Source of the DNA: Aureliella helgolandensis
GTDB lineage: Bacteria > Planctomycetota > Planctomycetia > Pirellulales > Pirellulaceae
Length of the DNA stretch: 64,000 nt
NCBI RefSeq assembly: GCF_007752135.1
Contig: NZ_CP036298.1
Coordinates: 2,232,001-2,296,000 of the forward strand
Reading direction: 5' to 3'
A program made the position numbers and the translations under genes. Below the pieces are notes generated by a model, which saw only the letters and a list, made by a program, of their open reading frames with translations, did not search any database and was not told the origin of the DNA. This document shows positions 1-64,000 of the stretch, piece by piece (position 1 is the first letter of the stretch; every line of letters begins with the position of its first letter).

Positions 1-307
1 CCAGCCTCTTGTAGATACCACCGCCCGCGAACCAAAGCAGGCGGTCAATGGTGTCGCCAGGACCTCTGTCGGTGGGCGTGCGGAATGCTGATAAGATTAG
101 AACCCATCGCGGGGGTGTGAGGCTGGATTGCACAGAGCTAGTGTGGTCCCAGTCCCGAGGTGACGCTATTAGCCTGTCACCCATTGAGCCTGCAACGCAG
201 TCTAGTTCCATGCCGCATGATGGGCATTTGACTCGACGTCTTTCAATGCCATGCAACCTAAACGGGTGCCCACATTCACAGCGGCAATCAGCATGCCTAT
301 CTAGCAC
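1..307 (-). CDS. Zinc-ribbon protein, phage tail-end region (partial)
   Basis: An open frame runs from a GTG at 305-307 to the left edge without a stop, giving at least 102 codons. The GTG overlaps the TAG stop of the upstream gene (303-301), which is typical of coupled phage genes. The N-terminus carries closely spaced cysteines (ADCRCECGHPF, then KCPSCGMELDC), a pattern expected of a small zinc ribbon. The rest (for example RWVLILSAFRTPTDRGPGDTID) is not a family I recognise. It is probably a tail-tip or post-tail protein judging from its place after the tape measure. The C-terminus is beyond the window. Function unknown. Confidence 0.65.
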   Translation of the reverse strand, partial: MLDRHADCRCECGHPFRLHGIERRRVKCPSCGMELDCVAGSMGDRLIASPRDWDHTSSVQSSLTPPRWVLILSAFRTPTDRGPGDTIDRLLWFAGGGIYKRL

Positions 308-819
308 GGTGTCCACTCGAAATCAAACACTCCCCCACCACCACCGCCGGTTCCAAACTCTTGATAGAAACCGGGTGCTAGTGCTACCGTGCACTGCGGA
401 TAGGTACACCCGCCAGGGGCCAAATCGTTAATAGGCGCGTCTCCCGTGGCTGAGATTTCGAGAAGCGTATATTTAATTCGACAAACCATAACGCCGCCGC
501 CGCTGTCATAGGCGAAGATCTCAACCTTCCACTTCTCGTAATAGCTGCAATCCTTATCAGGCTCCCCTATTTTGCTATAGGACGTTTCTCGGGCTCGTTC
601 AACTATCGCCACCTGCTCTGGTGTGGTGCCCACGCACACTTCGACCACTCCAGGACTTGTATAGGTGTTGGATCCTCCACCAGTCCAGTCACCACACCCG
701 CCAAAGTAGTCTGTTCCACTAGGGAACTCGATCGACCCGCAACAAATGCAACCGCACTTGGCTAGATGCCCGCCGCTGTTCCTCAGCAAGTGGCCGCCCG
801 TCGTGAACAGATGGCTCAT
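301..819 (-). CDS. Glycine- and cysteine-rich phage protein
   Basis: A 172-residue protein I do not recognise. It has a Cys cluster near the N-terminus (KCGCICCGSIEFP), a central soluble region, and a glycine-rich segment just before the C-terminus (GTGGGGGGVFDFEW). No signal peptide or membrane segment is evident. It lies in an overlapping chain: its start touches the stop of the 138-residue gene, and its stop overlaps the GTG of the next gene. Position downstream of the tape measure suggests a minor tail or tail-tip component. This is inference from gene order only. Confidence 0.6.
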   Translation of the reverse strand: MSHLFTTGGHLLRNSGGHLAKCGCICCGSIEFPSGTDYFGGCGDWTGGGSNTYTSPGVVEVCVGTTPEQVAIVERARETSYSKIGEPDKDCSYYEKWKVEIFAYDSGGGVMVCRIKYTLLEISATGDAPINDLAPGGCTYPQCTVALAPGFYQEFGTGGGGGGVFDFEWTPC

Positions 820-1235
820 TAGCTGCAGTCCTCAGCGGTATCAATGTTCGTCCAGTTTGTGCCATCCTTCGTGTACTCCAGATCCGGATCGGCCCAACGT
901 ACTCGAGTAACATAGGGACCAATCGAATAGTAGGCTTCCCCGGATTTGATACAGATCCCTCGTTGCCCGATTGCCAGACCATCGAACATGCCCAGAGTGT
1001 CGACTACGATTGCCCCCGTTTCGATCTCTTCGTCGTCGGCCATGTTGCGAATCGTTGCTGTGCCCGATCCGCTACTCATCGCTGCCGTGAGAGTGTAGAG
1101 GTAGTGGTTGTCGCCGCTCCCTTCGTCCGGAATTGGCGGAGGCCTGCGCGAGGCCCGTGTCTTCACCTCCGCCTCGTAGGCTCGGACAACTCGCCCGACT
1201 CTTGCCGCATCTTTGTTCGAAAGTAAAGTGCTCAT
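819..1235 (-). CDS. Hypothetical phage tail-region protein
   Basis: A 138-residue protein with a basic N-terminal helix (RVVRAYEAEVKTRASRRPPPIPDEG) followed by a beta-rich, acidic C-terminal half. No family recognised. It is packed end-to-end with both neighbours, the start sharing bases with the stop of the 282-residue gene. It belongs to the block transcribed after the tape measure, so a tail or tail-fibre accessory role is the reasonable guess. There is no sequence motif to confirm this. Confidence 0.6.
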   Translation of the reverse strand: MSTLLSNKDAARVGRVVRAYEAEVKTRASRRPPPIPDEGSGDNHYLYTLTAAMSSGSGTATIRNMADDEEIETGAIVVDTLGMFDGLAIGQRGICIKSGEAYYSIGPYVTRVRWADPDLEYTKDGTNWTNIDTAEDCS

Positions 1236-2083
1236 CAGTCGAGTGCCACGGATCCTAGATTTAGCAAATCAAAGTCTGCAGTGTAGAGCAGCTCCCACAG
1301 GCGATAGACTGGCGTTCCACCTGCAGGTAAGTGCTCCCCATTTGCCTTCAGGGGAACCGGCCAAGCTGCCGGCTTGCCGTCAACGATGATACGTTTCTTC
1401 GCGCTACTGACGAGCTCATAGATTCCAGCTTCCAGTATTGGACGTTTCCAATCGCTGGCGATCGGAGCGAACGTGAACTCGTAAGTCACTACCCAGTACT
1501 GCCCGATGAACGCGTTATAGGCATCGCGAGCGATAATTGGCTTGAGCTTGACAGTCTTAGCGGCGTATCCTCGCCAGGCTGCAACGTTGAGTCGATTACC
1601 TAGTGCATCTGCAGTGGTCCGGTCAAAGCTGGCTTCGTTGCGGGTGATCGTCAGCTTGCGACGGAAGTCATCGGCATACACAATCTCGTCATAGCGATCG
1701 CCGGCCGCGTTGAGAATTGGATCACCGTTCACGTCGTAAACCGTTTCGAATTGCCGATCCTCATAGCCCCATTCGACTGTTGGTGGTTCAGCGAGCGGAT
1801 TGTCTGGACGCTGCAATCCCGGATCACCAAACTCTACCGTGACCTGCCAATCCAACTTACTTGAACCGACAGGCTGCTCTTGGATCCGGATTGCTACCGC
1901 CCTGGAGTCGGATTCGTTTCCCCATGTATACGAGTCGCCATAGGACCAACCACTGTAGTCCCGTGCTTTTCCGGGCCCATCCGCGGCGTCATCCGTGGTA
2001 ATCGCATAAACGATCGTATAGTGAGGTCCCTTAGCATCTTCGCCCCCCGTGACCGATAGGACCTGTTTTCGTACAAGTGCCAT
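1235..2083 (-). CDS. Probable minor tail protein
   Basis: A 282-residue soluble, mostly beta-rich protein with a repeated immunoglobulin-like flavour (QVTVEFGDPG, KLTITRNEASF, YWVVTYEFTFAPI). No signal peptide or membrane helix. It directly follows the tape measure, where lambda-like phages encode minor tail and distal tail proteins, and its start abuts the tape-measure stop. I infer a distal-tail or tail-tip structural role from order and composition, not from a recognised family. Confidence 0.6.
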   Translation of the reverse strand: MALVRKQVLSVTGGEDAKGPHYTIVYAITTDDAADGPGKARDYSGWSYGDSYTWGNESDSRAVAIRIQEQPVGSSKLDWQVTVEFGDPGLQRPDNPLAEPPTVEWGYEDRQFETVYDVNGDPILNAAGDRYDEIVYADDFRRKLTITRNEASFDRTTADALGNRLNVAAWRGYAAKTVKLKPIIARDAYNAFIGQYWVVTYEFTFAPIASDWKRPILEAGIYELVSSAKKRIIVDGKPAAWPVPLKANGEHLPAGGTPVYRLWELLYTADFDLLNLGSVALD

Positions 2084-3792
2084 TAGAATCGAGTCTCCGG
2101 AAGTACGATTGGCGGAAGTCCAGCAATGCGACGCAGAACGCCCAATTGAGCTTGGGCTAGCTTCTCCAAATTCGCTGTGGAGAATGCTACCTCCTTTCCC
2201 GGATTAGCTCCGGTCTGCGCGAATCCATTGCGAGTCGCGGACAATTGTTGCTGCGACTGGCGAGCTAGGTTGAATGCCTGTTGAGGCGAAAGGCGGTTGG
2301 TTGCCGGCGGTGGAATGCGTGGAAGTGGTCTGCGTGTCGGTTGGTGACGTGCGGGCGCACCGCCTGGAATGCGTGGAGAGCCTTGGTTCTGCAATTGATC
2401 TGCAAGCGATAGGAGGCGAGTTAATTCAGCCTCCGGCTTGGAGACGTCAAAGCCGTCGAACTTCACGCTCGACAGTGCACCACTCACTAATCCGGAGATG
2501 CCATTCACACCCCGTAGAGCATTGAGTAAAAGCCCCGGTAACCGCTTAGCCAAGTCGAGCATGTACTTAGCCATGCTGAATAGAGCTAGTCGCCAGACCG
2601 TCTGCAGAGCATTCAAGCCTTTCAGGAAAATCACCTGCAATCCCGCGAATAGGATCTTTGCAGCCAACTTGTGCTGTCCTGCGGACAGCGCAGCCGAAAT
2701 CCCTACGGAAACCTTCTTCGCTACCTGGACGATTTGGCCAAATGTGAATGATAAGTACTTGATCGCTGCCTCCAGCGCGCCCGTCTGATGCATTGCGTAG
2801 ACAATTGCCCCAGCCATCGCGAGATAGGCTGCCCCCGCTGCGATGATGATCAACGTCACTGGATTGAGCAGACCAGCCAGGATGCTTGTTAGAGATATAA
2901 TAGAACCAATCACGAACGCTGCAGCGGAAGCGGCCCCAGCCAAGCCAAGCAATGCTACTCCGGTGGTAGTAACTCCCAGAGCGACGGCAGCTAGAATCAC
3001 CACCAATTGCCGATTGTTGGTAATCCACTTCACGACGACTGCCAATACATTCTTGACCGCATTCGCAACCGTTGTCAGCGCTGGAGCAACAGCAGCGCCG
3101 AGTTGCAGTACGATGCCCTTCATAGTTGCGGAGATGCGACCCCAAGCGTCTGTCAGAGCAGCCGCGGCCGCTGCGTCTTCTGTTGTTAGCTGGTGACCTA
3201 GATCGCGAGCCTCCTTACGGAGGTCGCGAATACCAGCAGCCCCGTTGGCGAACATTGGTAGTAGTTCCGTTCCGCTGCGTCCGAAGATGTCCATTGATCT
3301 GGCAGCCCGTTCGGTAGGATCCTCGATCTTGCTGATCGCTTCGGCGAACATCTCGAACTGTTGTATCGGCGTTTTGCCGGCGAGCTCTTCGGCACTGAGT
3401 CCAATTGCATTCAATGCCTCGATCTGCGATGCCGACCCGTCTGCCGCTTCGACCAGTGTTTGCTGCATCTTGCGAATGCTCTTCTCGACCGTTTCGATTG
3501 ACGAGCCAGACTGGCCAGCAGCAAACTGCAGTTCGCTCAACGTCTCCGCAGCGACCCCAGTACGTGCGGCCATCTTTTCAATTGCATCGCCCGCAGATGC
3601 GAACTTCGAAGCTGCAGCAAAGAGCGGAGCAATAACGGCACCGCCCAACCCGGTAAGTGCAGCCCCTGCTGTTCCCAGCGACCGGGATACCGACTTCAGT
3701 TGATCCTGTACTTTCTTGGCCCCTGCACCGATTTTCGAACGCAGACTAACCTCGACAAAGGCTTCTCCCGCTTTGACGTCTTTACCTGCCAT
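2083..3792 (-). CDS. Phage tail tape measure protein
   Basis: Tape measure proteins fill the tail tube and set tail length. The N-terminus carries the familiar tape-measure signature (GDAIEKMAARTGVAAETLSEL, then SGSSIETVEKSIRKMQQTL). It is followed by an alanine-rich helical stretch and several hydrophobic helices between about residues 230 and 350, as is normal for these proteins. The C-terminus is proline/glutamine-rich. The ATG at 3790-3792 is preferred because it overlaps the upstream stop (TAATG) and removes a ten-residue extension lacking family features. At 569 residues it is short for the family, predicting a short siphophage tail. Confidence 0.88.
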   Translation of the reverse strand: MAGKDVKAGEAFVEVSLRSKIGAGAKKVQDQLKSVSRSLGTAGAALTGLGGAVIAPLFAAASKFASAGDAIEKMAARTGVAAETLSELQFAAGQSGSSIETVEKSIRKMQQTLVEAADGSASQIEALNAIGLSAEELAGKTPIQQFEMFAEAISKIEDPTERAARSMDIFGRSGTELLPMFANGAAGIRDLRKEARDLGHQLTTEDAAAAAALTDAWGRISATMKGIVLQLGAAVAPALTTVANAVKNVLAVVVKWITNNRQLVVILAAVALGVTTTGVALLGLAGAASAAAFVIGSIISLTSILAGLLNPVTLIIIAAGAAYLAMAGAIVYAMHQTGALEAAIKYLSFTFGQIVQVAKKVSVGISAALSAGQHKLAAKILFAGLQVIFLKGLNALQTVWRLALFSMAKYMLDLAKRLPGLLLNALRGVNGISGLVSGALSSVKFDGFDVSKPEAELTRLLSLADQLQNQGSPRIPGGAPARHQPTRRPLPRIPPPATNRLSPQQAFNLARQSQQQLSATRNGFAQTGANPGKEVAFSTANLEKLAQAQLGVLRRIAGLPPIVLPETRF

Positions 3793-4355
3793 TATGCTGC
3801 TCCTGAGAGAAAGCCTGCCCACACGTCAGCGATCGTACCAGCAGCAACTTCCGCAGCCAGTGCAGTCCCCATGTAGGGACGCGCGGGATAGGAGAGCCGA
3901 CGAGTTCGATATCGCTTCCATTCCCTAGCAGTGAATCGTAGATCTCGTCGAAACCACACGCTGGGATTCTTAGCGTTCTTGCTTTGCTCTTCGTGGATTA
4001 GAACCGACCCGCCAAATTCATGGAGCGATGTGATCGGAATACTCTGGCCACTCGGTCGTTGATTGACCTGGTTAAGCCTCACTGGACCGATGTAGACTGC
4101 ATGGTTCGTAGCGTCGTAAGCAAACAGGATATTCTTGAGCGTCGCAACCTTGTCTCTACTGTGGACGCTCGGAGGTGATCCGGACTGTGAGACCTTCTTG
4201 CGACGGCGCAAGGACGTGCGTGCACGACGCCGAACGAACGATCCAATACGGGATAGTTGTCGCCGCTCCCCGCGATTGATCTTATCCTGCACCTTCATTC
4301 GGTCGAAAAAGAAATCCTTGACCGAATAGTTGATGTCGAATCCAGACTTCGCCAT
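3792..4355 (-). CDS. HK97 gp10-like tail completion/neck protein
   Basis: A very basic protein of about 187 residues, with Arg/Lys-rich segments (RRQLSRIGSFVRRRARTSLRRRKK) and a conserved-looking ending (RLSYPARPYMGTALAAE). 'Pxr PfM..Al' near the C-terminus is the usual mark of HK97 gp10-like and virion-morphogenesis proteins acting at the head-tail junction or tail terminator. It lies between the tail chaperone pair and the tape measure, an unusual place since gp10-like genes normally sit before the tail tube. The ATG at 4353-4355 is favoured over the GTG one codon upstream. The family call is moderate. Confidence 0.55.
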   Translation of the reverse strand: MAKSGFDINYSVKDFFFDRMKVQDKINRGERRQLSRIGSFVRRRARTSLRRRKKVSQSGSPPSVHSRDKVATLKNILFAYDATNHAVYIGPVRLNQVNQRPSGQSIPITSLHEFGGSVLIHEEQSKNAKNPSVWFRRDLRFTAREWKRYRTRRLSYPARPYMGTALAAEVAAGTIADVWAGFLSGAA

Positions 4356-4624
4356 CACTTGAACTGCCTATTGCGTTGGGTGAGCATCGATCGCACTGCG
4401 TGCAGCGTGCCCACGGTGAGCGGATGCCCCTTTGATATAGGACCTGGATCACCGCGGAATGGATTGAGGGAGTCTGGGTGAACAGCACTCCGGCCCTCCG
4501 ATCGCATTACGTGAATGATCTGTGCCTGCAGTGTTGCCGTCTGATCCCACATCGCCCGGAGCCGTCCCTCAGCCATCCAGTTGAGCTGGCGTAGCGTGTA
4601 GGAGCCAGGATCGACACCGACCAA
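4355..4624 (-). CDS. Tail assembly chaperone, GT-like C-terminal frame
   Basis: As an independent ORF this starts at TTG (4624). The same frame is open further upstream and encodes DVWELAGLVGVDPGSYTL before RQLNWMAEGR, which is the typical core of siphophage tail assembly chaperone domains (W-E-L-A-G-L, then Y-T-L-R-x-L). Half of that core lies upstream of the TTG, over the end of the preceding gene. The frame is minus one relative to that gene, as for lambda G/GT. I therefore think it is normally made as a frameshift fusion, though coupled re-initiation at the TTG cannot be excluded. Confidence 0.65.
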   Translation of the reverse strand: MVGVDPGSYTLRQLNWMAEGRLRAMWDQTATLQAQIIHVMRSEGRSAVHPDSLNPFRGDPGPISKGHPLTVGTLHAVRSMLTQRNRQFK

Positions 4625-4629
4625 ACCAG

Positions 4630-5166
4630 CTAGTTCCCAGACGTCCTGCCAAGGATCAGTCGATCGATCTCCGCGGTTGCGTGATCTAGTTCGGCGTCCA
4701 TCTGCTGATCCGCCTTTTCGGCGGCGTGATCTATCAGCCGCTGAACCTTCGTTCCCTGCAGCTTGGTCACTGACAGGTTGTCGAGTCGAGTTCGGGCGGC
4801 GATTGTTTGTGCGATCACCCCGGCCAGTGCCTTCTGGCCGATGCGGTGGAAAAAATCGATCAGTGCCTCACGCAATGCAACTTCGGCTTCAGCCCAAATC
4901 CGCTCCGCCTCTTCCGGAGAGAGCTCTCCGGGTAGCAGGTAGCGGTCGAATTCCTCGGGTGTTGCGAGACCGACCGCCAACGCCTGCGAATGGCACGCTG
5001 CCCAAAGCACCGCAAAGCGTTGGTAGGGATCGTCCATCACTCCGGCAAGTGACTTAGCGTTGAGGATGTCAATTGGCTCCTCGCCTCGCAACAACGACCG
5101 GGCTACCGACACGTTCACCATCACATGCCACAGAGTATCTTTGGAATCGCGGAATGAACGCGCCAC
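4630..5166 (-). CDS. Tail assembly chaperone, G-like upstream protein
   Basis: A 178-residue mostly helical, acidic protein. It sits between the tail tube region and the tape measure, the expected place of lambda G. It ends at TAG (4632-4630) just where the minus-one frame enters the WELAGL chaperone motif. In lambda-like phages the G product binds the tape measure and a small fraction shifts frame to give GT. I see no canonical X-XXY-YYZ slippery heptamer near the end; the closest A-rich run is GAAAAG at 4719-4714. Recognition rests on position and the downstream frame. Confidence 0.65.
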   Translation of the reverse strand: MARSFRDSKDTLWHVMVNVSVARSLLRGEEPIDILNAKSLAGVMDDPYQRFAVLWAACHSQALAVGLATPEEFDRYLLPGELSPEEAERIWAEAEVALREALIDFFHRIGQKALAGVIAQTIAARTRLDNLSVTKLQGTKVQRLIDHAAEKADQQMDAELDHATAEIDRLILGRTSGN

Positions 5167-5232
5167 TGGGAAACGCCTCGGGTGTTAGTGGTGTGTGAGC
5201 AAACAGGGGGCCGCATGCGTACGATGGCCAGG

Positions 5233-5544
5233 CTACTTAGGTGGCTGAGTCGACGTTTTGGAGGTTGCTTCTGTCGCTGCAGAGGATGCCTCGAGCTTCA
5301 CGCCTGCCTTCTTGAGCAGTAGCACGGATGCACTCTGATTGAGTTCCACGGTGCGACCTTTGGTGCCTGCGTGCTGGGAACTGAGACGCAAGCACTCAGC
5401 ATCTGGATTGTCCCCCAGCTTCCCAGGACCGCCTGCCAGCGTGATCAGGTGATCGAGCAGCTTGCCGGAGATTCGATTGAATCCCTGTGCGGACCGTGAG
5501 ACGGCTCCGGTGAAGATTGTGATTTGGTCGGAAATGGGTAACAT
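5233..5544 (-). CDS. Small hypothetical phage protein
   Basis: A protein of about 103 residues. The ATG at 5542-5544 is preceded by GGGAG with good spacing, so I prefer it to an upstream start. The N-terminal part is amphipathic (ISDQITIFTGAVSRSAQGFNRI) and the C-terminus is a Ser/Thr/Ala-rich tail. No family recognised. It lies between the tail tube gene and the tail chaperone pair, in the tail-assembly block, so a minor tail function is likely but unproven. Confidence 0.55.
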   Translation of the reverse strand: MLPISDQITIFTGAVSRSAQGFNRISGKLLDHLITLAGGPGKLGDNPDAECLRLSSQHAGTKGRTVELNQSASVLLLKKAGVKLEASSAATEATSKTSTQPPK

Positions 5545-5606
5545 CGGAGACTCCCGCGAAGGCGAAGGCAAATGCAAAGTGAGTTAGACGAATTGGAAGG
5601 CAGTGC

Positions 5607-6071
5607 TTATGGGCCAGGCACCACATACTGATCCGCATAGAGAGGCGTGTCGTCATCTTCTTCGCAGACCTCTTCGAGTTCCACTTCGTAGCGGATTTTC
5701 CCGTTGACCGGTTCCTTGCGATCGAACGTGGTTACACCGAACGGTCCGCGAATCCCCTTGGTTCCTACCGTCGCAATTGCTGCCTCCATGGCAAACATGT
5801 CTAGATTGGAATCAGTCCAAAAGCTGGTGTTGAGTGCAGCAAACACGGGGTCTGTGGATCCATCGACAGCGTAGTAAGAGAACGAGATTTTGAGTTTCTT
5901 GTTGCCTCGTACCGTCTTGGTGTTGGGCGTTTCGCGAGTGTCAATCTCCTCGGTAGCCTTGCCGAGGTCGATATCCACATCGCTCACTCGCTTGACCTCG
6001 GATGCGGAGATCGAGTCGTAGGTGCCGACATTGATGTAGAGTTTCGCTAGCCGACCGACGTTGTCACTCAT
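5607..6071 (-). CDS. Phage tail tube protein
   Basis: The protein (about 154 residues) has the expected layout of a major tail tube protein. It opens with SDNVGRLAKLYINVGTY, contains a beta-strand with ETPNTKTVRGNKKLKISFSYY, and ends with a beta-strand and acidic loop (RYEVELEEVCEEDDDTPLY). It lies after the tail terminator-type gene and before the chaperone pair, the canonical order in siphophages. The ATG at 6069-6071 is chosen over one three codons upstream; it overlaps the end of the preceding gene. It would polymerise into hexameric rings forming the tail lumen. Confidence 0.75.
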   Translation of the reverse strand: MSDNVGRLAKLYINVGTYDSISASEVKRVSDVDIDLGKATEEIDTRETPNTKTVRGNKKLKISFSYYAVDGSTDPVFAALNTSFWTDSNLDMFAMEAAIATVGTKGIRGPFGVTTFDRKEPVNGKIRYEVELEEVCEEDDDTPLYADQYVVPGP

Positions 6072-6609
6072 CTTCGTCACCCTCTGTTGTTTCTAGGTAC
6101 GTCAATTGTAGGATCACGCTGAGAATCCCCAGCTGCTCAAGGTGGTAGGGCACATACACAGGGCTGTGCACGAGTCCCGTGAACACACAGCCCGCAAGTG
6201 CCACGTCGCGCAGTGGCCCCTCGGGCGCTTCGTCCGTCTCACCTCGCCAGAATCCCTTGATGCGTTCGACCAAGTCAAACACAGAATCGCCCCAGTCTAC
6301 GTCGTCGGCGACCAGTTGCGTTACAGCTCCGAATGCATTGCTACCTGACTTTGGCTCTGGGGCTGGACCGGCTGCCTGGATGCAAACAATGGCTTCCCAT
6401 TCGTGATCATCAACGCTGCCATGACGCCCAAGTACTTCGAACCCTGCATCGCCCGCGAACACGGAGACATAGGTCTCACCTTGGACGAACTCCGTGCGGT
6501 CTCTCAGTGGTAGCAATCGACGTGCAACGCTCAGACCTGACACGTCGGAGAGTAGTGTCGCCAGCTCAGTCGCGAGTGCTTTACTCAGTAGTGTGTAGCG
6601 ACCTGGCAC
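6064..6609 (-). CDS. Probable tail terminator/completion protein
   Basis: A 181-residue acidic protein starting at GTG directly after the preceding stop (TAAGTG). Its N-terminus (SKALATELATLLSDVSGLSVARR) and two-layer alpha/beta composition resemble phage tail-completion proteins such as gpU-like terminators, and it immediately precedes the tail tube gene. I do not recognise a diagnostic motif, so the role is inferred from order: connector proteins, then terminator, then tube. Confidence 0.5.
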   Translation of the reverse strand: MPGRYTLLSKALATELATLLSDVSGLSVARRLLPLRDRTEFVQGETYVSVFAGDAGFEVLGRHGSVDDHEWEAIVCIQAAGPAPEPKSGSNAFGAVTQLVADDVDWGDSVFDLVERIKGFWRGETDEAPEGPLRDVALAGCVFTGLVHSPVYVPYHLEQLGILSVILQLTYLETTEGDEDE

Positions 6610-6984
6610 TTATTCACCTTTCACGATGATCGTATGAATACGGAGTGCCACGCGTTGGGGCATCCAGCGTGCCAACTTTCCATCTACCGGGTTCTTGGTC
6701 ACGCGGTATTCAACTCCAGCCAAGTCGGTTAACGTATCTCCATCGATCGGGACGATGTCCCCTTCGGTACGTTTGATTTGATTTGCTCGGACGAGCCAGT
6801 CGACGCGGATGCCTTGCACAGTGCTCTCACTGCCGGTCTGCTGTTCGTCCGCGGCCTTGCTTGCACGCGTGGCCATTATCTCGATTGCAGCGGTGCCACG
6901 TCGATACGCAACGGGCTCCGAGGCATAGCGTTCCATTGACGCTATGCCTCGTTGTAGTGCTCGGGAGAATCGCGAGTTCACCAT
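6610..6984 (-). CDS. Probable head-tail connector/stopper protein
   Basis: A 124-residue protein with a basic helical N-terminus and a beta-rich C-terminal half (IKRTEGDIVPIDGDTLTDLAGVEYRVTK), a pattern common in small head-tail joining or stopper proteins. It follows the secreted protease gene and precedes the putative tail terminator, starting at ATG 6984. The assignment rests on position between capsid and tail genes plus general composition. No catalytic motif is visible. Confidence 0.45.
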   Translation of the reverse strand: MVNSRFSRALQRGIASMERYASEPVAYRRGTAAIEIMATRASKAADEQQTGSESTVQGIRVDWLVRANQIKRTEGDIVPIDGDTLTDLAGVEYRVTKNPVDGKLARWMPQRVALRIHTIIVKGE

Positions 6985-7008
6985 TTGGAATCTATCGTTT
7001 CGAGGAAC

Positions 7009-8259
7009 TTACGCGCGACCATCTTGAATGGCTTGAATCAACTCCAATACTAGGCTGATGATTCGAGCCCAATCAAAGGCCTTCTCACCATTTCCAAAGG
7101 CAGTTTGCTGCGATCGCAGGAACTCAATCAACTCGCGTTCCTTCTGAGTGATAGCCATGCAATCATCTGCGGGGGGACAGTCTGGCTTGCAGTCGGGGCA
7201 TGGTGGACATGGAGGGCAGTCCGGATCCTTGGGGGGATCAGGAACGTCGCCACCTGAGCCAACCCAGATTGGCATGTCTGCCATCGCACTCCCAGCGATC
7301 GACGCCAGGACGCTGACAGTCTCGGGACGATTCACGTTGTTTGAGGTCTCGATCAAGCCGCAATCACCGAAGATGCCTTCCTCGGTCTTGGGACGTTCGC
7401 CGTCGCCTTCGCATAGCTCAACGAGCCCTTGGGGACGCATGTCGGCCAATTGCATGTTGCGCTCGCTGGCGACTTGCCAGAGCTTGCTGGTCTTCTGCCC
7501 GGCACAACGATTGCCGATCGACCATGTCAGTAGGGCGATTTGCTGTTGTTTGGAGTTGTAGATGGCCGATCCCGACTGACCGCCAATAGCGTTGGGCGTC
7601 CCAGTGATGAGCCCATCTCCGTAGCCTCGCGCGTCATTGAACTGTTTGACGACCAGCGGCCACACGCATCGAGGCGAGCCCGTAGTGCCGAATGGAGGGC
7701 TATCGGGTTCGGTCTTCAGTAGCTGCATATATCGCTTACTGGAGAGCCCCTCGACGTAGACGATGGAGAAGTCCACCATGCGAGAATCCGAGTAGCCGGT
7801 CATCACTGTGCGGCCAGCAACTCTTTGCTGACCACCGTTGACCACGCAATCGACAGAAACCACGCGTCCTAGCTGAGTGCCAGTCACGTGGGCGTTGGTC
7901 AACACGAAAGAGCCGTTGCCGTCGGTGCCGCAAATAGTGCCTGATCCACAACTACCATTGTAGATGCATCGGGTATGTGGGTGATCAGCATGAACATCAG
8001 CGGTCTGAACAGTGAGTGGTGTGGATCCACTCCTCGGAGCCGACACTAACGGTCCCGGGTCGAACTGAGTTGCTTGCGTGCTACCCGCGTCGTTGAGGGT
8101 TCCAGGGGCGGGGCAAACCGTTCCTGGCTGGCAGGTGTTGGATTGCACAACGTTACTCGTTGGTGCCTGTCGGCGCCATGGCAAGAGCTGGGCCTCCGCC
8201 AGTTGTGCGGTCTCCGAGATTGCGAACAATGCAATCACGGCAAATGCGAATTGTTTCAC
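7009..8259 (-). CDS. Secreted trypsin-like serine protease with Cys-rich spacer
   Basis: A 416-residue exported protease. An N-terminal signal peptide (MKQFAFAVIALFAISETAQL, cleavage near AEA-Q) precedes a chymotrypsin-fold domain. The triad appears complete: His124 in TNAHVTG, Asp163 in RMVDFSIV, and Ser229 in GGQSGSAI. Paired cysteines suggest disulfides. The C-terminal part has a proline/cysteine repeat (CPPCPPCPDCKPDCPPADDC, about residue 353 onward), then a short helical tail. Phage structural proteases are normally cytoplasmic, so a signal peptide in the middle of a head-tail block is odd. It may be lysogenic-conversion cargo or a virion-associated enzyme. Family call is strong; role is inference. 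Confidence 0.8.
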   Translation of the reverse strand: MKQFAFAVIALFAISETAQLAEAQLLPWRRQAPTSNVVQSNTCQPGTVCPAPGTLNDAGSTQATQFDPGPLVSAPRSGSTPLTVQTADVHADHPHTRCIYNGSCGSGTICGTDGNGSFVLTNAHVTGTQLGRVVSVDCVVNGGQQRVAGRTVMTGYSDSRMVDFSIVYVEGLSSKRYMQLLKTEPDSPPFGTTGSPRCVWPLVVKQFNDARGYGDGLITGTPNAIGGQSGSAIYNSKQQQIALLTWSIGNRCAGQKTSKLWQVASERNMQLADMRPQGLVELCEGDGERPKTEEGIFGDCGLIETSNNVNRPETVSVLASIAGSAMADMPIWVGSGGDVPDPPKDPDCPPCPPCPDCKPDCPPADDCMAITQKERELIEFLRSQQTAFGNGEKAFDWARIISLVLELIQAIQDGRA

Positions 8260-8324
8260 GGCTTTATCCTTGTGAGCAATTGGGAACTGAAGCGAGAACG
8301 AACATCGGTGTTCGTCTGAAAGAA

Positions 8325-8696
8325 TTAGGTGTTGGTGTCTACGAAAGACGGTCCGGGGCTGTTGAGCAATACAACGTTCGTCGTTTCGTCGGCAACCTTT
8401 GCCACATCGGCACGGCCCATGATCTTGTTGCTACCGACTGTGTCGGTTGCTTCTTTGTTTGATGCGTCCCAGTAGACGAGTGCACCTGCGATCCACTCGT
8501 CAGATGCCTTGGCTGGCGCTTCGACACGACCAACTGCCTGAGCTGTATAGGTCTGCCCTTCGACAAAACCCGATTGTGCGGTGATCACACCAGCACGGTT
8601 CATTGCATCGAAAACGATATTGCCACTGACCAGGCCTCCGGAGGGAGTCACCCCCTTGAAGTACTCGCCACTGTTCAGGTACTTAATTTCGCTCAT
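8325..8696 (-). CDS. DUF2190-family capsid decoration protein
   Basis: A 123-residue protein typical of DUF2190. It has a beta-rich opening (GVTPSGGLVSGNIVFDAMNRAGV), the strand EGQTYTAQAVGRVEAPAKASDEW, and the conserved ending ALVYWDASNKEATDTVGSNKIMGRA. These proteins decorate the capsid surface or act as head-stabilising trimers and usually sit next to the major capsid gene, as here. Length matches the family. It is a cytoplasmically assembled virion protein. Confidence 0.85.
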   Translation of the reverse strand: MSEIKYLNSGEYFKGVTPSGGLVSGNIVFDAMNRAGVITAQSGFVEGQTYTAQAVGRVEAPAKASDEWIAGALVYWDASNKEATDTVGSNKIMGRADVAKVADETTNVVLLNSPGPSFVDTNT

Positions 8697-8754
8697 CTGA
8701 CAAACTCCGAAACTGTTTAATTGATGGTGTGCAACGCAACTGGGCTAATGAGAG

Positions 8755-9270
8755 CTACTTGATCGCATCGATCGCTTTGTTGATCGCTTCGTCGCCAGCT
8801 TTCGCGATGCCCTTGATCACTCGGAATGAACCGTTGAGTTGGCGAAACTCCCGAGCGTCGGCGACGGTCCTAATCGATCGACCGTCTGGAAATTTGGCTG
8901 TTTCATCCTTGGTTAAGAGATCTGCGAACTTCTGTTCCAACGCCAGGTCCGCAATCGCTGGAGTGTTGTCCTCGGTCGTCCTTGAGTCTCCGGAGTCCGG
9001 TTCTGGACTGCCGCCAGTGCCGGGGGCCGGAACTGTGTCGCTACTAGCACCAGGTGCGTTGGAGGATTCTCTCTCCGGATCAGGCGAGCCGTTCGGCTCA
9101 CCGGGTTCAAGAACGGGGCGAATATCTGGTGTCGCACGACGAATGCGAGTCCAGCCAGACATAGAAACCGATTCCCGATTCTCGTCAGGAAGTCGATCGA
9201 GCGGAGTGCCTTCGGGATAGGTGACCCCGTCTGAGCAGCGGACGGGCCGCGATAGGACCTGGTTCGACAT
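8755..9270 (-). CDS. Hypothetical protein of head module, acidic Pro/Ser linker
   Basis: A 171-residue protein. A short N-terminal domain (VRCSDGVTYPEGTPLDRLPDEN, then SGWTRIRR) is joined through a Pro/Gly/Ser/Asp/Glu-rich linker (about residues 50-110) to a helical C-terminal domain (LEQKFADLLTKDETAKFPDGRSI, then KGIAKAGDEAINKAIDAI). It lies between the capsid and DUF2190 genes. This type of protein often marks the head-completion position in Gram-negative siphophages. I do not recognise a family. Confidence 0.6.
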   Translation of the reverse strand: MSNQVLSRPVRCSDGVTYPEGTPLDRLPDENRESVSMSGWTRIRRATPDIRPVLEPGEPNGSPDPERESSNAPGASSDTVPAPGTGGSPEPDSGDSRTTEDNTPAIADLALEQKFADLLTKDETAKFPDGRSIRTVADAREFRQLNGSFRVIKGIAKAGDEAINKAIDAIK

Positions 9271-9366
9271 CGATAGAAACTCCGGCAGGTGATAGGCAGC
9301 GAATGTATGGGGGCAGAGCTGGGAACCGTGGCTCCCAACTCTGCTTCGGGGTTGTGTCAGTGTGGG

Positions 9367-11772
9367 TTACGCAGTTGCTTTGGCCATCGATCGGAAATCG
9401 AGAGCCTTGGCACCGATGAAGTGCTTGACGGTGATCGACAATCCGAATTTGCCACGCCCGAGCTGCTCGACGATGACTTGTGGAACTCGGCCCGTTCCCT
9501 CGAGGAACTGCACTTCGATGGTATGGCCCTCGGCGGAAACCAAGTACCAAGTGGTGAGTGATCCCGCCAAAGTGGATCCCGTGAGTGGATCGACCACGCC
9601 ATTGTCTAAGCGGCTTTCCTCGATTGGCATGATGTTGCGGGTACGAATAGGATTCGTCGAACCTGCACCACTGTCGTTGCTGATCACAGCGGACTGGGTC
9701 AGTTGGATCGCCAGGTCACCCAGGCCAGTTGGCGTGAGCAAGTGCGTAGGCTGCAGATTGAGTGACGCATCGCCATCCTTCTGCCGTGACAACATCGCCC
9801 GAACTTTCTGCAGGTTCGGCTGACTCAACGCGGAGGATCCGGAGAGGTTGAGGTGGTCGGCATGGAATACTGCGATTCCATCCTTCAGGGCCGCATTGGC
9901 CAGCAGAACCGCCGCGACCATGTTAGGTCGTAGGCGAGCTGCGGCTTGACCGAATTCACGTGGAGTCCGGCGTAGCAACTGGAATTGATCGTTGATGAAA
10001 TCGTTCTCATCAATCTCAGCAGTACGCGAGTAGCGATCGGCACGCACTTTCTCACTCGTCGCATCACGATGTGCGTGATCGGCCTCATCGCCAGTTGGAT
10101 GCAAAGTGAGATCCGGAGCCGCTTGCATGCGTGGGCGATCGGTCTCAAGCAAGTTTGGTACATCCTCTTCGCTTGTCCAACCGCGTGAAAAGTCACCCGA
10201 TTCAACATAGGCATCGATCGCCATAGCACCTATGGACTGCGTGAAAATCACTGCAGTGGATCCAGTCGAGAAACCGGCCTGCAGAGTTGCCAAGCGTCCC
10301 GACCGCCCCACATGGTTTGCTGGCAGAGAGTGCCCCTGTGCACGCAATCCCTGTGCAACGTAGTCGATCATTTCCAGATCGCGATACGCTTGAGCATCGT
10401 TCATGATTCGTTGTCGGCCGGGATCATTGACCGGGAGGCTCATCCACTCGGGCGTTGCGTTGTTTTGCGGTAATACCGCATCGATATTTCGACCAGCCCG
10501 CAGAAGAATCCCAGCCTGCAAAGCTGCCAGCGATCCGCGTTGTTGCGGGCTCGAGCTGTGAATCCCCACTCCACTAGGACGTCGGTTTCTTCGTGCGTAC
10601 AGTTCAGTTTGATCCACACTCCACCCTTCTCGAATGGCATGGGCGCGGAGGGTGGTATCGGCACGCCCTTCGGCCTTGATGCTGAGATTTCCCAATTTGG
10701 TTGTGATTGAGCGAATGCCCTCGATGCGATCCTCTTCGGCAGCCGCCTCGCGACGCTGTGCCAACAATGCCGTGTGCTGCGCACCGGTAGCTTGTCTGGC
10801 TCCAGCGGTCAGGCTGCTACCGCCACGTCCAGCCACCAATGCGGCGTCCGCATCGGCGTCGGCTGTATCGGCATCGGCACCGGCGACTTCCCCGGCTCCT
10901 TCCCCTGCGTCGACATCGGCACCGTCCGCATCGGCACCGTTGTCGTCGGAAACTTCCCCCGCCGCGTCGGCACCGGCGGCCACTTCGGCGTTGAACACGG
11001 CTTGCAACTGCGACTTCTGAGCGTCGGTGAGTGTTGCTTCGTCCCAGCCTTTGGCGGCCAGCCACTGCGAAAAATTCATTACCTGCACTCCGCTTTGGTT
11101 TTTAGAGGCCGCGATGGCCGGTTGGGTGTTGTTGTCACCTGCGATGGTTACAAAACTTACTTCGTCGAGTACTCCGGCCATTACATGGAGGATCGGCCCG
11201 ACAAACTCTTGGCCATTCGCATGAAGGATTTGACCCTCCGGGATAATCTCGTGTTGCAAGTGAGACATGCCGATCGAAGTTCGCCACGGAAAGCCCCTTG
11301 CCGCTCCACCGCGGATCTCCCGACTGTCGCTGTTGTCGATCGAGAATGCGCCCTCGACGCGAATGCGATCGGTGAGCGATACCGTTCCATGACCCACCGG
11401 GCGCTCGGGATCATGGGCACGATGGACAGGCAGCGTGGCATTGGCGACCAGTCCGGCAATGTTGACCACTACCGGACCATTCCAATTGACACCATTCAGC
11501 AGGGGAAACATGACTCCACCGGAGTAGGCGTCCAAGTCGAAGGTGCCGACATCTTGCTCAGTGGCCGCCGCGTGAATCACCGCCTCAGCCGTCAGTGTCA
11601 GTCGTCGACTGGAGAGCAACGCGCATGATCCATCCACGGTCGGGGCTGCAGCCTGCAGGAGCGTCCGTAAATGGGTGCGGCGTGCATGGCCCAATCGCTC
11701 GGGGGTGGGATGCACAGCGATGGAGGTCGGAGATTTGGCGGGCCGAGATCGGCGTGATTTGCGTTTGCTCAT
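9367..11772 (-). CDS. Fused prohead protease and major capsid protein
   Basis: An 801-residue fusion. Residues about 60-215 resemble a prohead protease: the strand around PVHRAHDPERPVGHG supplies histidines 117 and 120, and EVSFVTIAG supplies a candidate catalytic serine at 206. Residues about 265-325 form an extremely Ala/Asp/Gly-rich acidic linker that could serve as scaffold. From about residue 340 to the end the sequence resembles the Mu-type (U35 peptidase-associated) major capsid protein, with motifs such as RRTPREFGQAAARLRPNMVAAVL and a C-terminal beta region ending KHFIGAKALDFRSMAKATA. The protease presumably cleaves itself and the scaffold during head maturation, releasing the capsid subunit. 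Confidence 0.85.
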   Translation of the reverse strand: MSKRKSRRSRPAKSPTSIAVHPTPERLGHARRTHLRTLLQAAAPTVDGSCALLSSRRLTLTAEAVIHAAATEQDVGTFDLDAYSGGVMFPLLNGVNWNGPVVVNIAGLVANATLPVHRAHDPERPVGHGTVSLTDRIRVEGAFSIDNSDSREIRGGAARGFPWRTSIGMSHLQHEIIPEGQILHANGQEFVGPILHVMAGVLDEVSFVTIAGDNNTQPAIAASKNQSGVQVMNFSQWLAAKGWDEATLTDAQKSQLQAVFNAEVAAGADAAGEVSDDNGADADGADVDAGEGAGEVAGADADTADADADAALVAGRGGSSLTAGARQATGAQHTALLAQRREAAAEEDRIEGIRSITTKLGNLSIKAEGRADTTLRAHAIREGWSVDQTELYARRNRRPSGVGIHSSSPQQRGSLAALQAGILLRAGRNIDAVLPQNNATPEWMSLPVNDPGRQRIMNDAQAYRDLEMIDYVAQGLRAQGHSLPANHVGRSGRLATLQAGFSTGSTAVIFTQSIGAMAIDAYVESGDFSRGWTSEEDVPNLLETDRPRMQAAPDLTLHPTGDEADHAHRDATSEKVRADRYSRTAEIDENDFINDQFQLLRRTPREFGQAAARLRPNMVAAVLLANAALKDGIAVFHADHLNLSGSSALSQPNLQKVRAMLSRQKDGDASLNLQPTHLLTPTGLGDLAIQLTQSAVISNDSGAGSTNPIRTRNIMPIEESRLDNGVVDPLTGSTLAGSLTTWYLVSAEGHTIEVQFLEGTGRVPQVIVEQLGRGKFGLSITVKHFIGAKALDFRSMAKATA

Positions 11773-11805
11773 TCGCGCAGCGTACTGCGCTGCGATCGCC
11801 CTCCA

Positions 11806-13362
11806 TTACAGGGAGGGCTGCCGTCGAGCCACTGATGCATTCCCAGCGTCATCCGTGTTCGCATCATCGTTGGGGGCATCATCTTGGGCGGAAGCCTGTG
11901 CAGGTCCAGTGGTGGGCTGAGGGTTGGCAGCCATCCGCCGTTGTCGTTGCGCTTCGATTTCCTCCCAATGCAGCTCCGGATCGATCCCCTGTTCCATCAG
12001 GTAATCACGCTCGGTTTCAAGCCCGGCGTCAATCAGTGCGATGTGCGTTTTGGCATCCTGCAGGGGATTGACCGACGCAGCAGGCTTCCAAGTCCAGCGG
12101 TGGGGCAGCTCTTCGACCGGGGGCAGGGAGTATCGGAATTCGCTGTTCACCAACAACGCTTCGTCAAGCCACCATTCAAAGATGCGATCGAGGCATTCGA
12201 TCTCCCAGTCCACACGCTCAACGTCCAGGGCGTGGTAGTAGATTTGATGATCCAGCCGCGCAGATGAATAGTTGTAACCAGACGAATCGCCACGGGCCTT
12301 ATTCGTGGGCATGTGGATACATCGGGCGATCTCCTGCAGGAGCGCGTTGCGGAACTCCACGTAGGTAGTCGTCGGCTGCTCTGCCTTGAGCTGCTTCATG
12401 TCGTAGCCATAGGGCAGAGCCGTCATCATGCCGCGATCGATGTCCACCGATTCAAAGGGATCTTGCGGAGTGTGTCCATCCTCGAATGCTCCCGCTTGCG
12501 TGTGGAGCAACGCCACGAAATCGGCTGCTGTTTCTGCCGCTAAGACGGTTGCAAGTGTGTAGCGGCGGCTCATCGCAAACAGCGGTAGAGCGGGCGTCAC
12601 CTCGGGAATACCCCGCACCTGCCCCGGACGCTCGTGATTGAACAAGTGAATGACGTGGTCCGGATCGAGATCAATCGGTTCTCCCCAGTTCCCCATTCCT
12701 CGGCGATCGCCAGGGTGAAACGGGAGCATGTGATAGAGTTCTGGATTACCCCAAGAGTCGAAGTGAATACCGTCGACCTTGTTTGCGTCGAGCTGGTTGT
12801 CTGCCCAACCTGGCGTAGAGATCTGGTCGGATTCGACCACACGAATATCGAGCTTTACCGGCCCACGCAAACGGGGATTCGTCGAAGCCAGCAAGAATGC
12901 CTCGCCGTCAACGCACTTGGCCAGGCGTGCGGTGCGGAGTTTACGCACCAACCGCACCTGCCGAGCCCAGGATAGAAAGGCGCGTTCGATGCGACGCGCC
13001 ATGTCTTCGTGACCCTTCAGACGGATCTGCAGTCCGGGGCCCGTGGAGATAAAGTCATTGGCGAGTGTGCAGACGATACCCTTGGCAAAGCTATTCGACT
13101 GCAGGCATTCGTAACGTGAGCGACTGCGAAGTGTTCGTCGAACATCGAGCGAGTTCGCTTCTGCGGATGACAGGTCATCGGCAAACCGCCAGTGCTTGGT
13201 GTTTTCGCTCGTCGTCTGGGCCGCATCGTAGGCAGCTCGGAGCTTGGTGCGGAATTTGGCACGGGCCTCGGCCGCCGCTCGCTCGCGCGTGGTCCGGAGA
13301 GGATTCCCGTAAGGGTCGACAAGTCGAGTAGCCGCGGCGGTGGTGTGGATGAGTGCATTCAT
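11806..13362 (-). CDS. Phage portal protein, lambda family
   Basis: About 518 residues, normal for lambda-type portals. The N-terminal helix-rich region contains RRTLRSRSRYECLQSNSFAKG, the family's start of the clip/stem core, then LANDFISTGPGLQIRL and KLDIRVVESDQISTP. The C-terminus is a disordered Pro/Ala/Asp tail. Portal dodecamers form the DNA gate and docking site for the terminase. I favour ATG 13362 over the GTG three codons upstream. It follows the gpW-like gene and precedes the protease-capsid fusion, the standard order. Confidence 0.9.
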   Translation of the reverse strand: MNALIHTTAAATRLVDPYGNPLRTTRERAAAEARAKFRTKLRAAYDAAQTTSENTKHWRFADDLSSAEANSLDVRRTLRSRSRYECLQSNSFAKGIVCTLANDFISTGPGLQIRLKGHEDMARRIERAFLSWARQVRLVRKLRTARLAKCVDGEAFLLASTNPRLRGPVKLDIRVVESDQISTPGWADNQLDANKVDGIHFDSWGNPELYHMLPFHPGDRRGMGNWGEPIDLDPDHVIHLFNHERPGQVRGIPEVTPALPLFAMSRRYTLATVLAAETAADFVALLHTQAGAFEDGHTPQDPFESVDIDRGMMTALPYGYDMKQLKAEQPTTTYVEFRNALLQEIARCIHMPTNKARGDSSGYNYSSARLDHQIYYHALDVERVDWEIECLDRIFEWWLDEALLVNSEFRYSLPPVEELPHRWTWKPAASVNPLQDAKTHIALIDAGLETERDYLMEQGIDPELHWEEIEAQRQRRMAANPQPTTGPAQASAQDDAPNDDANTDDAGNASVARRQPSL

Positions 13363-13412
13363 GCCGCCCACGTTATGCCAGGCAGTTCAGCCGACATTAC
13401 AGGCCCAGTTCT

Positions 13413-13679
13413 CTACTCCCGAACAGCCCCGCCGGGGTTGACTCGAGCGAACCGCACTCCGAACGGAGCTCGCTTGGCGGCGCGCTTGGCGGCCAGGTAG
13501 CGATCCGCCTCGATTTGATCCTTCAAATTGCGATTGGAAACCGTCACACCGTCGACCGTGATCGATTGCGGGTCGGTAGCATTTGCCGCGATCTCCCCAG
13601 CCAGGTCGCTCTCTGCGTTGGCTGCGGTTTCTCCGGAGTAGTCTCCGTAGTATTCACCGTAGGAGGCTTCGTCTGCCAT
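13413..13679 (-). CDS. gpW-like head-tail joining protein
   Basis: About 88 residues from the ATG at 13677-13679, which is preceded by AAAGGTG at good spacing. The C-terminal part (SITVDGVTVSNRNLKDQIEA, then RYLAAKRAAKRAPFG) fits the small helical gpW-like pattern: a beta hairpin 'V-dG-xtV' followed by a helix. In lambda, gpW lies between terminase and portal and completes heads for tail attachment; here it directly precedes the portal gene. The Tyr/Glu-rich N-terminus (ASYGEYYGDYSGET) is not part of the usual domain. Confidence 0.6.
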   Translation of the reverse strand: MADEASYGEYYGDYSGETAANAESDLAGEIAANATDPQSITVDGVTVSNRNLKDQIEADRYLAAKRAAKRAPFGVRFARVNPGGAVRE

Positions 13680-13680
13680 A

Positions 13681-15318
13681 TTAGGACACCTTTTTCTGAA
13701 TAGTCTCGTCAATGAACTGATTGCGCTGATTGACCTTGCGAACTGCACCGCCAGGTTCGAGTTCTTCATCGGCCCGAGGTATGTTTAGAACCTGATTCAG
13801 CACCGCTTGCTGCTCTTCTGTCAGTCCACTTGGTTCGATGTCACCAATTGCTGCAGGCAGAGTCTCCGAGGTGTCTTTCAGGATTGCCGTCGAACGCTGC
13901 AGTAGGGTGAAATTCCCAGGGTCTTCCCAGTACAGCGATAGCGCCGCTCCGTGCCTTGTGCCGGCAATTCGAGCGGAGGCCGCAGAGTAGTGAATCAACT
14001 CGGTCGGCTCGGAAGGGAGGTCTCTGAGGTCAATCAGGATCGTGTTCGGTACCGTATCCTCGATCGCGAGAATCTGATCTTGAACAATTTGGTAGCCTGC
14101 ATCGGTAACAACCCATTCTTGGGGCATCGTACCAAGGGTGACTGGGAAAGATTCGCCTGGGAACTCGGCCCTAAATGCCGCAGTCATTTCGCGGAACTCG
14201 GCTGTGAAGGCATTCCGCTGGGCAGTGTTTCCAGCGGCGTCGTTCTCCCCCAGTTGCCAGCAGACGCCAACCAAGCGATTGTTATTGCTGGTTGCCATCG
14301 CTAGTTGTGTGCGAGTGAGCATGCCGCTGTAATTGTTAGTGTAGGACACGTTCCAGTCGTCATTGCGGAACCCGGTATTACCCTCAGCCACGGGGACGAG
14401 CAGAACCCTGCGCCCCGGTTCAAGTCGTCGACGTATCCACTCCTTAGCAATCGACAATCCAAGGCCCACCGTGTCAGCAGTCCCGCCGATGTGATCGAGC
14501 GGATCCGCAGCGAGAAAGATCTTATTGGCGTTCGGAGAGAACCTTCCCCATTGTTGGATCCTGATGTCTGTCGCGTCGAGCGTTGAATCTATTGGCCCGT
14601 AGCGAATGATCTGGTTTGACTGCCCGGGCAGAGGGATTATGTCGTACCCCTGTTGATTGTCCAGGTAGTCAGTAAGCATTACCGAAGATGTTGGGACGTC
14701 GTCGGAGATAACCACGTGACGCAGTTTTCCGATGAATGGTTCGACGTTTACGCCGCTCAGCCGGACGGCACCTACAGTGATCCTGTTGACCGGAAATGTT
14801 ACTCCGAAAAGGTTACTAAACCACTCGGTGTCAGAAGCGGTGCCAGACTCGTAGGATATCGCAGTTTCTGATCCGTTTGTCCACATCTTTGGACCATCGG
14901 AACCACCGCTAATAGCGAGTCGCCGCCATGTACCGTCAGCAAACGCACTTGACGTTGATGCAATCTGCCAGATTAATACGCCATTGCGTTGGAGCTTTGC
15001 GCGTATCTTTCCTGCATCAATCCAGATTTCCAGCAAGCTCGGAGTGGCTGAGGTTGTGTGGGACGCTCCGATGATAGATTGCTTCGCGGACGATGTCGTT
15101 GCAAAATTGGCTGCCACGAATCCGTCGTCTACATTGAGCGATGCAACTGAATTTTGGTACAACGACTCAGCCCCTGCCAGCGTCAAGCAACGAGCGTAGG
15201 TGGCATCTCCGGTCGTGTGCAAGGGGCTTCCGTTGAGCGCCCATGGAACGTTTGGGCTCGCATCATCGTATTCGATCTTTCCGCGGTGTAAGGATCGCAG
15301 GCTAACTAACACGGCCAT
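13681..15318 (-). CDS. SGNH/acetylxylan-esterase-like hydrolase with LamG-like domain
   Basis: A 545-residue two-domain protein. Residues about 40-205 look like a concanavalin/LamG-type carbohydrate-binding jelly roll (ISGGSDGPKMWTNGSETAISY; GKLRHVVISDD). Residues about 226-460 are an SGNH hydrolase of the sialate/acetylxylan esterase type: Ser234 in LPGQSNQ, the Gly/Asn block GVCWQLGENDA, and a C-terminal D/H block around ELIHYSAASARIAG. It would remove O-acetyl groups from a polysaccharide. No signal peptide, so a virion-bound depolymerase is plausible. It sits between the lysogeny module and gpW, an unusual position, since tail-spike esterases normally come after the tape measure. Confidence 0.75.
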   Translation of the reverse strand: MAVLVSLRSLHRGKIEYDDASPNVPWALNGSPLHTTGDATYARCLTLAGAESLYQNSVASLNVDDGFVAANFATTSSAKQSIIGASHTTSATPSLLEIWIDAGKIRAKLQRNGVLIWQIASTSSAFADGTWRRLAISGGSDGPKMWTNGSETAISYESGTASDTEWFSNLFGVTFPVNRITVGAVRLSGVNVEPFIGKLRHVVISDDVPTSSVMLTDYLDNQQGYDIIPLPGQSNQIIRYGPIDSTLDATDIRIQQWGRFSPNANKIFLAADPLDHIGGTADTVGLGLSIAKEWIRRRLEPGRRVLLVPVAEGNTGFRNDDWNVSYTNNYSGMLTRTQLAMATSNNNRLVGVCWQLGENDAAGNTAQRNAFTAEFREMTAAFRAEFPGESFPVTLGTMPQEWVVTDAGYQIVQDQILAIEDTVPNTILIDLRDLPSEPTELIHYSAASARIAGTRHGAALSLYWEDPGNFTLLQRSTAILKDTSETLPAAIGDIEPSGLTEEQQAVLNQVLNIPRADEELEPGGAVRKVNQRNQFIDETIQKKVS

Positions 15319-15521
15319 CTAATTGCTTTCTAATTGCTATCGATCAACACCACCAACTGGACTTTTCTCGATATCTCGTTCAACAGCTCGCATTAAGCCA
15401 GTTGCATTGCTATCAGGATTCGGCACCAAGTTCGCCATCGGAATGCCCCTAGCATTCTCCGCCAAGTCCAAATTAGACGTTGGGGCCCCCTGTGAGTTAC
15501 AGCCTGCCTAGGCTGCGCGCA

Positions 15522-15554
15522 CGAAAAAGCCCTGCCATGGTTAACATGGCAGGG
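15522..15554 (-). terminator. Rho-independent terminator of the lysogeny module
   Basis: CCCTGCCATG (15530-15539) and CATGGCAGGG (15545-15554) form a perfect 10-bp stem with a 5-nt loop. Read on the minus strand it is followed by CTTTTT, the classical intrinsic terminator form. It lies 12 bases after the stop of the 64-residue gene and would end a transcript carrying XRE, ImmA and that gene, separating it from the structural genes downstream. The wider gap 15319-15566 holds nothing else I can support. Confidence 0.85.
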
Positions 15555-15566
15555 CGAAGTGGAAAA

Positions 15567-15761
15567 TTAAATTAGTGAGCTTGGACGTGGGCGTCCTGGA
15601 TATTTACGCAGGTACTCACGTACCCGCACATCCTTAACGCCAGTCCACTTCATAAATGGTCTGGCTCGATAGTGCTCACGCACATAAACCCAGCCAACCA
15701 AGGCCGAAAAAGTACGCTTTTGAGATGGGGTCCATCCCGAGGAAAACCGAAATTGCGACAT
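15567..15761 (-). CDS. Small basic hypothetical protein
   Basis: A 64-residue basic protein (W-T-P-S-Q-K-R-T-F-S-A-L-V-G-W, then YLRKYPGRPRPSSLI). It has a strong ribosome binding site (AAAGGGAG, about 8 bases before the ATG) and is followed at once by an intrinsic terminator, so it looks translated. No family recognised. It is the last gene of the XRE-ImmA transcript and might be a small regulator or an immunity-linked product; nothing in the sequence settles that. Confidence 0.55.
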   Translation of the reverse strand: MSQFRFSSGWTPSQKRTFSALVGWVYVREHYRARPFMKWTGVKDVRVREYLRKYPGRPRPSSLI

Positions 15762-15808
15762 TTGCCGCTCCCTTTACCGCCCTGCGTCTGAGATTGACAG
15801 AGCCGATT

Positions 15809-15867
15809 CCGGGAGCTAGGATTACTACTCACCAGAGGAGTGATCCTAGCAGGGCGAAAGCTCCCGG
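15809..15867 (-). ncRNA. Structured RNA hairpin before the 64-residue gene
   Basis: CTAGGATTACTACTC (15816-15830), four loop bases, and GAGGAGTGATCCTAG (15835-15849) pair almost completely. An outer arm adds CCGGGAGC (15809-15816) with GCTCCCGG (15860-15867). Read on the minus strand the structure lies between ImmA and the 64-residue gene, with no U-run after it, so it is not an obvious terminator. It could be a regulatory leader, a processing site or the body of a small RNA. Type is provisional. Confidence 0.5.
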
Positions 15868-15921
15868 ATAGCTCTTTGGCCGTGTCGTGCTGTAACACGA
15901 TTACGGCCTTTAGAAATACTT

Positions 15922-16491
15922 TCATATTAAATTCTTCCTGTTTACTACGTCCAATCGAACGTTTGCTGCCGAATACGAAACATTGAATACTTGCATCAAT
16001 AGACGCGCTGACAATGGACGTCTCTTCTTAAGGATTTTCAATGCGCATGCTGGCATCATGTATGCGGCGGTGATTGCGTTTGCTTGCCATTCTGGATCGC
16101 GAAAAGTTGGTATCGAATCCCTTCTGTTTAGCCGAAGTGTGGATCCGCTCTCTAGTACATTTCGGATCTGACTTGCGTGTTGCCACACATGTGCGCATTC
16201 ATGGATCACTGTAAATCTGGATCTCGGATCTCCTCGGCAAGCAAGCGTGTAGGTGGCATCAGACACTTCAACTCGATGGTCTGGCCAGGTTCGGCCTTCT
16301 ACGCCATGTGGTAGGGTGCTGGTCACCGATGTGTCGAATTTGTATATGTCGTGTAGCAGCTCCCAGGTTTCAATCACGTCTACCGGTCCTGGTGCCAGGA
16401 GCAGGTCAGGAAAGTGGCGTTCAAGCTGACGCAACGAAATCTCTTCGATTTCGCGATAGCTCAAAGGTTCCACTTGGGGCACATAAGTCAT
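15922..16491 (-). CDS. ImmA/IrrE-family zinc metallopeptidase
   Basis: A 189-residue protein with the zinc-peptidase motif HECAH at residues 97-101 within FTVIHECAHVWQH, followed by a helical region with an acidic third-ligand candidate. ImmA-type peptidases cleave or inactivate the XRE repressor encoded next to them, triggering excision or stress response. The ATG overlaps the repressor's stop by four bases (ATGA), indicating coupled translation. The order repressor-then-protease and the length fit the family. Confidence 0.88.
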   Translation of the reverse strand: MTYVPQVEPLSYREIEEISLRQLERHFPDLLLAPGPVDVIETWELLHDIYKFDTSVTSTLPHGVEGRTWPDHRVEVSDATYTLACRGDPRSRFTVIHECAHVWQHASQIRNVLESGSTLRLNRRDSIPTFRDPEWQANAITAAYMMPACALKILKKRRPLSARLLMQVFNVSYSAANVRLDVVNRKNLI

Positions 16492-16868
16492 TCATCCTTC
16501 CTTTCGTTTCTTTTTGTTGCGATAAATCTCTCAACTTGCTCCCATACATCATCGGGGATTTCGTCCTGCTCGTAGCTGCGAGCAAGCGAAGCTAAAACGT
16601 TGGTGGATGTTGAACTCTTGCCTTTGGTACTTACGTTGAGGTGTCGCACAGATTGAGCTGCCAGGAGCAAAAACTCTTCCAACCGGTCCTCACATTTTAA
16701 AGCTTGCAACCATTTGCGAATGGTCGTTTCGTTAGGGGGATTCTTCGTACCGCGTTCGACCTGAGAAACGTATGCTACCGATACGCCAGCTGCCTCCGCC
16801 AGCTTCAGGAGGTTATCCTTGCCTCGCCTACGAGCTTCCCGCAGTGCCAATCCAAATTTGGTCTGCAT
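16488..16868 (-). CDS. XRE-family phage repressor
   Basis: A 126-residue regulator. Residues about 5-60 form a Cro/CI-type helix-turn-helix (KLAEAAGVSVAYVSQVERGTK). The C-terminal half is an acidic/Ser-rich linker and a helix, without a LexA-type self-cleavage domain. That fits a repressor controlled by the separate ImmA peptidase encoded immediately downstream. Tandem 20-bp repeats about 70-100 bases upstream of its start are the likely operators for autoregulation. Confidence 0.88.
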   Translation of the reverse strand: MQTKFGLALREARRRGKDNLLKLAEAAGVSVAYVSQVERGTKNPPNETTIRKWLQALKCEDRLEEFLLLAAQSVRHLNVSTKGKSSTSTNVLASLARSYEQDEIPDDVWEQVERFIATKRNERKDE

Positions 16869-16927
16869 CGTAGTTTTCCTGAGTTTGTGTGTGGTCCGAA
16901 CCGTCTGCTAACTACAGCTGACTCCAA

Positions 16928-16973
16928 GGTTTGAACCGCCTTGGTTTAAAGTTAACCGCAGCGGTTTAAAGTT
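16928..16973. promoter_or_regulatory. Tandem operator-like repeats upstream of the XRE repressor
   Basis: AACCGCnnnGGTTTAAAGTT occurs twice head-to-tail (16934-16953 and 16954-16973), giving exact 20-bp spacing, close to two helical turns. A third, partly palindromic element GGTTTGAACC (16928-16937) overlaps the first unit. Each unit pairs AACC with GGTT, so dimeric repressor binding is plausible. They lie in the 140-base gap between the terminase stop and the repressor start. This is the likely operator of the XRE repressor. Confidence 0.7.
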
Positions 16974-17008
16974 GCAATCCATATGACCGGAAAAATCTGA
17001 TAATTATT

Positions 17009-19348
17009 CTAAGCGGCGCGTTTGGCTTGGGCCTCGGCCCGCAGCTGCTGCAGGCTCTTCTTGGTGCGTTTGGCGGCGGGAGATTTGGAGTAGCGTTCTT
17101 TGTTGGGCATGCAGCCGGCCATCAATCCCAGCGTGCCGGCCATGACCAGGCAGTCTCCCCAGTGGTTGTCGCGGCCGGGCAACAACATCCATTCGAGCAG
17201 CTTCCGTCCACGGCCCTCGGTCTCGATCGGATATTCTGCAGATGCTTGATCGGCAAACATGCGGTGAGCGGCAACTGAGGCCTGGAACAACGTCCAATCT
17301 CCCCCCGCCCCCTGCGGAATCAAGAACCGTCGGGCAATCATCGTTTTGAGAATATTGGTGTCGCTGATCACGTGCCGTGGTGCCTTGGTTCCTTTGGTCG
17401 ATGGAATGAACCATTCCTCTCCGACTCGCTCCCCCTGTTTTTTCTTCCGCATATCGAGTGGTGTTTGCTTAGCCGTGATCCCCTTGCCGTGGAATGGAAT
17501 TGGACGATTGGGGTTCTGCCGGCAAACGTTGTAGACGCTCTTCTTGGAGTCACCGTAGTTGGCGTCGATAATCGTGTGATCGATCGACATCTCTGCGCCA
17601 TCGTCACGCACATAGGAGCGTGCGTAGAGATCACGCATGAGATTGTTGATCCCCGCAAACCAGGCACCCTGAATGTCTGGGATGTTGGTTTTCTGTCTCA
17701 GCGAGATCTGCAATTGGCCGAGTGTCCAGTAGGCACCCAGCGGTTGCTCTGGGTAGGTTCCGTAGTCGATGATCCACCCGGTGAAGTCGTCGGCCAACGC
17801 CAACTGCAACCAATACAAGACATCCTGTTGAACATCGATCGCCGTGAAGATGTGATTTGCGCCGGTTGGGATGTCCCCGCGCGCGTAGCCATTGGCACGC
17901 TGGACGATGTCATCACTCGACGGAAACGCCACTTGGCCAATGGCGGTATTGCTAACCTGTGGATTGTTCTGATACTCGGCCTCGAATGTGGTGGGGTTCG
18001 CCAGTCGCAGGTTTTGAGCGGACTGCAGTGCCGAGAGCTCGTGATCCAACCTCCGTTGTGCCCAGGGTACGACGGCACCAATATCCATGATCTTGCGATG
18101 ATCACGGTAAAGCTTTGTTGCGCGTGGCAGCAACGTCTGACCGGCCCGGAGATCAACCTCCCGCAACTCTGCGTACTCTTCCCATTTGGCGGTGTTGGTG
18201 GGCCAACGTTCGACCAGCGAGAATGTGCGGCCTTGCCAATGTGGATTGAGAGTGCGATCGAGTAACCTGTCAGCAAGGTCCCCTTTCTGAACGATCGTTA
18301 CCGTGGACAGGCCTGCAATGCGTTTGCCGGGTCCCGCTAGGCCCATCACTGCACCGTTGAGCAATGTTTCGCGTCGTTCCACCTGAGCGACTTTCTTGGC
18401 CGATTGGTCGGTCTGCAAATCGTCCCCCAGGAACGCATCAGGTCGGAGTGATTTGCCGTCCGAACGTTGGTGCAACATCCCGCGAATTCGCCCCAGCAGT
18501 CCCACCGCCTGCAGAACTGTCCCGCCTGTGACTCGACCATCTTTGTGGGTGACCGTTGGCAGGACGATCTTCTTGCGTCCGGACCATGAGATCAACGTCG
18601 GTTCGCCACCGACCATTTGCCCCTTGCCTCGCTGCGGGATTCCTTCGAGCTGCCAGATGGGATGGCAGATCTCCGGGAAGTCGGCGAGCAAGAGTGGATT
18701 GGTTTCGAGCTGGACTTTGACGATGTCCATCATCTCGTAAGCCGCTTCGGCCGCCGCCCCCAGCAGCACGAGATAGGACCGCCAACCGTAGAGCATCGCA
18801 AGCACCCCACAATGGATGCACAGCGATGTTTTCCCGCTCCCCCGTGGCATCCCCAGCGCATACAGGCCACCGAATCGCAGGACCTGGTTCAGAGCGTCAA
18901 TCACCTCCACATGCTGGCTTGACCACCCCAGAGCAAACACATCCGGGAAATAGGTCTCCAGTGCCAACTGCAGATCCTCACCGCAGTCGTGCCGACGCTG
19001 CGGATCGGCCACTGGGGGCAATGGTCCGATCTCGCGTTGACCGGACGACTGGAATCTAGCTCGAGCTGCAGCCCGTTCGCGATGTTTGGTGTAAGCCGCT
19101 TTCTCTTTGGCCTTGGGCGACAACTTGTCTGGCGACGCCGGCTTGGCAATAGTGACCGGCTTGCCAGGTTTTACTGCAGGCGGTTTACTGGGATTGGATT
19201 TGGCCGCTGACTTGGCTTTTGCAACTGGCTTCGGCTTAGCCTTTTTCGCAGGGGCTACCTTTGGCGCAGTCTTGCCCGGACTGCGTTTGGCAGCAGCTCG
19301 CGGTGGAGTGCGTTTTGCGGGAGCTGGCTTGGTAGTTTTCTTCGCCAT
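17009..19348 (-). CDS. Phage terminase large subunit
   Basis: About 779 residues from ATG 19348 (MAKKTTK). The ATPase shows a Walker A at residues about 166-174 (GMPRGSGKT) and a Walker B-like FLGDDLQ. The C-terminal half carries the nuclease region (FTAIDVQQDVLYWLQLA with a candidate metal-binding Asp; HTIIDANYGDSKKSVY). The layout resembles GpA-type terminases, the motor that packages DNA through the portal. Unusually the first ~85 residues are Lys/Ala/Pro-rich, like a histone H1 tail. The small subunit is not recognised but may be one of the two genes just upstream. Confidence 0.9.
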   Translation of the reverse strand: MAKKTTKPAPAKRTPPRAAAKRSPGKTAPKVAPAKKAKPKPVAKAKSAAKSNPSKPPAVKPGKPVTIAKPASPDKLSPKAKEKAAYTKHRERAAARARFQSSGQREIGPLPPVADPQRRHDCGEDLQLALETYFPDVFALGWSSQHVEVIDALNQVLRFGGLYALGMPRGSGKTSLCIHCGVLAMLYGWRSYLVLLGAAAEAAYEMMDIVKVQLETNPLLLADFPEICHPIWQLEGIPQRGKGQMVGGEPTLISWSGRKKIVLPTVTHKDGRVTGGTVLQAVGLLGRIRGMLHQRSDGKSLRPDAFLGDDLQTDQSAKKVAQVERRETLLNGAVMGLAGPGKRIAGLSTVTIVQKGDLADRLLDRTLNPHWQGRTFSLVERWPTNTAKWEEYAELREVDLRAGQTLLPRATKLYRDHRKIMDIGAVVPWAQRRLDHELSALQSAQNLRLANPTTFEAEYQNNPQVSNTAIGQVAFPSSDDIVQRANGYARGDIPTGANHIFTAIDVQQDVLYWLQLALADDFTGWIIDYGTYPEQPLGAYWTLGQLQISLRQKTNIPDIQGAWFAGINNLMRDLYARSYVRDDGAEMSIDHTIIDANYGDSKKSVYNVCRQNPNRPIPFHGKGITAKQTPLDMRKKKQGERVGEEWFIPSTKGTKAPRHVISDTNILKTMIARRFLIPQGAGGDWTLFQASVAAHRMFADQASAEYPIETEGRGRKLLEWMLLPGRDNHWGDCLVMAGTLGLMAGCMPNKERYSKSPAAKRTKKSLQQLRAEAQAKRAA

Positions 19349-19358
19349 AGATTGCCGG

Positions 19359-19658
19359 CTAGCCGAGCTGCATATCACGAGGGATTGCGTACTGTGCCCG
19401 CAGAGCTGCCCAATCGATCGGGCGTTCCACCTTCCGCAATGGCCTCTCCGCTCCGCAACTGCAGCGTGTGGGGCCGTAGTACGTCAACAGCTCTCGGGAG
19501 CTCACCGCCCGATCGAGCTCGCCACAGTGCTTGCACGGGCGCCGGGCCGTGGGAGGTTGTGTCCCTCTCGGCCAACGGTAGCGAGGTGGCAACGGCGGTT
19601 TGGATTTTCGCTTGCGTAGTTTGGTCGACGGCTTAGGCGACTTCATTAGGCAGATCAT
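19359..19658 (-). CDS. Small zinc-ribbon protein upstream of terminase
   Basis: A basic protein of up to 99 residues; an ATG four codons in (19646) is an equal candidate start. After a Lys/Pro-rich N-terminus it has CKHCGELDRAVSSRELL and then RCSCGAERPLRK, a C-x2-C ... C-x-C set suited to one zinc ion. It overlaps the end of the 169-residue gene and ends ten bases before the terminase start. Position directly before the large terminase suggests a packaging accessory or small terminase role, but this is inference. Confidence 0.6.
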   Translation of the reverse strand: MICLMKSPKPSTKLRKRKSKPPLPPRYRWPRGTQPPTARRPCKHCGELDRAVSSRELLTYYGPTRCSCGAERPLRKVERPIDWAALRAQYAIPRDMQLG

Positions 19659-20142
19659 CGGCGTCTCGCAATTGGGCGTGTCCGGCGGTTACCAGGGCCG
19701 TGGAGAGTTGTTGCCAACCCGCCAGCATGCACAAACTGTTCACTTCTGTCGGGCGATCATCACTCGCCAAATACAGCTCCCCATCGCAGATAGCACCTGG
19801 CACCATCGATTGCAGCCAATCACGCCGGCATGGAATGGGAATGTGAGCAATCACAGCGGTCGCATCCCGTAGATACCGATCTGTCCACCTCCGAGAGATC
19901 GGGCACGGTCCCAGAGCCATCGACGTGTGTCCGTCTGCGGCCTGTGGATCGAATAGATGCAACGCAGACGGTGGAGGATCGCCGCGCCGGAGATGCGTCC
20001 GCGATGCAACGGGCAGCCGAATCGTGAGATCATCCCCCGAGTCGCCACCACTGGCGTTGATCAGCTGAATTGATATCAATTCAGCCGAGTACACATGCCG
20101 GATCCGTACCGGCGTAACCAACCCCATCAAGAATCTTTTCAT
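19633..20142 (-). CDS. Hypothetical phage protein, intact copy of a duplicated gene start
   Basis: A 169-residue protein I do not recognise. The first 25 codons (from FLMGLVTPVRIRHVYSAELI) are nearly identical to a truncated frame at 22999-23148, so this gene's 5' end is duplicated about 3 kb away. The middle contains SRTHLRRGDPPPSALHLF, and the C-terminal half a hydrophobic helix pair (NSLCMLAGWQQLSTALVTAG). It overlaps the downstream zinc-ribbon gene. Function unknown; it lies at the junction of the replication/accessory and packaging modules. Confidence 0.6.
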   Translation of the reverse strand: MKRFLMGLVTPVRIRHVYSAELISIQLINASGGDSGDDLTIRLPVASRTHLRRGDPPPSALHLFDPQAADGHTSMALGPCPISRRWTDRYLRDATAVIAHIPIPCRRDWLQSMVPGAICDGELYLASDDRPTEVNSLCMLAGWQQLSTALVTAGHAQLRDADDLPNEVA

Positions 20143-20180
20143 CCACCCGACAGTAGCAAAACTATCGAGAAAGCACTACC
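20063..20180. repeat. 118-bp direct repeat, left copy
   Basis: Gapless match to 23069-23186 with about 99 of 118 identical bases by my count (near 84%). It covers the ribosome binding region and first codons of the 169-residue gene. Together with the right copy it brackets the SEFIR and SWIM genes. Confidence 0.85.
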
Positions 20181-20256
20181 CGGAGCCACCGAATCCAAGT
20201 CTAGCAAATGCTTGAAGGATGGGATTAACAGTCCAAACATATTACGTCGCATCCCA

Positions 20257-21732
20257 CTAATCTCGGGTTGCGATGAACTCGTAGCCCATCATTTGAGCTG
20301 GTGAATGCCAATTGCGAAAACGAAAACTACGTTCGGCATACCTATGCATCAATGCGTCTAATTCTTCTTTAGATTGAATGCCTAGTATCTTAAGGATTTG
20401 GTTGAAATATCGCGTTGACTGCGATCGTGCAAATACCTCAAAAACCATATTGCCCGCAGTTGTCGAGGAACCGTCTAAAGTTACAGGATACCATCTAGGC
20501 CAATGTCTGTTTTCAGGTAAACGATCTAGTTCACCACGCAAGTATAGAACAAAATCTGCCTGCATGAGTTTGGGGAACTCAACGGCTGATTCGTGTGACC
20601 TTTTTTCCAACAAATCGGAATGGGGGTGAAGGGAGGAGGCTAAATGGTTCTCGACTGCCTTTGCTACAAATCCAATAGGTTGATACATGTACTCAAACGA
20701 AACCATGCCGTTCCAACTATCAACTCTGAGGTTTGGAACATAGTATTGCGTCTGTAGTAATGTGCAGACATCCGTAAATCGTTGGCGACCTAGCAAAATA
20801 GCAATCGTGTATAAGAACAGTTCATGAACAATGAAGCGATAATTATCGAAGTCAGTGTCCAGATGACTCGCCACGGTTTGCGAGCTGTCTAAGAAGGGCA
20901 AAAGATCTTCGAAAAAGCGATGCAACAGTTCAGAAGATTGCCCGTCTTCCAAGTGCATGGCCATCGTCGAAATCAAGCCGATCGCTTCGTTGCGATACGG
21001 CAAGAAAGTCTCGACATTCTTGGACGTCCGATCCGTGTTGGCTGATTGCTCGAGGCGATTGCAATCATCGGCATCAAGTCGGAAGCGTTCAAGATTCTCT
21101 GAAACGGCCGAGAAATATTCTGCGACGTGCCCACGCCAGTTAGCTAGGGCTCCTCGAACCGACTCTGTTGCTCTGCGAGCTTTACTAGTGGTCCCAAGTG
21201 CAATAGCGTCCTCCTTAAGATACTCAGGCATTTTTCCCAACTGAGGTTTCTTGTAGAGTGGCTTGTCAAATATCCATCGCATAAGTTGTTCAAAGTTTTC
21301 CGCGTGACTCGTCGGAGTGGACAGGTCAATGTAGATTCTAGAACTGTAATACGCAGGCAAGAAGGGCTTCCCCTCTGGATTCTTTTCGAATACTACTGCG
21401 ACAAACTTGTCCTGCCGGCTTTTCCTATATACCTCTGGTGATATTATTTGTGTTTCTGTCCCCACTCCACCTGTTCGTTCGTTTGCCTTTCTCACATACT
21501 CATGATCGCAAACCAGTATTACTTTCCTGATTGCTTCATCACTTACCATCGTTTCCATGAAATGATTGGCATCGTGTCCCTCTCGCAAGTCCCACTTGTC
21601 TAAAACAACATCAACGCCATTTTCAACTAGATCCGTCGATAGCTCAAGTACTCGAGTTGCGTGCTGTTTTGTTGTCCAACTGTATGACATGAAACATTTG
21701 GGAGCGGGAGTATTCATAGATAGCTTCGGCAT
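20257..21732 (-). CDS. SEFIR/TIR-domain protein, probable antiphage defence
   Basis: A 491-residue protein. Residues about 12-150 match the SEFIR pattern: CFMSYSW, VLELSTDLVENGVDVVLDKWDL, HFMETMVSDEAIRKVILVCDHEY, then GGVGTETQIISPEVY. SEFIR/TIR domains are signalling or NAD-degrading modules in several bacterial defence systems, including bSEFIR. The rest is a helical C-terminal region I cannot assign, possibly the sensor. An ATG five codons in (21717) is another possible start. Base composition is clearly AT-richer than phage neighbours, and the gene lies within a direct-repeat-bounded island. Domain call is good; defence role follows from the family and context. Confidence 0.8.
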   Translation of the reverse strand: MPKLSMNTPAPKCFMSYSWTTKQHATRVLELSTDLVENGVDVVLDKWDLREGHDANHFMETMVSDEAIRKVILVCDHEYVRKANERTGGVGTETQIISPEVYRKSRQDKFVAVVFEKNPEGKPFLPAYYSSRIYIDLSTPTSHAENFEQLMRWIFDKPLYKKPQLGKMPEYLKEDAIALGTTSKARRATESVRGALANWRGHVAEYFSAVSENLERFRLDADDCNRLEQSANTDRTSKNVETFLPYRNEAIGLISTMAMHLEDGQSSELLHRFFEDLLPFLDSSQTVASHLDTDFDNYRFIVHELFLYTIAILLGRQRFTDVCTLLQTQYYVPNLRVDSWNGMVSFEYMYQPIGFVAKAVENHLASSLHPHSDLLEKRSHESAVEFPKLMQADFVLYLRGELDRLPENRHWPRWYPVTLDGSSTTAGNMVFEVFARSQSTRYFNQILKILGIQSKEELDALMHRYAERSFRFRNWHSPAQMMGYEFIATRD

Positions 21733-21849
21733 CTAATGGTAAAGATGAGAGAGGAGGGCAAGAACTGTTCGGCGATTTTAGGCAGTCAGTTGGTAAGGCT
21801 GGGAGGTCTCTAAATCCATCATGCGCGACAAGATGTTTTCAAATTAGAA

Positions 21850-22632
21850 TCAGCGAGTCGACAGTCTCCGAATAGCGTTTGCTAGTGAGGCAGGTTCAGC
21901 TGGCTCTTTCCCGTAGGACCATCGGTGCTCGTCGATACTGAAGCCGTACTTCTCGCTAACCCCATCGATTCGAGCATATACATTGCCCCATTCAGGACTG
22001 GCTGAGGAAACGAGGTAATTGCAAGTTGAAACTTCAACTACACACCACTCTTGTTCAGGATGGGGACGGAAGCCGGCTTCAAGGAATGGCTCGAGCCAAC
22101 TCGGCCAGCCACTTGACGGCCTAATCTCTGCGTAGCCCTGCATGATATGCTTGCAACATCGAGAAATGTGCCCTACAGGAAGATGTTGGCGGTAAGATTG
22201 AAAATCAGGACAACTGCATGAAGGTGCCGTCAAGTCCAGGTCGTACGTTAGATCTGGTTCCCTAAAAGAGGCTACTTGAAGTTTTGTTGGGATTGCAATG
22301 AGTCTGGGCGCCCCATCATCGAAGCACCCTATTGCATCGTCGAGTTTAACACCAAAGGGTTTGACTCCTGACAGGGCATGCTCCCGTGCCCATTCTCGCC
22401 GGACCTTTTGAATAAGTCTGCCTACCTGAATTGCTTCGGCTTCATCTATCTTGCCATCAGCAAATACATCTTTCAACAACGGCAAGAATTGACTAGCCGG
22501 CCAAGTCTTGCGGCCGTCCATGTTGTCGTTAAGCCATTTGGCCAATCTAACAATTTCCCTGTGAGTTAGCTCACCATCTTCAGCGACCTCTTCGATGAGG
22601 GTCAAGTATTCGTGTGTGTAGTCAGTGTTCAT
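21850..22632 (-). CDS. SWIM-type zinc-finger protein with TerB-like N-terminus
   Basis: A 260-residue protein. Residues about 10-85 contain two similar acidic helical repeats (EEVAEDGELTHREIVRLAKWL and LKDVFADGKIDEAEAIQVGRL), like the TerB/EF-hand-like modules found beside BRCT or nuclease domains. Residues about 120-165 hold a SWIM-like finger, CSCPDFQS...CCKHIMQGY (C-x-C ... C-x-H), preceded by VASFREPDLTYDLDL. SWIM fingers bind DNA or proteins. The gene lies immediately upstream of the SEFIR gene in the same direction, with a 117-base gap, within the repeat-bounded island, so a functional pairing is plausible but unproven. Confidence 0.7.
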   Translation of the reverse strand: MNTDYTHEYLTLIEEVAEDGELTHREIVRLAKWLNDNMDGRKTWPASQFLPLLKDVFADGKIDEAEAIQVGRLIQKVRREWAREHALSGVKPFGVKLDDAIGCFDDGAPRLIAIPTKLQVASFREPDLTYDLDLTAPSCSCPDFQSYRQHLPVGHISRCCKHIMQGYAEIRPSSGWPSWLEPFLEAGFRPHPEQEWCVVEVSTCNYLVSSASPEWGNVYARIDGVSEKYGFSIDEHRWSYGKEPAEPASLANAIRRLSTR

Positions 22633-22998
22633 TAAATTGGTATTCAGTACGAGAGTGGAAAGTCCGGATGCAAGCGCTCAGTCGGAAACCTACAGAACAC
22701 TGTCGCATTATTATAGGCGGATGGAGCGCGTGCAACTTAGCGGTAGTGGAATCTCCGCGAGTCTTGTTTCTCGGGAGTCTAGTCCGCTGGGCAAGGTGGG
22801 GTGGGCTAAACCAACGACTGGGGAAAATTCAAGAACCGCACGTTGAAAGAAGGTCTCCGCAATAATTGCTGTGCCATTTCGCACAAAGCTAGAGGTCAAT
22901 TTGCGAGCGATTGGAGGGGCCAGCAGCGAACGGTCGGAGCTGTGTGACTGCAGTGAGGGGGAGCCGATGCGTAGCTGAGATTGGTGGCTCGCGTCTAC
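22633..22998. other. Intergenic segment of the SEFIR/SWIM island
   Basis: No supportable gene in 366 bases. It probably holds the promoter for the SWIM-SEFIR pair. TTAGCGGTAGTGG at 22738-22750 recurs at 43440-43452 in front of the ECF sigma gene. No clear hairpin-plus-U terminator. Confidence 0.4.
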
Positions 22999-23148
22999 TC
23001 AGCAAGGCCGGCGTAACGGTAGGCGAAGTGGAGATTGTCCCTCCGCCCCGTCCCTACTCCCATCGAGCAGCTCGATTGAAATCAATTCAGCCGAGTAAAC
23101 ATGCCGGATTCGCACCGGCGTAACCAACCCCATCAAGAATTTGCTCAT
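22999..23148 (-). pseudogene. Truncated duplicate of the 169-residue phage gene
   Basis: The frame starts at ATG 23148 behind CCAGGAG and reads MSKFLMGLVTPVRIRHVYS and then AELISIELLDGSR before losing similarity and stopping after 49 codons (TGA 23001-22999). The intact copy starts MKRFLMGLVTPVRIRHVYS at 20142. Similarity is confined to the first ~28 codons and the leader. It looks like a gene start left behind when the SWIM/SEFIR cassette was joined at this point, with the intact gene retained or replaced at the other side. Confidence 0.7.
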
Positions 23149-23186
23149 CTCCTGGACGGTAGCAAAGCAATTGACAAAACACTACC
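23069..23186. repeat. 118-bp direct repeat, right copy
   Basis: Pairs with 20063-20180 in the same orientation without gaps. The two copies start 3006 bases apart and bracket the SEFIR and SWIM genes. Divergence (about 16%) suggests the copies came from related phages rather than a very recent duplication. Confidence 0.85.
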
Positions 23187-23380
23187 GCCAGGAGGGCGAA
23201 TGATAAGTGTTGAATTGGAACAAGCTTGCTTTCGTGCAGCCGAACTTTACTGCGTCAAAACTCGTGTAACACAAATACATGCATCGTGCATGCACAAGCT
23301 ACAATTCAAATTCCACACATCTCAAAAATGGGGTATTCAATTTCAGTAAGCTGTTAGCTGGCAGCTCCGCTGTTATGCGA

Positions 23381-23731
23381 TCATTCCGACCTGAGCCCGG
23401 CGTGCAGGCGGCTAACTGTGCCGTCATCTAGAAAAACGACTTCCACGTTATGAGTACCAAGCTCGGGCAATGTATCCACACCCGGGCGAGGCTTTAGTGA
23501 TGTAGCTGTAGCTGGCAGCCGATATATTCCAGACTGCGTTTGAAAATAAGAATAGTCTTTGTCACTACCAACCCAGCTGAAGGATTCCATGCCCTTCGTT
23601 ACTTCTCTAAGCTGGGGAAGGGTCAAGTGCGTAGCGTTCTCCAGTGTAGTACCGCCAGTGAGTTTGGGTTTACATCCTGCAATCAAAATAGCAGAACATA
23701 CGATCGAAAAAACAAGCATAGCGCGCAGCAT
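23381..23731 (-). CDS. Small lipoprotein
   Basis: A protein of about 116 residues from ATG 23731. It has a lipoprotein signal (MLRAMLVFSIVCSAILIAGC) with lipobox LIAGC, so it should be acylated and anchored in a membrane facing the periplasm. The mature part (LPQLREVTKGMESFSWVGSDKDYSYFQTQ, then NVEVVFLDDGTVSRLHAG) has no family I recognise. It is upstream of the repeat-bounded island and downstream of the Hint gene, in the same accessory block. A longer ORF start at 23782 would destroy the signal peptide and is rejected. Confidence 0.65.
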   Translation of the reverse strand: MLRAMLVFSIVCSAILIAGCKPKLTGGTTLENATHLTLPQLREVTKGMESFSWVGSDKDYSYFQTQSGIYRLPATATSLKPRPGVDTLPELGTHNVEVVFLDDGTVSRLHAGLRSE

Positions 23732-23924
23732 GATTTCTAAGTCCCTAAGCGATTGAGTTTCAGCGGCTGTTGGTAGGCGCAACGCGCGCCAACCAGAATG
23801 ACTTCAGGAGCATTATATCTCCTGAAGTGAAATTGTGTGTGAGCGACAGGTTTGTCTGATCCAAACTGTCAAGCACGGTTGTTACCAGAGTTTTACATCA
23901 GCGCTGTTTTGCGAAAAACGGGAT

Positions 23925-24902
23925 TTACTTTGTTGGAACGACTTTCACATACCTTTGACTAGGCGATTTTTTCAGGAACCCTGGCTCCGACGGATTCATT
24001 GAACATGAATCGGCCACCAAGATTGAAAAATCCCAGTTGCTCTCACCCACGAAAATACTACTTTTTCCATCCACAGAAACACTGTAGACGTCTGCCTCGT
24101 CGCCAATGCGCAATGAGTCAACCGTAACCCACTTGTCCGTATGGCTTCGCAAAGAGTCACCAGCAACCAGCTCAATCGCAGGTATCCACCCCTTGTCCTT
24201 TTCGTAAAAAGGGTGCTGCTGCGTGGTCTGAATGACATGACCGCCGGCAACAACGTTAAATAATCTCGCGCGACTGACCTCTACTTTCTTGATTTCCTGC
24301 ACTGAAGGAGTCGTCGCAATTTTGTCGCGCGGTGAAGAATAGATGAGATCGCCGACAGAAAGATGCTCAATTGGTTTGAATCCTTCTGGGGTCAACAATT
24401 GAGTCTCTGCAGAAAAACATTCCCCACCGGGATTCGGTATCCAATACCAACTACAAAGTGCTCCATAACTGTTCCAATGGTAGTATCCGCCGCTGTAATT
24501 CCACTCTCCATACTCAAACCACACGTAGACCCCCTGGAGAGGATATAGACCAGGCCCCTTCAGCGGCACATTTACCACTTCAGAACCAGATGTCGAACCT
24601 GGGTTTGAAGTGGGGTAACCCTCGCCTACTCCTGAACCGGGAGAGTAATATGTTGTTGGGCTCGTGTAATAGACAGGCGCATAACAACCGACAACTGTAT
24701 AACCATCCACTCCTGAAAAGGAGCCACCAGACCATGTCACTTCCTTTCCGTTTCCTGGATCGCATATGATGCTGCCTCCGGTTACGACAGCACTCTGAGC
24801 CTGGACGTTTGGCGTTAAGATTGCAATCGCTCCCAGCAAGGTGGTGCACCGCAATACTTCCAGAAGACATCGGTTCGAACAGATTCTTACATCGAATTTC
24901 AT
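23925..24902 (-). CDS. Secreted Hint (hedgehog/intein) domain protein
   Basis: A 325-residue protein with an N-terminal signal-like segment (TLLGAIAILTPNVQAQ). A Tyr/Gly/Ser/Pro-rich region (about 36-155) follows, then a Hint domain (about 160-300). The Hint starts at Cys162 in ECFSAETQLLTPEGF and has GDLIYSS, the block-B histidine in TTQQHPFYEKDKGW (His230), and the final strand VYSVSVDGKSSIFVGES. Such domains self-cleave and release the C-terminal part of exported toxins or adhesins. The usual final 'HN' is absent, the sequence reading VADSC, and only about 25 residues follow. So it may cleave N-terminally only or be a structural relic. No toxin domain is present. Confidence 0.75.
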   Translation of the reverse strand: MKFDVRICSNRCLLEVLRCTTLLGAIAILTPNVQAQSAVVTGGSIICDPGNGKEVTWSGGSFSGVDGYTVVGCYAPVYYTSPTTYYSPGSGVGEGYPTSNPGSTSGSEVVNVPLKGPGLYPLQGVYVWFEYGEWNYSGGYYHWNSYGALCSWYWIPNPGGECFSAETQLLTPEGFKPIEHLSVGDLIYSSPRDKIATTPSVQEIKKVEVSRARLFNVVAGGHVIQTTQQHPFYEKDKGWIPAIELVAGDSLRSHTDKWVTVDSLRIGDEADVYSVSVDGKSSIFVGESNWDFSILVADSCSMNPSEPGFLKKSPSQRYVKVVPTK

Positions 24903-25359
24903 TCAACATTCTCCACTTGAAAGACTAGGATTGAAGCTACTTACATCGAGGGGTAGCATATCGCCCGCAGTTGGGAAGTCAAGAACTTTTTGACTTGCCA
25001 AATCTGGAAATAAGAGAATTTGTCGGCAGAAAAATTGGCCTACGGGTGGTCCAGTCGGTTGCTTTGGATTCGTCAGCGAAAGTTGTGTATATACCGGGAG
25101 GAAATCGATTAGTAATGGAGTGACTTGATACCTATTGTCTTGGATGGGAAATCGCCACAAATAGCGAGGATTAAGGGCAAAGGACATGAATAAGTTGTAA
25201 TATCTACGGGCGGTAAAGCGCGTTCTGAGGCACGCAAATGAGGGAACGAACAAACAAGTTAATGCATCCGAAAAATGCAAATTCGAAAGTTGGCATCAAA
25301 GATCGGCAAGCGAAGGGGGTTACTTGAGATCATCGGAGTAGATTACGCTTGCGTAATCT
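24903..25359. other. Intergenic region upstream of the Hint gene
   Basis: 457 bases, AT-rich, without a gene I can support. A 125-codon minus-strand frame here lacks a ribosome site and protein-like composition. The region probably contains the promoter of the Hint/lipoprotein genes and the end of the replication operon. Confidence 0.4.
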
Positions 25360-26277
25360 TCATGCCTGAGCGGACTTTGTAAAAGACAGTTTTTCGAATC
25401 TCGCGATCGCATGCTGCAGCTGCTCGTGAGACCACCCCTCACCGCGACCGTACCGAATGAGATCCGCCCGCTTGCGTTCCTCGTCGCCACTGAGCTTGGC
25501 GAGTTTCAATTTGGGTTCGCCTCCGCCCAACTGAGCCGAGTCGAACGATTTGGGGATCGCCAGCCAGTTGTAGAGGGTCCCTCCGCGTCGAGATTCTGCC
25601 GGCATGGCACGAAACGCAGCTACACGATGTTCGATTGCCTCCGGAGTTAGGCCGTGCGAGAGAGCCCGTCTGACCGCCTCCTCGGCTCTTCCAACGCCCA
25701 TCTGAGAAACAACAACAACAATTCGCTGGACTGAGGGATCGAGTGATTCGCTGCCCCCCGAGTGGTTTGGCTCTGTTGTTGTTGTTTCTTGTTTAACGTT
25801 CCCTGTTAATGTTGTTGTTTGTAGACCCGGGGTGGGTCCATCAGTGGGTCTATCAGCGGGTCTATCAGTGGGTCTATCAGTGGGTCTATCAGTGGGTCTA
25901 TCAGTGGGTCTATCAGTGGGTCTATCACTCCGGCGAGATCGTCCAGCAATGGCCGCTTCAATCTCTGAATAAACGATCCTGTATTCGATGCCATGGGACT
26001 CCCGCAACTCTGCTAGGAGCCCAATCTCCCGTAGGGCACGAATGCAGCGTTTGGCGTGTGTGCGATCGCAATCCGCACTCTCAGCGATCGATGCCTGAGA
26101 AGCAAAACAGATCGATCCGAAATCCTCGATCACTCTCAGGATGGCCTTCAGGTCCCGCGCCTTCATACGGCGCCGAGTGCCACCCTCCATGATCGCTACG
26201 TTGGGGCACGTGAAGTCCTGCAGCAAGCGACGTCGATACCCACGATCGCTGAAATCCAATTCCTGTTGATTGCTCAT
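25360..26277 (-). CDS. Winged-helix phage replication protein with internal repeats
   Basis: A 305-residue protein. Residues about 34-104 form a winged helix (KAILRVIEDFGSICFASQASI, then CDRTHAKRCIRALREIGLLAE). Residues 118-149 are eight tandem DRPT-type tetrapeptides, and the C-terminal part is helical (GRAEEAVRRALSHGLTPEAIEHR, then GGTLYNWLAIPKS). A DNA-binding N-terminus, repeat-bearing middle and separate C-terminal domain is the plan of lambda O-type initiators, whose gene contains the replication origin. The neighbours (exonuclease, hypothetical genes) suit a replication module. Initiator role is inferred from architecture; a regulatory role is the alternative. Confidence 0.65.
   Translation of the reverse strand: MSNQQELDFSDRGYRRRLLQDFTCPNVAIMEGGTRRRMKARDLKAILRVIEDFGSICFASQASIAESADCDRTHAKRCIRALREIGLLAELRESHGIEYRIVYSEIEAAIAGRSRRSDRPTDRPTDRPTDRPTDRPTDRPADRPTDGPTPGLQTTTLTGNVKQETTTTEPNHSGGSESLDPSVQRIVVVVSQMGVGRAEEAVRRALSHGLTPEAIEHRVAAFRAMPAESRRGGTLYNWLAIPKSFDSAQLGGGEPKLKLAKLSGDEERKRADLIRYGRGEGWSHEQLQHAIARFEKLSFTKSAQA
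25780..25927. repeat. Eight 12-bp iteron-like repeats with adjoining AT-rich tract
   Basis: GTGGGTCTATCA is repeated head-to-tail eight times at 25832-25927; six units match exactly, and the first and third differ by one base each. On one side (about 25780-25831) is an AT-rich, GTTGTT-rich tract, a reasonable unwinding element. Iterons plus an AT-rich tract inside a DNA-binding protein gene are the hallmarks of a lambda-type origin. The repeats also encode the DRPT tetrapeptides, so coding slippage without origin function remains possible. Confidence 0.65.
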
Positions 26278-26315
26278 TGTGTCCTGCCTCCGGCGTGGAG
26301 CGTTCTCGTGCGTGA

Positions 26316-26663
26316 TCAGAATAGGGTGGGTTGAGCGCGATGAGCTGCATCGCGTGGTGGAAGCTTTGGTGAATCAGCGGGTGGCGGGAGATCTGCCAGC
26401 TTGGTCGTAGCTGGCACAAGTTCCTCAGGCTCGGGCACTGCATTCAATGCATCCCGGACCAAATGCCAGTCATCCGGGGACCAGGCGGTACGTAGACGGC
26501 CACCGGGGCTATCGAGTTGCCGGCCCTTAATCAGCATCGCGCAGCCCCATGGACAATCGGCAGTGATCGCATCCGGTGCCTTGAATTTCGCGATGGCTAT
26601 CAGCTCTACCAGCGGACTGTCGTTTATCTCTTGGGCCAACTTTGTGGCTTCGTCAAGTTTCAT
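26316..26663 (-). CDS. Small hypothetical phage protein
   Basis: A 115-residue acidic protein. The N-terminal helix (LDEATKLAQEINDSPLVELIAIAKF) is followed by a segment with two cysteines (ITADCPWGCAMLIKG), a basic strand, and a proline-rich tail (LPPPADSPKLPPRDAAH). Not recognised. It lies between the exonuclease and the winged-helix gene with short gaps, so it probably belongs to the replication/recombination operon. Confidence 0.55.
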   Translation of the reverse strand: MKLDEATKLAQEINDSPLVELIAIAKFKAPDAITADCPWGCAMLIKGRQLDSPGGRLRTAWSPDDWHLVRDALNAVPEPEELVPATTKLADLPPPADSPKLPPRDAAHRAQPTLF

Positions 26664-26672
26664 CGAAGGGAC

Positions 26673-27446
26673 CTAGGAATGAATGCGATTCAGAACAGCG
26701 ACTGGAACAGGAACATCGCTCACCAACGTCAGCAGCTGCCGCTTCAGTGGCAATTCACTGCGATAGTTAGTGAGAGCCGTCCGCTGTCTCTGCTGGATCT
26801 TGGCCGCGAAGGGCGTCCGGAAGAATCCCTCCAGCGTCTTGCACTGGGTGAGCACTTCGGTCGCCGCGGCTTTGCCCAGCCCCTCGCAGCCGGCAATGCC
26901 ATCGCTCGTGTCACCCACAATGGCCCGATAGTCGATCCACTGGATTGGCTTGACTCCGTATTTGAGCTCTAGACGATCTGCGGTTACCGCATCGAACATC
27001 AATCGGGACGGGGTAGCGCGTTTGATGCCAATCACCTGGCTCACCATGCCGGTTACCAACAGTTGATGCAGATCGCGATCGGCGGAAAACATGATCGCCT
27101 TTTCTCCCTCGTCATGAGCAATCCGGACCATGGAGGCAATGCAATCGTCCGCTTCGTACCCTTCACAATCGAACGACTCCACGCCAGGTGCCGAGTCGAC
27201 CAGCTTGCGGGCTTTCTTCAAACTGGCATAGAAGTCATCAGGCTTGGCACTGCGGTGGGCTTTGTAGCGCGACGACAGCGAGTGTCGAAACGTGGGCCCG
27301 GCGTCCCAACAGACCACTGCCAGGACATGCGGTACCTGTTCTAGGACCGTCAGCAGCCGCCGCTGGAAGGTGACGGCAGCCCCCGAAGCGTTGGCATAAT
27401 GGCATTGAGCAAACCAATTGTTTCCATCAATCAACAGATAGGTCAT
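26673..27446 (-). CDS. 5'-3' exonuclease, FEN/PIN-like family
   Basis: A 257-residue nuclease matching the T5/T4 FEN-like and Pol I N-terminal exonuclease family. Metal-binding acidic residues are visible in order: LLIDGNNW, CWDAGPTFRH, EGYEADDCIASM, FSADRDLHQLL, and GDTSDGIAGCEGLGKAAATE, the last with the helix-3-turn motif. These enzymes remove RNA primers and flaps or process recombination ends. Placement next to the replication protein supports a role in phage DNA replication. Length is typical. Confidence 0.88.
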   Translation of the reverse strand: MTYLLIDGNNWFAQCHYANASGAAVTFQRRLLTVLEQVPHVLAVVCWDAGPTFRHSLSSRYKAHRSAKPDDFYASLKKARKLVDSAPGVESFDCEGYEADDCIASMVRIAHDEGEKAIMFSADRDLHQLLVTGMVSQVIGIKRATPSRLMFDAVTADRLELKYGVKPIQWIDYRAIVGDTSDGIAGCEGLGKAAATEVLTQCKTLEGFFRTPFAAKIQQRQRTALTNYRSELPLKRQLLTLVSDVPVPVAVLNRIHS

Positions 27447-27449
27447 CCG

Positions 27450-27875
27450 TTACGCTTTCCTTTTGAGTTCGGGCTCTTCGGTGTCAGTGAACAACAACGT
27501 CTGTGAGCTGTTGGCCAGCAGATTGTCCAGTTTGTATTGCAAACGTTTGATTTCACTCTGATGATCATTCGCTTTGACGATCTTCAGTTGGCGAGCGGAC
27601 TCGAATGCCCGTTGTGAGGTACGCAGTTGCCGGGCCGTCTCGATGATGTCCTTGTGGTTCGTTCCCTCGGGAGACTCTCCGGATCGCTCCAGTCGCTGGC
27701 CTAGCTCCCGAATCATGGGGATGGCAAAGTCTGCCGCCCAGGCCTGGGTGCGATCGACGTGGGCCGTCGCCTCGCACGACTCAGCCAGCTTGAGCAGCTC
27801 CCCTAGTGTCAGCCACTCTGCCGATTGCCGAGCCATGACGTAAGCTTGCAACTGCACGAAACATCGTTCACTCAT
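27450..27875 (-). CDS. Hypothetical phage coiled-coil protein
   Basis: About 141 residues from ATG 27873-27875, which follows GGAGG and overlaps the previous stop as ATGA. It is highly helical and charged, with likely coiled coil at the C-terminal half (RQLRTSQRAFESARQLKIVK, KRLQYKLDNLL). No family recognised. It ends four bases before the exonuclease start, so it is very probably co-translated with it; a recombination or replication accessory is possible. Confidence 0.55.
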   Translation of the reverse strand: MSERCFVQLQAYVMARQSAEWLTLGELLKLAESCEATAHVDRTQAWAADFAIPMIRELGQRLERSGESPEGTNHKDIIETARQLRTSQRAFESARQLKIVKANDHQSEIKRLQYKLDNLLANSSQTLLFTDTEEPELKRKA

Positions 27876-28041
27876 TGATGTTCGCCTCCGGCTTGGACGC
27901 TGCCATAAGGGCCTTCGCTTTGGTTCCTTGGGAAGTGAATAGCCGGCCATCTGGACAGGCTACCGACCATGGATCGATCGGCTTGCTCTTGGAAAGGATC
28001 ACGGTCCCCTGGTCGGTCTTGATGCGTAGTATTAGTCGCAT
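27868..28041 (-). CDS. Very small phage protein
   Basis: A 57-residue frame from ATG 28041 (MRLILRIKTDQGTVILSKSK), with GGGGAGG roughly 15 bases upstream. The strand-rich start suggests a small beta protein. A 120-residue in-frame extension to 28230 would have to cross the 29-bp palindrome and is unlikely. Its stop overlaps the next gene's ATG. No family recognised. Confidence 0.45.
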   Translation of the reverse strand: MRLILRIKTDQGTVILSKSKPIDPWSVACPDGRLFTSQGTKAKALMAASKPEANINE

Positions 28042-28090
28042 AGGTGTGTTAAACTCACCTCCCCGGAAAAGTACCAGCACGCGCGCCAAA

Positions 28091-28150
28091 CCCAGGGAAT
28101 AACGCAGTGTGAGAACCTTAGTAAGGTTCTCACACCCAGGAAATAACGCA
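28091..28150. repeat. 29-bp perfect palindrome flanked by 16-bp direct repeats
   Basis: GTGTGAGAACCTTA-G-TAAGGTTCTCACAC (28107-28135) is a perfect inverted repeat with 14-bp arms and a single central base. CCCAGGGAATAACGCA (28091-28106) and CCCAGGAAATAACGCA (28135-28150) flank it directly with one mismatch. It lies about 60 bases upstream of the 57-residue gene, between it and the tRNA-like element. It may be a regulatory binding site or RNA hairpin, a MITE-like insertion with target duplication, or an origin element. There is no U-run to make it a terminator. Confidence 0.8.
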
Positions 28151-28310
28151 CACATGCAGCGGCGGGGAAATCGCCCGCCACCACACACAACCAAGTCCTG
28201 TCCAGGCGCACCGCGACCGATTCCACCCACCGAGCATCTTTTGCATGGACGCCGGTCGGTAGTTAAAAATCGTTAGGGTGCCCCGTACGTGGGCTAGTTG
28301 TTCACTTCAG

Positions 28311-28433
28311 TGCAGCGCGTCGGAGTCGAACCGACATTTCTAGTTGGAGGTGAAGGTCACCGCTTGCCGGATACGGCCCGTGAGCTACTTCCGCGATGAC
28401 CTCCTAGCGTCTTTCCGATTAGACGAACGCCAC
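28311..28433 (-). tRNA. tRNA-like RNA, 123 nt, with enlarged anticodon region
   Basis: Read on the minus strand, GTGGCGT (1-7) pairs with GCGCTGC at the 3' end over seven pairs, three of them G-T. GTCT/AGAC closes a D-like loop AATCGGAA. GTCGG-TTCGACT-CCGAC is a standard T arm, followed by discriminator A. Between D and T arms there are about 70 bases instead of 23. They contain CTAG/CTAG at the position of the anticodon stem and a nine-base pairing GGTCATCGC/GCGGTGACC capping it. No normal 7-base anticodon loop or anticodon can be assigned; CCA is not encoded. It is a degenerate or deliberately altered tRNA, or a tRNA mimic. It starts eight bases after the HD hydrolase stop. Confidence 0.45.
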
Positions 28434-28441
28434 AAAACTAT

Positions 28442-29020
28442 CTACTCACCCAATTCAACTCCTAAACTGGCTGCCACTGATAAGAACCGACTGGCGGCTT
28501 GAATCGGCGAGTAAAACGCCAAATCCACGTTGCGATCGGGGATCGTATCGAAATCCGCCCAAGGCTCGTTATCCTCGGTCAACAATGCGTTGCGCTCGAC
28601 TTTCAGCATTTGCCGGTCGTACGCACGGATTTTGTCGGCATGACCAACTAGGTCGACGTCGAAACGCTCCATAATCGCCCGCTCCATGCGTTCCTCCAGC
28701 CGGCAGTACTCCGGTAAGAGCAATTTCAACGGTTTGACGATGTCTCCCAAATATGCCTCGGCGGCATCGTGCAACAGCACCGCCCGCATTACTTCCTCGG
28801 GGCATTCGTCGTAGTTCGCTAAGCGGCAACACATCCAAGAGTGCTCGGCCACCGAGTAGAACTGGCAGGTGTGCCCGCCAAATCTACACAGCTTGCCAAG
28901 AGCCGCCGCAATGGTCTCCAAATCGAGGGTCGCAGGATCCGGATTGACCAAGTCAACATAATGGCCAGCCGCAACCTTGATCGTGCTGCCAATGGTGCCA
29001 AAGCTATCCGGAGTTTGCAT
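28442..29020 (-). CDS. HD-superfamily (YfbR-like) phosphohydrolase
   Basis: About 192 residues from ATG 29018-29020 (MQTPDSFGTIGS). The conserved histidines and HD doublet appear as YSVAEHSW and LLHDAAEAYLGDIVKPLK, followed by ADKIRAYDRQML. This is the pattern of phage YfbR-like nucleotidase/HD enzymes. Such proteins hydrolyse nucleoside monophosphates and adjust nucleotide pools during infection. An upstream in-frame start would run into the integrase gene. Its stop is followed by the tRNA-like element. Confidence 0.75.
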   Translation of the reverse strand: MQTPDSFGTIGSTIKVAAGHYVDLVNPDPATLDLETIAAALGKLCRFGGHTCQFYSVAEHSWMCCRLANYDECPEEVMRAVLLHDAAEAYLGDIVKPLKLLLPEYCRLEERMERAIMERFDVDLVGHADKIRAYDRQMLKVERNALLTEDNEPWADFDTIPDRNVDLAFYSPIQAASRFLSVAASLGVELGE

Positions 29021-29081
29021 CGTTCGTCCATGCTTGGGTAAAAGGGGCAAAAGTTGGGTAAAAGTCGGTGTGACGGAATAA

Positions 29082-30176
29082 TTAGGACGCTTTGCCGATC
29101 GCTCGGTTGAATTCTGTTTTGCGAACCATGGCATAGTGTTCAATGGCCACAGCCGGCGAGTTGCCGATCCACGCACAGACATCCTTGAGCGCGAATTGAT
29201 CCATCAGCTCGGATTCACGAGTGGCCCGCATGTTTTGCCAGAATCGAGGCCATGGAACGATATCCAACCTCTCGCAGAGTCGCGCGGCCCGCTGGGCCAT
29301 TGCACTGGTTGTGCGTGCCCCAAGGTCTGGCATCAGCAGCCCCTGCCGGCCTGTGTGCGTGACATCGTCACGTCTTCGCAGAGCAATGGCCTTGAGCGTC
29401 CCGAGCTCCGGAAACAAAGGCACGATGCGTACGCAACCACGTTTCGTGTCTCGCACTCGCAATTCGCTAGCACTCACGTTGAGATCACTCAACCGAACTC
29501 GCAAAATCTCAGCGGCCCGTAGACCGCCCCACCGCGCCAAACGCAGTGCAACGTCTAGCTCATCTCCAGCCACGGCCTGACACAACTGCTCAACCGTGTC
29601 GCTCGCAACCTCCATCAACCGCTCCGATCGCACAAAGCGACTGGGCAGCCGGGCAGCCGGAGAGTCGGCCAGCAGACGCTCCTTGACGACCCATCCAAAA
29701 AACTGCTTAGCAATCCCGCAGTAGCCGGCCACCGTGTTCTCGGCATACTCTTCTGACAGTCGCTCCCCCCAGCTCGTGAGACTCTCCGGAGTAATCGCAT
29801 CCAGCTCAACGTCCCCAAGTGCTCCCTGCAGACTGTCGCTCACTCGTTCAACCTGCTCCAGCCTCTTGGCAGACAACGATAGTTTTGTCATTACCCAGGC
29901 TCGCAGAGCGTCCCCCAGCAGTCTGCGATCGTCGACCACGCCCAGTTTGGCGAGTTCGCTGAGCAGCTGCCGAGGAGCCGATTGGTAGAGCCAATCGAGC
30001 GTCGGTACCGGCAGAGGTTGCCTACGCCGGTGTGCGCGGATGGCCATCTCAACGTGATGTTTTGCGCGTTCCGCCGCCTCCGGACCACAGTCCCCCAGGC
30101 GAACGCGTTGGAATCGCTTGCCCGGTACCGAAAACCGCAATCGATATCCGTATCCGTCAAATTCAAGTGATGCCAT
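29082..30176 (-). CDS. Tyrosine site-specific integrase
   Basis: About 364 residues from ATG 30174-30176. The N-terminal arm-binding/SAM-like region (LSAKRLEQVERVSDSLQGAL, then NTVAGYCGIAKQFFGWVVKE) precedes the catalytic domain. Catalytic residues visible: Arg in RWGGLRAAEILRV, Arg in NMRATRESEL (the usual preceding His is not evident), and Tyr in WIGNSPAVAIEHYAMVRK. It would catalyse integration and excision of this element. Position near the right end of the phage block fits an int gene adjacent to an attachment site. It has an unusual second box but is otherwise family-typical. Confidence 0.88.
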   Translation of the reverse strand: MASLEFDGYGYRLRFSVPGKRFQRVRLGDCGPEAAERAKHHVEMAIRAHRRRQPLPVPTLDWLYQSAPRQLLSELAKLGVVDDRRLLGDALRAWVMTKLSLSAKRLEQVERVSDSLQGALGDVELDAITPESLTSWGERLSEEYAENTVAGYCGIAKQFFGWVVKERLLADSPAARLPSRFVRSERLMEVASDTVEQLCQAVAGDELDVALRLARWGGLRAAEILRVRLSDLNVSASELRVRDTKRGCVRIVPLFPELGTLKAIALRRRDDVTHTGRQGLLMPDLGARTTSAMAQRAARLCERLDIVPWPRFWQNMRATRESELMDQFALKDVCAWIGNSPAVAIEHYAMVRKTEFNRAIGKAS

Positions 30177-30205
30177 GATCCCTACTCCGTTCGCATTCAG
30201 CTGGT

Positions 30206-31066
30206 CTACGCGTTCACGAGGCAAATGCGTTTGCTAGACGAGTGGCGATCAAGCTTTGAGCTCCGGTTGACGATTTCCCCAATCACCGCTTTCGTAGCCC
30301 GACCGTCGAGCGTCTGCGAAAGCGACGTGGCGGTCATTGGTTGTCCCATCATCTTTAGTGCTTGCACGAGTTCCGCCTCGATTTCCTGCCAGTTGTCGGG
30401 GAGCTTGTCGGATCGTGATGAATTCGCGCTTGCAGACTGCAGCAGACGTCTCGTTTGTTTCAGTCTTGTTATTTGCGATTGCAAGCGATCAATCTTCGCA
30501 TCGATCTCCGCGATTGCTTCCTCACCGGATCCCAGCAGCCGATCGAGAGCAGCATCCAGTGATAGTGGTGACGAGTCTGGTTGCGGCCCTTGTAGTTGCC
30601 GCATTTGGAGACTCCTTGGCGGTGCTTCAGGTAGATTGCTCATTTGCAATTTCAACTCCTCAATAAATTTGGTGATCTCATCCTCTTCCACTTCCCCATT
30701 GATGGGCGGAGGGTCTAGCCGGCCATAGCCAATGCACTTGGCAGCGTGCCTCACTGCAGCAACTCCACCGGTCCCAAACCCACTGATCCACAGCAGCTCC
30801 TCATCAGTAGCCTTTGCAGCGGATCCAATTGTTGAATAACCGTTGGTATCCAATGGCACCGCATATTGAGCGCGAACGCAATCGTGTACGCTGCTCTCAT
30901 GGGTGATCGTTGGACGTTGGGTGTCCTGTATGAATTCGTTCAGTGCCCCGCGAGCTGCGTCAAATCGTTGTTGTAGGCAGCAGACTACGATTTTGCGCGT
31001 AACAACTCCGTATCGCTCATGATCAAATCCCTCTAGCAAGTCCCTGATGTCAACATCCTTGCGCAT
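30206..31066 (-). CDS. Hypothetical protein with HhH-like and coiled-coil regions
   Basis: A 286-residue protein. The middle contains ATDEELLWISGFGTGGVAAVRHA, which resembles the helix-hairpin-helix of RNA polymerase alpha C-terminal domains. A coiled coil (about residues 190-215: EIDAKIDRLQSQITRLKQTRRLL) and a C-terminal winged-helix-like segment (VQALKMMGQPMTATSLSQTL, then ATKAVIGEIVNRS) follow. A DNA-binding regulator acting in integration or early transcription is plausible. It ends 30 bases before the integrase start, so it is likely co-transcribed with int. Family not known. Confidence 0.6.
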   Translation of the reverse strand: MRKDVDIRDLLEGFDHERYGVVTRKIVVCCLQQRFDAARGALNEFIQDTQRPTITHESSVHDCVRAQYAVPLDTNGYSTIGSAAKATDEELLWISGFGTGGVAAVRHAAKCIGYGRLDPPPINGEVEEDEITKFIEELKLQMSNLPEAPPRSLQMRQLQGPQPDSSPLSLDAALDRLLGSGEEAIAEIDAKIDRLQSQITRLKQTRRLLQSASANSSRSDKLPDNWQEIEAELVQALKMMGQPMTATSLSQTLDGRATKAVIGEIVNRSSKLDRHSSSKRICLVNA

Positions 31067-31340
31067 CCGTGCCGTCCCTCCATACCATTTCCCGACAACA
31101 ATCGGTGCATAAGAACAATCGCTGAATCGAGCGACAATTGCTCAACGGCAACCTCTCCCGTGGCAAAGTCAGCAACCTTTCAGCCGGCTGGCGCTCGCAG
31201 CGTTCACATGACATGTCGTACAACGACACCGCGTGCTCTGCCTCACCAACCAGCGATGCGTCCACAGTGTGATTCACTTCACGCCCCCTGTTCGCGCCAT
31301 GGAACCCAATAGCCGACGCTGTTCGCTGGATCATCCTCAT
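31050..31340 (-). CDS. Small Cys-rich hypothetical protein
   Basis: A 96-residue frame whose end overlaps the start of the 286-residue gene by 17 bases. Two cysteine pairs (SCERCERQ and LCTDCCREMVW) suggest a zinc-binding site. No clear ribosome binding site precedes ATG 31340. It could be a genuine small regulator of the integration operon or a chance frame; I include it because of the cysteine pattern and tight overlap. Confidence 0.4.
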   Translation of the reverse strand: MRMIQRTASAIGFHGANRGREVNHTVDASLVGEAEHAVSLYDMSCERCERQPAERLLTLPRERLPLSNCRSIQRLFLCTDCCREMVWRDGTDAQGC

Positions 31341-31378
31341 GCCACCAAGGATGGCGGCAACGTTGAGATCCGTCTGGA

Positions 31379-31735
31379 TTAGGCTGCGTCATATTGAGCC
31401 CCTTCCACCGAGTTCAATGGTTCGAACTGTACAACGCCGCTCGATAGAGCAGCACTCAGCAATTGATACGATGGGAACTGCAGCGTCAGCGTGGGAGCTG
31501 GCGTCGGTTCAGGAACATAGGACACGACTTGAGCGAACGACTTTTCACCGCGAAGTGCCATTTCGCGCTGAACGGCTCGATGGACCTCGAATCGATGCAC
31601 AGGAACAGCCGGATGGGCTTGAAATCCCAACCGCACTTTATCACCACGAATCTCGACAACCATCAACTGGGCAATGCCCATATCGCCGTTGCCGATCACT
31701 ACCGATTGATTCACCTTGCGTGATACTACAAGCAT
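31379..31735 (-). CDS. csrA: CsrA-family RNA-binding regulator with C-terminal extension
   Basis: A 118-residue protein. Residues 1-55 are a clear CsrA domain (MLVVSRKVNQSVVIG, VVEIRGDKVRLGFQAHP, VPVHRFEVHRAV), with the strand and Arg residues that bind GGA motifs in mRNA leaders. The typical protein is about 60-70 residues; the last ~50 here (VVSYVPEPTPAPTLTLQFPSY onward) are an extra Pro/Ser/Leu-rich tail. GGAG precedes the ATG. It lies among small genes upstream of the integrase, so it may be phage- or island-encoded and act on host translation, or be the chromosomal csrA at the boundary. Confidence 0.85.
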   Translation of the reverse strand: MLVVSRKVNQSVVIGNGDMGIAQLMVVEIRGDKVRLGFQAHPAVPVHRFEVHRAVQREMALRGEKSFAQVVSYVPEPTPAPTLTLQFPSYQLLSAALSSGVVQFEPLNSVEGAQYDAA

Positions 31736-31842
31736 CCTAAAAACTCCGTTTTGTGTAGATTCCGTCTAAGAAATGTGGCAATTACGTCGACGGCAAGAGA
31801 GACGCGATCGCCGATCGAAACATCCGCTTCGTGTAGCTGTGA

Positions 31843-32193
31843 TTACTTGGCAGACTTGCGTTTGCGGTCCCTCGATCGATCCTGCTCGCTCATTAGGCGG
31901 AGAAGCATCGCGCGACGCGTCTCCGTAGGAACATCGCGCCAACGTTCTTGAACGATGCCGGCTAATGCTGCCGAGTTGAGGTCCGTTTGGGACCATGCCC
32001 AGATGATGCAGTCCTTGGACACTCCACTCGCCATCTGTACATCTTGCACGAACTCGCGACGGTCGCGATTTGGGAGAACTTCCCAGGCCGTCTTTAGATC
32101 CGTAAGAAAGTCCCGATACTCTTGAGAGTCTCGGGAAAGCGATTCAGTTTGCACTGTGCCAATGCGACCACTTGCTTCACTCAGTCCTAGCAT
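31843..32193 (-). CDS. Small hypothetical protein near the right prophage boundary
   Basis: About 116 residues from ATG 32191-32193, chosen because GGAGG lies seven bases upstream. The protein is helical and charged (SQEYRDFLTDLKTAWEVLP, REFVQDVQMASGVSKDCIIWAW, ERWRDVPTETRRAMLLRLMS) with a Lys/Arg-rich end. Not recognised. It precedes csrA in the same direction. Whether it belongs to the prophage or the host cannot be told from sequence. Confidence 0.5.
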   Translation of the reverse strand: MLGLSEASGRIGTVQTESLSRDSQEYRDFLTDLKTAWEVLPNRDRREFVQDVQMASGVSKDCIIWAWSQTDLNSAALAGIVQERWRDVPTETRRAMLLRLMSEQDRSRDRKRKSAK

Positions 32194-32421
32194 TGCTGCC
32201 TCCGTGAATAGCAAGGTGGCGCCCGAATAAGAACCCACGCGAACTAGCCGCGCGCAATCGGGTCGCCACCATGCCAAACTGCCCAGCTTGGAGTGACGAT
32301 CGCATGAGGCTTAATTGTCACCCGCAAGCCCCTTCCCATGATCTCTCATGCGATTGGCTGAGTGTACAAACTTTTAAACACTTGCGTCAATAGGGTGGGA
32401 TTGTTTTCTCAGAAATGCCAA

Positions 32422-33123
32422 TTATGGCTCTAAATCTCGCGCTTTCGATAGGGCGGATGCAACTAGGCCGGCCGGAACTGAAACGATACCCAGGCCGACT
32501 ATGAGAACGACAAAAGTGAAGATCTTGCCACCCACGGTAATCGGGTAAATGTCGCCATACCCAACGGTCGTTAGCGTGGCGACAGCCCACCAAAGACTAT
32601 GGAAGATGGATGCAAACACTTCCGGCTGTGCGGGATTCTCGAAGTGATAAATGCCGACAGCTGCCAAGAACAACGAGATGCATGTAACGCAGAAAAATAG
32701 TACCAACTCTTCTCGCGCAATTAGAAAGGCAACATGGAACCTACGAATTGCAGAACTGTAACGAGCAAGCTTGAGCAACCTGAATAGTCGTAGCAGTCTC
32801 AGTGCTCGAACAGATCTCAGATCGACTCCCAACGACAGGTAGAAGGGGAGGACTGATAGCAGGTCCGTGACACCGAAAAAACTAGTGACAAATCCAACCC
32901 GGTTTCTTGCAATAGCCAAACGCCACATGTATTCCACCGAGAAGATTGCCACAGTGAGGACCTCAAAGCGGTCTAACCATAGGCGAGTCTGGGCAGAAAG
33001 GTCGGGAAGAGTCTCAATCGCAAAGGCAGCTAGCGAGAGACAAATGAGCAGCTGTAAAAACAGCTCAACTTGCCGAGGGAGAGAAGTGGCCGGGAGCTGC
33101 GGAGCGGGGAGGGGTGGCGTCAT
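32422..33123 (-). CDS. Voltage-gated potassium channel (Kv-like)
   Basis: A 233-residue six-helix channel. S1-S3 occupy about residues 18-100. S4 carries regularly spaced arginines (RSVRALRLLRLFRLLKLAR, about 103-121). S5, the pore loop with selectivity filter TTVGYGD (about 185-191) and S6 (IFTFVVLIVGLGIVSVPAGL) follow. It would form tetramers in the cytoplasmic membrane and conduct K+ on depolarisation. It lacks a large cytoplasmic gating domain, as is common for short bacterial Kv channels. It is followed downstream by small genes at the prophage boundary and preceded by an XRE regulator gene. Confidence 0.92.
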   Translation of the reverse strand: MTPPLPAPQLPATSLPRQVELFLQLLICLSLAAFAIETLPDLSAQTRLWLDRFEVLTVAIFSVEYMWRLAIARNRVGFVTSFFGVTDLLSVLPFYLSLGVDLRSVRALRLLRLFRLLKLARYSSAIRRFHVAFLIAREELVLFFCVTCISLFLAAVGIYHFENPAQPEVFASIFHSLWWAVATLTTVGYGDIYPITVGGKIFTFVVLIVGLGIVSVPAGLVASALSKARDLEP

Positions 33124-33142
33124 TGCAGCTCAAGATCTCAGA

Positions 33143-33370
33143 TTAGGAGTGAGGGGGGATCTGCATGCTTTCCCCAATCGCCTCCAGGATTGCCACGACC
33201 TTATCTATGGTAGGCGAGCCGACACAGCTGCCATTGCGCAATTGCGACACCAGTGTTCGACTAACGCCGGCACGCTCGGCAATAGCCGAAACGTTATCGC
33301 CTTGTACGCAAGCCTCAGCGATTAAGCGTCCCAATTCGCAAAGGGTGGATTGACTGACTAGTGTAGGCAT
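33143..33370 (-). CDS. Small XRE-family regulator
   Basis: About 75 residues. The start at ATG 33368-33370 is preceded by GAGGGG with six-base spacing, better than an ATG two codons upstream. The central part is a helix-turn-helix (NVSAIAERAGVSRTLVSQL, then NGSCVGSPTIDKVVAILEA). Almost the whole protein is the DNA-binding domain. It is read just upstream of the K+ channel with a 19-base gap, so it probably shares a transcript and may regulate it or a nearby element. Confidence 0.75.
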   Translation of the reverse strand: MPTLVSQSTLCELGRLIAEACVQGDNVSAIAERAGVSRTLVSQLRNGSCVGSPTIDKVVAILEAIGESMQIPPHS

Positions 33371-33463
33371 GTTCATCCCCTCGATGATACTTATGTTTCA
33401 AGTAAAAACAACTCTATTGAGCCCATCTCCAAGCAATCATTTGCCTAGTGCGATTTCCATTTG

Positions 33464-34381
33464 CTACCGTGGCGGAGAGCAGTGCTGGCATGGCGTGTAT
33501 GCCGATGTCGCCCTACTCAAGGGCACAGGAATCTTTGACTTCGACAAGTGCCTGCAGCCTGAAGAGTGGTAGTGGGTTCCTGTTTTCGTGAGGTAGACAG
33601 TGACGTCGGTCTCTCGAGTAGATTCAACGTTTACGGGCGCTACGGTCTTTGCCCGCACACCATTGCGCCAATCCCAAGGGGCTATTCGCTCTGCCTCTGA
33701 CCAAATACCTCGTTTCCCGGCTTGCGCCAGTGCTTCCGCTTTGTGCAGGTTCTCGTCTTTCGAGTACTCGACGTAGTGCCACGCCAACCCGCTCGAAACC
33801 ATGTTGCGATTCAACCAAGCGTCATTTACATAGACCTGGGCCAATGAACGGCCGTAGCGATCAACCTCGCCCACTTCCACTCGGACCATCTTGTCCATAC
33901 AGAAGTCACGAAGCTTCTCAACCGCTTCATGCCCGAAGGCTTGACTGCTTTCAGGAGCATCAATGCCGTTGAGTCGAACAGTTACAACGGATTCCAGAGC
34001 ATTTGCGACTCTCAGCGTGTCGCCGTCTAGGACTTTCACGACCCTGCCGAGGATCACTCGGGAGGTGACATCGACTCGCGGGGCGATGAGCTGACGAACG
34101 TAGATCTGGTCCAGCTCACTCAAGCTGGCAAGAGGAACGGGTTTTCCGCGTCCCTCAGAGTTAACCAGCGTCGCTGTGTCGCTGGTCGCTGCACTCAAAG
34201 TCCCTGCAACCTGGTACTTTCCAGTGGCATCAGTCCAGACCCGGGCCGCCTGTTCGGGCAAATCGGGAACTACCAAACGAGATCCCGAAGAACTCCCATG
34301 CGCTGGAAGCAACTCTTGACCTTGGGCAGTGAGGGCCCCGAAGCAACAGAGGAGAACTCCGAAGAAACATCGCAGCCACAT
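33464..34381 (-). CDS. Secreted SHD1-thermonuclease protein
   Basis: A 305-residue exported protein. The signal peptide (MWLRCFFGVLLCCFGALTAQ) is followed by an SHD1-type domain at about 45-98 (VWTDATGKYQVAGTLSAA, then PVPLASLSELDQIYVRQL), characteristic of planctomycetes. A staphylococcal-nuclease domain occupies about 105-225 (GRVVKVLDGDTLRVANALES, VRLNGIDAPESSQAFG, EVDRYGRSLAQVYVNDAWLN). A C-terminal Cys/His module (YHSSGCRHLSKSKIPVPLSRA, then PCQHC) ends it. It should degrade extracellular or periplasmic nucleic acids. All SNase catalytic segments look intact. The SHD1 domain argues for host origin. Confidence 0.85.
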   Translation of the reverse strand: MWLRCFFGVLLCCFGALTAQGQELLPAHGSSSGSRLVVPDLPEQAARVWTDATGKYQVAGTLSAATSDTATLVNSEGRGKPVPLASLSELDQIYVRQLIAPRVDVTSRVILGRVVKVLDGDTLRVANALESVVTVRLNGIDAPESSQAFGHEAVEKLRDFCMDKMVRVEVGEVDRYGRSLAQVYVNDAWLNRNMVSSGLAWHYVEYSKDENLHKAEALAQAGKRGIWSEAERIAPWDWRNGVRAKTVAPVNVESTRETDVTVYLTKTGTHYHSSGCRHLSKSKIPVPLSRATSAYTPCQHCSPPR

Positions 34382-34672
34382 GACTCAGTCCACCTTGTTC
34401 CCGCTGAACTCGCACTAACGGTGAGTAGGGCGGGGCACCACCGTATTGCTGCCAAAGCTTGCAAACCCAGTTGGGTCACGATTGGAAAGCTGAATTGGGT
34501 CCTTCCCAGGGAATTCGGTCAGGGCATGCCTACGGGAACAGTCGACTACTTAGACACACTTTCTTTTCCTGGCCATGTGAGCGCGGGCCGAGGCCTGCAG
34601 GCTAGGGGGTTGCACAGCAAATCCTGGTGATTAGGATCGACCCCAACTTTCGCAAGCGGCCTTCTGCCGTAG

Positions 34673-34757
34673 TACGGATGAGAGGATTTGAACCTCCACG
34701 TCCTTATCGGACACTAGGACCTGAACCTAGCGCGTCTGCCAATTCCGCCACATCCGC
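34673..34757 (-). tRNA. tRNA-Leu (CAG)
   Basis: On the minus strand an 85-base cloverleaf forms. The acceptor is GCGGATG with CATCCGT (one G-T pair), discriminator A. The D arm contains GGCAGAC. The anticodon arm is CTAGG-TTCAGGT-CCTAG with anticodon CAG. A class II variable arm (TGTCCGATAAGGACG) and T arm GGAGG-TTCAAAT-CCTCT follow. CCA is not encoded. Its 3' end faces the prophage, so it is a candidate attachment site for the integrase, though about 4.5 kb from it. Confidence 0.93.
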
Positions 34758-35070
34758 ATGTGGTTTGAAGGCTCAGATTGTCGGCGACAAGCTCGGTTTG
34801 TCAAGTAGCCCAATCAGCAATACCTAGCCTAAGTCACTCTGGCCGCAAGTTGCCCAAAGCCCCTAAAGGTCGCCAGCACTCCTGCCTCATCGGTACACCG
34901 ATTGTAGCGGTGCAGTCTCGGGCTCAAAAAATGTGAATGATTCGGAAAGGTCTGGCAACTCATCTCCCTGTACCCCTTGGCGATGGTTCGGGATTTGCAC
35001 TGGATTTTGCACTAGGGGATGAGGACATCGACCATGGTTACTCGCGTTTTTCTTGTTGGAGGAACACTAG
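34758..35070. other. Intergenic region before the HtrA gene
   Basis: No gene seen in 313 bases. It should contain divergent promoters for tRNA-Leu and the HtrA gene. GGAGG at about 35058 serves the GTG start of the protease. Confidence 0.5.
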
Positions 35071-36642
35071 GTGATTAAGAATATGTTTGTAAAAGGAATG
35101 GCAGCTGTCGTTTTGGCAGCAGCGGGCGTCGGAATGGCTAATTTCTGGACGGCAGAGCATGGTCCTGGCCAATCTGCTTATGCCCAAGCCCCCGTGCTAG
35201 CGGACCCGAGCCATCGAGAGGCAATCCAAGGTGCGGAACGACTTTCCGACGCGTTTCGTGCGGTGGCTAAGAAGCTTCGGCCGAGTGTGGTGACGATCAC
35301 TTCTCTGGTAGAGCGTCCGACAGGCAGAGCGAGGGGGGGAATCCATGGTTTAGGTGACATGTTTCTCGCCCCAGAATTGCGTGGCATGCTGCCTGACGAA
35401 CTGTACGAAGAGCTCCAGAAACGCAGCAATCCACGCTTTCCCAGGCAGGGGCCCCAGCTCGAAGAGCTAGAATCGGAAGAAGAGGTCGAGAAAACCCAAG
35501 CGGGTATGGGGTCAGGGGTCATCGTCTCGGTTGATGGCTACATCCTGACCAACAACCATGTCGTCGAAGATGCCGATGAATTGCAAGTCGATTTAAGCGA
35601 TGGCCGGTCGTACATTGCCAAGGTGGTAGGAACCGACGACTTGAGTGATGTGGCGGTCCTGAAAATCGACGCAACGGATCTTGTCGCAGCTACGATGGGC
35701 GACTCCTCGGTTATTGAAGTCGGCGACTGGGTCGTAGCAATCGGCAGCCCGTTTGGCTTGGATCAAACGGTGACCGCTGGCATTATCTCTGCCATGAATC
35801 GGCAGACGGGAATTTTGGGAAACGGTTACGAAGACTTCTTGCAGACCGACGCGGCTATTAACCCTGGCAATTCAGGCGGTCCCTTGGTCAATCTCCGCGG
35901 GGAGGTGGTTGGGATCAATACCGCCATCAATTCACGCACCGGCTCCAACGCTGGGATTGGCTTCGCGATTCCCGCCACCATGGCATCCAGGATCATGGAG
36001 GACCTGCGCTCTTCCGGACGCGTTGTGCGTGGTTTGATCGCCGCCAAGCTGGGGGAGGTGAGTGCAAAAAACGCAGCGGAGCTCAAGTTGCCCGAAGGGA
36101 TTCTGCGGGGAGCGTTGATCGCGGGAGTGTTGCGAGGGGGACCTGCGGATCGAGGTGGCCTGAAAGAAGGGGATGTGGTGGTGAAAGTCGATGGACGTCC
36201 CATCGCCTCCTTCATGCAATTGCGCAATATGGTGGCCATGACGCGCCCAAAAACCAACTTGAAGTTTGAGTTCTACCGCGATGGCAAACTGGAGAATGCA
36301 CAAGTCGAGGTGGGCGAATGGACCGAAGAGAAGCTGAGCGAATTGTCTGGCAAAACCACTATTGAATCGCTGGGCATGACGGTGGAACCGATCACGGTCG
36401 AGCAGGCCGATCGCCTGGGGGCGGATCTGGAGACTGGAGGGGTGTTGGTGACGGAGATGGAGCGTTCGGGGCGAGGTGCGGAATTGGGAATTCGTCCCGG
36501 CGATATCATTATCGAAGTCAATGGTCGGGAAGTCACCGACGCAGAGAAGCTTGTCGAGGAGTTGGAAAATCCCGAAGACAACTTCCGCATGATTATTCAG
36601 CGTGGGGGGCAACTGCTGATGATGCGTTCCTCAGGTCGCTAG
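35071..36642 (+). CDS. DegP/HtrA-type periplasmic serine protease
   Basis: A 523-residue protein starting at GTG behind GGAGG. The N-terminus is a signal/anchor (residues about 5-40, AAVVLAAAGVGMANFW). The trypsin-fold domain has the triad His163 (LTNNHVV), Asp193 (LSDVAVLKI) and Ser268 (NPGNSGGPLV). Two PDZ domains follow (about 330-425: GVLRGGPADRGGLKEGDVVVK; about 435-520: RGAELGIRPGDIIIEV). It would degrade misfolded envelope proteins and act as a chaperone. An acidic insertion (ELESEEEVEKTQ, about 132-143) sits before the catalytic His as in the LA-loop region of DegP. A strong terminator follows the stop. Confidence 0.93.
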   Translation: MIKNMFVKGMAAVVLAAAGVGMANFWTAEHGPGQSAYAQAPVLADPSHREAIQGAERLSDAFRAVAKKLRPSVVTITSLVERPTGRARGGIHGLGDMFLAPELRGMLPDELYEELQKRSNPRFPRQGPQLEELESEEEVEKTQAGMGSGVIVSVDGYILTNNHVVEDADELQVDLSDGRSYIAKVVGTDDLSDVAVLKIDATDLVAATMGDSSVIEVGDWVVAIGSPFGLDQTVTAGIISAMNRQTGILGNGYEDFLQTDAAINPGNSGGPLVNLRGEVVGINTAINSRTGSNAGIGFAIPATMASRIMEDLRSSGRVVRGLIAAKLGEVSAKNAAELKLPEGILRGALIAGVLRGGPADRGGLKEGDVVVKVDGRPIASFMQLRNMVAMTRPKTNLKFEFYRDGKLENAQVEVGEWTEEKLSELSGKTTIESLGMTVEPITVEQADRLGADLETGGVLVTEMERSGRGAELGIRPGDIIIEVNGREVTDAEKLVEELENPEDNFRMIIQRGGQLLMMRSSGR

Positions 36643-37465
36643 TCCGCCGCAGCAGTCGCGATGCCTAGTGAACGGGCTGCGGCTTCCGGACGCGATGTAA
36701 AAAAACACCGCCAAGCATAAGCAATGCTCGGCGGTGTTCTCGTTTAGGGAGTCCGCTCCAGCTTCCTGTGCTGAGCGGCGATGCTTCCAACCATCGACAC
36801 CCGTGCTTTGTATCCGTCGGCAGGTTCGCCAAAAAACGTGTCGATTGGCTAAAGAGCAGCACGACGATCAATCCGACCGGACTTGTCGTCACGACAGTTC
36901 CTTTCGGCACGGGGGGGCGTCAGCCCGGCCACAGCCGAACGTGCGGTTGCCGTTTTTTCCCTACGCGTGAGTTCGTGGGGTGGCTGGCGTGTGCGAGGTT
37001 GCATCAAACGCAGCAGTTCCAATTTGGGTGATGGTTGCCATTCCGCGAGCCTTTGACACGTGGCTTGTTGGAGCAGTGAGCGGTAGCGCGACGGCTAATT
37101 TGATTTGGTCGAAGTTGCAATTCCCCTGCTAAGATCGCGTCCGCATCGAATTGCAGCAGTAGCCCATTTGGCCTTGTTTATGCAGCGAGTGCCAATCTCG
37201 ACGAGACGTATCGCAGCGAGTTTGCGATTCGGGAAGACCTGAATCTGGTTGTCCGCTGGCACGTAATCCCCCATTCGTTTGGCCCCTTAGGGTGGCTGCA
37301 AGCCCTAGGAGCGGAAAAAGCGAAATCCACGTTTTTTGCGGTGTCCGCCGGGCAAGCGACAGTTCATAATTCAACTCCTTCACCTCGCCCACAGCGGTTG
37401 TTGCCGCGACCTGGCGCCCTGGGAGGTAGATAGGTATCTGCCGCTCGACTTAAGGAAGTTTTGGG
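36643..37465. other. Long intergenic region between htrA-like gene and trpG/pabA
   Basis: 823 bases without a gene I can support. It holds the terminator of the htrA gene near its left end. Short frames on both strands lack ribosome sites and protein-like composition. The promoter of the chorismate-pathway genes is presumably in the last 100 bases. Confidence 0.4.
36704..36746. terminator. Bidirectional intrinsic terminator
   Basis: AACACCGCCAAGCAT (36704-36718) pairs with ATGCTCGGCGGTGTT (36724-36738), with one wobble, over 15 bp and a 5-base loop. An A-run precedes it and a T-rich tail follows, so it could terminate transcripts from both sides. It lies about 60 bases after the HtrA stop. 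Confidence 0.85.
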
Positions 37466-38065
37466 ATGATTTTAGTCTTAGATAACTACGATTCATTCAC
37501 GTACAACCTCGTGCAACGCATGGGGGAGATCGACCCTACGGTCGAGATCAAGGTCGTCCGGAATGACAAGCTCACGATCGACGAGGTTCGACAGCTTGCG
37601 CCTGCCCGCATCTTGATATCGCCAGGCCCTTGCTCTCCCTGTGATGCTGGGATCAGTGTCGACATCGTAAAAGAGCTGGCGGGCGAATTTCCAATCCTCG
37701 GGGTTTGCTTGGGGCATCAATCGATCGGCGAAGCTTTGGGGGGAAAAGTGGTCAGGGCGCCGGAGTTGATGCATGGCAAAACCGATCGAATTCACCATGA
37801 CAATCGCGGCTTTTTTGAGGGATTGCCCAATCCTTTCGTCGCTACCCGCTACCATTCCTTAGTGATTGAGCCCAGCAGTCTGCCGTCTGAACTGGAGTTG
37901 ACTGCGTGGGTAGACGACAGCCAGGGAAATCGTCAAATTATGGGGGTTCGCCACCGAGTCCACCCCATTGAAGGTTGGCAATTTCACCCCGAAAGCTTTT
38001 TAACCGAACCTGGAATTGAACTGCTGCGTCGATTCCTTAATTGGAACGTTGCGGTCCCGTCCTGA
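37466..38065 (+). CDS. trpG/pabA: Anthranilate/para-aminobenzoate synthase glutamine amidotransferase
   Basis: A 199-residue class I glutamine amidotransferase. It opens with MILVLDNYDSFTYNLVQ, has the oxyanion strand ISPGPCSP, the nucleophile Cys81 in GVCLGHQS, and the His/Glu pair in GWQFHPESFLTEPG near residue 173. It supplies ammonia from glutamine to the chorismate-binding subunit (TrpE or PabB), which is not in this window. The single enzyme may serve both pathways. It is followed 68 bases later by aroDE, so the genes form a small aromatic-pathway group. Confidence 0.93.
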   Translation: MILVLDNYDSFTYNLVQRMGEIDPTVEIKVVRNDKLTIDEVRQLAPARILISPGPCSPCDAGISVDIVKELAGEFPILGVCLGHQSIGEALGGKVVRAPELMHGKTDRIHHDNRGFFEGLPNPFVATRYHSLVIEPSSLPSELELTAWVDDSQGNRQIMGVRHRVHPIEGWQFHPESFLTEPGIELLRRFLNWNVAVPS

Positions 38066-38133
38066 ACCTACCTCCGAGCTCGTACACCCTCCTGCGACAC
38101 GCTCGCTCTTCAACTCCTGGAAACACGCTCAAT

Positions 38134-39651
38134 ATGCTCTGTGTAACAATTGGTCGAAGTCGCCATAAGGCAATGATTGCCGAGTACCAATTCCTGGCCG
38201 AAAAAGGGGCGGATCTTGTGGAGATGCGACTGGACTACATCGGTCGCCATATTGACTTGACGCGGCTGCTTGCAAATCGGCCCTGTCCGGTAGTCGTGAC
38301 CTGTCGTCGCAAGGAAGATGGGGGACGCTGGGATAAATCGGAAGAGGAGCGGCTGATGATCTTGCGGAACGCGATTGCTTCGGGGGTCGATTTTGTCGAT
38401 TTGGAAGAGGACGTGGCCGGTAGTATTCCACGGTATGGAGCCACCAAACGCATCGTCAGCCTCCATAATTTCGAGTTCACGCCAAACAATTTGGAAGAGA
38501 TCCATGGCCGACTCGCCGACTTAGATGCCGACGTGGTGAAAATTGCCACCATGGCAAATTCCTTCACCGATTGCATTCGCATGTTGCGTTTGGTGGAATC
38601 GGCCAAGGTCCCGACCATTGGATTGTGTATGGGCGACACGGGAGTTATTACCCGGGTGCTGGGATTGCGTTATGGATCTCCCTTTACCTACACGACCATG
38701 TCCTCAGAGCGCAAGATTGCTCCGGGACAAGTGACCTTTGATACGATGCGCGACGTCTATCGAGCGAAGGAGATCGATGCGGATACCAAGCTGTTCGGTG
38801 TCGTTGCAGATCCTGTCTCCCATTCGCTCAGCCCGCAAATCCATAATGCGGCCTTCAAGCATGACAACCTAAACTACCGCTACCTCCCCTTCCGCATTGC
38901 TGCGGACGAATTGCCGCTGTTCTTGCAGTGGTGTAAAGAGACCGGCGTCGGCGGCTTGAGCGTAACCATCCCGCACAAGGAAGCGATGCTTGAATTGATG
39001 TCGCAGGCGGAGTCGGCGACCACGAATATTGGGGCCATCAACACCGTTGCCATCGATGGCAACGAAGCGTCGGGCTACAACACCGACTACCGGGCAGCCA
39101 TGGATTGCTTGCAGGAAGCCCTGAGTACCCAGAATACCATGCAGAAGAAGGGGGCCCCTCCCGGCCAGCCAGAAGAGTTGTTCAGGGGACGAGGCGCTTT
39201 GATCATGGGTGCCGGAGGGGTGGCTCGGGCCATCGCTTACGGCCTTCGCCAACGTGGCGCGGTGGTTACCATTGCTAGCCGAACCGAAGAGCGTGCCAAA
39301 AAATTGGCCCGCGATATTGGCGGGAAAGCCATCTCTTGGGAGGCTCGCTATTCCCTACAACCCGGCATCCTCGTCAACTGCACGCCGATTGGAATGCATC
39401 CCGATGTCGATAGCACTCCCTATGACAAAGCCAAGCTCTTAAACGAAACGATCGTGTTCGATACCGTCTACAATCCGGAGCATACTCTGCTAATCAAAGA
39501 TGCGCGCGCGGCGGGATGTTTTGTGGTCAACGGCCTCGACATGTTCGTTCGGCAAGCAGCCTACCAGTACAAGCTCTTTACCGGTTTGGAGCCACCTAGC
39601 AAACTCATGCGTGAAACGGTCAAGAAGATCACCTCGCCAGTCAAGTTCTAG
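38134..39651 (+). CDS. aroDE: Bifunctional 3-dehydroquinate dehydratase/shikimate dehydrogenase
   Basis: About 505 residues from ATG 38134 (MLCVTIGRSR); an upstream TTG extension lacks family sequence. Residues about 1-215 are a type I dehydroquinase: EMRLDYI, VVTCRRKEDGG, and the Schiff-base Lys in DVVKIATMA, plus the MGDTGVITRVLG block. Residues about 235-505 are shikimate dehydrogenase: LFGVVADPVSHSLSPQIHNAA, VTIPHKEAML, NTDYRAAM, the Rossmann GAGGVARAIAYGL, and a closing GLDMFVRQAAYQYKLFTG. The fusion performs steps three and four of the shikimate pathway in the cytoplasm. This fused form is known from planctomycetes, chlamydiae and plants. Confidence 0.93.
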   Translation: MLCVTIGRSRHKAMIAEYQFLAEKGADLVEMRLDYIGRHIDLTRLLANRPCPVVVTCRRKEDGGRWDKSEEERLMILRNAIASGVDFVDLEEDVAGSIPRYGATKRIVSLHNFEFTPNNLEEIHGRLADLDADVVKIATMANSFTDCIRMLRLVESAKVPTIGLCMGDTGVITRVLGLRYGSPFTYTTMSSERKIAPGQVTFDTMRDVYRAKEIDADTKLFGVVADPVSHSLSPQIHNAAFKHDNLNYRYLPFRIAADELPLFLQWCKETGVGGLSVTIPHKEAMLELMSQAESATTNIGAINTVAIDGNEASGYNTDYRAAMDCLQEALSTQNTMQKKGAPPGQPEELFRGRGALIMGAGGVARAIAYGLRQRGAVVTIASRTEERAKKLARDIGGKAISWEARYSLQPGILVNCTPIGMHPDVDSTPYDKAKLLNETIVFDTVYNPEHTLLIKDARAAGCFVVNGLDMFVRQAAYQYKLFTGLEPPSKLMRETVKKITSPVKF

Positions 39652-39966
39652 TTGGACGGACGGGGGAGGCTGTAGGATGCGGTTTACCCTACAGCCAGCA
39701 AGCCTTGCCGAAGTGGGGCATCTTCCTTGAGCCCGACAGCTTCTTTGAGCCCCACAGCTGGTACCGCGGTGCACCGCAGTGGATGGTTTGAGGGAAATTG
39801 CATCGAGCGAAGTTCGCAACGTGGTCGAAACTCTTAGAGACCGCGTATTTCTGGGAAGGATCCTAGTCCAGTTGCGCCTCGCATTCTTTGCAGCATGGTG
39901 GCTTGATCGGAGAATGCTGGACAGCTCGCTGTAACTAAAATCAGCGACCTTCACAGGATCCATGCT
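39652..39966. other. Intergenic region
   Basis: 315 bases with no supportable gene or clear terminator; the end likely holds the promoter of the next gene. Confidence 0.4.
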
Positions 39967-41421
39967 ATGTTTCCGATCAAACGTCGTTGGCCCATTCTCA
40001 CCGGCATTGTGGCTGCCTTAACCTACGCCTTCAACCACTATGAAATCGCGGGGCTTGAGCAGCTGAAGTTCGTGGCTCGATCGCAGAACTCTCCTCTGCA
40101 ACTCTCCCAGAGTTCTCCCGCCCCACTGGATATCTACGGCAATCCGACCTATCCATCCGCGGCAAATCGCCCCTTCGACCCGACGCAATATGGCGTTCAG
40201 ACAGTGCCTTCCGCTGCAGCGATGGGCTCGCCCTCGGCGAGCTTTTCTTCCAATGCGCAGAACCAACCGTGGCAGGGATTGCTGAACGCTGGCGAGAAGT
40301 TCACGCTACTGGCCGAACAGATGCAAGCGAATTCCAGAGAGCAGCAGCAGGTGGGAGGGGCGGCGGGGAATCTGGCGATCTCGACACCTCTAGCGGTGTC
40401 TCCTAGTTTTGTGAATGTCCAGCCCCATCGGAGCGGGCTACCGCCTGCTCCCCCAAATGGCTCGCTGCCGTCGACAGCTTTCAATCCCAATCTTGGATCG
40501 ACGAATCCGCCGCCAGCGAGCGTGCCAGTCGGGACAGCTGCTTCTGCAGACTCCTCGGCCAGTTCCAATGCGTCGGGAAGTTTTCAAGCGTCGGCGGGGA
40601 CGGCCCGAAGGTCGATTCGCGTGGCGAGTTTTAACCTTGAATCCTTGGGGCCGGCAAAACTGGCGAAACCCCATGTTATGCAAACGCTGATCAGTATCTT
40701 GAGGCAGTATGATATCGTTGCACTCCAGGGTGTGCAGAGCCCGCGCGATGATATTCTGCCGATGGTGGTGGAACGCTTGAATCAGTCGGGCGGTAATTTC
40801 GACTATCTGATTGGACCGAGAGTGGGCCGCGTTGCGCCGCATGATCAGTATGCGTTCATCTTTGATACCGCCAGTGTTGAAACTGATCGATACCGTCTGT
40901 ACACCGTGGAGGATCCCGATGATTTGATCAATTTTGATCCTCTGGTCGCTTGGTTTCGCTGCAAGGGGGAGGCCGTCGAGCGGGCATTCACCTTCTCCGT
41001 GGTCAATGTCCGCATCGATCCCGATTTCTCCAGTGCTGAACAGGCCATACTACCGGGGTTGATTCAGGCGATCCAGGTCGATGGGCGCAACGAAGACGAT
41101 TGGATCATGACCGGAGATTTCTGTGGAGGAATGGCCGCACTGCGTCTGCTTGACGATGGAAACATCCGCTTTGCCATTCGTGATATTCCTACGGAGGTTA
41201 CCGGTAGCCAAATGCTCGATTCCATCTTCTTTCCCGCGCTGGCCACCCTTGAATTCACCGGACGAGCGGGAGCTTTCGATTTCCTGCGTAAGTACAACCT
41301 GTCCATTGAACAGGCGAGTGAGATTAGTCGACACATGCCGGTCTGGGCAGAGTTTTCGATCCGTGAGGGCGCTGAGCCGGGGCGCATCGCACCGCCGCTC
41401 AATGCGAATCAAGTCTATTGA
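39967..41421 (+). CDS. Membrane-anchored endonuclease/exonuclease/phosphatase-fold protein
   Basis: A 484-residue protein. A single N-terminal hydrophobic segment (PILTGIVAALTYAFN) is followed by a ~190-residue Ser/Pro/Gln/Asn-rich disordered region. From about 215 an EEP (DNase I-like) domain begins: RSIRVASFNLESLG, QYDIVALQGVQ, DQYAFIFDT, and DDWIMTGDFCGG. The catalytic strand usually reads 'QEV' and here reads LQGVQ, so the metal-binding Glu is replaced by Gly. The usual final SDH is replaced by SRHMPVWAEF with His present. A nuclease or phosphoesterase role is expected, but the missing Glu makes activity uncertain. Confidence 0.75.
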   Translation: MFPIKRRWPILTGIVAALTYAFNHYEIAGLEQLKFVARSQNSPLQLSQSSPAPLDIYGNPTYPSAANRPFDPTQYGVQTVPSAAAMGSPSASFSSNAQNQPWQGLLNAGEKFTLLAEQMQANSREQQQVGGAAGNLAISTPLAVSPSFVNVQPHRSGLPPAPPNGSLPSTAFNPNLGSTNPPPASVPVGTAASADSSASSNASGSFQASAGTARRSIRVASFNLESLGPAKLAKPHVMQTLISILRQYDIVALQGVQSPRDDILPMVVERLNQSGGNFDYLIGPRVGRVAPHDQYAFIFDTASVETDRYRLYTVEDPDDLINFDPLVAWFRCKGEAVERAFTFSVVNVRIDPDFSSAEQAILPGLIQAIQVDGRNEDDWIMTGDFCGGMAALRLLDDGNIRFAIRDIPTEVTGSQMLDSIFFPALATLEFTGRAGAFDFLRKYNLSIEQASEISRHMPVWAEFSIREGAEPGRIAPPLNANQVY

Positions 41422-41452
41422 TCCGGTGATCGCATGCGGTTAATTCGATAGC

Positions 41453-43330
41453 CTAAGGGCGTGAGCCATGGTCTTTGGAAATCGTCTCCGAATAAGCAAG
41501 TTCACCGGTGCGTCCATCGAAGTATTGCAGGATCACTTGCGGGTGGGGGTAGGCAACCGCGCGCGTGCCGCCCAACTTGGGAGGCATGTTGAAAACGTTA
41601 TTGACTTGGACGACGCAGTAGTACGGATAACAGCGGTCCAAGCGTGGGATGTCCTCTAAGATGTAGCTCGACCACCGAATGTCGCAACGTCTTGGCCCTG
41701 AATCGTACCATCCCGTTATGGGGCGGTCGTCCTCATCGAGTTTCGGGACGTGATTCACTGAATTGTGCGGACCACAACAAAACTCCCACACACGATCGGT
41801 AACTCGGATGGCAAAGCTGTTGTGAAGGTCACCGGTCATCACCATGACCGGTTTGTTGAGTTGATCCCAAAAGTCGACTAGCCCTTCTCGTTCATCGAGA
41901 AAAGCAACCCAAGCTTCCTCCTTGTTTCCCTCTTCGAACTCGAACCCACCGGCGCCGGAGTGTGGGATCATCATGGGGACACTCGATACGACAAAGAAGA
42001 AATCGGCATCGCTCTCCTGCATCGATTCCTCCAACCACTGGCGTTGATGTTTCCCTAGCATGGTCAAGCCAGGCTTGCTCGGGTTCTTCGTATCGTGCAT
42101 CTCGCGGTGAGAACGAGTGTCCAGCAGATAGAACTCACAATTCGCAACACGAAATTTCCCATAGCTTCGGCAGCCAATCGAATAGGCCGATTGGGTATCG
42201 GCAATCGCCGGTGTATGCAATTGCAAGGTGTGGGCATCGACCACTCGCACGATGTCATAGACTTTTGAGTTGACATCGCCACTGTCATCATCAAAACGCA
42301 TGTCATTGGCGCCTGCGTTGGGCGTTCCCCAGTGCACATGAAGATTCGCCATCTCTTGCAATGGAAGTTGCGTGAAGTCGGCTTGGTGGTCCACCAACAG
42401 GTCACTGCCTGCCGTTAACTGTGCGTTTCCGAAGTGGATCGGTGGCTGGAACTGGCGTGGGTTGGCCCATCCCAAATAGTCGTACCATGCTTGAGTTCCG
42501 ATATCGCGAAACACGGTTCTTCGATGCCTTCGTCCGGCAGAGCCAGCCCCCCAAATATCGTTGACAAGCTCATGGTCATCGAAGGTGAAATAGCTGGGAA
42601 TACGGCGATGCCACTTCATCAGCGGAACACCGCGTGACATGTAGAGTTTGTAATTCTCCCACACACCAACGATGGAAGGCATCACTTGGACGGCTGCGGG
42701 AGCTTGTTGAGCGGTCAGACGCTGATTGGCCAACCAGGCTTCCGGCGGCGTATCCCGTACCTCTTCATAGAGCCAGTCGCCGTTCATGATCGCAAAATCA
42801 ATGTCATCGGCGATCTCTCGATTCATGGTTTGGTAGAGCGGGAGGGCGTGTCCAATTCCATGCAAGGGGTTTTGGTTGGCACAGGAGCCAATCTCGAACT
42901 TGAAATTGAACAAGCCGCTAGGATTCAGCTGGGGATCGACTAGTTTGGCAGAATCGGGGAGGGTCGAAAAACGATTGACTCCTCCTTGAGGCGAACCATC
43001 GATGTACACCTGATAGTGGTATTCGGTATCGGCCTCCAGCGACGTCAGCGTTGCAATGCCGGTACAGTCATGATTCAGCGAGGTGCGGGCGGACTCTGCT
43101 GAGTGGGTCCATTTTCCCGGCTCGACACCGTATTGGACGGCAAAAGTGGTGGGGAGTGAGGTTCGCGCCCAAACTGTCATGCTATCATGAGATGCTCGAC
43201 CCAGGATTGGACCATGAGTCATGGTGGGGGGATCCTGCGCAAGCCCACAAGCGGCAACCATCTGGAGCACCAAGAAGCAGAGCTTTCCAGCATAGGAAAA
43301 AGGTCTTGCCTGGCTGTTGTTAGTAGGCAT
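41453..43330 (-). CDS. PhoD-like alkaline phosphatase
   Basis: A 625-residue exported protein with a signal region (LCFLVLQMVAACGLAQ). An N-terminal fibronectin-like PhoD domain has HGPILGRASHDSMTVWARTS and TEYHYQVYIDG. The metallophosphatase core follows: FEIGSCANQN, DFAIMNGDWLYE, FTFDDHELVNDIWGAG, LLDTRSHRE, and VMTGDLHNSF. PhoD enzymes are Ca/Fe-dependent phosphodiesterase/phosphomonoesterases acting on extracellular phosphate esters. The gene diverges from the sigma factor gene with a 146-base shared promoter region. Length is at the upper end of the family. Confidence 0.88.
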   Translation of the reverse strand: MPTNNSQARPFSYAGKLCFLVLQMVAACGLAQDPPTMTHGPILGRASHDSMTVWARTSLPTTFAVQYGVEPGKWTHSAESARTSLNHDCTGIATLTSLEADTEYHYQVYIDGSPQGGVNRFSTLPDSAKLVDPQLNPSGLFNFKFEIGSCANQNPLHGIGHALPLYQTMNREIADDIDFAIMNGDWLYEEVRDTPPEAWLANQRLTAQQAPAAVQVMPSIVGVWENYKLYMSRGVPLMKWHRRIPSYFTFDDHELVNDIWGAGSAGRRHRRTVFRDIGTQAWYDYLGWANPRQFQPPIHFGNAQLTAGSDLLVDHQADFTQLPLQEMANLHVHWGTPNAGANDMRFDDDSGDVNSKVYDIVRVVDAHTLQLHTPAIADTQSAYSIGCRSYGKFRVANCEFYLLDTRSHREMHDTKNPSKPGLTMLGKHQRQWLEESMQESDADFFFVVSSVPMMIPHSGAGGFEFEEGNKEEAWVAFLDEREGLVDFWDQLNKPVMVMTGDLHNSFAIRVTDRVWEFCCGPHNSVNHVPKLDEDDRPITGWYDSGPRRCDIRWSSYILEDIPRLDRCYPYYCVVQVNNVFNMPPKLGGTRAVAYPHPQVILQYFDGRTGELAYSETISKDHGSRP

Positions 43331-43476
43331 TGGTTAGTCGTTCCGCTCATTGGGAGGGGGGCTGCTTCGGTTTGTTCGCTTTTTTTCCGCTTAAGTTGCT
43401 TACTTTACCAAAACTGCAAGCGGTATTGGGAATAAAGGTTTAGCGGTAGTGGTCTAACTCCTGTAGGACTTGAGAT

Positions 43477-44229
43477 GTGAACAAACCTGAATTGAACCGT
43501 CCGGAGTCCGAGCCTCCTCAGCCTGGTGCTTTGGAACGCACCGATCCAGCTTCGTCCGGCCATGCGCGGCCAGAAATGTTGATCCCTGGAGCTCCCATGT
43601 TTGCCGACCCAGCACCGGCTGTCCTTGAATTGGCGGATGGAATCGAGGAGATGGCCACACTTGGGGCAAGCGATGGGGAAACAACCGAGGGGGGCCTGAG
43701 CGAGACGCAGCGTTTGGAGCGTACGGAAGGTCTGTTGGATGATCATTCGGACTCCGTTTACCGCTATGCCCTGCGTCTGTCGGGGTGTCCCGCGGCTGCG
43801 GAGGACATTGCTCAGGAGGTTTTTTTGCGAGCGTTTCGCGGGGTCCACCAACTCCAAGATCCTCGCGCGGCCAAGGGGTGGTTGCTGACAATTGCACGGA
43901 ATGAGTTTTTGCGGTGGTGCCGTAAACGCCCTGCGCAAGTCGTTGCGAACACCGAGTTGATGGAGGAACTGATCGATGGCAGTTCGGTCGGTGGCGAAGT
44001 GGAGCGTCAGGAATGGGTCCAAAGAGCGCTGGAGCAGTTGCCCGACGACAATCGGTTGGTGATGTTAATGTATTATTTTGAAGACTTTACTTATGCTGAA
44101 ATTGCCCAAAAATTGGCGATTCCGATTGGAACGGTGATGAGTCGCTTGAGTCGAGCAAAGCAAAATCTAAAACAGGCACTCGAGAGGCTGGAGCGGCCTT
44201 TTCAATCTCCCAAGGATGGTGAAGTATGA
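43477..44229 (+). CDS. ECF-type RNA polymerase sigma factor
   Basis: A 250-residue sigma-70 family protein starting at GTG. Region 2 is at about residues 84-155 (DSVYRYALRLSGCPAAAEDIA, QEVFLRAFRGV, ARNEFLRWCRKRP). Region 4 is at about 180-235 (LPDDNRLVMLMYYFEDFTY, then IAQKLAIPIGTVMSRLSRAK). The first ~83 residues are an acidic, Pro-rich extension not present in minimal ECF factors. Its stop overlaps the next gene's ATG by four bases, a common arrangement for sigma/anti-sigma pairs. Target genes cannot be read from the sequence. Confidence 0.9.
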   Translation: MNKPELNRPESEPPQPGALERTDPASSGHARPEMLIPGAPMFADPAPAVLELADGIEEMATLGASDGETTEGGLSETQRLERTEGLLDDHSDSVYRYALRLSGCPAAAEDIAQEVFLRAFRGVHQLQDPRAAKGWLLTIARNEFLRWCRKRPAQVVANTELMEELIDGSSVGGEVERQEWVQRALEQLPDDNRLVMLMYYFEDFTYAEIAQKLAIPIGTVMSRLSRAKQNLKQALERLERPFQSPKDGEV

Positions 44230-44999
44230 ACAATCGTGCGAGCAATTCCGACGATCCTCTCGATGTAGAAATTCGAGCGGCCTTGCATGAAGTGCAGGTT
44301 CCTCTGCAATTGAAAGAGCGGCTGCGCGCCGGTTTACGCAGGCGGTGCTCCGACATGCCTGAAATCCTCGATCTGCCAATGACGAGCGGCTCCCCGGATG
44401 CAGCGGCCTACGTCGTGTCTCCGGCGCATGGCCTGCATTCCTCAGCACCAATGCTGGATGCAGCAGCGAACGTTCCACAACTGGTGAAGCCTGCGAACCG
44501 GACGCGTCGCGTGTGGTTGAGTTTGGCTGTCGCGGCTGGAATTGGTGGCTTGTGGATGAGCCAGGTGCTACCCACCACAGGTCCCCCCACTCAACAGGAG
44601 CTGGCCGCGCGGTGCTCGGCGACGCTAGATAGACTCCTGGAATCGCCCAGCCCCTGGAGCACAGATCTGCTCCGCGAAATGCAGCGGTTGCAGCCCGTGT
44701 TCTCGCAACTGGAGCTGGAAGCGAATCGCATTCAACTTCTCGGCGGGCAATCGCTGGAGCTACCGAGTCCTTGGGGAGAGTGCACTGCCTGGAAGCTGTA
44801 TTCTCAGCGAACTGGGAAGGATTTGTACGTTCTGGAATTGTCCCCTACCGTCCCACCCGCAAAGCTGAGCGGGGCCTTGCAAGAGTTGCAAACCAGTGGC
44901 CAGTGGTCGATGGCGGCCATGCAATCTGCTGAGCAAGTCTTTGTGGTGGCCAGTCAGTTCAATGTAATGCGCTATCTACAAGCCGACGCGTTTGCGTAG
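44226..44999 (+). CDS. Single-pass membrane protein, probable anti-sigma partner
   Basis: A 257-residue protein translationally coupled to the ECF sigma gene. The N-terminal ~90 residues (DVEIRAALHEVQVPLQLKER, then LRAGLRRRC) are cytoplasmic and resemble the short helical start of some anti-sigma proteins, but without the zinc HxxxCxxC motif. One membrane helix follows (VWLSLAVAAGIGGLWMSQVL, about 97-116), then a periplasmic domain (LELSPTVPPAKLSGALQELQ). Anti-sigma function is inferred from coupling and topology; the family itself is not recognised. Confidence 0.65.
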   Translation: MNNRASNSDDPLDVEIRAALHEVQVPLQLKERLRAGLRRRCSDMPEILDLPMTSGSPDAAAYVVSPAHGLHSSAPMLDAAANVPQLVKPANRTRRVWLSLAVAAGIGGLWMSQVLPTTGPPTQQELAARCSATLDRLLESPSPWSTDLLREMQRLQPVFSQLELEANRIQLLGGQSLELPSPWGECTAWKLYSQRTGKDLYVLELSPTVPPAKLSGALQELQTSGQWSMAAMQSAEQVFVVASQFNVMRYLQADAFA

Positions 45000-45461
45000 A
45001 ACAATACCCAGCGAGAACCGCGAGAAGGCATTCCTTGCCGTGCGCTCTACCCGCGCGCATCATGTCGACGTCACGTATAGCGCGAAAATCGGACAGCGGA
45101 CCGCTTGTTAGACGCAGGCAATCTGGACCTGCCGATGCTACGTACTTTTTGCAAAGCGATTGCTGGCTTGCTGTCCAGGTGGCTGCTTGAGTCGCGTGGC
45201 TGGGGTAGTCACCAGTCCTTGCTCTGCCGGAATAGTAACCCGCCGCGTCAGCAAGGATAGGTGGTCGCCACTACAGGGCGATTAGGGACGCTACCTTCAC
45301 GCTAAAACTCAAGACGCTATTAAATCAACAGCCCGGTAAGCAAGCGAGAGTGGTTTCTGCGCCAGGGAAGTTAGGGGGGCAGCCTTACGGCATAACGGAA
45401 TCGGCTACTTAAACGACATCCCGTTACACGTCCGCGTTCGATTGGGCGGGGGAGTCACCGT
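45000..45461. other. Intergenic region between converging genes
   Basis: 462 bases at the convergence of the anti-sigma-like gene and the membrane-protein gene. I see no gene, tRNA or unambiguous terminator hairpin. Confidence 0.4.
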
Positions 45462-46943
45462 CTAGCTGCGTGGCTTCGGTTGCTTGGATGCCAGGGAGAG
45501 CCAGCCACCCTTAACCATATTGGTCGCAATCCGGTCGTCCAGATTGGGGCGAAAAATGGTGAGCAGGACGAACGGGAGGAACCAGGCCATGAAAAGGCCC
45601 CCGCCATTGCCGTGCCAGAACTGGGCGGCCAGCATCACTGCCGCCGTGCCGCACATGAGCGTTCCCAAATTCTTCAGCGACGGCCAGAACACGAACGAGA
45701 GGCTCAGGAGGATAAAGCCTACCAATACGGGCAAGCGAAATGCCGGCTGAATCCCACCAGCGCCCCAAATGCCTTCAAGTCGCTCCATGCGAGGCACCCA
45801 CAGACCAAACATTTCGCGAAAGTGGTCGAAAAAGTTTTCAAAGCCTTGCAGGAGCAGGAGTCCAGCCATCACGAGGAGACTGGTGCACACGCCGACGAGC
45901 AGTCCCGTCAGCCCGCGGTGCCAGTAAAAGCTGATCCATAGGGGAAGCAGGAATAGGGGGTAGTAGACCAAGCCCGAGGCGGCCCCTAGCAGGATCCCTG
46001 CCAGCAAGGGTTGGCGATAGGCGAGCATGGCTAGCACGAGGAGGGCGGCTGGCATGGCGTGTTGCAGGTTACCTGTCATCTGCGCCGAATAGGGCAACAG
46101 CAGGTACATCACCGCACAGCCAATTCCCGTTTGCACGTTATCAAAATGCCAATAGCCGATGCCAATGATGCCCAGCACGATGGCCATGTTCGAGAAGATC
46201 GCTAGGGTCCGGGCGAGATTGGGGAGCCAGCGTTTAGTCGATGGTGGTGCCTCCACCTCGCGGCTGGCTTCGAATTCCTGTTCGCTGGGGGTGGTGGGTA
46301 GTTCCGGAACCATGTTGAGCATTGCATAGCCGGGGCCAAGGCTGGGGCCGCGTACACGCAATTCACGGGGGGAACTGGTAATCACGTTCGACATCAGGAA
46401 CAAGAACAGCGAAATCCCAATGAAGCTCAATCCACCGATCGAGAGGTTGGGAACGAGCAGGGGACGCCGCACCAATAGGGGGTCGAGCAGCATGCGCAGG
46501 GTGAGCAATGCGCAGGCGATCAGCAGTGCCACAAAGCCGTAGAATTCCAAATTGTGCGCGGTGCGGCGACGCTGCTCGGCGTTTGCGGAAACGGCCGCCT
46601 GTTCTGTGGAACTGGCCTGTTTCTCGGCGATCGTGAAACTCGGAGCCGGGCGTGCTGCGACCGCTTCGGTTTTCTCGTCGAGCTCATGTTCGCTGCTGGC
46701 CAGCGTTTCCAATGCGCTCGCTTCAAAGTTGGTGACGCGCATCTGCCGACCTTCGTAGACCATCATCAGGCCTGGTGCGAGCAGTACCAGCAGAGCGATA
46801 TCCAAATTCCGAATGCTGAAAAAGCGATGGAATACGAAATAGATGCTCAGCAACAAAAACGTAGCCAGGAAAACCCAAGTAGCTGGTTCTGGTCGCTGGT
46901 AATAAAGTAGGAGGTGGCTCATAGGAGATGCAGCGGCAAGCAA
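45462..46943 (-). CDS. Multi-pass membrane protein of unknown function
   Basis: A 493-residue integral membrane protein with roughly ten or more hydrophobic segments (WVFLATFLLLSIYFVFHRFF; LDIALLVLLAPGLMMVYEG; FVALLIACALLTLRMLLDPL; and many in the C-terminal half such as LLVGVCTSLLVMAGLLLL). A ~70-residue hydrophilic, Ala/Glu/Thr-rich loop separates helices two and three. The C-terminal layout resembles GT-C-type or polysaccharide-related membrane proteins, but I see no catalytic motif. An ATG seven codons in (MSHLLLYYQ) is an alternative start. Function not assigned. Confidence 0.75.
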   Translation of the reverse strand: MLAAASPMSHLLLYYQRPEPATWVFLATFLLLSIYFVFHRFFSIRNLDIALLVLLAPGLMMVYEGRQMRVTNFEASALETLASSEHELDEKTEAVAARPAPSFTIAEKQASSTEQAAVSANAEQRRRTAHNLEFYGFVALLIACALLTLRMLLDPLLVRRPLLVPNLSIGGLSFIGISLFLFLMSNVITSSPRELRVRGPSLGPGYAMLNMVPELPTTPSEQEFEASREVEAPPSTKRWLPNLARTLAIFSNMAIVLGIIGIGYWHFDNVQTGIGCAVMYLLLPYSAQMTGNLQHAMPAALLVLAMLAYRQPLLAGILLGAASGLVYYPLFLLPLWISFYWHRGLTGLLVGVCTSLLVMAGLLLLQGFENFFDHFREMFGLWVPRMERLEGIWGAGGIQPAFRLPVLVGFILLSLSFVFWPSLKNLGTLMCGTAAVMLAAQFWHGNGGGLFMAWFLPFVLLTIFRPNLDDRIATNMVKGGWLSLASKQPKPRS

Positions 46944-47682
46944 CTCATCTTATAAGGGTATCCCGCATGTCTGAAGAAACTTCCAGACCCTATCCGGCAG
47001 CAAATTTAACGAGGCTGAGCGCAATAAAAAGGACCGCTGGGTTTGCTGCCCAAATGGCGGAAACCTACAGGATAGGCTTACAGCACTCTAATGCAAGGTC
47101 GGGCAGACGTCCTTCTGGACTGAATCCTCGCGTACAATGTCAAAATGTAACGATTTGCGAAGTATCTGAGCGGTTGATGGATCGTTGCGGAGTGGGCAAT
47201 TTGCTGCTCTCTCAGTGCCGCACCTCGGGAGCGGCCGGACACCCAGGTCGCCGGTGAGGGAGGTTTCCGGATGCCTGACATTCAACAAAAAAAGTCCGAT
47301 GGATACAAGATACTTGCGTAAATCCTGGCTATGATGGGTTCCGTTGGTACAATCCGCCCCCTTACCCAGCCGTCTGAATACTTTAAAACGTGCTTCCAAT
47401 TTGCTAGATTGGGGCGAGTCGTGCCTTCCCCGACATCGATTCGATCGCTGCTCTCCCGAACTTGACCTTACTAAAAGCGAGGTCCCGATCCAATCTACTG
47501 ATGTGGGGTGAGTCGATGGATGCCCTGTTGTGATTGGCTGCATCAGACACTGCAACGGGGAGACGACTTGTCACTTGATTAGAGAGTTGAGGGGGAATGG
47601 ATGTTTCCCCGCACTTTCCCCTTTTCCCCAATCGGCTGCGCCAGCACCTCGCAGACTCTTTCCCCTAGGATGACCCACCCTC
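46944..47682. other. Intergenic region upstream of the PVC-type operon
   Basis: 739 bases between divergent genes. Frames on the minus strand here lack ribosome sites and protein-like composition, so I call no gene. It presumably holds the promoters of the membrane-protein gene and of the dehydrogenase operon. Confidence 0.4.
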
Positions 47683-50382
47683 ATGATACGGCATGCACAC
47701 TTAGGACACTTTGGGATAGCAATGTTCGCTGTCTGGATGTCGCTTGCAAACTGCGAGGCGGCAACACTTGAGCTTGAACAGGGCGATCATATCTGTTTGG
47801 TTGGCAACGCGTTGGGCGAAGGCCTGCAGCATCACAACGCATGGGAAACGCTGCTGCATCACCAATTCCATGACAAGCAATTGACCGTTCGCAACCTCTG
47901 CTTTCCAGGGGACGAAGTGGTCACGCGAATACGATCGATGAACTTCGGAACTCCGGAGCAGCATCTCAAGCACAGCGGCGCATCGGTCATCCTATACTTC
48001 TTCGGCTTCAATGAATCTTTTGCAGGAGAAGCGGGACTAGCTCAGTTCAGTGAAGATCTGCGCGGCATGGTGGAAAACACGCTGGCCGAGGATTTCAGTG
48101 GGCGGGGGGCGCCTCGAATCGTGCTCGTTTCTCCCATAGCCTTCGAAAACACCGGGGACCGAAACCTGCCGACTGGTGAGTCGGAAAATGTGCAGCTAGC
48201 TGCCTATAGCCAAGCCATGGAACGAGTTGCCAAGGTTGCCGGAGTCGGTTTTGTAGACCTCTTCACCCCCACCAAGCAGCTCTTCGCGAACACTGACACT
48301 CGCCTTACGCTCAATGGAGTGCACCTGAACGATGCCGGCTACGAAGCTCTAGCTGACATTCTGATGGAGGGCCTGTTTCAAACCGGAAGTGGTGATCTTG
48401 CTGAGTTAAAATTGGAAAGGCTCCAAGCGGAAATCGATGACAAAAACTTTCACTGGTGGCATCGCTACCGCGCCGTCAACGGGTATTCCATCTATGGTGC
48501 CCGCGGTTCTGCTGGGAATGATGGAACCTACAACAACACCGATGTAATGGAACGCGAGCGTGCCATCTTGGACCAGATGACTGCCATCCGCGACCAACGT
48601 ATTTGGGCATTGGCGAGTGGAGAAACGGTCTCCGAACATGCCGATGACTCCCAGACTCTACCTTTTATTGAGCCGCGGACCAACGTCGGAGGACCTGACG
48701 ACAAGCAGGCCAAGGCTGGAAAGCTCGGCACACTGGACTACCTGAACGCCGCCGAGCAACAAAAGTTGTTTAAGCTAGCCGATGGCTACCAAATTCAACT
48801 TGTCGCTTCCGAAGAGCAATTTCCCGAACTGGCCAATCCCGTCGCGCTCGATTTTGACAATCAGGGGCGTCTGTGGGTTGCCACGATGGAGTCGTATCCC
48901 CACTGGAAACCGAAGTCCGTCCTCAACGACAAACTCCTAATTTTGGAAGACAATAATCAGGATGGGACCGCCGATGTGTGCAAGGTCTTTGCTGATGGGC
49001 TGCACCAACCGACCGGTTTTGAGATCGGGCGCGGCGGGGTGTTTGTTGCCCAACAACCCGACATCTTGTTCCTGCAAGACACCGATGGTGACGACCAAGA
49101 AGATACCCGCGTGCGGAGACTCGTCGGCTTTGATACGGCCGATTCTCACCATGGTATCTCTGCCTTTACCTGGGGGCCTGGCGGTAATCTGTACTTCAAC
49201 GAGGGAACGTTCAAGTTCTCACAAGTTGAAAGCCCCTATGGTCTGACACGCTTGGCCGAAGCTGGAGTTTGGAAGTACGATCCACGGACCGAGAAGTTCG
49301 GAGTTCACTCGTCAGTGGCTTTTGCCAATCCTTGGGGACACGTATTCGACCGCTGGGGGCAAGACTTCATCGCCGACGCCTCACCGGGGTTCAGCTACTG
49401 GGCGGCTCCCATTTCCGGGCATATTGAGTATCCAGCTAAGCACCCTGGCGGTTCGCAGCATCGACGCGTGGCCGAATGGACTGGCGGAGACCCCAAGTTT
49501 AGCTTAACCACTTTCTACCCTAAACGCACACGCCCTTCGGCGGGAGCGGAACTCGTCTCAAGCAGTCATTTCCCACCCGATGTGCAAGGCAATTTCTTGC
49601 TTACCAATTGCATCGGTGATCGAGCCGTCCTGAGTCACAAAGTCTTTGACGACGGCTCTGCGATCAAGGGAGAAGAAGTCTCGCCGCTGGTCTATTGCGA
49701 AGATGGTAACTTTCGACCGGTCGATGTTCAATTCGCTCCCGATGGCTCTCTGTATATCGTCGATTGGCACAATGCCCTGATCGGCCACTTGCAGCACAAC
49801 CTTCGCGATCCCAATCGAGATCACAGCCACGGCCGCATCTGGCGGGTTACCTACACCGGTCGTCCACTTGTGGAAGTTCCGCAAATCGAAGGTGCCCCAA
49901 TTGCCAGCTTGCTCGAAGGACTCAAGACTTACGAAGACCGCATTCGCTACAATGTTCGCCGAGAATTGGCAAACCGCGATAGCGATGAAGTCGTGGCAGC
50001 CACCTCCAAGTGGATCGCTGGACTTGATCCCCAAGAGGCTGAGTATGAGCACCATCTGCTGGAGGCACTGTGGGCTTTCCAAACTCAAAATGTTGTGAAT
50101 GTCGAACTGCTGAATAAACTGCTCAATGCGGAAGACTTCCGAGCTCGGGCCGCAGCGGTACGCGTTCTATCTTTCTGGCTCGATCAAGTTGACAACCCGC
50201 TCGAATTGCTACGGGCACGCGTCGCAGATGCCAATCCACGCGTTCGCTTGGAAGCGGTACGGGCGCTGAGCTTTCTGCAAGGGGACGAGGCCATCGAAGT
50301 TGCTCTGGATGTACTCAGCTACGACATGGATGAATTCCTGCAGTACACGCTCGACGAGACCATGCGAGTCCTGGAGCAGTAG
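47683..50382 (+). CDS. GDSL/SGNH-PVC-type membrane-bound dehydrogenase fusion
   Basis: An 899-residue exported protein. A signal peptide (LGHFGIAMFAVWMSLANCEA) precedes an SGNH-like domain, about 25-235 (ICLVGNALGEGLQHH, LYFFGFNESFAG, VHLNDAGYEALADIL), where the usual GDS serine appears as Gly-Asn-Ala, suggesting loss of hydrolase activity. From about 365 the planctomycete PVC-type dehydrogenase domain begins (YQIQLVASEEQFPELANPVA, DNQGRLWVATMESYPHW, GFDTADSHHGISAFTWGPGG), a beta-propeller of the PQQ/NHL kind. HEAT-like helices close the protein. Periplasmic oxidation of sugars or alcohols is the expected role; substrate unknown. Confidence 0.85.
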   Translation: MIRHAHLGHFGIAMFAVWMSLANCEAATLELEQGDHICLVGNALGEGLQHHNAWETLLHHQFHDKQLTVRNLCFPGDEVVTRIRSMNFGTPEQHLKHSGASVILYFFGFNESFAGEAGLAQFSEDLRGMVENTLAEDFSGRGAPRIVLVSPIAFENTGDRNLPTGESENVQLAAYSQAMERVAKVAGVGFVDLFTPTKQLFANTDTRLTLNGVHLNDAGYEALADILMEGLFQTGSGDLAELKLERLQAEIDDKNFHWWHRYRAVNGYSIYGARGSAGNDGTYNNTDVMERERAILDQMTAIRDQRIWALASGETVSEHADDSQTLPFIEPRTNVGGPDDKQAKAGKLGTLDYLNAAEQQKLFKLADGYQIQLVASEEQFPELANPVALDFDNQGRLWVATMESYPHWKPKSVLNDKLLILEDNNQDGTADVCKVFADGLHQPTGFEIGRGGVFVAQQPDILFLQDTDGDDQEDTRVRRLVGFDTADSHHGISAFTWGPGGNLYFNEGTFKFSQVESPYGLTRLAEAGVWKYDPRTEKFGVHSSVAFANPWGHVFDRWGQDFIADASPGFSYWAAPISGHIEYPAKHPGGSQHRRVAEWTGGDPKFSLTTFYPKRTRPSAGAELVSSSHFPPDVQGNFLLTNCIGDRAVLSHKVFDDGSAIKGEEVSPLVYCEDGNFRPVDVQFAPDGSLYIVDWHNALIGHLQHNLRDPNRDHSHGRIWRVTYTGRPLVEVPQIEGAPIASLLEGLKTYEDRIRYNVRRELANRDSDEVVAATSKWIAGLDPQEAEYEHHLLEALWAFQTQNVVNVELLNKLLNAEDFRARAAAVRVLSFWLDQVDNPLELLRARVADANPRVRLEAVRALSFLQGDEAIEVALDVLSYDMDEFLQYTLDETMRVLEQ

Positions 50383-50515
50383 GTCAGTCTCTGGTTGATT
50401 TCTGAAGATGGGAATACTAGCGAGTGGAGGTTTCTGTGAGAGCAGGCCTCGACTCGCTTTGGGATCGATGTTCCCTCCCCATGCTATCTTCCTGTAACGA
50501 AGTATTCCGAAAGTT

Positions 50516-52471
50516 GTGATGAAGAACCTCGTCCATTTAATTTGCGTCATTGGGCTCCTCTTTTGCTTAAGCACCTCAGTCTGGGCACAGCACGATCACG
50601 GACACGCGGGAACCGAGGCGGTTGAGGTCCCCAAAGTCTTTCTGGACAAGTCCCCGCGCATCGTCGAGTATCAATTGAAGCGGTTGAGCAATGCTCAGCT
50701 ATTGTTGATTGAAACGCAGACGGACGATGGTAAATATGCTCCCGTCTATTCAGCCATCCTGTCGCGTGAAGGGATGTCTCCGGCCGATCGCGAGCAAGCA
50801 TTGGCCGGTTTGGTCGCCATCAACCAAACAACTTCCATTACCGAGCTTGTGAAGGTTTTGTTGGCAGTGCCTGCCAACAACGAGGCTGGCGGACGCATCA
50901 TCAAGGGAATCGCCAAGATTCTGTTTGAACAACCCGCCAGCGATTTGGCACAAGAGTCCGACGTGATTGGTCAATTAACCGACAGCCCTAATCCGTTGCT
51001 GCCACCGATTGGCTACGCGGCGATGATTCTGGGGGCGGATCAGAGGCTTCCATCCGATTCCCCTGGGACTGCTACGCCGCCGGCTGCTTGGGAATATGCT
51101 CTCTCCCGAGAGCAAGTGATTCCCTGGCTTAAGAGTATCGCGTTGGTGCCAAATGGCGACTTGCGTTTGCCGATGCATGAACAAGTCATGCAGTTGACGG
51201 ACGTTTCTCAGCCCATCGAGGTCCGTTTGGCTGCGGTAACGGCTTTGTCGGCTATCGCGATTCAACAAGAAAATACATTCGCTTCCGTTGCAGACCTCGT
51301 TGTGATTCCAGAACTGCAAGATGCAGCGATTCGGACGCTTCTGTCGGTTCCCCGAGAGCATCGAGCGGCGGGAACCAGTCTGCAGTTGATCGAATGGTTG
51401 GTGGACCATGCCGAGCAAACCCCACCTGCCGATCGTACGGGAACCGCTTTCTTGGACGCGCTGGAGTTGGTCGACCAATTGCTAGGGCAAGTCCCTACCG
51501 CATCGGCTAAGCCATTTCGCGAGCGGCTGCGAGAAACGGTGGTGCGAGTTGTGCGCATCCATACCGTCGAAGAGGAGATGCGATATGACATAGAGTACTT
51601 TGCGGTTGAGGCAGGGCGGCCGGTCCAATTGGTGCTGATCAATGAAGATTTGATGCCGCACAACGTGGTCATTACCGCTCCAGGGGCACTCAAGGAAGTC
51701 GCCGATGCCGCCCTCTTGGCTGGTCCCGATGGCGGTCGCGATGGGAAGCAATACGTGCCGGACCGTCCTGATGTGCTGTTTGCCACCAACATGGTTGGCG
51801 CACGAGAGTCGGAGCGTTTGACGTTCACCGCGCCGGAAGTGCCTGGGGAATATCCCTTTGTGTGTACGTTTCCCAACCACTGGATGCGGATGTACGGAGT
51901 CATGGTGGTCGTCGCAGACCTTGATGCTTGGCAGAGAGATCCAGTCGTCCCCAAAGATCCTATCGGAAGTAACCGCTCGTTTGTCCAAAGCTGGAAAATG
52001 AGTGATTTCAACGACTCGCTGGCCAAGGGGCTGGAGGGGCGTTCGCCCGCCATCGGTGAACGCTTGTTTGTGGAAGCGACCTGCGCATTGTGCCACAAAG
52101 CTGGCGGACATACCGTCGGAAATGTGGGACCAGAGCTCAACCAGTTGTTTGCGAAATGGAAGGGTGACAGTCGCGCGATCTTGCAAGAGATTATCGACCC
52201 CTCCCACCGCATTGATGAGAACTATGCCGTCCACCAAATTCTGACGATCGATGGTGACGCGCTCTCGGGCTTGATCGTGCAGTCGGACAAGGACACCATC
52301 TCCATCCTGCAAAATCCGGATGCCAAAGAACCTACCGTGATCAATCGCGATGATATCGATGAAATGGTCAAAACCTCGGTATCAATGATGCCGAAAAGCT
52401 TGCTGGATCGATTTAGTCGCGACGAGGTCTACGAGATTATGGCGTATCTGAAGAGCATCCAAGTTCCTTAG
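50516..52471 (+). CDS. HEAT/cupredoxin/cytochrome c heme-binding protein
   Basis: A 651-residue exported protein (signal LICVIGLLFCLSTSVWAQ). The first ~340 residues are HEAT-like helices. A cupredoxin domain follows (MRYDIEYFAVEAGRPVQLV, DLMPHNVVITAPGAL, GEYPFVCTFPNHWMRMYGVM) with the type 1 copper ligands His, Cys, His, Met visible. A planctomycete cytochrome c domain ends it, with heme motif CALCH in EATCALCHKAGGHTVG and an axial Met candidate near SVSMMPKSLL. It would pass electrons from the dehydrogenase encoded upstream to the respiratory chain. Gap to that gene is 133 bases. Confidence 0.88.
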   Translation: MMKNLVHLICVIGLLFCLSTSVWAQHDHGHAGTEAVEVPKVFLDKSPRIVEYQLKRLSNAQLLLIETQTDDGKYAPVYSAILSREGMSPADREQALAGLVAINQTTSITELVKVLLAVPANNEAGGRIIKGIAKILFEQPASDLAQESDVIGQLTDSPNPLLPPIGYAAMILGADQRLPSDSPGTATPPAAWEYALSREQVIPWLKSIALVPNGDLRLPMHEQVMQLTDVSQPIEVRLAAVTALSAIAIQQENTFASVADLVVIPELQDAAIRTLLSVPREHRAAGTSLQLIEWLVDHAEQTPPADRTGTAFLDALELVDQLLGQVPTASAKPFRERLRETVVRVVRIHTVEEEMRYDIEYFAVEAGRPVQLVLINEDLMPHNVVITAPGALKEVADAALLAGPDGGRDGKQYVPDRPDVLFATNMVGARESERLTFTAPEVPGEYPFVCTFPNHWMRMYGVMVVVADLDAWQRDPVVPKDPIGSNRSFVQSWKMSDFNDSLAKGLEGRSPAIGERLFVEATCALCHKAGGHTVGNVGPELNQLFAKWKGDSRAILQEIIDPSHRIDENYAVHQILTIDGDALSGLIVQSDKDTISILQNPDAKEPTVINRDDIDEMVKTSVSMMPKSLLDRFSRDEVYEIMAYLKSIQVP

Positions 52472-52598
52472 GTTTGCTGCCAGGCCGAGTCCTCTATGAT
52501 GCACCTGGGCCGAAACCTCCCAGCGGTTTGCCTCAGCCCGCTGCACCCAATCCCTTCTTCTCCACATGAACCTTCGTTTGCAGAATTGAGATCCCAGA

Positions 52599-53621
52599 AT
52601 GAGAGCCATTCGACTAGAAGAACCCAAGCGATTTGTGAAAGTGGAAATTGACGCACCTAGCTCACCAGGTGCTGGTCAGGTCTTGGTGAAAACGCATCGA
52701 ATGGGAATCTGTGGAACCGACTACAGCGGCTATCTTGGGAAAATGCCCTTCTTCTCCTATCCACGGATTCCTGGCCATGAATTGGGTGTCGAGGTGCTCG
52801 AGGTTGGGCCGGGGGTAACGAATGTGCAACCGGGGCAGCGATGCAGTGTGGAACCCTACATGAACTGTGGTGAGTGCTTTGCCTGCCGCAAAGGGAACGG
52901 CAATTGTTGCCAGTCTTTAAATGTGATTGGCGTGATGGTTGATGGAGGACTCTGCGAACAATTTTTGATTCGCGCGGACAAGCTCCATCCCTCCCAGACG
53001 CTCTCCTATGAGCAACTTGCCTTGGTAGAAACTCTGGCGATCGGATGCCATGCCTGTGACCGAGGAGCACCGCAAGCGGGCGATCATGTGCTGGTGATCG
53101 GTGCGGGGCCTATCGGTCTCGCGACGCTTGAATTCACGCGACTGACGGGAGCCACGATCACCGTCATGGACATGGTCGAATCGCGTCTTGAGTTCTGTAA
53201 GCAAACCTACGGAGTCGCGCACACCATTCACTTTAAAGGGGATGGCAGCGAGCTCGAGCAGATGAACAAGATCACCGGTGGCGACAAGTACTTTGTGGTT
53301 ACCGATGCGACGGGCAATAAGCATTCCATGGCGGGTGCGATGAATTTCGTAGCCCATACTGGTTCGTTGGTCTACGTTGGGATCACCACCGAAGAGATCT
53401 GTTTTAAGCATCCCGTGCTTCACAAGCCAGAAATGACGTTGAAAGGCTCCCGCAACGCGCTACCCTCCGACTTCACCAGGATTATTGGACTGATCGAAGA
53501 TGGAACCATTAACACCACTCCGTGGATCACCCATCGCACCAGCTTTGACGATGTGATTGGTGAATTTGAGACTTTTACGAAACCGGAATCTGGCGTCATC
53601 AAGGCTGTGATTGAGCTGTAG
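52599..53621 (+). CDS. Zinc-dependent medium-chain alcohol/polyol dehydrogenase
   Basis: A 340-residue MDR enzyme. Catalytic zinc ligands are Cys38 (GICGTDYSG) and His60/Glu61 (PGHELGVEV). The structural zinc cysteines are at 90, 93, 96 and 104 (NCGECFACRKGNGNCC). The NAD-binding Rossmann motif is VLVIGAGPIGLATLEF. It resembles sorbitol, galactitol-phosphate and threonine dehydrogenases; the exact substrate cannot be assigned. Its position between the periplasmic oxidase pair and a sugar isomerase-like gene suggests sugar or polyol catabolism. Confidence 0.88.
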   Translation: MRAIRLEEPKRFVKVEIDAPSSPGAGQVLVKTHRMGICGTDYSGYLGKMPFFSYPRIPGHELGVEVLEVGPGVTNVQPGQRCSVEPYMNCGECFACRKGNGNCCQSLNVIGVMVDGGLCEQFLIRADKLHPSQTLSYEQLALVETLAIGCHACDRGAPQAGDHVLVIGAGPIGLATLEFTRLTGATITVMDMVESRLEFCKQTYGVAHTIHFKGDGSELEQMNKITGGDKYFVVTDATGNKHSMAGAMNFVAHTGSLVYVGITTEEICFKHPVLHKPEMTLKGSRNALPSDFTRIIGLIEDGTINTTPWITHRTSFDDVIGEFETFTKPESGVIKAVIEL

Positions 53622-53689
53622 GATTCCACAGTTTTCCGCCGCTATGCACCGCCCCTTCTGCTCACTTCAAAAACATCGATGGAATACGC

Positions 53690-54505
53690 ATGATCAAATC
53701 AGCTATCACAGTTAGCCTCGTTGAAGAGGCCCGCGGTGGTCCCTTTGTCTTTTGGAACGGTCTACAAGATGCTTTTGAGCAAGCTGCCAAGCATGGATTT
53801 GACGCTGTTGAGGTTTTCGCGCCGGGGCCTGATGCCGTTGATCCGCAAGAGCTGAAGCAACTCTGCGACACCCATCAACTGTCGGTCGCAGCCGTAGGGA
53901 CCGGGGCGGGGATGGTCAAACTCGGGCTGAGTTTAACCGATCCAGATGCCGGGAAGCGAAAGGCGGCCCGCGAGTTCGTCAAGCAAATGATTGACTTCGG
54001 AGGGCAGTTTGCCGCGCCGGCGATTATCGGATCCATGCAAGGTCGCTGGGGAGGCTCGCTCTCACGCGATGCCGCCTTGGAGATGCTGAAGGAAGCTCTC
54101 GAGGAACTCGGCCAACACGCACTGCACAGCCAGGTTCCATTGATATACGAACCACTGAATCGCTATGAGACAAATCTGATTAAGACGATGGCGGATGGGG
54201 TGCAGTATCTAGAATCGCTCAGCACTCAGAACGTCAGGCTGCTGGCCGACCTGTTTCACATGAACATCGAAGAGTCCGACATCGCTGACGCAATTCGCAC
54301 CGGAGGCAAGCACATCGGGCATGTGCACTTCGTCGATTCCAATCGACAAGCGACCGGGTTGGGGCATATGGATTATGCACCGATCGCGGCTGCTCTGAAG
54401 GAGATCGGGTACGCGGGCTATGCGTCAGCCGAGTCGCTTCCCATTCCCGATTCGGAGACCGCGGCAGCCAAAACGATCGCCGCCTTCAACAAGTATTTGC
54501 GCTAG
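53690..54505 (+). CDS. Hydroxypyruvate isomerase-like TIM-barrel protein
   Basis: A 271-residue AP-endonuclease-2/xylose-isomerase-like barrel. The barrel strands are visible: FDAVEVFAPGPDAVD, PAIIGSMQGRWGGS, VPLIYEPLNRYETN, VRLLADLFHMNIEESD, HIGHVHFVDSNRQATG and GYAGYASAESLPIPDSETA. Metal-binding Glu, Asp, His and Glu residues are present at the usual strands. Members isomerise hydroxypyruvate or ketose sugars. It lies 68 bases after the dehydrogenase gene, forming the end of the sugar-oxidation module. Confidence 0.85.
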   Translation: MIKSAITVSLVEEARGGPFVFWNGLQDAFEQAAKHGFDAVEVFAPGPDAVDPQELKQLCDTHQLSVAAVGTGAGMVKLGLSLTDPDAGKRKAAREFVKQMIDFGGQFAAPAIIGSMQGRWGGSLSRDAALEMLKEALEELGQHALHSQVPLIYEPLNRYETNLIKTMADGVQYLESLSTQNVRLLADLFHMNIEESDIADAIRTGGKHIGHVHFVDSNRQATGLGHMDYAPIAAALKEIGYAGYASAESLPIPDSETAAAKTIAAFNKYLR

Positions 54506-54634
54506 TGTATTAGCGATCATGCGGCTGGCGGCGCCTATTCTGCCGACAGCAAGCTCGTCGACATCTAGGATACCCGACTCGGTGAAACCGGAAAGCGGTT
54601 CTGGAGGGAGGCACCAAAATCTAGGCAACCAAGT

Positions 54635-56035
54635 CTAGGCGGCGATGGCCGACTTGCGGGGGCCGCGATAGCGTTGCGTGAAGGCTTCTAAGCAGTGGTC
54701 GCAGAGTTCGCGACTGCTTTGCTCCCAAGTGGTAGGAACACGCACGGGCAACTCTGGGGAAGGGCAAGCGATCAGGGCTTGTTCCCAGTCTTGGATCGCT
54801 TCAACGAGTGCTGCGGGATTCGACAGACCGAAATACGTGCAGTCGTTGCGACCGACCTCCCGGTGGATAGGGGTATCGCTGACGAACGTCTTCTTGCCGA
54901 ACCACAAGGCTTCAACGATGGGGAGGCCAAATCCCTCGACGAGCGACGGAAAGACGACCCCTCGGGCATTGCGGTAGCAAAATTGAAGTTCGCAATCGCT
55001 GAGATCGTCCAGCAGATACAGCCGCTTGCCAAGTTCAGGATGGGAGCGAACTCTTGCAACCACATCATCACATCTCGAGCCGATACGCCCGACGAGGCAG
55101 AGTCGCACGTCTTCACCTTGTCCCCACAGTCGATCGAAAGCATTGAGGAGGTAAGTATGGTTTTTGCGTGGATCGAATGTGGAAACCGTTAGATAGGGCC
55201 GCTTTTCAGTCTCAGAAAACAGCTCCGTAACGTGGCTTCGGGTCTCGCCTCGTACATCCTCGAGTTCGGCCCCTAATTGAAACGATCGAATGTCGTTGCA
55301 GAATTCGCTCGACTGCGGTGCGAGCGTTGGCAGGAATTCGCGGACTTGGTCACGCACTGTATCGGAGATGGCCAGCAGCAGATCTGAGTTCAAAGCTGCC
55401 TTAGTTAGGTAATCCAGGAAAGCATCACGCCGCTTGATGCCCACGAACTCTGGATGCGTCAACGGAATCAGATCGTAGAGCACCGTGGCCACGCAGGCGC
55501 CCGCTTGACGAGCAATTTCCGCTGCGGGCCAGACGCTACTACGCAAGCGATTGATCCAATAGGCGTCCGGCAAAATGATCAGATCTTCCTTTCCTAAATC
55601 GATCGGAAGATTGCGGCTTGCCAAGCCCTTTCGGATTTTGGCTGCTCGCAGGCTGTGAGGCAATTTGAAGATTCCCAGATGTCCTGCTTGCGGTAGCAGC
55701 CACTTCCGCAGCACCCGCAAACGCGTGACGGTGCACACGGCTTGAGCCGCGGACCGATAGGCGCCGGACGTGTTGGACAGAACATTTTGATGCGACTCAC
55801 GCAAATGCTGGTAGCTGGAGGTGAACTCATCATCCACAGCATAGAACTTGCCATCCTGGTTGACCACCAAAATGGGGTCCGGGATTTCCCCTTCTTGCCC
55901 GAGGCTGCGGAGCTCTCGCGACAAGTTGCGAACAACCCGTTCGATACCGGAGCTCTTACTGGAGCTGAGGGTATAGGTCGCATCGATGAATACCCGTTTG
56001 GGCAATGCTTTTCCAGGTCTTGTTAGCTGTTTCAC
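54635..56035 (-). CDS. Glycosyltransferase family 4-like
   Basis: A 466-residue GT-B glycosyltransferase. The N-terminal domain starts VFIDATYTL...GIERVVRNLSREL, a common start in O-antigen/rhamnan GT4 enzymes. The C-terminal nucleotide-sugar domain has LTVSTFDPRKNHTYLLNAFD, LCLVGRIGSRCDD, LYLLDDLSDCELQFCYRNA, and the donor-binding VFPSLVEGFGLPIVEALWFG (EGFGLP). No signal peptide; it acts at the cytoplasmic face. It resembles the 59.8-kb glycosyltransferase in both the GIxRVVR start and the donor block. With the ABC exporter gene between them, both probably build the same surface polysaccharide. Confidence 0.87.
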   Translation of the reverse strand: MKQLTRPGKALPKRVFIDATYTLSSSKSSGIERVVRNLSRELRSLGQEGEIPDPILVVNQDGKFYAVDDEFTSSYQHLRESHQNVLSNTSGAYRSAAQAVCTVTRLRVLRKWLLPQAGHLGIFKLPHSLRAAKIRKGLASRNLPIDLGKEDLIILPDAYWINRLRSSVWPAAEIARQAGACVATVLYDLIPLTHPEFVGIKRRDAFLDYLTKAALNSDLLLAISDTVRDQVREFLPTLAPQSSEFCNDIRSFQLGAELEDVRGETRSHVTELFSETEKRPYLTVSTFDPRKNHTYLLNAFDRLWGQGEDVRLCLVGRIGSRCDDVVARVRSHPELGKRLYLLDDLSDCELQFCYRNARGVVFPSLVEGFGLPIVEALWFGKKTFVSDTPIHREVGRNDCTYFGLSNPAALVEAIQDWEQALIACPSPELPVRVPTTWEQSSRELCDHCLEAFTQRYRGPRKSAIAA

Positions 56036-56096
56036 GCTTGTTGGCTCCAGTCAATTGCTTCTACTGCTCGAAACGGAACGAGCCATTCTTCTGTTA

Positions 56097-58049
56097 TCAT
56101 GCCGCGTTGCGTGACAGATGGGGGCGTGGCACTAAACGGCCTTCGGCGACTTCGTAGACTTCATCCGCGAGTTCAAGTAGTTTTTCTCGGTGCGTGATAA
56201 TGATCATGGTGCGTTCACCGCGATGCTCGGACAGCGATTCACGAATCAGTTGCTCACTCTTCATATCAATCTGACTTGTGGCTTCATCCAAAATCAAGAT
56301 CTCAGGGTTGCACAGTAGGGCCCGCGCGAGCGCGATGCGTTGCCGTTGCCCACCGCTAAGACGATTGCCGTTTTGTCCCACGACTGTTTCGTAGCCTTCG
56401 GGGAGGACCGTCGAAATGAATTCGTGAGCATGGGCTTGCCTTGCCGCGCGTTCGACTTCTTCGTCGGTGGCGTGGGGATTACCGTAGCGGATATTGTAAG
56501 CCACGGACTTGTTGAACAACTCCGTATGCTGTGTGACAAGGGCCGAACGCTTCCGCACGTCGTCCACCAGCATGTCACGGAAATCGACGCCGTCTAGTTC
56601 TACGACACCTTCGACCGGGTCGTAGAATCTGCTCAATAGATGAATGAGCGTTGACTTGCCGCTACCATTATGCCCGACGATAGCCACCGTGGATCCGAAA
56701 GGAATGTTGAGTGATACATGGTGAATGATCGGTTGGTCGGGTGTGTAGCCAAACGAAATGTCTTTGAAACTCAGCATCTTGTGAGGCGAAGTAACGCTCT
56801 GGGGAGTTTCGGGATCACGAATACTCTCGACTTGATCTAGCAGGGGATAGAGAGCATCTGCCGCCATGCTACCAGCGTAGATTGACGAATAGATTGCTGA
56901 CATTTTCCGTAGTGGATCGCTGGCTGCAACCAGCATACCGAAGAAGACTAGCAAAGCAGATACACTAAGCTGTTCTTCACATATCTGAATTCCCAACAAA
57001 GAGGTCTCCTTGTTGAGCACGAGGTAAGCACCGCCAATAATAGTCGTCCCCAGCATCCCCAATCCTAAAAACTCAATCACCGGTTTCGAAAGCGAAGTGA
57101 AGAAAATAAACTTCAAACTTACATTTCGCATTGCCATGGTGACCCGCCCGAATCGTTCCTTTTCGTGTTCTTCTTGACGAAAGGATTGGACCGTGTGGAT
57201 ATTTCCAATGGACTCAAGCATCACCGAATGAAATCCATCGGCTTCGGCAAGCACACCTTTGGCAATACTCTTCAAACGTTTAGTGATCCAAAAGAGCATG
57301 CCTCCTACCAGGGGAGCAATCACGACGCTCATCAATAGCAATCGCCAACAAATAAGACTAGCACCGAGCAAGCAGGACGCGAGTTTCATGGGCTCGCGAA
57401 CGGCAGCACCAAACGTATTCATTAAGCCATTCGAAAGCATTTCGGTGGTGTGCGTAATATTGGCGGTAAAGCCGCTTGTTCCGTGTTTGGCAAACTCGGC
57501 TCGCCCCATCCCCATTGCTTTGGCAAAGATATTCTGGCGAATATTGCGAGAGATATTGAGTGCCACCCGGCCAACGAGGACTTCGTTGGTGATTAGCAAC
57601 ACGTTCTTGACCAAGGTCGATAGGATCAAGACTCCCACGATGGCTGCGATTGTGCTGAAGGGGTCGCTCGGAACAAATCGTTTGACCCAGGGATCAAGCT
57701 TTTGACAACTCAGGAACTTGGCCTCGTGAGCCACCAACTCAGAGCGCAGACCACTCAATGCAGTCGAGGCGGCAGTGAAGCTGGCCGAATCTTCGGGGAG
57801 AGCCGTGAGGGCCAATTCCTGTTGTTCAATACTTGCTTTGGTGGACTCAACACGTTCTCGTGCTTCTTCCGTTTCCTCATCCATCCACATGTGGACAGAT
57901 TTACCGTTGATGGTCACTTCAAGGATTGGAAAGAAGGCGCCTACGTTAGCGCCCCAAAGTGCAGCGATTGCAAAGGAACAGATGCTAGCCAGAACGAGCG
58001 TTTTCCAATATCGGAGCGCTTCTTTAGTTGCTCGTCGAAAGTTATGCAT
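56097..58049 (-). CDS. ABC exporter, fused permease and ATPase (MsbA-like)
   Basis: A 650-residue half-transporter. After the first membrane helix comes an unusually long extracytoplasmic loop with coiled coil (about residues 55-115: EETEEARERVESTKASIEQQ, ALTALPEDSASF), then five further helices and the ATPase. Walker A GHNGSGKST, Q-loop LVTQHTELF, signature LSGGQRQRIALARAL, Walker B ILILDEATS and switch His (IIITHRE) are all intact. It would dimerise and export lipid-linked or glycan substrates. Position between two glycosyltransferase genes points to export of their product. The extended first loop is atypical for MsbA. Confidence 0.9.
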   Translation of the reverse strand: MHNFRRATKEALRYWKTLVLASICSFAIAALWGANVGAFFPILEVTINGKSVHMWMDEETEEARERVESTKASIEQQELALTALPEDSASFTAASTALSGLRSELVAHEAKFLSCQKLDPWVKRFVPSDPFSTIAAIVGVLILSTLVKNVLLITNEVLVGRVALNISRNIRQNIFAKAMGMGRAEFAKHGTSGFTANITHTTEMLSNGLMNTFGAAVREPMKLASCLLGASLICWRLLLMSVVIAPLVGGMLFWITKRLKSIAKGVLAEADGFHSVMLESIGNIHTVQSFRQEEHEKERFGRVTMAMRNVSLKFIFFTSLSKPVIEFLGLGMLGTTIIGGAYLVLNKETSLLGIQICEEQLSVSALLVFFGMLVAASDPLRKMSAIYSSIYAGSMAADALYPLLDQVESIRDPETPQSVTSPHKMLSFKDISFGYTPDQPIIHHVSLNIPFGSTVAIVGHNGSGKSTLIHLLSRFYDPVEGVVELDGVDFRDMLVDDVRKRSALVTQHTELFNKSVAYNIRYGNPHATDEEVERAARQAHAHEFISTVLPEGYETVVGQNGNRLSGGQRQRIALARALLCNPEILILDEATSQIDMKSEQLIRESLSEHRGERTMIIITHREKLLELADEVYEVAEGRLVPRPHLSRNAA

Positions 58050-58117
58050 GTGCTAGAACCAAACTAAATAGAACAAAAACTGTAGGGATTGGATTTAAGG
58101 CAAGGCCGACAGGACAA

Positions 58118-59815
58118 TCAAGCTGCATTGGCGGGGATGGTAGGAATCTTTGATGGAGGGCTTGATGCATATTCGTAGACTCCCGCTGCGTACTCTTCCC
58201 AGCTTGTCCAGGAAGCGTTCTTCGCTTCATCCGATAACTTCAATAACGCATCTCGATCCGTGAGTAAATGTTGGATTGATTCCGTCATGTGCTCTATGGA
58301 GTCGGGATCGACCAAAATGCACCCGCCGAGCTGGTCGGCCACCTCTTTCATGCTCCCTCGATTGCTCGTGATGCACGGCACTCCACGAACCACCGATTCG
58401 ACGATGGGAAGGCCAAAACCTTCTTCGAGCGAGCAGTACATCGTGAATGCTGCCTTCTGGTAGTGCTCTTCCAACTCGATTTCCCCCACCGACCGCAGCA
58501 GTTTCAATTTGAAACCACGAGATTGGAAACAGCGTAACTCGTTCAAAAAATCATTGCTCAGCCAACCAGCGTTGCCAATGAAAACGCCTTCGAATTGGCT
58601 GCCATTCTTCTGTGCTGCCACCATTGCTTGCAGAATGCGGCGGTGATTCTTTCGGACTTCAATCGTGCCCACGCAAAGTACGGTAGGTAACTCGTCTGCG
58701 GAATTAGCTCTGCTTTCGATAGCCGGTGGGTTAGTCGCGACTCGTCTGGGAGCAAAATTACCGCCTAGATAGTGCGTGTCTAGCGTGGCTGGAGGCTTGC
58801 TTCGAGCCACCAATCGCATGTAGTCTCTGACATGCTGCTCCACAGCATTGCTAATACATGAAATTTGATCCACCCAACGAAATAACGACAAATATCGCAC
58901 GTAGCCTTCACTGGAGGTGAAATATTCAGGGCAACGGATGGGAAGCATGTCAAACACGATGAGCGTCGAATGGACTCTAGCGTGGACTAGAAATGGCAGT
59001 ATTGCGTCCAGGTAATTTCGCTCCGTCTGCAATTCTGGAAGCAGTAGTGCATTTTCCCATACGAATAGGGCGGAGGTGGTTGCTGGAACACTCGAAGTTT
59101 CGAGACCAAGAGCAATTTGCGGCTTCTGCTTCCTGAGGGACAGAACTCGTTCCTGAGCTTTCCGGGTAAGTTTTCGAAGCCTACGACCAGCCAATTTAGA
59201 AAACCGTTTCGTGCAGCCACTGGCAAACTTGGCGAACGGATTCATGTCTGCCCTATTTTGCGTTCCCCAATCAGTCATCCGTTTTGCGGAAGTCTCTTCG
59301 ACAGCCCGATAGATTTTCCGATCAGTATCGAATTCGATCAACCGGTGCGATAGGCTTTGGAGCGCGAGTTGGTGGGTGAGACTGCGTACGACTCGTTGAA
59401 TTCCACTGTTGTAGTTCAAGCGAAGCGTATCGGTTACATCGACGAGCAATACCTTGGACGGCGTCGGCTCGAAGGCCGTCGAACGCTGCCTCCCTGATTG
59501 AAACTCTTTGGAGTTGAGGAAGAACGCTGCTATCCGATCGCTTGTTTCATGGGAGAGTCGAAAGACACTTTGATCGATTTCCGAAGTTGTGGGCAATCTC
59601 GCTAAGAACAATTGGTGCAACACAAAGAACATCTGCTCGCGAGAGGCACAACTGTGTTTCAGGTCTTTGACGAGAGCGTTATAGCGATCGGGAGTGTTGA
59701 CAACTGGCAATGCTAGCTTCTGGCACACAACGTTGTATCGTTGCTCCAAGCAGGTTTGGGGAATCGGAAATTCTCGAAGAAGTCCTTTATGATCTAAATT
59801 GCTAGCAATTTGCAT
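58118..59815 (-). CDS. Glycosyltransferase with N-terminal extension
   Basis: About 565 residues from ATG 59815; GGGAG lies shortly upstream. The first ~110 residues (ASREQMFFVLHQLFLARLPTT, SDRIAAFFLNSKEFQSG) resemble DUF4214-like helical repeats. The GT-B domain follows (VLLVDVTDTLRLNYNSGIQR, VVRSLTHQL; VLCVGTIEVRKNHRRILQAM; YCSLEEGFGLPIVESVVRG; SIEHMTESIQHLLTD). The EGFGLP donor motif is intact. It shares the GIxRVVR start with the 56-kb glycosyltransferase, suggesting related acceptors. It is the most upstream gene of the minus-strand group and likely shares its promoter region with the divergent aminotransferase. Confidence 0.86.
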   Translation of the reverse strand: MQIASNLDHKGLLREFPIPQTCLEQRYNVVCQKLALPVVNTPDRYNALVKDLKHSCASREQMFFVLHQLFLARLPTTSEIDQSVFRLSHETSDRIAAFFLNSKEFQSGRQRSTAFEPTPSKVLLVDVTDTLRLNYNSGIQRVVRSLTHQLALQSLSHRLIEFDTDRKIYRAVEETSAKRMTDWGTQNRADMNPFAKFASGCTKRFSKLAGRRLRKLTRKAQERVLSLRKQKPQIALGLETSSVPATTSALFVWENALLLPELQTERNYLDAILPFLVHARVHSTLIVFDMLPIRCPEYFTSSEGYVRYLSLFRWVDQISCISNAVEQHVRDYMRLVARSKPPATLDTHYLGGNFAPRRVATNPPAIESRANSADELPTVLCVGTIEVRKNHRRILQAMVAAQKNGSQFEGVFIGNAGWLSNDFLNELRCFQSRGFKLKLLRSVGEIELEEHYQKAAFTMYCSLEEGFGLPIVESVVRGVPCITSNRGSMKEVADQLGGCILVDPDSIEHMTESIQHLLTDRDALLKLSDEAKNASWTSWEEYAAGVYEYASSPPSKIPTIPANAA

Positions 59816-60167
59816 GCACTTAACTCCCGATCTCCGATTTGTGTTCACGGTGGACCTCCTCTGATTCCACCTCTGACGGGGCGTTAAATACAGCAATAGG
59901 CTCCATTGAGTCAAGAGCAGTGGACAGCTTGGGTAGGAAGCAGGGTAGGTTACTGTTCCGTGGTTCGCAGGGCCAAGGCAGGGCGAGTGGGAGGCACGGG
60001 AACTTCAACTGCATCTCGCTTGCAACGGATAGAAAACATTGCTAGTGTGCTGTGCAGTTTCCATGCCTCAATTGTAGAAGTGGTCAACTTTGCTTGGTCT
60101 GTCAGGCATCATCGACAAATCCAATGGCGGCACCACAAACACACGTTTTCGCAGAGCCCGACCCATT
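59816..60167. other. Divergent promoter region
   Basis: 352 bases between the minus-strand glycosyltransferase and the plus-strand aminotransferase. No gene seen. It should carry promoters in both directions for the polysaccharide cluster; no defined operator is recognisable. Confidence 0.4.
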
Positions 60168-61301
60168 ATGTGGAAAATACCTATTGCCAAAGTTGACATT
60201 TCAGGCAGTGAAGAAGAACTTGTAGCCGCTGCATTGAAGAGCACTTGGATTTCGTCCTATGGAGAGTTCGTGGACCAATTCGAGAGCAGGTTTGCAGAGA
60301 TGTGCAACACTCGATACGCACTGAGTTGCACGAATGGAACCGTGGCTTTGCACTTGGCATTGATGGGGATGGGACTCCAACCGGGGGACGAAGTGATCGT
60401 TCCATCGATGACCTATATCGCCACAGCCAATGCCGTTCGTTACTGCGGAGCAACGCCTGTCTTTGTCGATGTTGATCCCAATAATTGGTGCTTGAGTCCC
60501 GATGCTTTCGAGGCTGCCATTACTCCCAAGACTCGCGGTGTAATTCCAGTTCATTTGCTGGGGCATCCGGCCGACATGGATCGCATTAACGAGATTGCTG
60601 CCATCCATGGCTTGTGGGTGGTCGAGGATGCTGCTGAGGCTCCCTTTGCGCTCTACAAAGGGAGGGAGGTTGGGAGCCTCGCCGATGCAGCGACTTTTTC
60701 CTTTTTTGGCAACAAAGTATTCACCTCCGGAGAAGGCGGAGCAGTGACGTTCAACCAAGAGCAATTGCACACGCGGCTCAAGGTTTTGCGAGGACAGGGA
60801 ATGGATCCGAAGCGTCGGTACTATTTTCCTGTCGTTGGATACAATTACAGGATGACCAACATTGCCTGCGCGATCTTGTGTGGTCAACTTGATCGTAAGG
60901 AGTCGATACTTCAAGCCCGTCGAGAGATCTACGAGCAGTACGATGAACAACTCTTGCCGATCCCTGGAATACGCCAGCAGCCAGCGGCGAGTTGGGCCAC
61001 TCCCAGCCCTTGGATGTACAGCGTTGTAATCGAACCAGAAGTTTTTGGTTTCACACGTGATGAGGTGATTGCATATTTAGCTGAAGCGGGCATCGACTCG
61101 CGTCCGTTTTTTGTCCCCATACATCATCTTCCCCCCTACCGCCAGTGCCCTGTCCGAGGTCCGATGCTTCACACTGACGACTTGGGGGAAAATGGCATCA
61201 TGCTGCCAACTTACAACACTCTAGGGAAGGCCGAAATCGAAGAAGTTGTCGGCTGCATACGAGACATGCGATCCAAACGCGCATTGCGACTAGTGGCCTA
61301 G
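60168..61301 (+). CDS. DegT/DnrJ/EryC1-family sugar aminotransferase
   Basis: About 377 residues from ATG 60168 (MWKIPIAKVDISG). The PLP fold is clear: FAEMCNTRYALSCTNGTVAL, HLALMGMGLQPGDEVIVPSM, VVEDAAEAP with the PLP-ring Asp154, and FSFFGNKVFTSGEGGAV with the Schiff-base Lys183. The ending DDLGENGIMLPTYNTL is typical. These enzymes transfer an amino group to a keto-sugar nucleotide (perosamine or similar), so the cluster probably makes a polysaccharide containing an amino-deoxysugar. An upstream start at 60090 adds 26 non-conserved residues and is rejected. Confidence 0.92.
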   Translation: MWKIPIAKVDISGSEEELVAAALKSTWISSYGEFVDQFESRFAEMCNTRYALSCTNGTVALHLALMGMGLQPGDEVIVPSMTYIATANAVRYCGATPVFVDVDPNNWCLSPDAFEAAITPKTRGVIPVHLLGHPADMDRINEIAAIHGLWVVEDAAEAPFALYKGREVGSLADAATFSFFGNKVFTSGEGGAVTFNQEQLHTRLKVLRGQGMDPKRRYYFPVVGYNYRMTNIACAILCGQLDRKESILQARREIYEQYDEQLLPIPGIRQQPAASWATPSPWMYSVVIEPEVFGFTRDEVIAYLAEAGIDSRPFFVPIHHLPPYRQCPVRGPMLHTDDLGENGIMLPTYNTLGKAEIEEVVGCIRDMRSKRALRLVA

Positions 61302-61341
61302 CCGTCGGCGCGCATTGCAATGGGGACGCAACTCGGTCTAG

Positions 61342-62939
61342 CCCGGATATTTCATCGGTAGATATGAGAAAATCCTTTTGTCTTGTAAAAAGTAAAGTGC
61401 TAACAAACACTCTTTACAGCGACGAAAAGGCTTTCCCAAGTGACAGAGTGTAACACCAATACGATGGAATTTACAGCCACTGGTCGACGTAAACTTGTGG
61501 CCGACTTTGCGGGCGGGCGTCTGACCAGCGATGCTGGCGTTTTACTGCTTCGTGAGATGAACCGACAACTGGGTTTGCTCGACGCGATCGATGCTGCGAT
61601 TCCAGATCCTCGAGAACCGTCGTCTATCGTTCACTCGCAGCGAACGATGTTAGCTCAGCGGATTTTCTCGATCGCCTTGGGCTACGAAGACTTGAACGAC
61701 CAGCATACGATGCGGATCGACCCAGCCCTCCAGGTAGCAGCCGGCGTAGCGCCCGAGGAGGCCCAGGCGATGGCTTCGCCTCCCACGCTCTGTCGCCTGG
61801 AGAACCGCATCACGCGTCAGACCAACGTCGGGCTGTCGAAGATATTAGTCGATCAATTTATTGCTCCTCACAAGACGCCGCCTGAGGAGATCGTTCTCGA
61901 CTTTGACGCAACCGACGACCCGGTTCACGGTACGCAAGTCGGGCGTTTCTTTCACGGCTATTACAGGTGCTACTGCTTCTTGCCTTTGTATGTTTTCTGC
62001 GGTGACCAACCGTTAGACGCCTACCTCCGGCCGAGCAAGATTGACGGAGCGAAGCACGCACGTGCTATTCTCAAGTTGCTCGTTAGGTATCTTCGCAAGC
62101 ACTGGCCGGAAGTGAAGGTCACGCTGCGCGGCGACGGCGGGTTCGCTCGTTGGTGGTTGATGCGCTGGTGCGATAAAAAACCAAGTCTTTTACGTGCTTG
62201 GACTGCCTAGGAACTTGCGACTGAGCGAGTTAGCGGATGGATGGGGTACTCAGGCGGCCAATCAGTTCGATCAATCTTGCACCGAAGCTAGCTGTGAGAA
62301 ACAACGCGTGTTTGGCGAGTTCCAGTACACGGCTGGAACGTGGGACCGTGAGCGTCGTGTCATTGTCAGAGCCGAGTACTTGCCGGCTGGTCCTAACACG
62401 CGTTTCATTGTTACGAATTTTCCTGGTGAACCTCAGGAGCTTTACGATCAACTGTACGTGATTCGTGGCGACATGGAAAATCGTATCAAAGAGCAACAGC
62501 TGATGCTGTTCGCCGATTGCACCAGCTGTCACGACTTCCAAGCAAATCAGTTCCGACTGTTGCTTTCGACATTCGCCTATGTCTTAGTGGAGGCCCTGCG
62601 CCGCGACCAATTATCGGGAACGGAGCTTGCGAAAGCTCAAGCTGACACCATTCGCGTCAGGCTACTCAAACTAGCAGCTCGCGTTCGCACTTCCGTACGA
62701 GGCTTTGTGTTTCACTTCGCAAGCAGATTTCCCAGGCAAGAAATCTTCCGCACCCTTGCCACCAATCTTCTCCTCGATACCGGCTAGGAAATACTCTACG
62801 AGCCGGAATTTCAACTGACTCAGGTTACGGAGGAAAGGGGGCCCTCTGTGCCGTCAGAAACAAAAACACCCCTACGGACTCAAACCACGTTCCACCGCCG
62901 AACTCACCCCTCCAACCGGCAACTGGTGAAATATCCGGG
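61342..62939 (+). mobile_element. IS1380-family insertion sequence, probably inactive
   Basis: A 1598-bp element bounded by inverted ends CCCGGATATTTCA (61342-61354) and TGAAATATCCGGG (62927-62939), perfect over 13 bases. CTAG lies on both sides (61338-61341 and 62940-62943) and reads as a 4-bp target duplication. The interior encodes an IS1380-type DDE transposase in two frames. The right copy of CTAG supplies the stop codon of the neighbouring glycosyltransferase. Confidence 0.9.
61440..62787 (+). pseudogene. IS1380-family transposase with a frameshift
   Basis: The two reading frames (61440-62210 and 62194-62787) together make one full transposase of about 445 residues. The first part has LVADFAGGRLTSDAGVLLLRE and the first catalytic Asp in VLDFDATDDPVHG, then TLRGDGGFARWW with the second Asp. 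The second part has VLGLPRNLRLSELA and the Glu in GDMENRIKE. They are separated by a six-A run (62175-62180). Removing one A restores CDKNQVFYVLGLPRNL, so a single-base insertion is the likely lesion. Starts at GTG. Unless slippage restores the frame, the element cannot move by itself. Confidence 0.88.
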
Positions 62940-64000
62940 CTAGTCTCGCTCTAGGATCCTCAGCGGTTCGGTGAGCTTAGGATGTCTCAACATTTCTGAA
63001 GTAGCTCCCCATGAGAACGCTGTTTGGCTGAGTGCTGTGAGTGCCTTTAACCTTGGAGCCGAAGCGAGAACCTGATCGGACAATTGGAGCAAAGAATCTG
63101 CATACTTTTCAGGAGCGTAATTTTGGACCGCATAGGCACGGGCCCTTGCGCCCAGTTCCTCTCGCGCTTTGGCATTCTCGAAAAGGCGCTCCAATGCAGC
63201 TTGGATCTCATCGATTTCACGCTCTTGGCTAATTTTCACTACGCAATCATCAGCGACTTCCGCGTAGGCACCAGTATCGGTTACAAGCGTGGCCTTACCA
63301 TGCAGCATTGCCTCAATGAGGGAAGCAGAGCCAGCTTCGAGTGCTGGCCACCTCAAGCAACAAATGGCGTCAGTATTTTGGATTGCGTCGCAAAATGTAT
63401 CGGAGTCGACTGCACCATCCACTCTCAAACACACCCTCTGGCAACGGGCCTGGCTGACTAAGAGCTGTCGCATCGAGTCTGAAATCGCTCCGACCAGTCG
63501 GTATTCTGTCGAGTCTCGCAGCCTAGTGCTTTGTCCGATGGCTTGAATCACACTCGACGCTCGCTTGTTCGGGTTCATACTTCCTAGAGTAGCAATTCGA
63601 AAAACTTGATCCGAGTTGCTTTTCTCATGCTCCTGCTGGATGGTCAGGTGCGGTTCATAGCAAAGGGGAGTCACTGCAACGGGGCCTGGACACCCTCGCA
63701 ATACAGATTCCACTCCCCAGCTGCTGTGCGTGAGAACGCCCAATCCAAGTGAAGAAACCCATTCTGTCATGGGAGCAATACTGTGCGTTTCTTGGTAAAA
63801 CAACTCACTGGCGACTGATTTTAGGACTAATTCAACCACTTCATTCCCATACCAATGGCGAATTATCGATTGAGGTGGAGTTCCGCTAGCATGGCACCAG
63901 CCTTGGAATAGATTGCCTACGAAGAAATCGTGGAGACAAATCACTCCCGGCGCCTTCGGCAGCCATTCGAGACACCCTCTGTGAAATCCTAGGCAATCTC
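62940..64000 (-). CDS. Glycosyltransferase, partial at right edge
   Basis: The frame is open from the stop at 62942-62940 to the window edge, at least 352 codons, so the apparent GTG start at 63944 is probably internal. Visible segments: LEWLPKAPGVICLHDFF, GLGVLTHSSWGVESVL, RIATLGSMNPNKRASSVIQA, YRLVGAISDSMRQLL, CCLRWPALEAGSASLIEAML (donor-binding EAGSAS...E), and AYAVQNYAPEKYADSLL. It is a GT4-type enzyme using a nucleotide sugar in the cytoplasm. Its TAG stop lies in the CTAG target duplication of the IS element, and the frame up to it is intact. It belongs to the polysaccharide cluster. Confidence 0.87.
   Translation of the reverse strand, partial: DCLGFHRGCLEWLPKAPGVICLHDFFVGNLFQGWCHASGTPPQSIIRHWYGNEVVELVLKSVASELFYQETHSIAPMTEWVSSLGLGVLTHSSWGVESVLRGCPGPVAVTPLCYEPHLTIQQEHEKSNSDQVFRIATLGSMNPNKRASSVIQAIGQSTRLRDSTEYRLVGAISDSMRQLLVSQARCQRVCLRVDGAVDSDTFCDAIQNTDAICCLRWPALEAGSASLIEAMLHGKATLVTDTGAYAEVADDCVVKISQEREIDEIQAALERLFENAKAREELGARARAYAVQNYAPEKYADSLLQLSDQVLASAPRLKALTALSQTAFSWGATSEMLRHPKLTEPLRILERD

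Follow-up and report, generated by a model that had tools for sequence, protein, structure and literature searches.

A bSEFIR-family gene bracketed by direct repeats at a phage gene start in a prophage of Aureliella helgolandensis, and an empty counterpart in the same genome

Anti-phage SEFIR proteins are single-gene systems, and phage 21 restores icd on its integration. In two publications, SEFIR is classed as NAD+-depleting (PMC11084316 and PMC12322248), the second describing protection against a narrow set of phages. In P2-like phages, defence hotspots of 1–5 kb are flanked by a pair of conserved genes; the excerpted account, in which SEFIR is not mentioned, describes them as adjoining cos, with an exchange via packaging ends being speculated (PMC9122126). 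The locus described here lies in a prophage of A. helgolandensis, within a stretch of 64,000 nt (contig NZ_CP036298.1, positions 2,232,001 to 2,296,000) referred to below as the window. No description of such an arrangement was found in the titles and abstract openings of the literature searched. The features of the locus, in window coordinates, are as follows.

17009–19378, minus strand: large terminase subunit of the prophage that carries the cassette (phrog_38, 2.3e-25)
19633–20142, minus strand: intact 169-aa phage gene with no assigned function, followed downstream by a 99-aa gene and the gene for the large terminase subunit
20034–20180, minus strand: left repeat copy, comprising the upstream stretch and first codons of the intact 169-aa gene (ATG at 20142)
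20065–20084, no strand: perfect palindrome of 20 nt inside the left copy
20257–21732, minus strand: predicted bSEFIR gene, 491 aa, with a SEFIR/TIR-like N-terminus and a bSEFIR C-terminal region
21850–22632, minus strand: orphan gene, 260 aa, with a SWIM-like C-x-C...C-x-H motif recognized by eye
22633–23039, no strand: cassette-side DNA linking the second gene to the right repeat, for which no separate match turned up in the rest of the genome
23040–23186, minus strand: right repeat copy, the putative native phage gene start, cut off by the cassette
23381–23782, minus strand: lipoprotein-like gene (by eye) lying upstream of the cassette, with a longest frame of 133 aa

The two repeat copies aligned in the same orientation and without gaps over 147 nt (79% identity), with a strong part of 122 nt at 84% (20059–20180 against 23065–23186), which confirmed the gapless 118-bp repeats of about 84% identity reported around two genes in the preliminary description. 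The left copy includes the beginning of the intact 169-aa gene, 28 codons of which fall inside the strong part and 36 inside the full copy. Translation of the right copy yields a stub of 49 codons (22999–23148), the likeness of which to the 169-aa gene stops near codon 29, in agreement with the earlier reading of an intact gene start on the left and a start cut after about 28 codons on the right. Beyond codon 28, the tblastn search of the right copy revealed no likeness to the phage gene (E 1.4); a match reaching codon 100, to which a first search had been stretched, was not borne out by this later one. A search of the whole genome (8.44 Mb) with the left copy recovered the right copy at E 4.6e-31; besides this, 28 nt of the left copy matched themselves in inverse orientation, and two matches fell at a remnant of a sister prophage. 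From the 20-nt palindrome the right copy differs by three mismatches, and no further match to the palindrome, with up to three mismatches allowed, was found in the window. A widespread promoter element, the alternative raised beforehand for the repeat, was rejected, as was an RNA element: Rfam gave no match in the window except the tRNA, sigma-70-like promoters numbered 0 between 19500 and 24000 whereas shuffled sequences averaged 4.5, and elsewhere in the genome the repeat was detected only at the remnant.

The sister prophage remnant is located 71 kb away in the same genome; it is decayed and displays the same place without the insert. There, a single repeat copy directly joins the 169-aa phage gene and the 133-aa lipoprotein-like gene that in the window lies upstream of the cassette; the latter gene is placed immediately upstream of the repeat in the remnant. 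With 3,006 bp removed from the window, the two sites gave a 1,336-bp alignment of 93.8% identity and 0 gaps. Due to this gapless alignment, the cassette can be placed at the start of the 169-aa gene, with the left copy re-supplying that start. Filled and unfilled states thus occur between the same conserved genes, and the insertion at a conserved phage gene start, proposed earlier from the repeats, is supported by a natural single-copy site.

The resemblance to the remnant changed sides across the repeat. Upstream of it, the right side was like the remnant (650/665, 97.7%) and the left side, beyond 20180, was unlike it (22/76); downstream, the left side was alike (470/524, 89.7%, 19510–20033) and the right side was not (44/147). 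The unequal identities (89.7 against 97.7%) suggest mosaic parents, and the remnant is a cousin on the left side rather than the empty ancestor itself. Within the repeat, only the left copy was odd at 16 sites, with 10 of them in the first 46 positions and the remaining 6 forming a patch at positions 107–125. Only the right copy was odd at 14 sites, nine of which fell in the last 21 positions and three in the first 46. A run of 27 nt common to the left, right and remnant copies was located between the left-odd and right-odd clusters. The patch and the three right-odd sites at the beginning blur the crossover pattern, and to account for them either several exchanges or subsequent drift must be assumed.

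Between the repeats, the 491-aa and 260-aa genes were the only ORFs longer than 100 aa; in 300 base-shuffled versions of the cassette interior, the maximum ORF length was 172 aa. The G+C content of the interior was 48.1%, in comparison with 58.8% for the left flank (17009–20033) and 47.4% for the 2.1 kb to the right (23187–25300); the cassette, described before as AT-richer than the surrounding phage, is so relative to its left flank but not to the right one.

The larger cargo gene belongs, on the basis of its sequence, to bSEFIR, an already known defence family, and the clean empty-site comparison accompanies this new member. The PADLOC bSEFIR profile (PDLC03957) matched residues 5–490 of the 491-aa protein at 3.9e-111 (profile positions 33–385 of 412), and the Pfam SEFIR domain was detected with 56.5 bits (cut-off 23, 5e-15), confirming the SEFIR/TIR-type protein recognized in the preliminary description. 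Matches to phrog_11745 (7.2e-132) and to the solved SEFIR domains 5y8e (1.3e-31) and 5y8f (6.7e-29) were also obtained. The protein retains 61 of the 62 columns shared by at least 95% of 80 relatives, with S instead of A at position 32; the identity of the best segment to these relatives was at most 46%, which marks the protein as divergent. SEFIR relatives were encountered in two P2-like phages, between replication-side genes and the portal gene (one of them annotated as a short piece), and a relative on a plasmid adjoins P2-type portal and terminase genes.

The 260-aa protein had been described as a SWIM zinc-finger protein with TerB-like repeats. The C-x-C...C-x-H motif is visible by eye, but the Pfam SWIM match remained below threshold (12.2 bits against a cut-off of 19.6, E 0.14) and no TerB match was found in Pfam at E up to 1. 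Residues 10–73 matched phrog_3989 (E 6.4e-8), a phage family without an assigned function; apart from this and the weak SWIM match, Pfam, PADLOC, NCBIfam, PHROGs and PDB gave sub-threshold noise only. A single-sequence fold had a mean pLDDT of 40.3. Among 392 genomes of the phylum (its own and 391 others) the gene was found in its own genome only, and among viral contigs in the same prophage only; no relatives were found in plasmids or phages, and in GTDB contigs 65 pattern-matching stretches yielded 0 confirmed relatives in a scan that requires an exact short peptide match. In everything searched, the gene is an orphan.

The preliminary description had also called the locus swappable. Relatives of the carrier prophage were identified by terminase in 39 of the 119 genomes of the family, its own included. 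In the 20 stretches taken upstream of terminases (two from its own genome, one only 5.2 kb long), tblastn at 1e-3 recovered no relatives of the two cargo genes, SEFIR and the 260-aa gene, or of the 169-aa and lipoprotein-like genes. Upstream of 18 of these terminases, 59 ORFs of at least 150 aa were present, and ten hand-picked ones compared with PADLOC gave two methyltransferases and eight without a match (1e-3). Neither Pfam (E up to 1) nor PHROG (E up to 0.1) gave a match for the 169-aa gene itself, and its relatives were found in its own genome only, which explains why no different cargo was seen at the repeat site. Different cargo does occur between similar flanks in two other prophages of the same genome, there at a different place and with no repeats bracketing it. 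A donor with the SWIM-SEFIR genes and a single repeat was not found in the sets searched, viral contigs among them. Swappability was therefore borne out as regards the filled and empty states, but not as regards different cargo at the same place.

The block is probably defence cargo that the prophage acquired when related phages recombined at a conserved gene start. A related phage, or other DNA, with a diverged 169-aa gene start of its own would have recombined with a temperate phage and delivered about 3 kb, consisting of bSEFIR and one passenger gene, to that start, just upstream of the terminase gene. The left copy, as the incoming start, would now head the intact gene, and the native one (right copy) would remain as a stub upstream of the cargo. 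Such an insertion would spare the phage gene and could be reversed by recombination between the repeats, which predict that clean loss of the cargo is possible. The blurred crossover pattern, the missing donor, the cousinship of the remnant on its left side and the lack of sigma-70-like promoters between 19500 and 24000 weigh against this reading. Together with the remnant, the locus offers a before-and-after view, within one genome, of a phage that gains a defence gene and keeps the adjoining gene.

A collapse of two related head-to-tail prophages is a rather unlikely alternative, in which a deletion would have run from a point just past the gene start of phage B to one upstream of SWIM-SEFIR in phage A, fusing the two; the cargo would then be native to A, with no insertion of a unit. 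The remnant site does resemble two collapsed tandem remnants, one with a terminase piece, a cut repeat, a diverged lipoprotein-like gene and a replication-gene piece, followed by one with the 99-aa and 169-aa genes, the repeat and the lipoprotein-like gene, and the different identities of the two window sides to the remnant would also fit. However, phage A must already have carried SWIM-SEFIR at the same gene start, which merely shifts the insertion to another phage, and no long repeat besides the 147-nt pair was found between 17 and 27 kb, a 12-bp tandem array excepted. The direct repeats as end points, the restored gene start and the palindrome in the left copy could point instead to a site-specific cassette moving as a circle with the help of an outside recombinase, the repeat being its attachment site and the gene start being restored at each insertion. 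This is very improbable, since neither of the two ORFs longer than 100 aa between the repeats matched a recombinase in Pfam, the repeats are long and diverged (84%) rather than a short identical core, and no second filled site occurred among the genome matches of the repeat.

The cargo genes were also proposed to form a two-gene SEFIR-SWIM defence system, in which the second protein would be a sensor, regulator or antidote of SEFIR. Both genes lie on the same strand as neighbours, 117 bp apart, inside one repeat pair. Nevertheless, a relative of the 260-aa gene was present near 0 of 87 SEFIR loci (three of these partial), the observation that the preliminary description had named as refuting the pair, and the largest family recurring within 3 kb of bSEFIR was found in 4 of 80 loci, leaving no constant partner. 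The single-gene nature of bSEFIR is thereby borne out, and such a pair, for which the lack of relatives of the 260-aa gene in the sets searched is likewise unfavourable, is hardly credible, which argues against listing it among two-gene defence systems. More speculatively, and quite improbably, the start of the 169-aa gene upstream of terminase could serve this phage family as a recombination port, where the repeat and palindrome would lie by the packaging site and ends cut during packaging would let defence cargo be exchanged, as speculated for P2-like phages (PMC9122126), each block bringing a fresh start so that the phage gene is never lost, and the 260-aa gene would be a new SEFIR modulator.

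Under the favoured reading of cargo gained by recombination, the bSEFIR protein, if expressed, would by analogy with tested SEFIR proteins respond to another phage, deplete NAD+ and stop the infected cell, which may guard the surrounding lysogens. The gene agrees with bSEFIR (PDLC03957; phrog_11745) in the nearly full-length match, the conserved columns and the phage setting; it differs in its divergence, the orphan gene beside it and the bracketing repeats. As with phage 21 in icd, where a gene end is re-supplied, the insert brings along a diverged copy of a gene end and so leaves its target undamaged, whereas here the 5' end is re-supplied, inside a phage, by an insert without an integrase. 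The hotspots of P2-like phages are similar in that a small cargo locus sits near terminase with conserved phage genes on both sides, and SEFIR relatives occur in such phages. In contrast to them, the present locus belongs to another phage family, in a planctomycete host, was seen in filled and empty states only, and has its cargo bracketed by a duplicated gene start.

The two direct repeats around the cassette, at positions 20034-20180 (left copy, heading an intact 169-aa phage gene) and 23040-23186 (right copy, a gene-start stub), were confirmed: as the preliminary description had claimed, they share one orientation and align without gaps. Identity was 79% over 147 nt and 84% across the inner 122 nt. 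When the left copy was compared with the entire 8.44-Mb genome, it matched itself, the right copy, a 28-nt self-inverse piece of itself and two places in a decayed sister prophage (the remnant, 2,179,682-2,181,288), located 71 kb to the left of the window repeats. A 20-nt perfect palindrome was noticed within the phage gene start of the left copy (20065-20084); the right copy differed from it by 3 mismatches and no further matches with up to 3 mismatches were detected across the window (0.00 expected).

The remnant represents an empty site. On its + strand, it comprised part of the 99-aa gene (from the start to about the middle, over the alignable extent), the 169-aa gene lacking a start codon and with a stop at codon 133, a single repeat copy and the 133-aa lipoprotein-like gene that in the window flanks the cassette on its right. 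It aligned with window positions 19510-20180 at 88.8% and with 23031-23851 at 95.6% identity, the two alignments overlapping by the repeat. The window flanks joined at the homologous point gave a 1,336-bp alignment to the remnant with 83 mismatches and 0 gaps, and the register differed by exactly 3,006 bp, which bears out the proposed insertion at a conserved phage gene start. Outside the repeat proper, each copy has one authentic side: 470 of 524 positions were identical to the remnant on the gene-body side of the left copy and 650 of 665 on the upstream side of the right copy, whereas the cassette sides matched at chance level (22/76 and 44/147, respectively). A more decayed piece at the same site, in which a truncated repeat, a piece of the terminase gene and a diverged lipoprotein-like gene remain, suggests that related prophages entered this neighbourhood more than once.

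The left copy, right copy and remnant were compared over the 147 repeat positions. All three agreed at 112 positions, including a 27-position run directly after position 46, and all differed at one. The left copy was odd at 16 positions (10 in the first 46 and 6 at 107-125), the right copy at 14 (9 in the last 21, 3 in the first 46 and 2 between) and the remnant at 4. The two ends of the repeat fit a single crossover that joined a native gene start to an incoming one; the left-odd patch at 107-125 does not fit one crossover and would need a further exchange or drift. Because identity to the remnant is unequal on the two sides, the prophage is probably a mosaic formed by related phages recombining at the conserved gene start. 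Recombination between the two repeat copies would bring back the single-copy state.

Relatives of the terminase large subunit were found in 39 of 119 genomes of the family, the own genome included (best about 42%). The 169-aa gene was found in its own genome only, with no match in 14 other genomes of the genus or 195 other genomes of the order (overlapping groups), and among viral contigs it was detected in the same prophage alone. An HTH gene and an M78 peptidase gene overlap (15922-16868; weak similarity to capH, 3.3e-7, and capP, 9.6e-9), with the terminase on one side and a SASA esterase-domain gene on the other; they are possibly a second regulatory or defence pair. A replication-initiation-like protein contains Asp-Arg-Pro-Thr units encoded by 12-bp tandem repeats (25820-25939).

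Only two ORFs longer than 100 aa, both on the same strand, were present between the repeats. The cassette had been described as AT-richer than the surrounding phage, which was true relative to the left side (48.1% versus 58.8% G+C) but not to the 2.1 kb on the right (47.4%). The same low-G+C block encodes a 325-aa protein with a pretoxin-Hint domain (2.8e-9; 23925-24902). A blastn comparison of the cassette interior with the 72 kb left of the window gave no match.

Two further prophages of the same genome, L151 and L152, carried different genes between alike flanks:

L151:2305-4482, cargo stretch (G000:C1 stretch from 2,388,500)
L152:2809-5761, cargo stretch (G000:C1 stretch from 6,821,000)

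One flank was 92.3% identical across 2.3 kb and the opposite flank 84.6% identical across 0.65 kb; beyond a second unlike stretch, the prophages were alike again for a further 5.1 kb (95.6%). One carries an ATPase-like gene (PADLOC PDC-M28C, 3.3e-9) and the other Shedu (SduA, 2.7e-85) with a DUF4062 gene; DUF4062 proteins were recently reported as TIR-like NADases in defence (PMC13174449). Unlike the window cassette, no flanking repeats were found around this cargo. These unlike genes between alike flanks show that defence cargo varies among prophages of this host at another place too.

The smaller cassette gene encodes a 260-aa protein with no relative in any collection searched. Its proposed role as SWIM partner in a two-gene SEFIR system was not upheld, as no relative occurred at any of 87 SEFIR loci (lowest E-values: phmmer 1.7, tblastn 4.4). 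These loci comprised the best 80 of 308 relatives from GTDB contigs and L023-L029, with L024, L025 and L029 covering the SEFIR domain alone or matching in part, and some flanks were short at contig ends; the expected recurrence of SWIM with SEFIR genes was thus not seen. At the SEFIR locus L035, an ORF with a SWIM-type motif lies about 5 kb away and is not a relative of the 260-aa protein by phmmer. Each neighbour family within 3 kb of SEFIR was found at 4 or fewer of the 80 loci.

The SEFIR identity of the larger cassette gene was confirmed. The 491-aa protein is a bSEFIR, a member of a known defence family, and keeps 61 of the 62 columns conserved at at least 95% among the best 80 of 308 relatives from GTDB contigs. 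SEFIR relatives were present in five phage records, four of which represent two P2-like phages, each recorded twice, and the closest plasmid relative adjoins P2-type phage genes. In published accounts, SEFIR is described as NAD+-depleting (PMC11084316, PMC12322248) and as stopping a narrow range of phages (PMC12322248), and PMC13142454 takes SEFIR domains as an outgroup for TIR domains.
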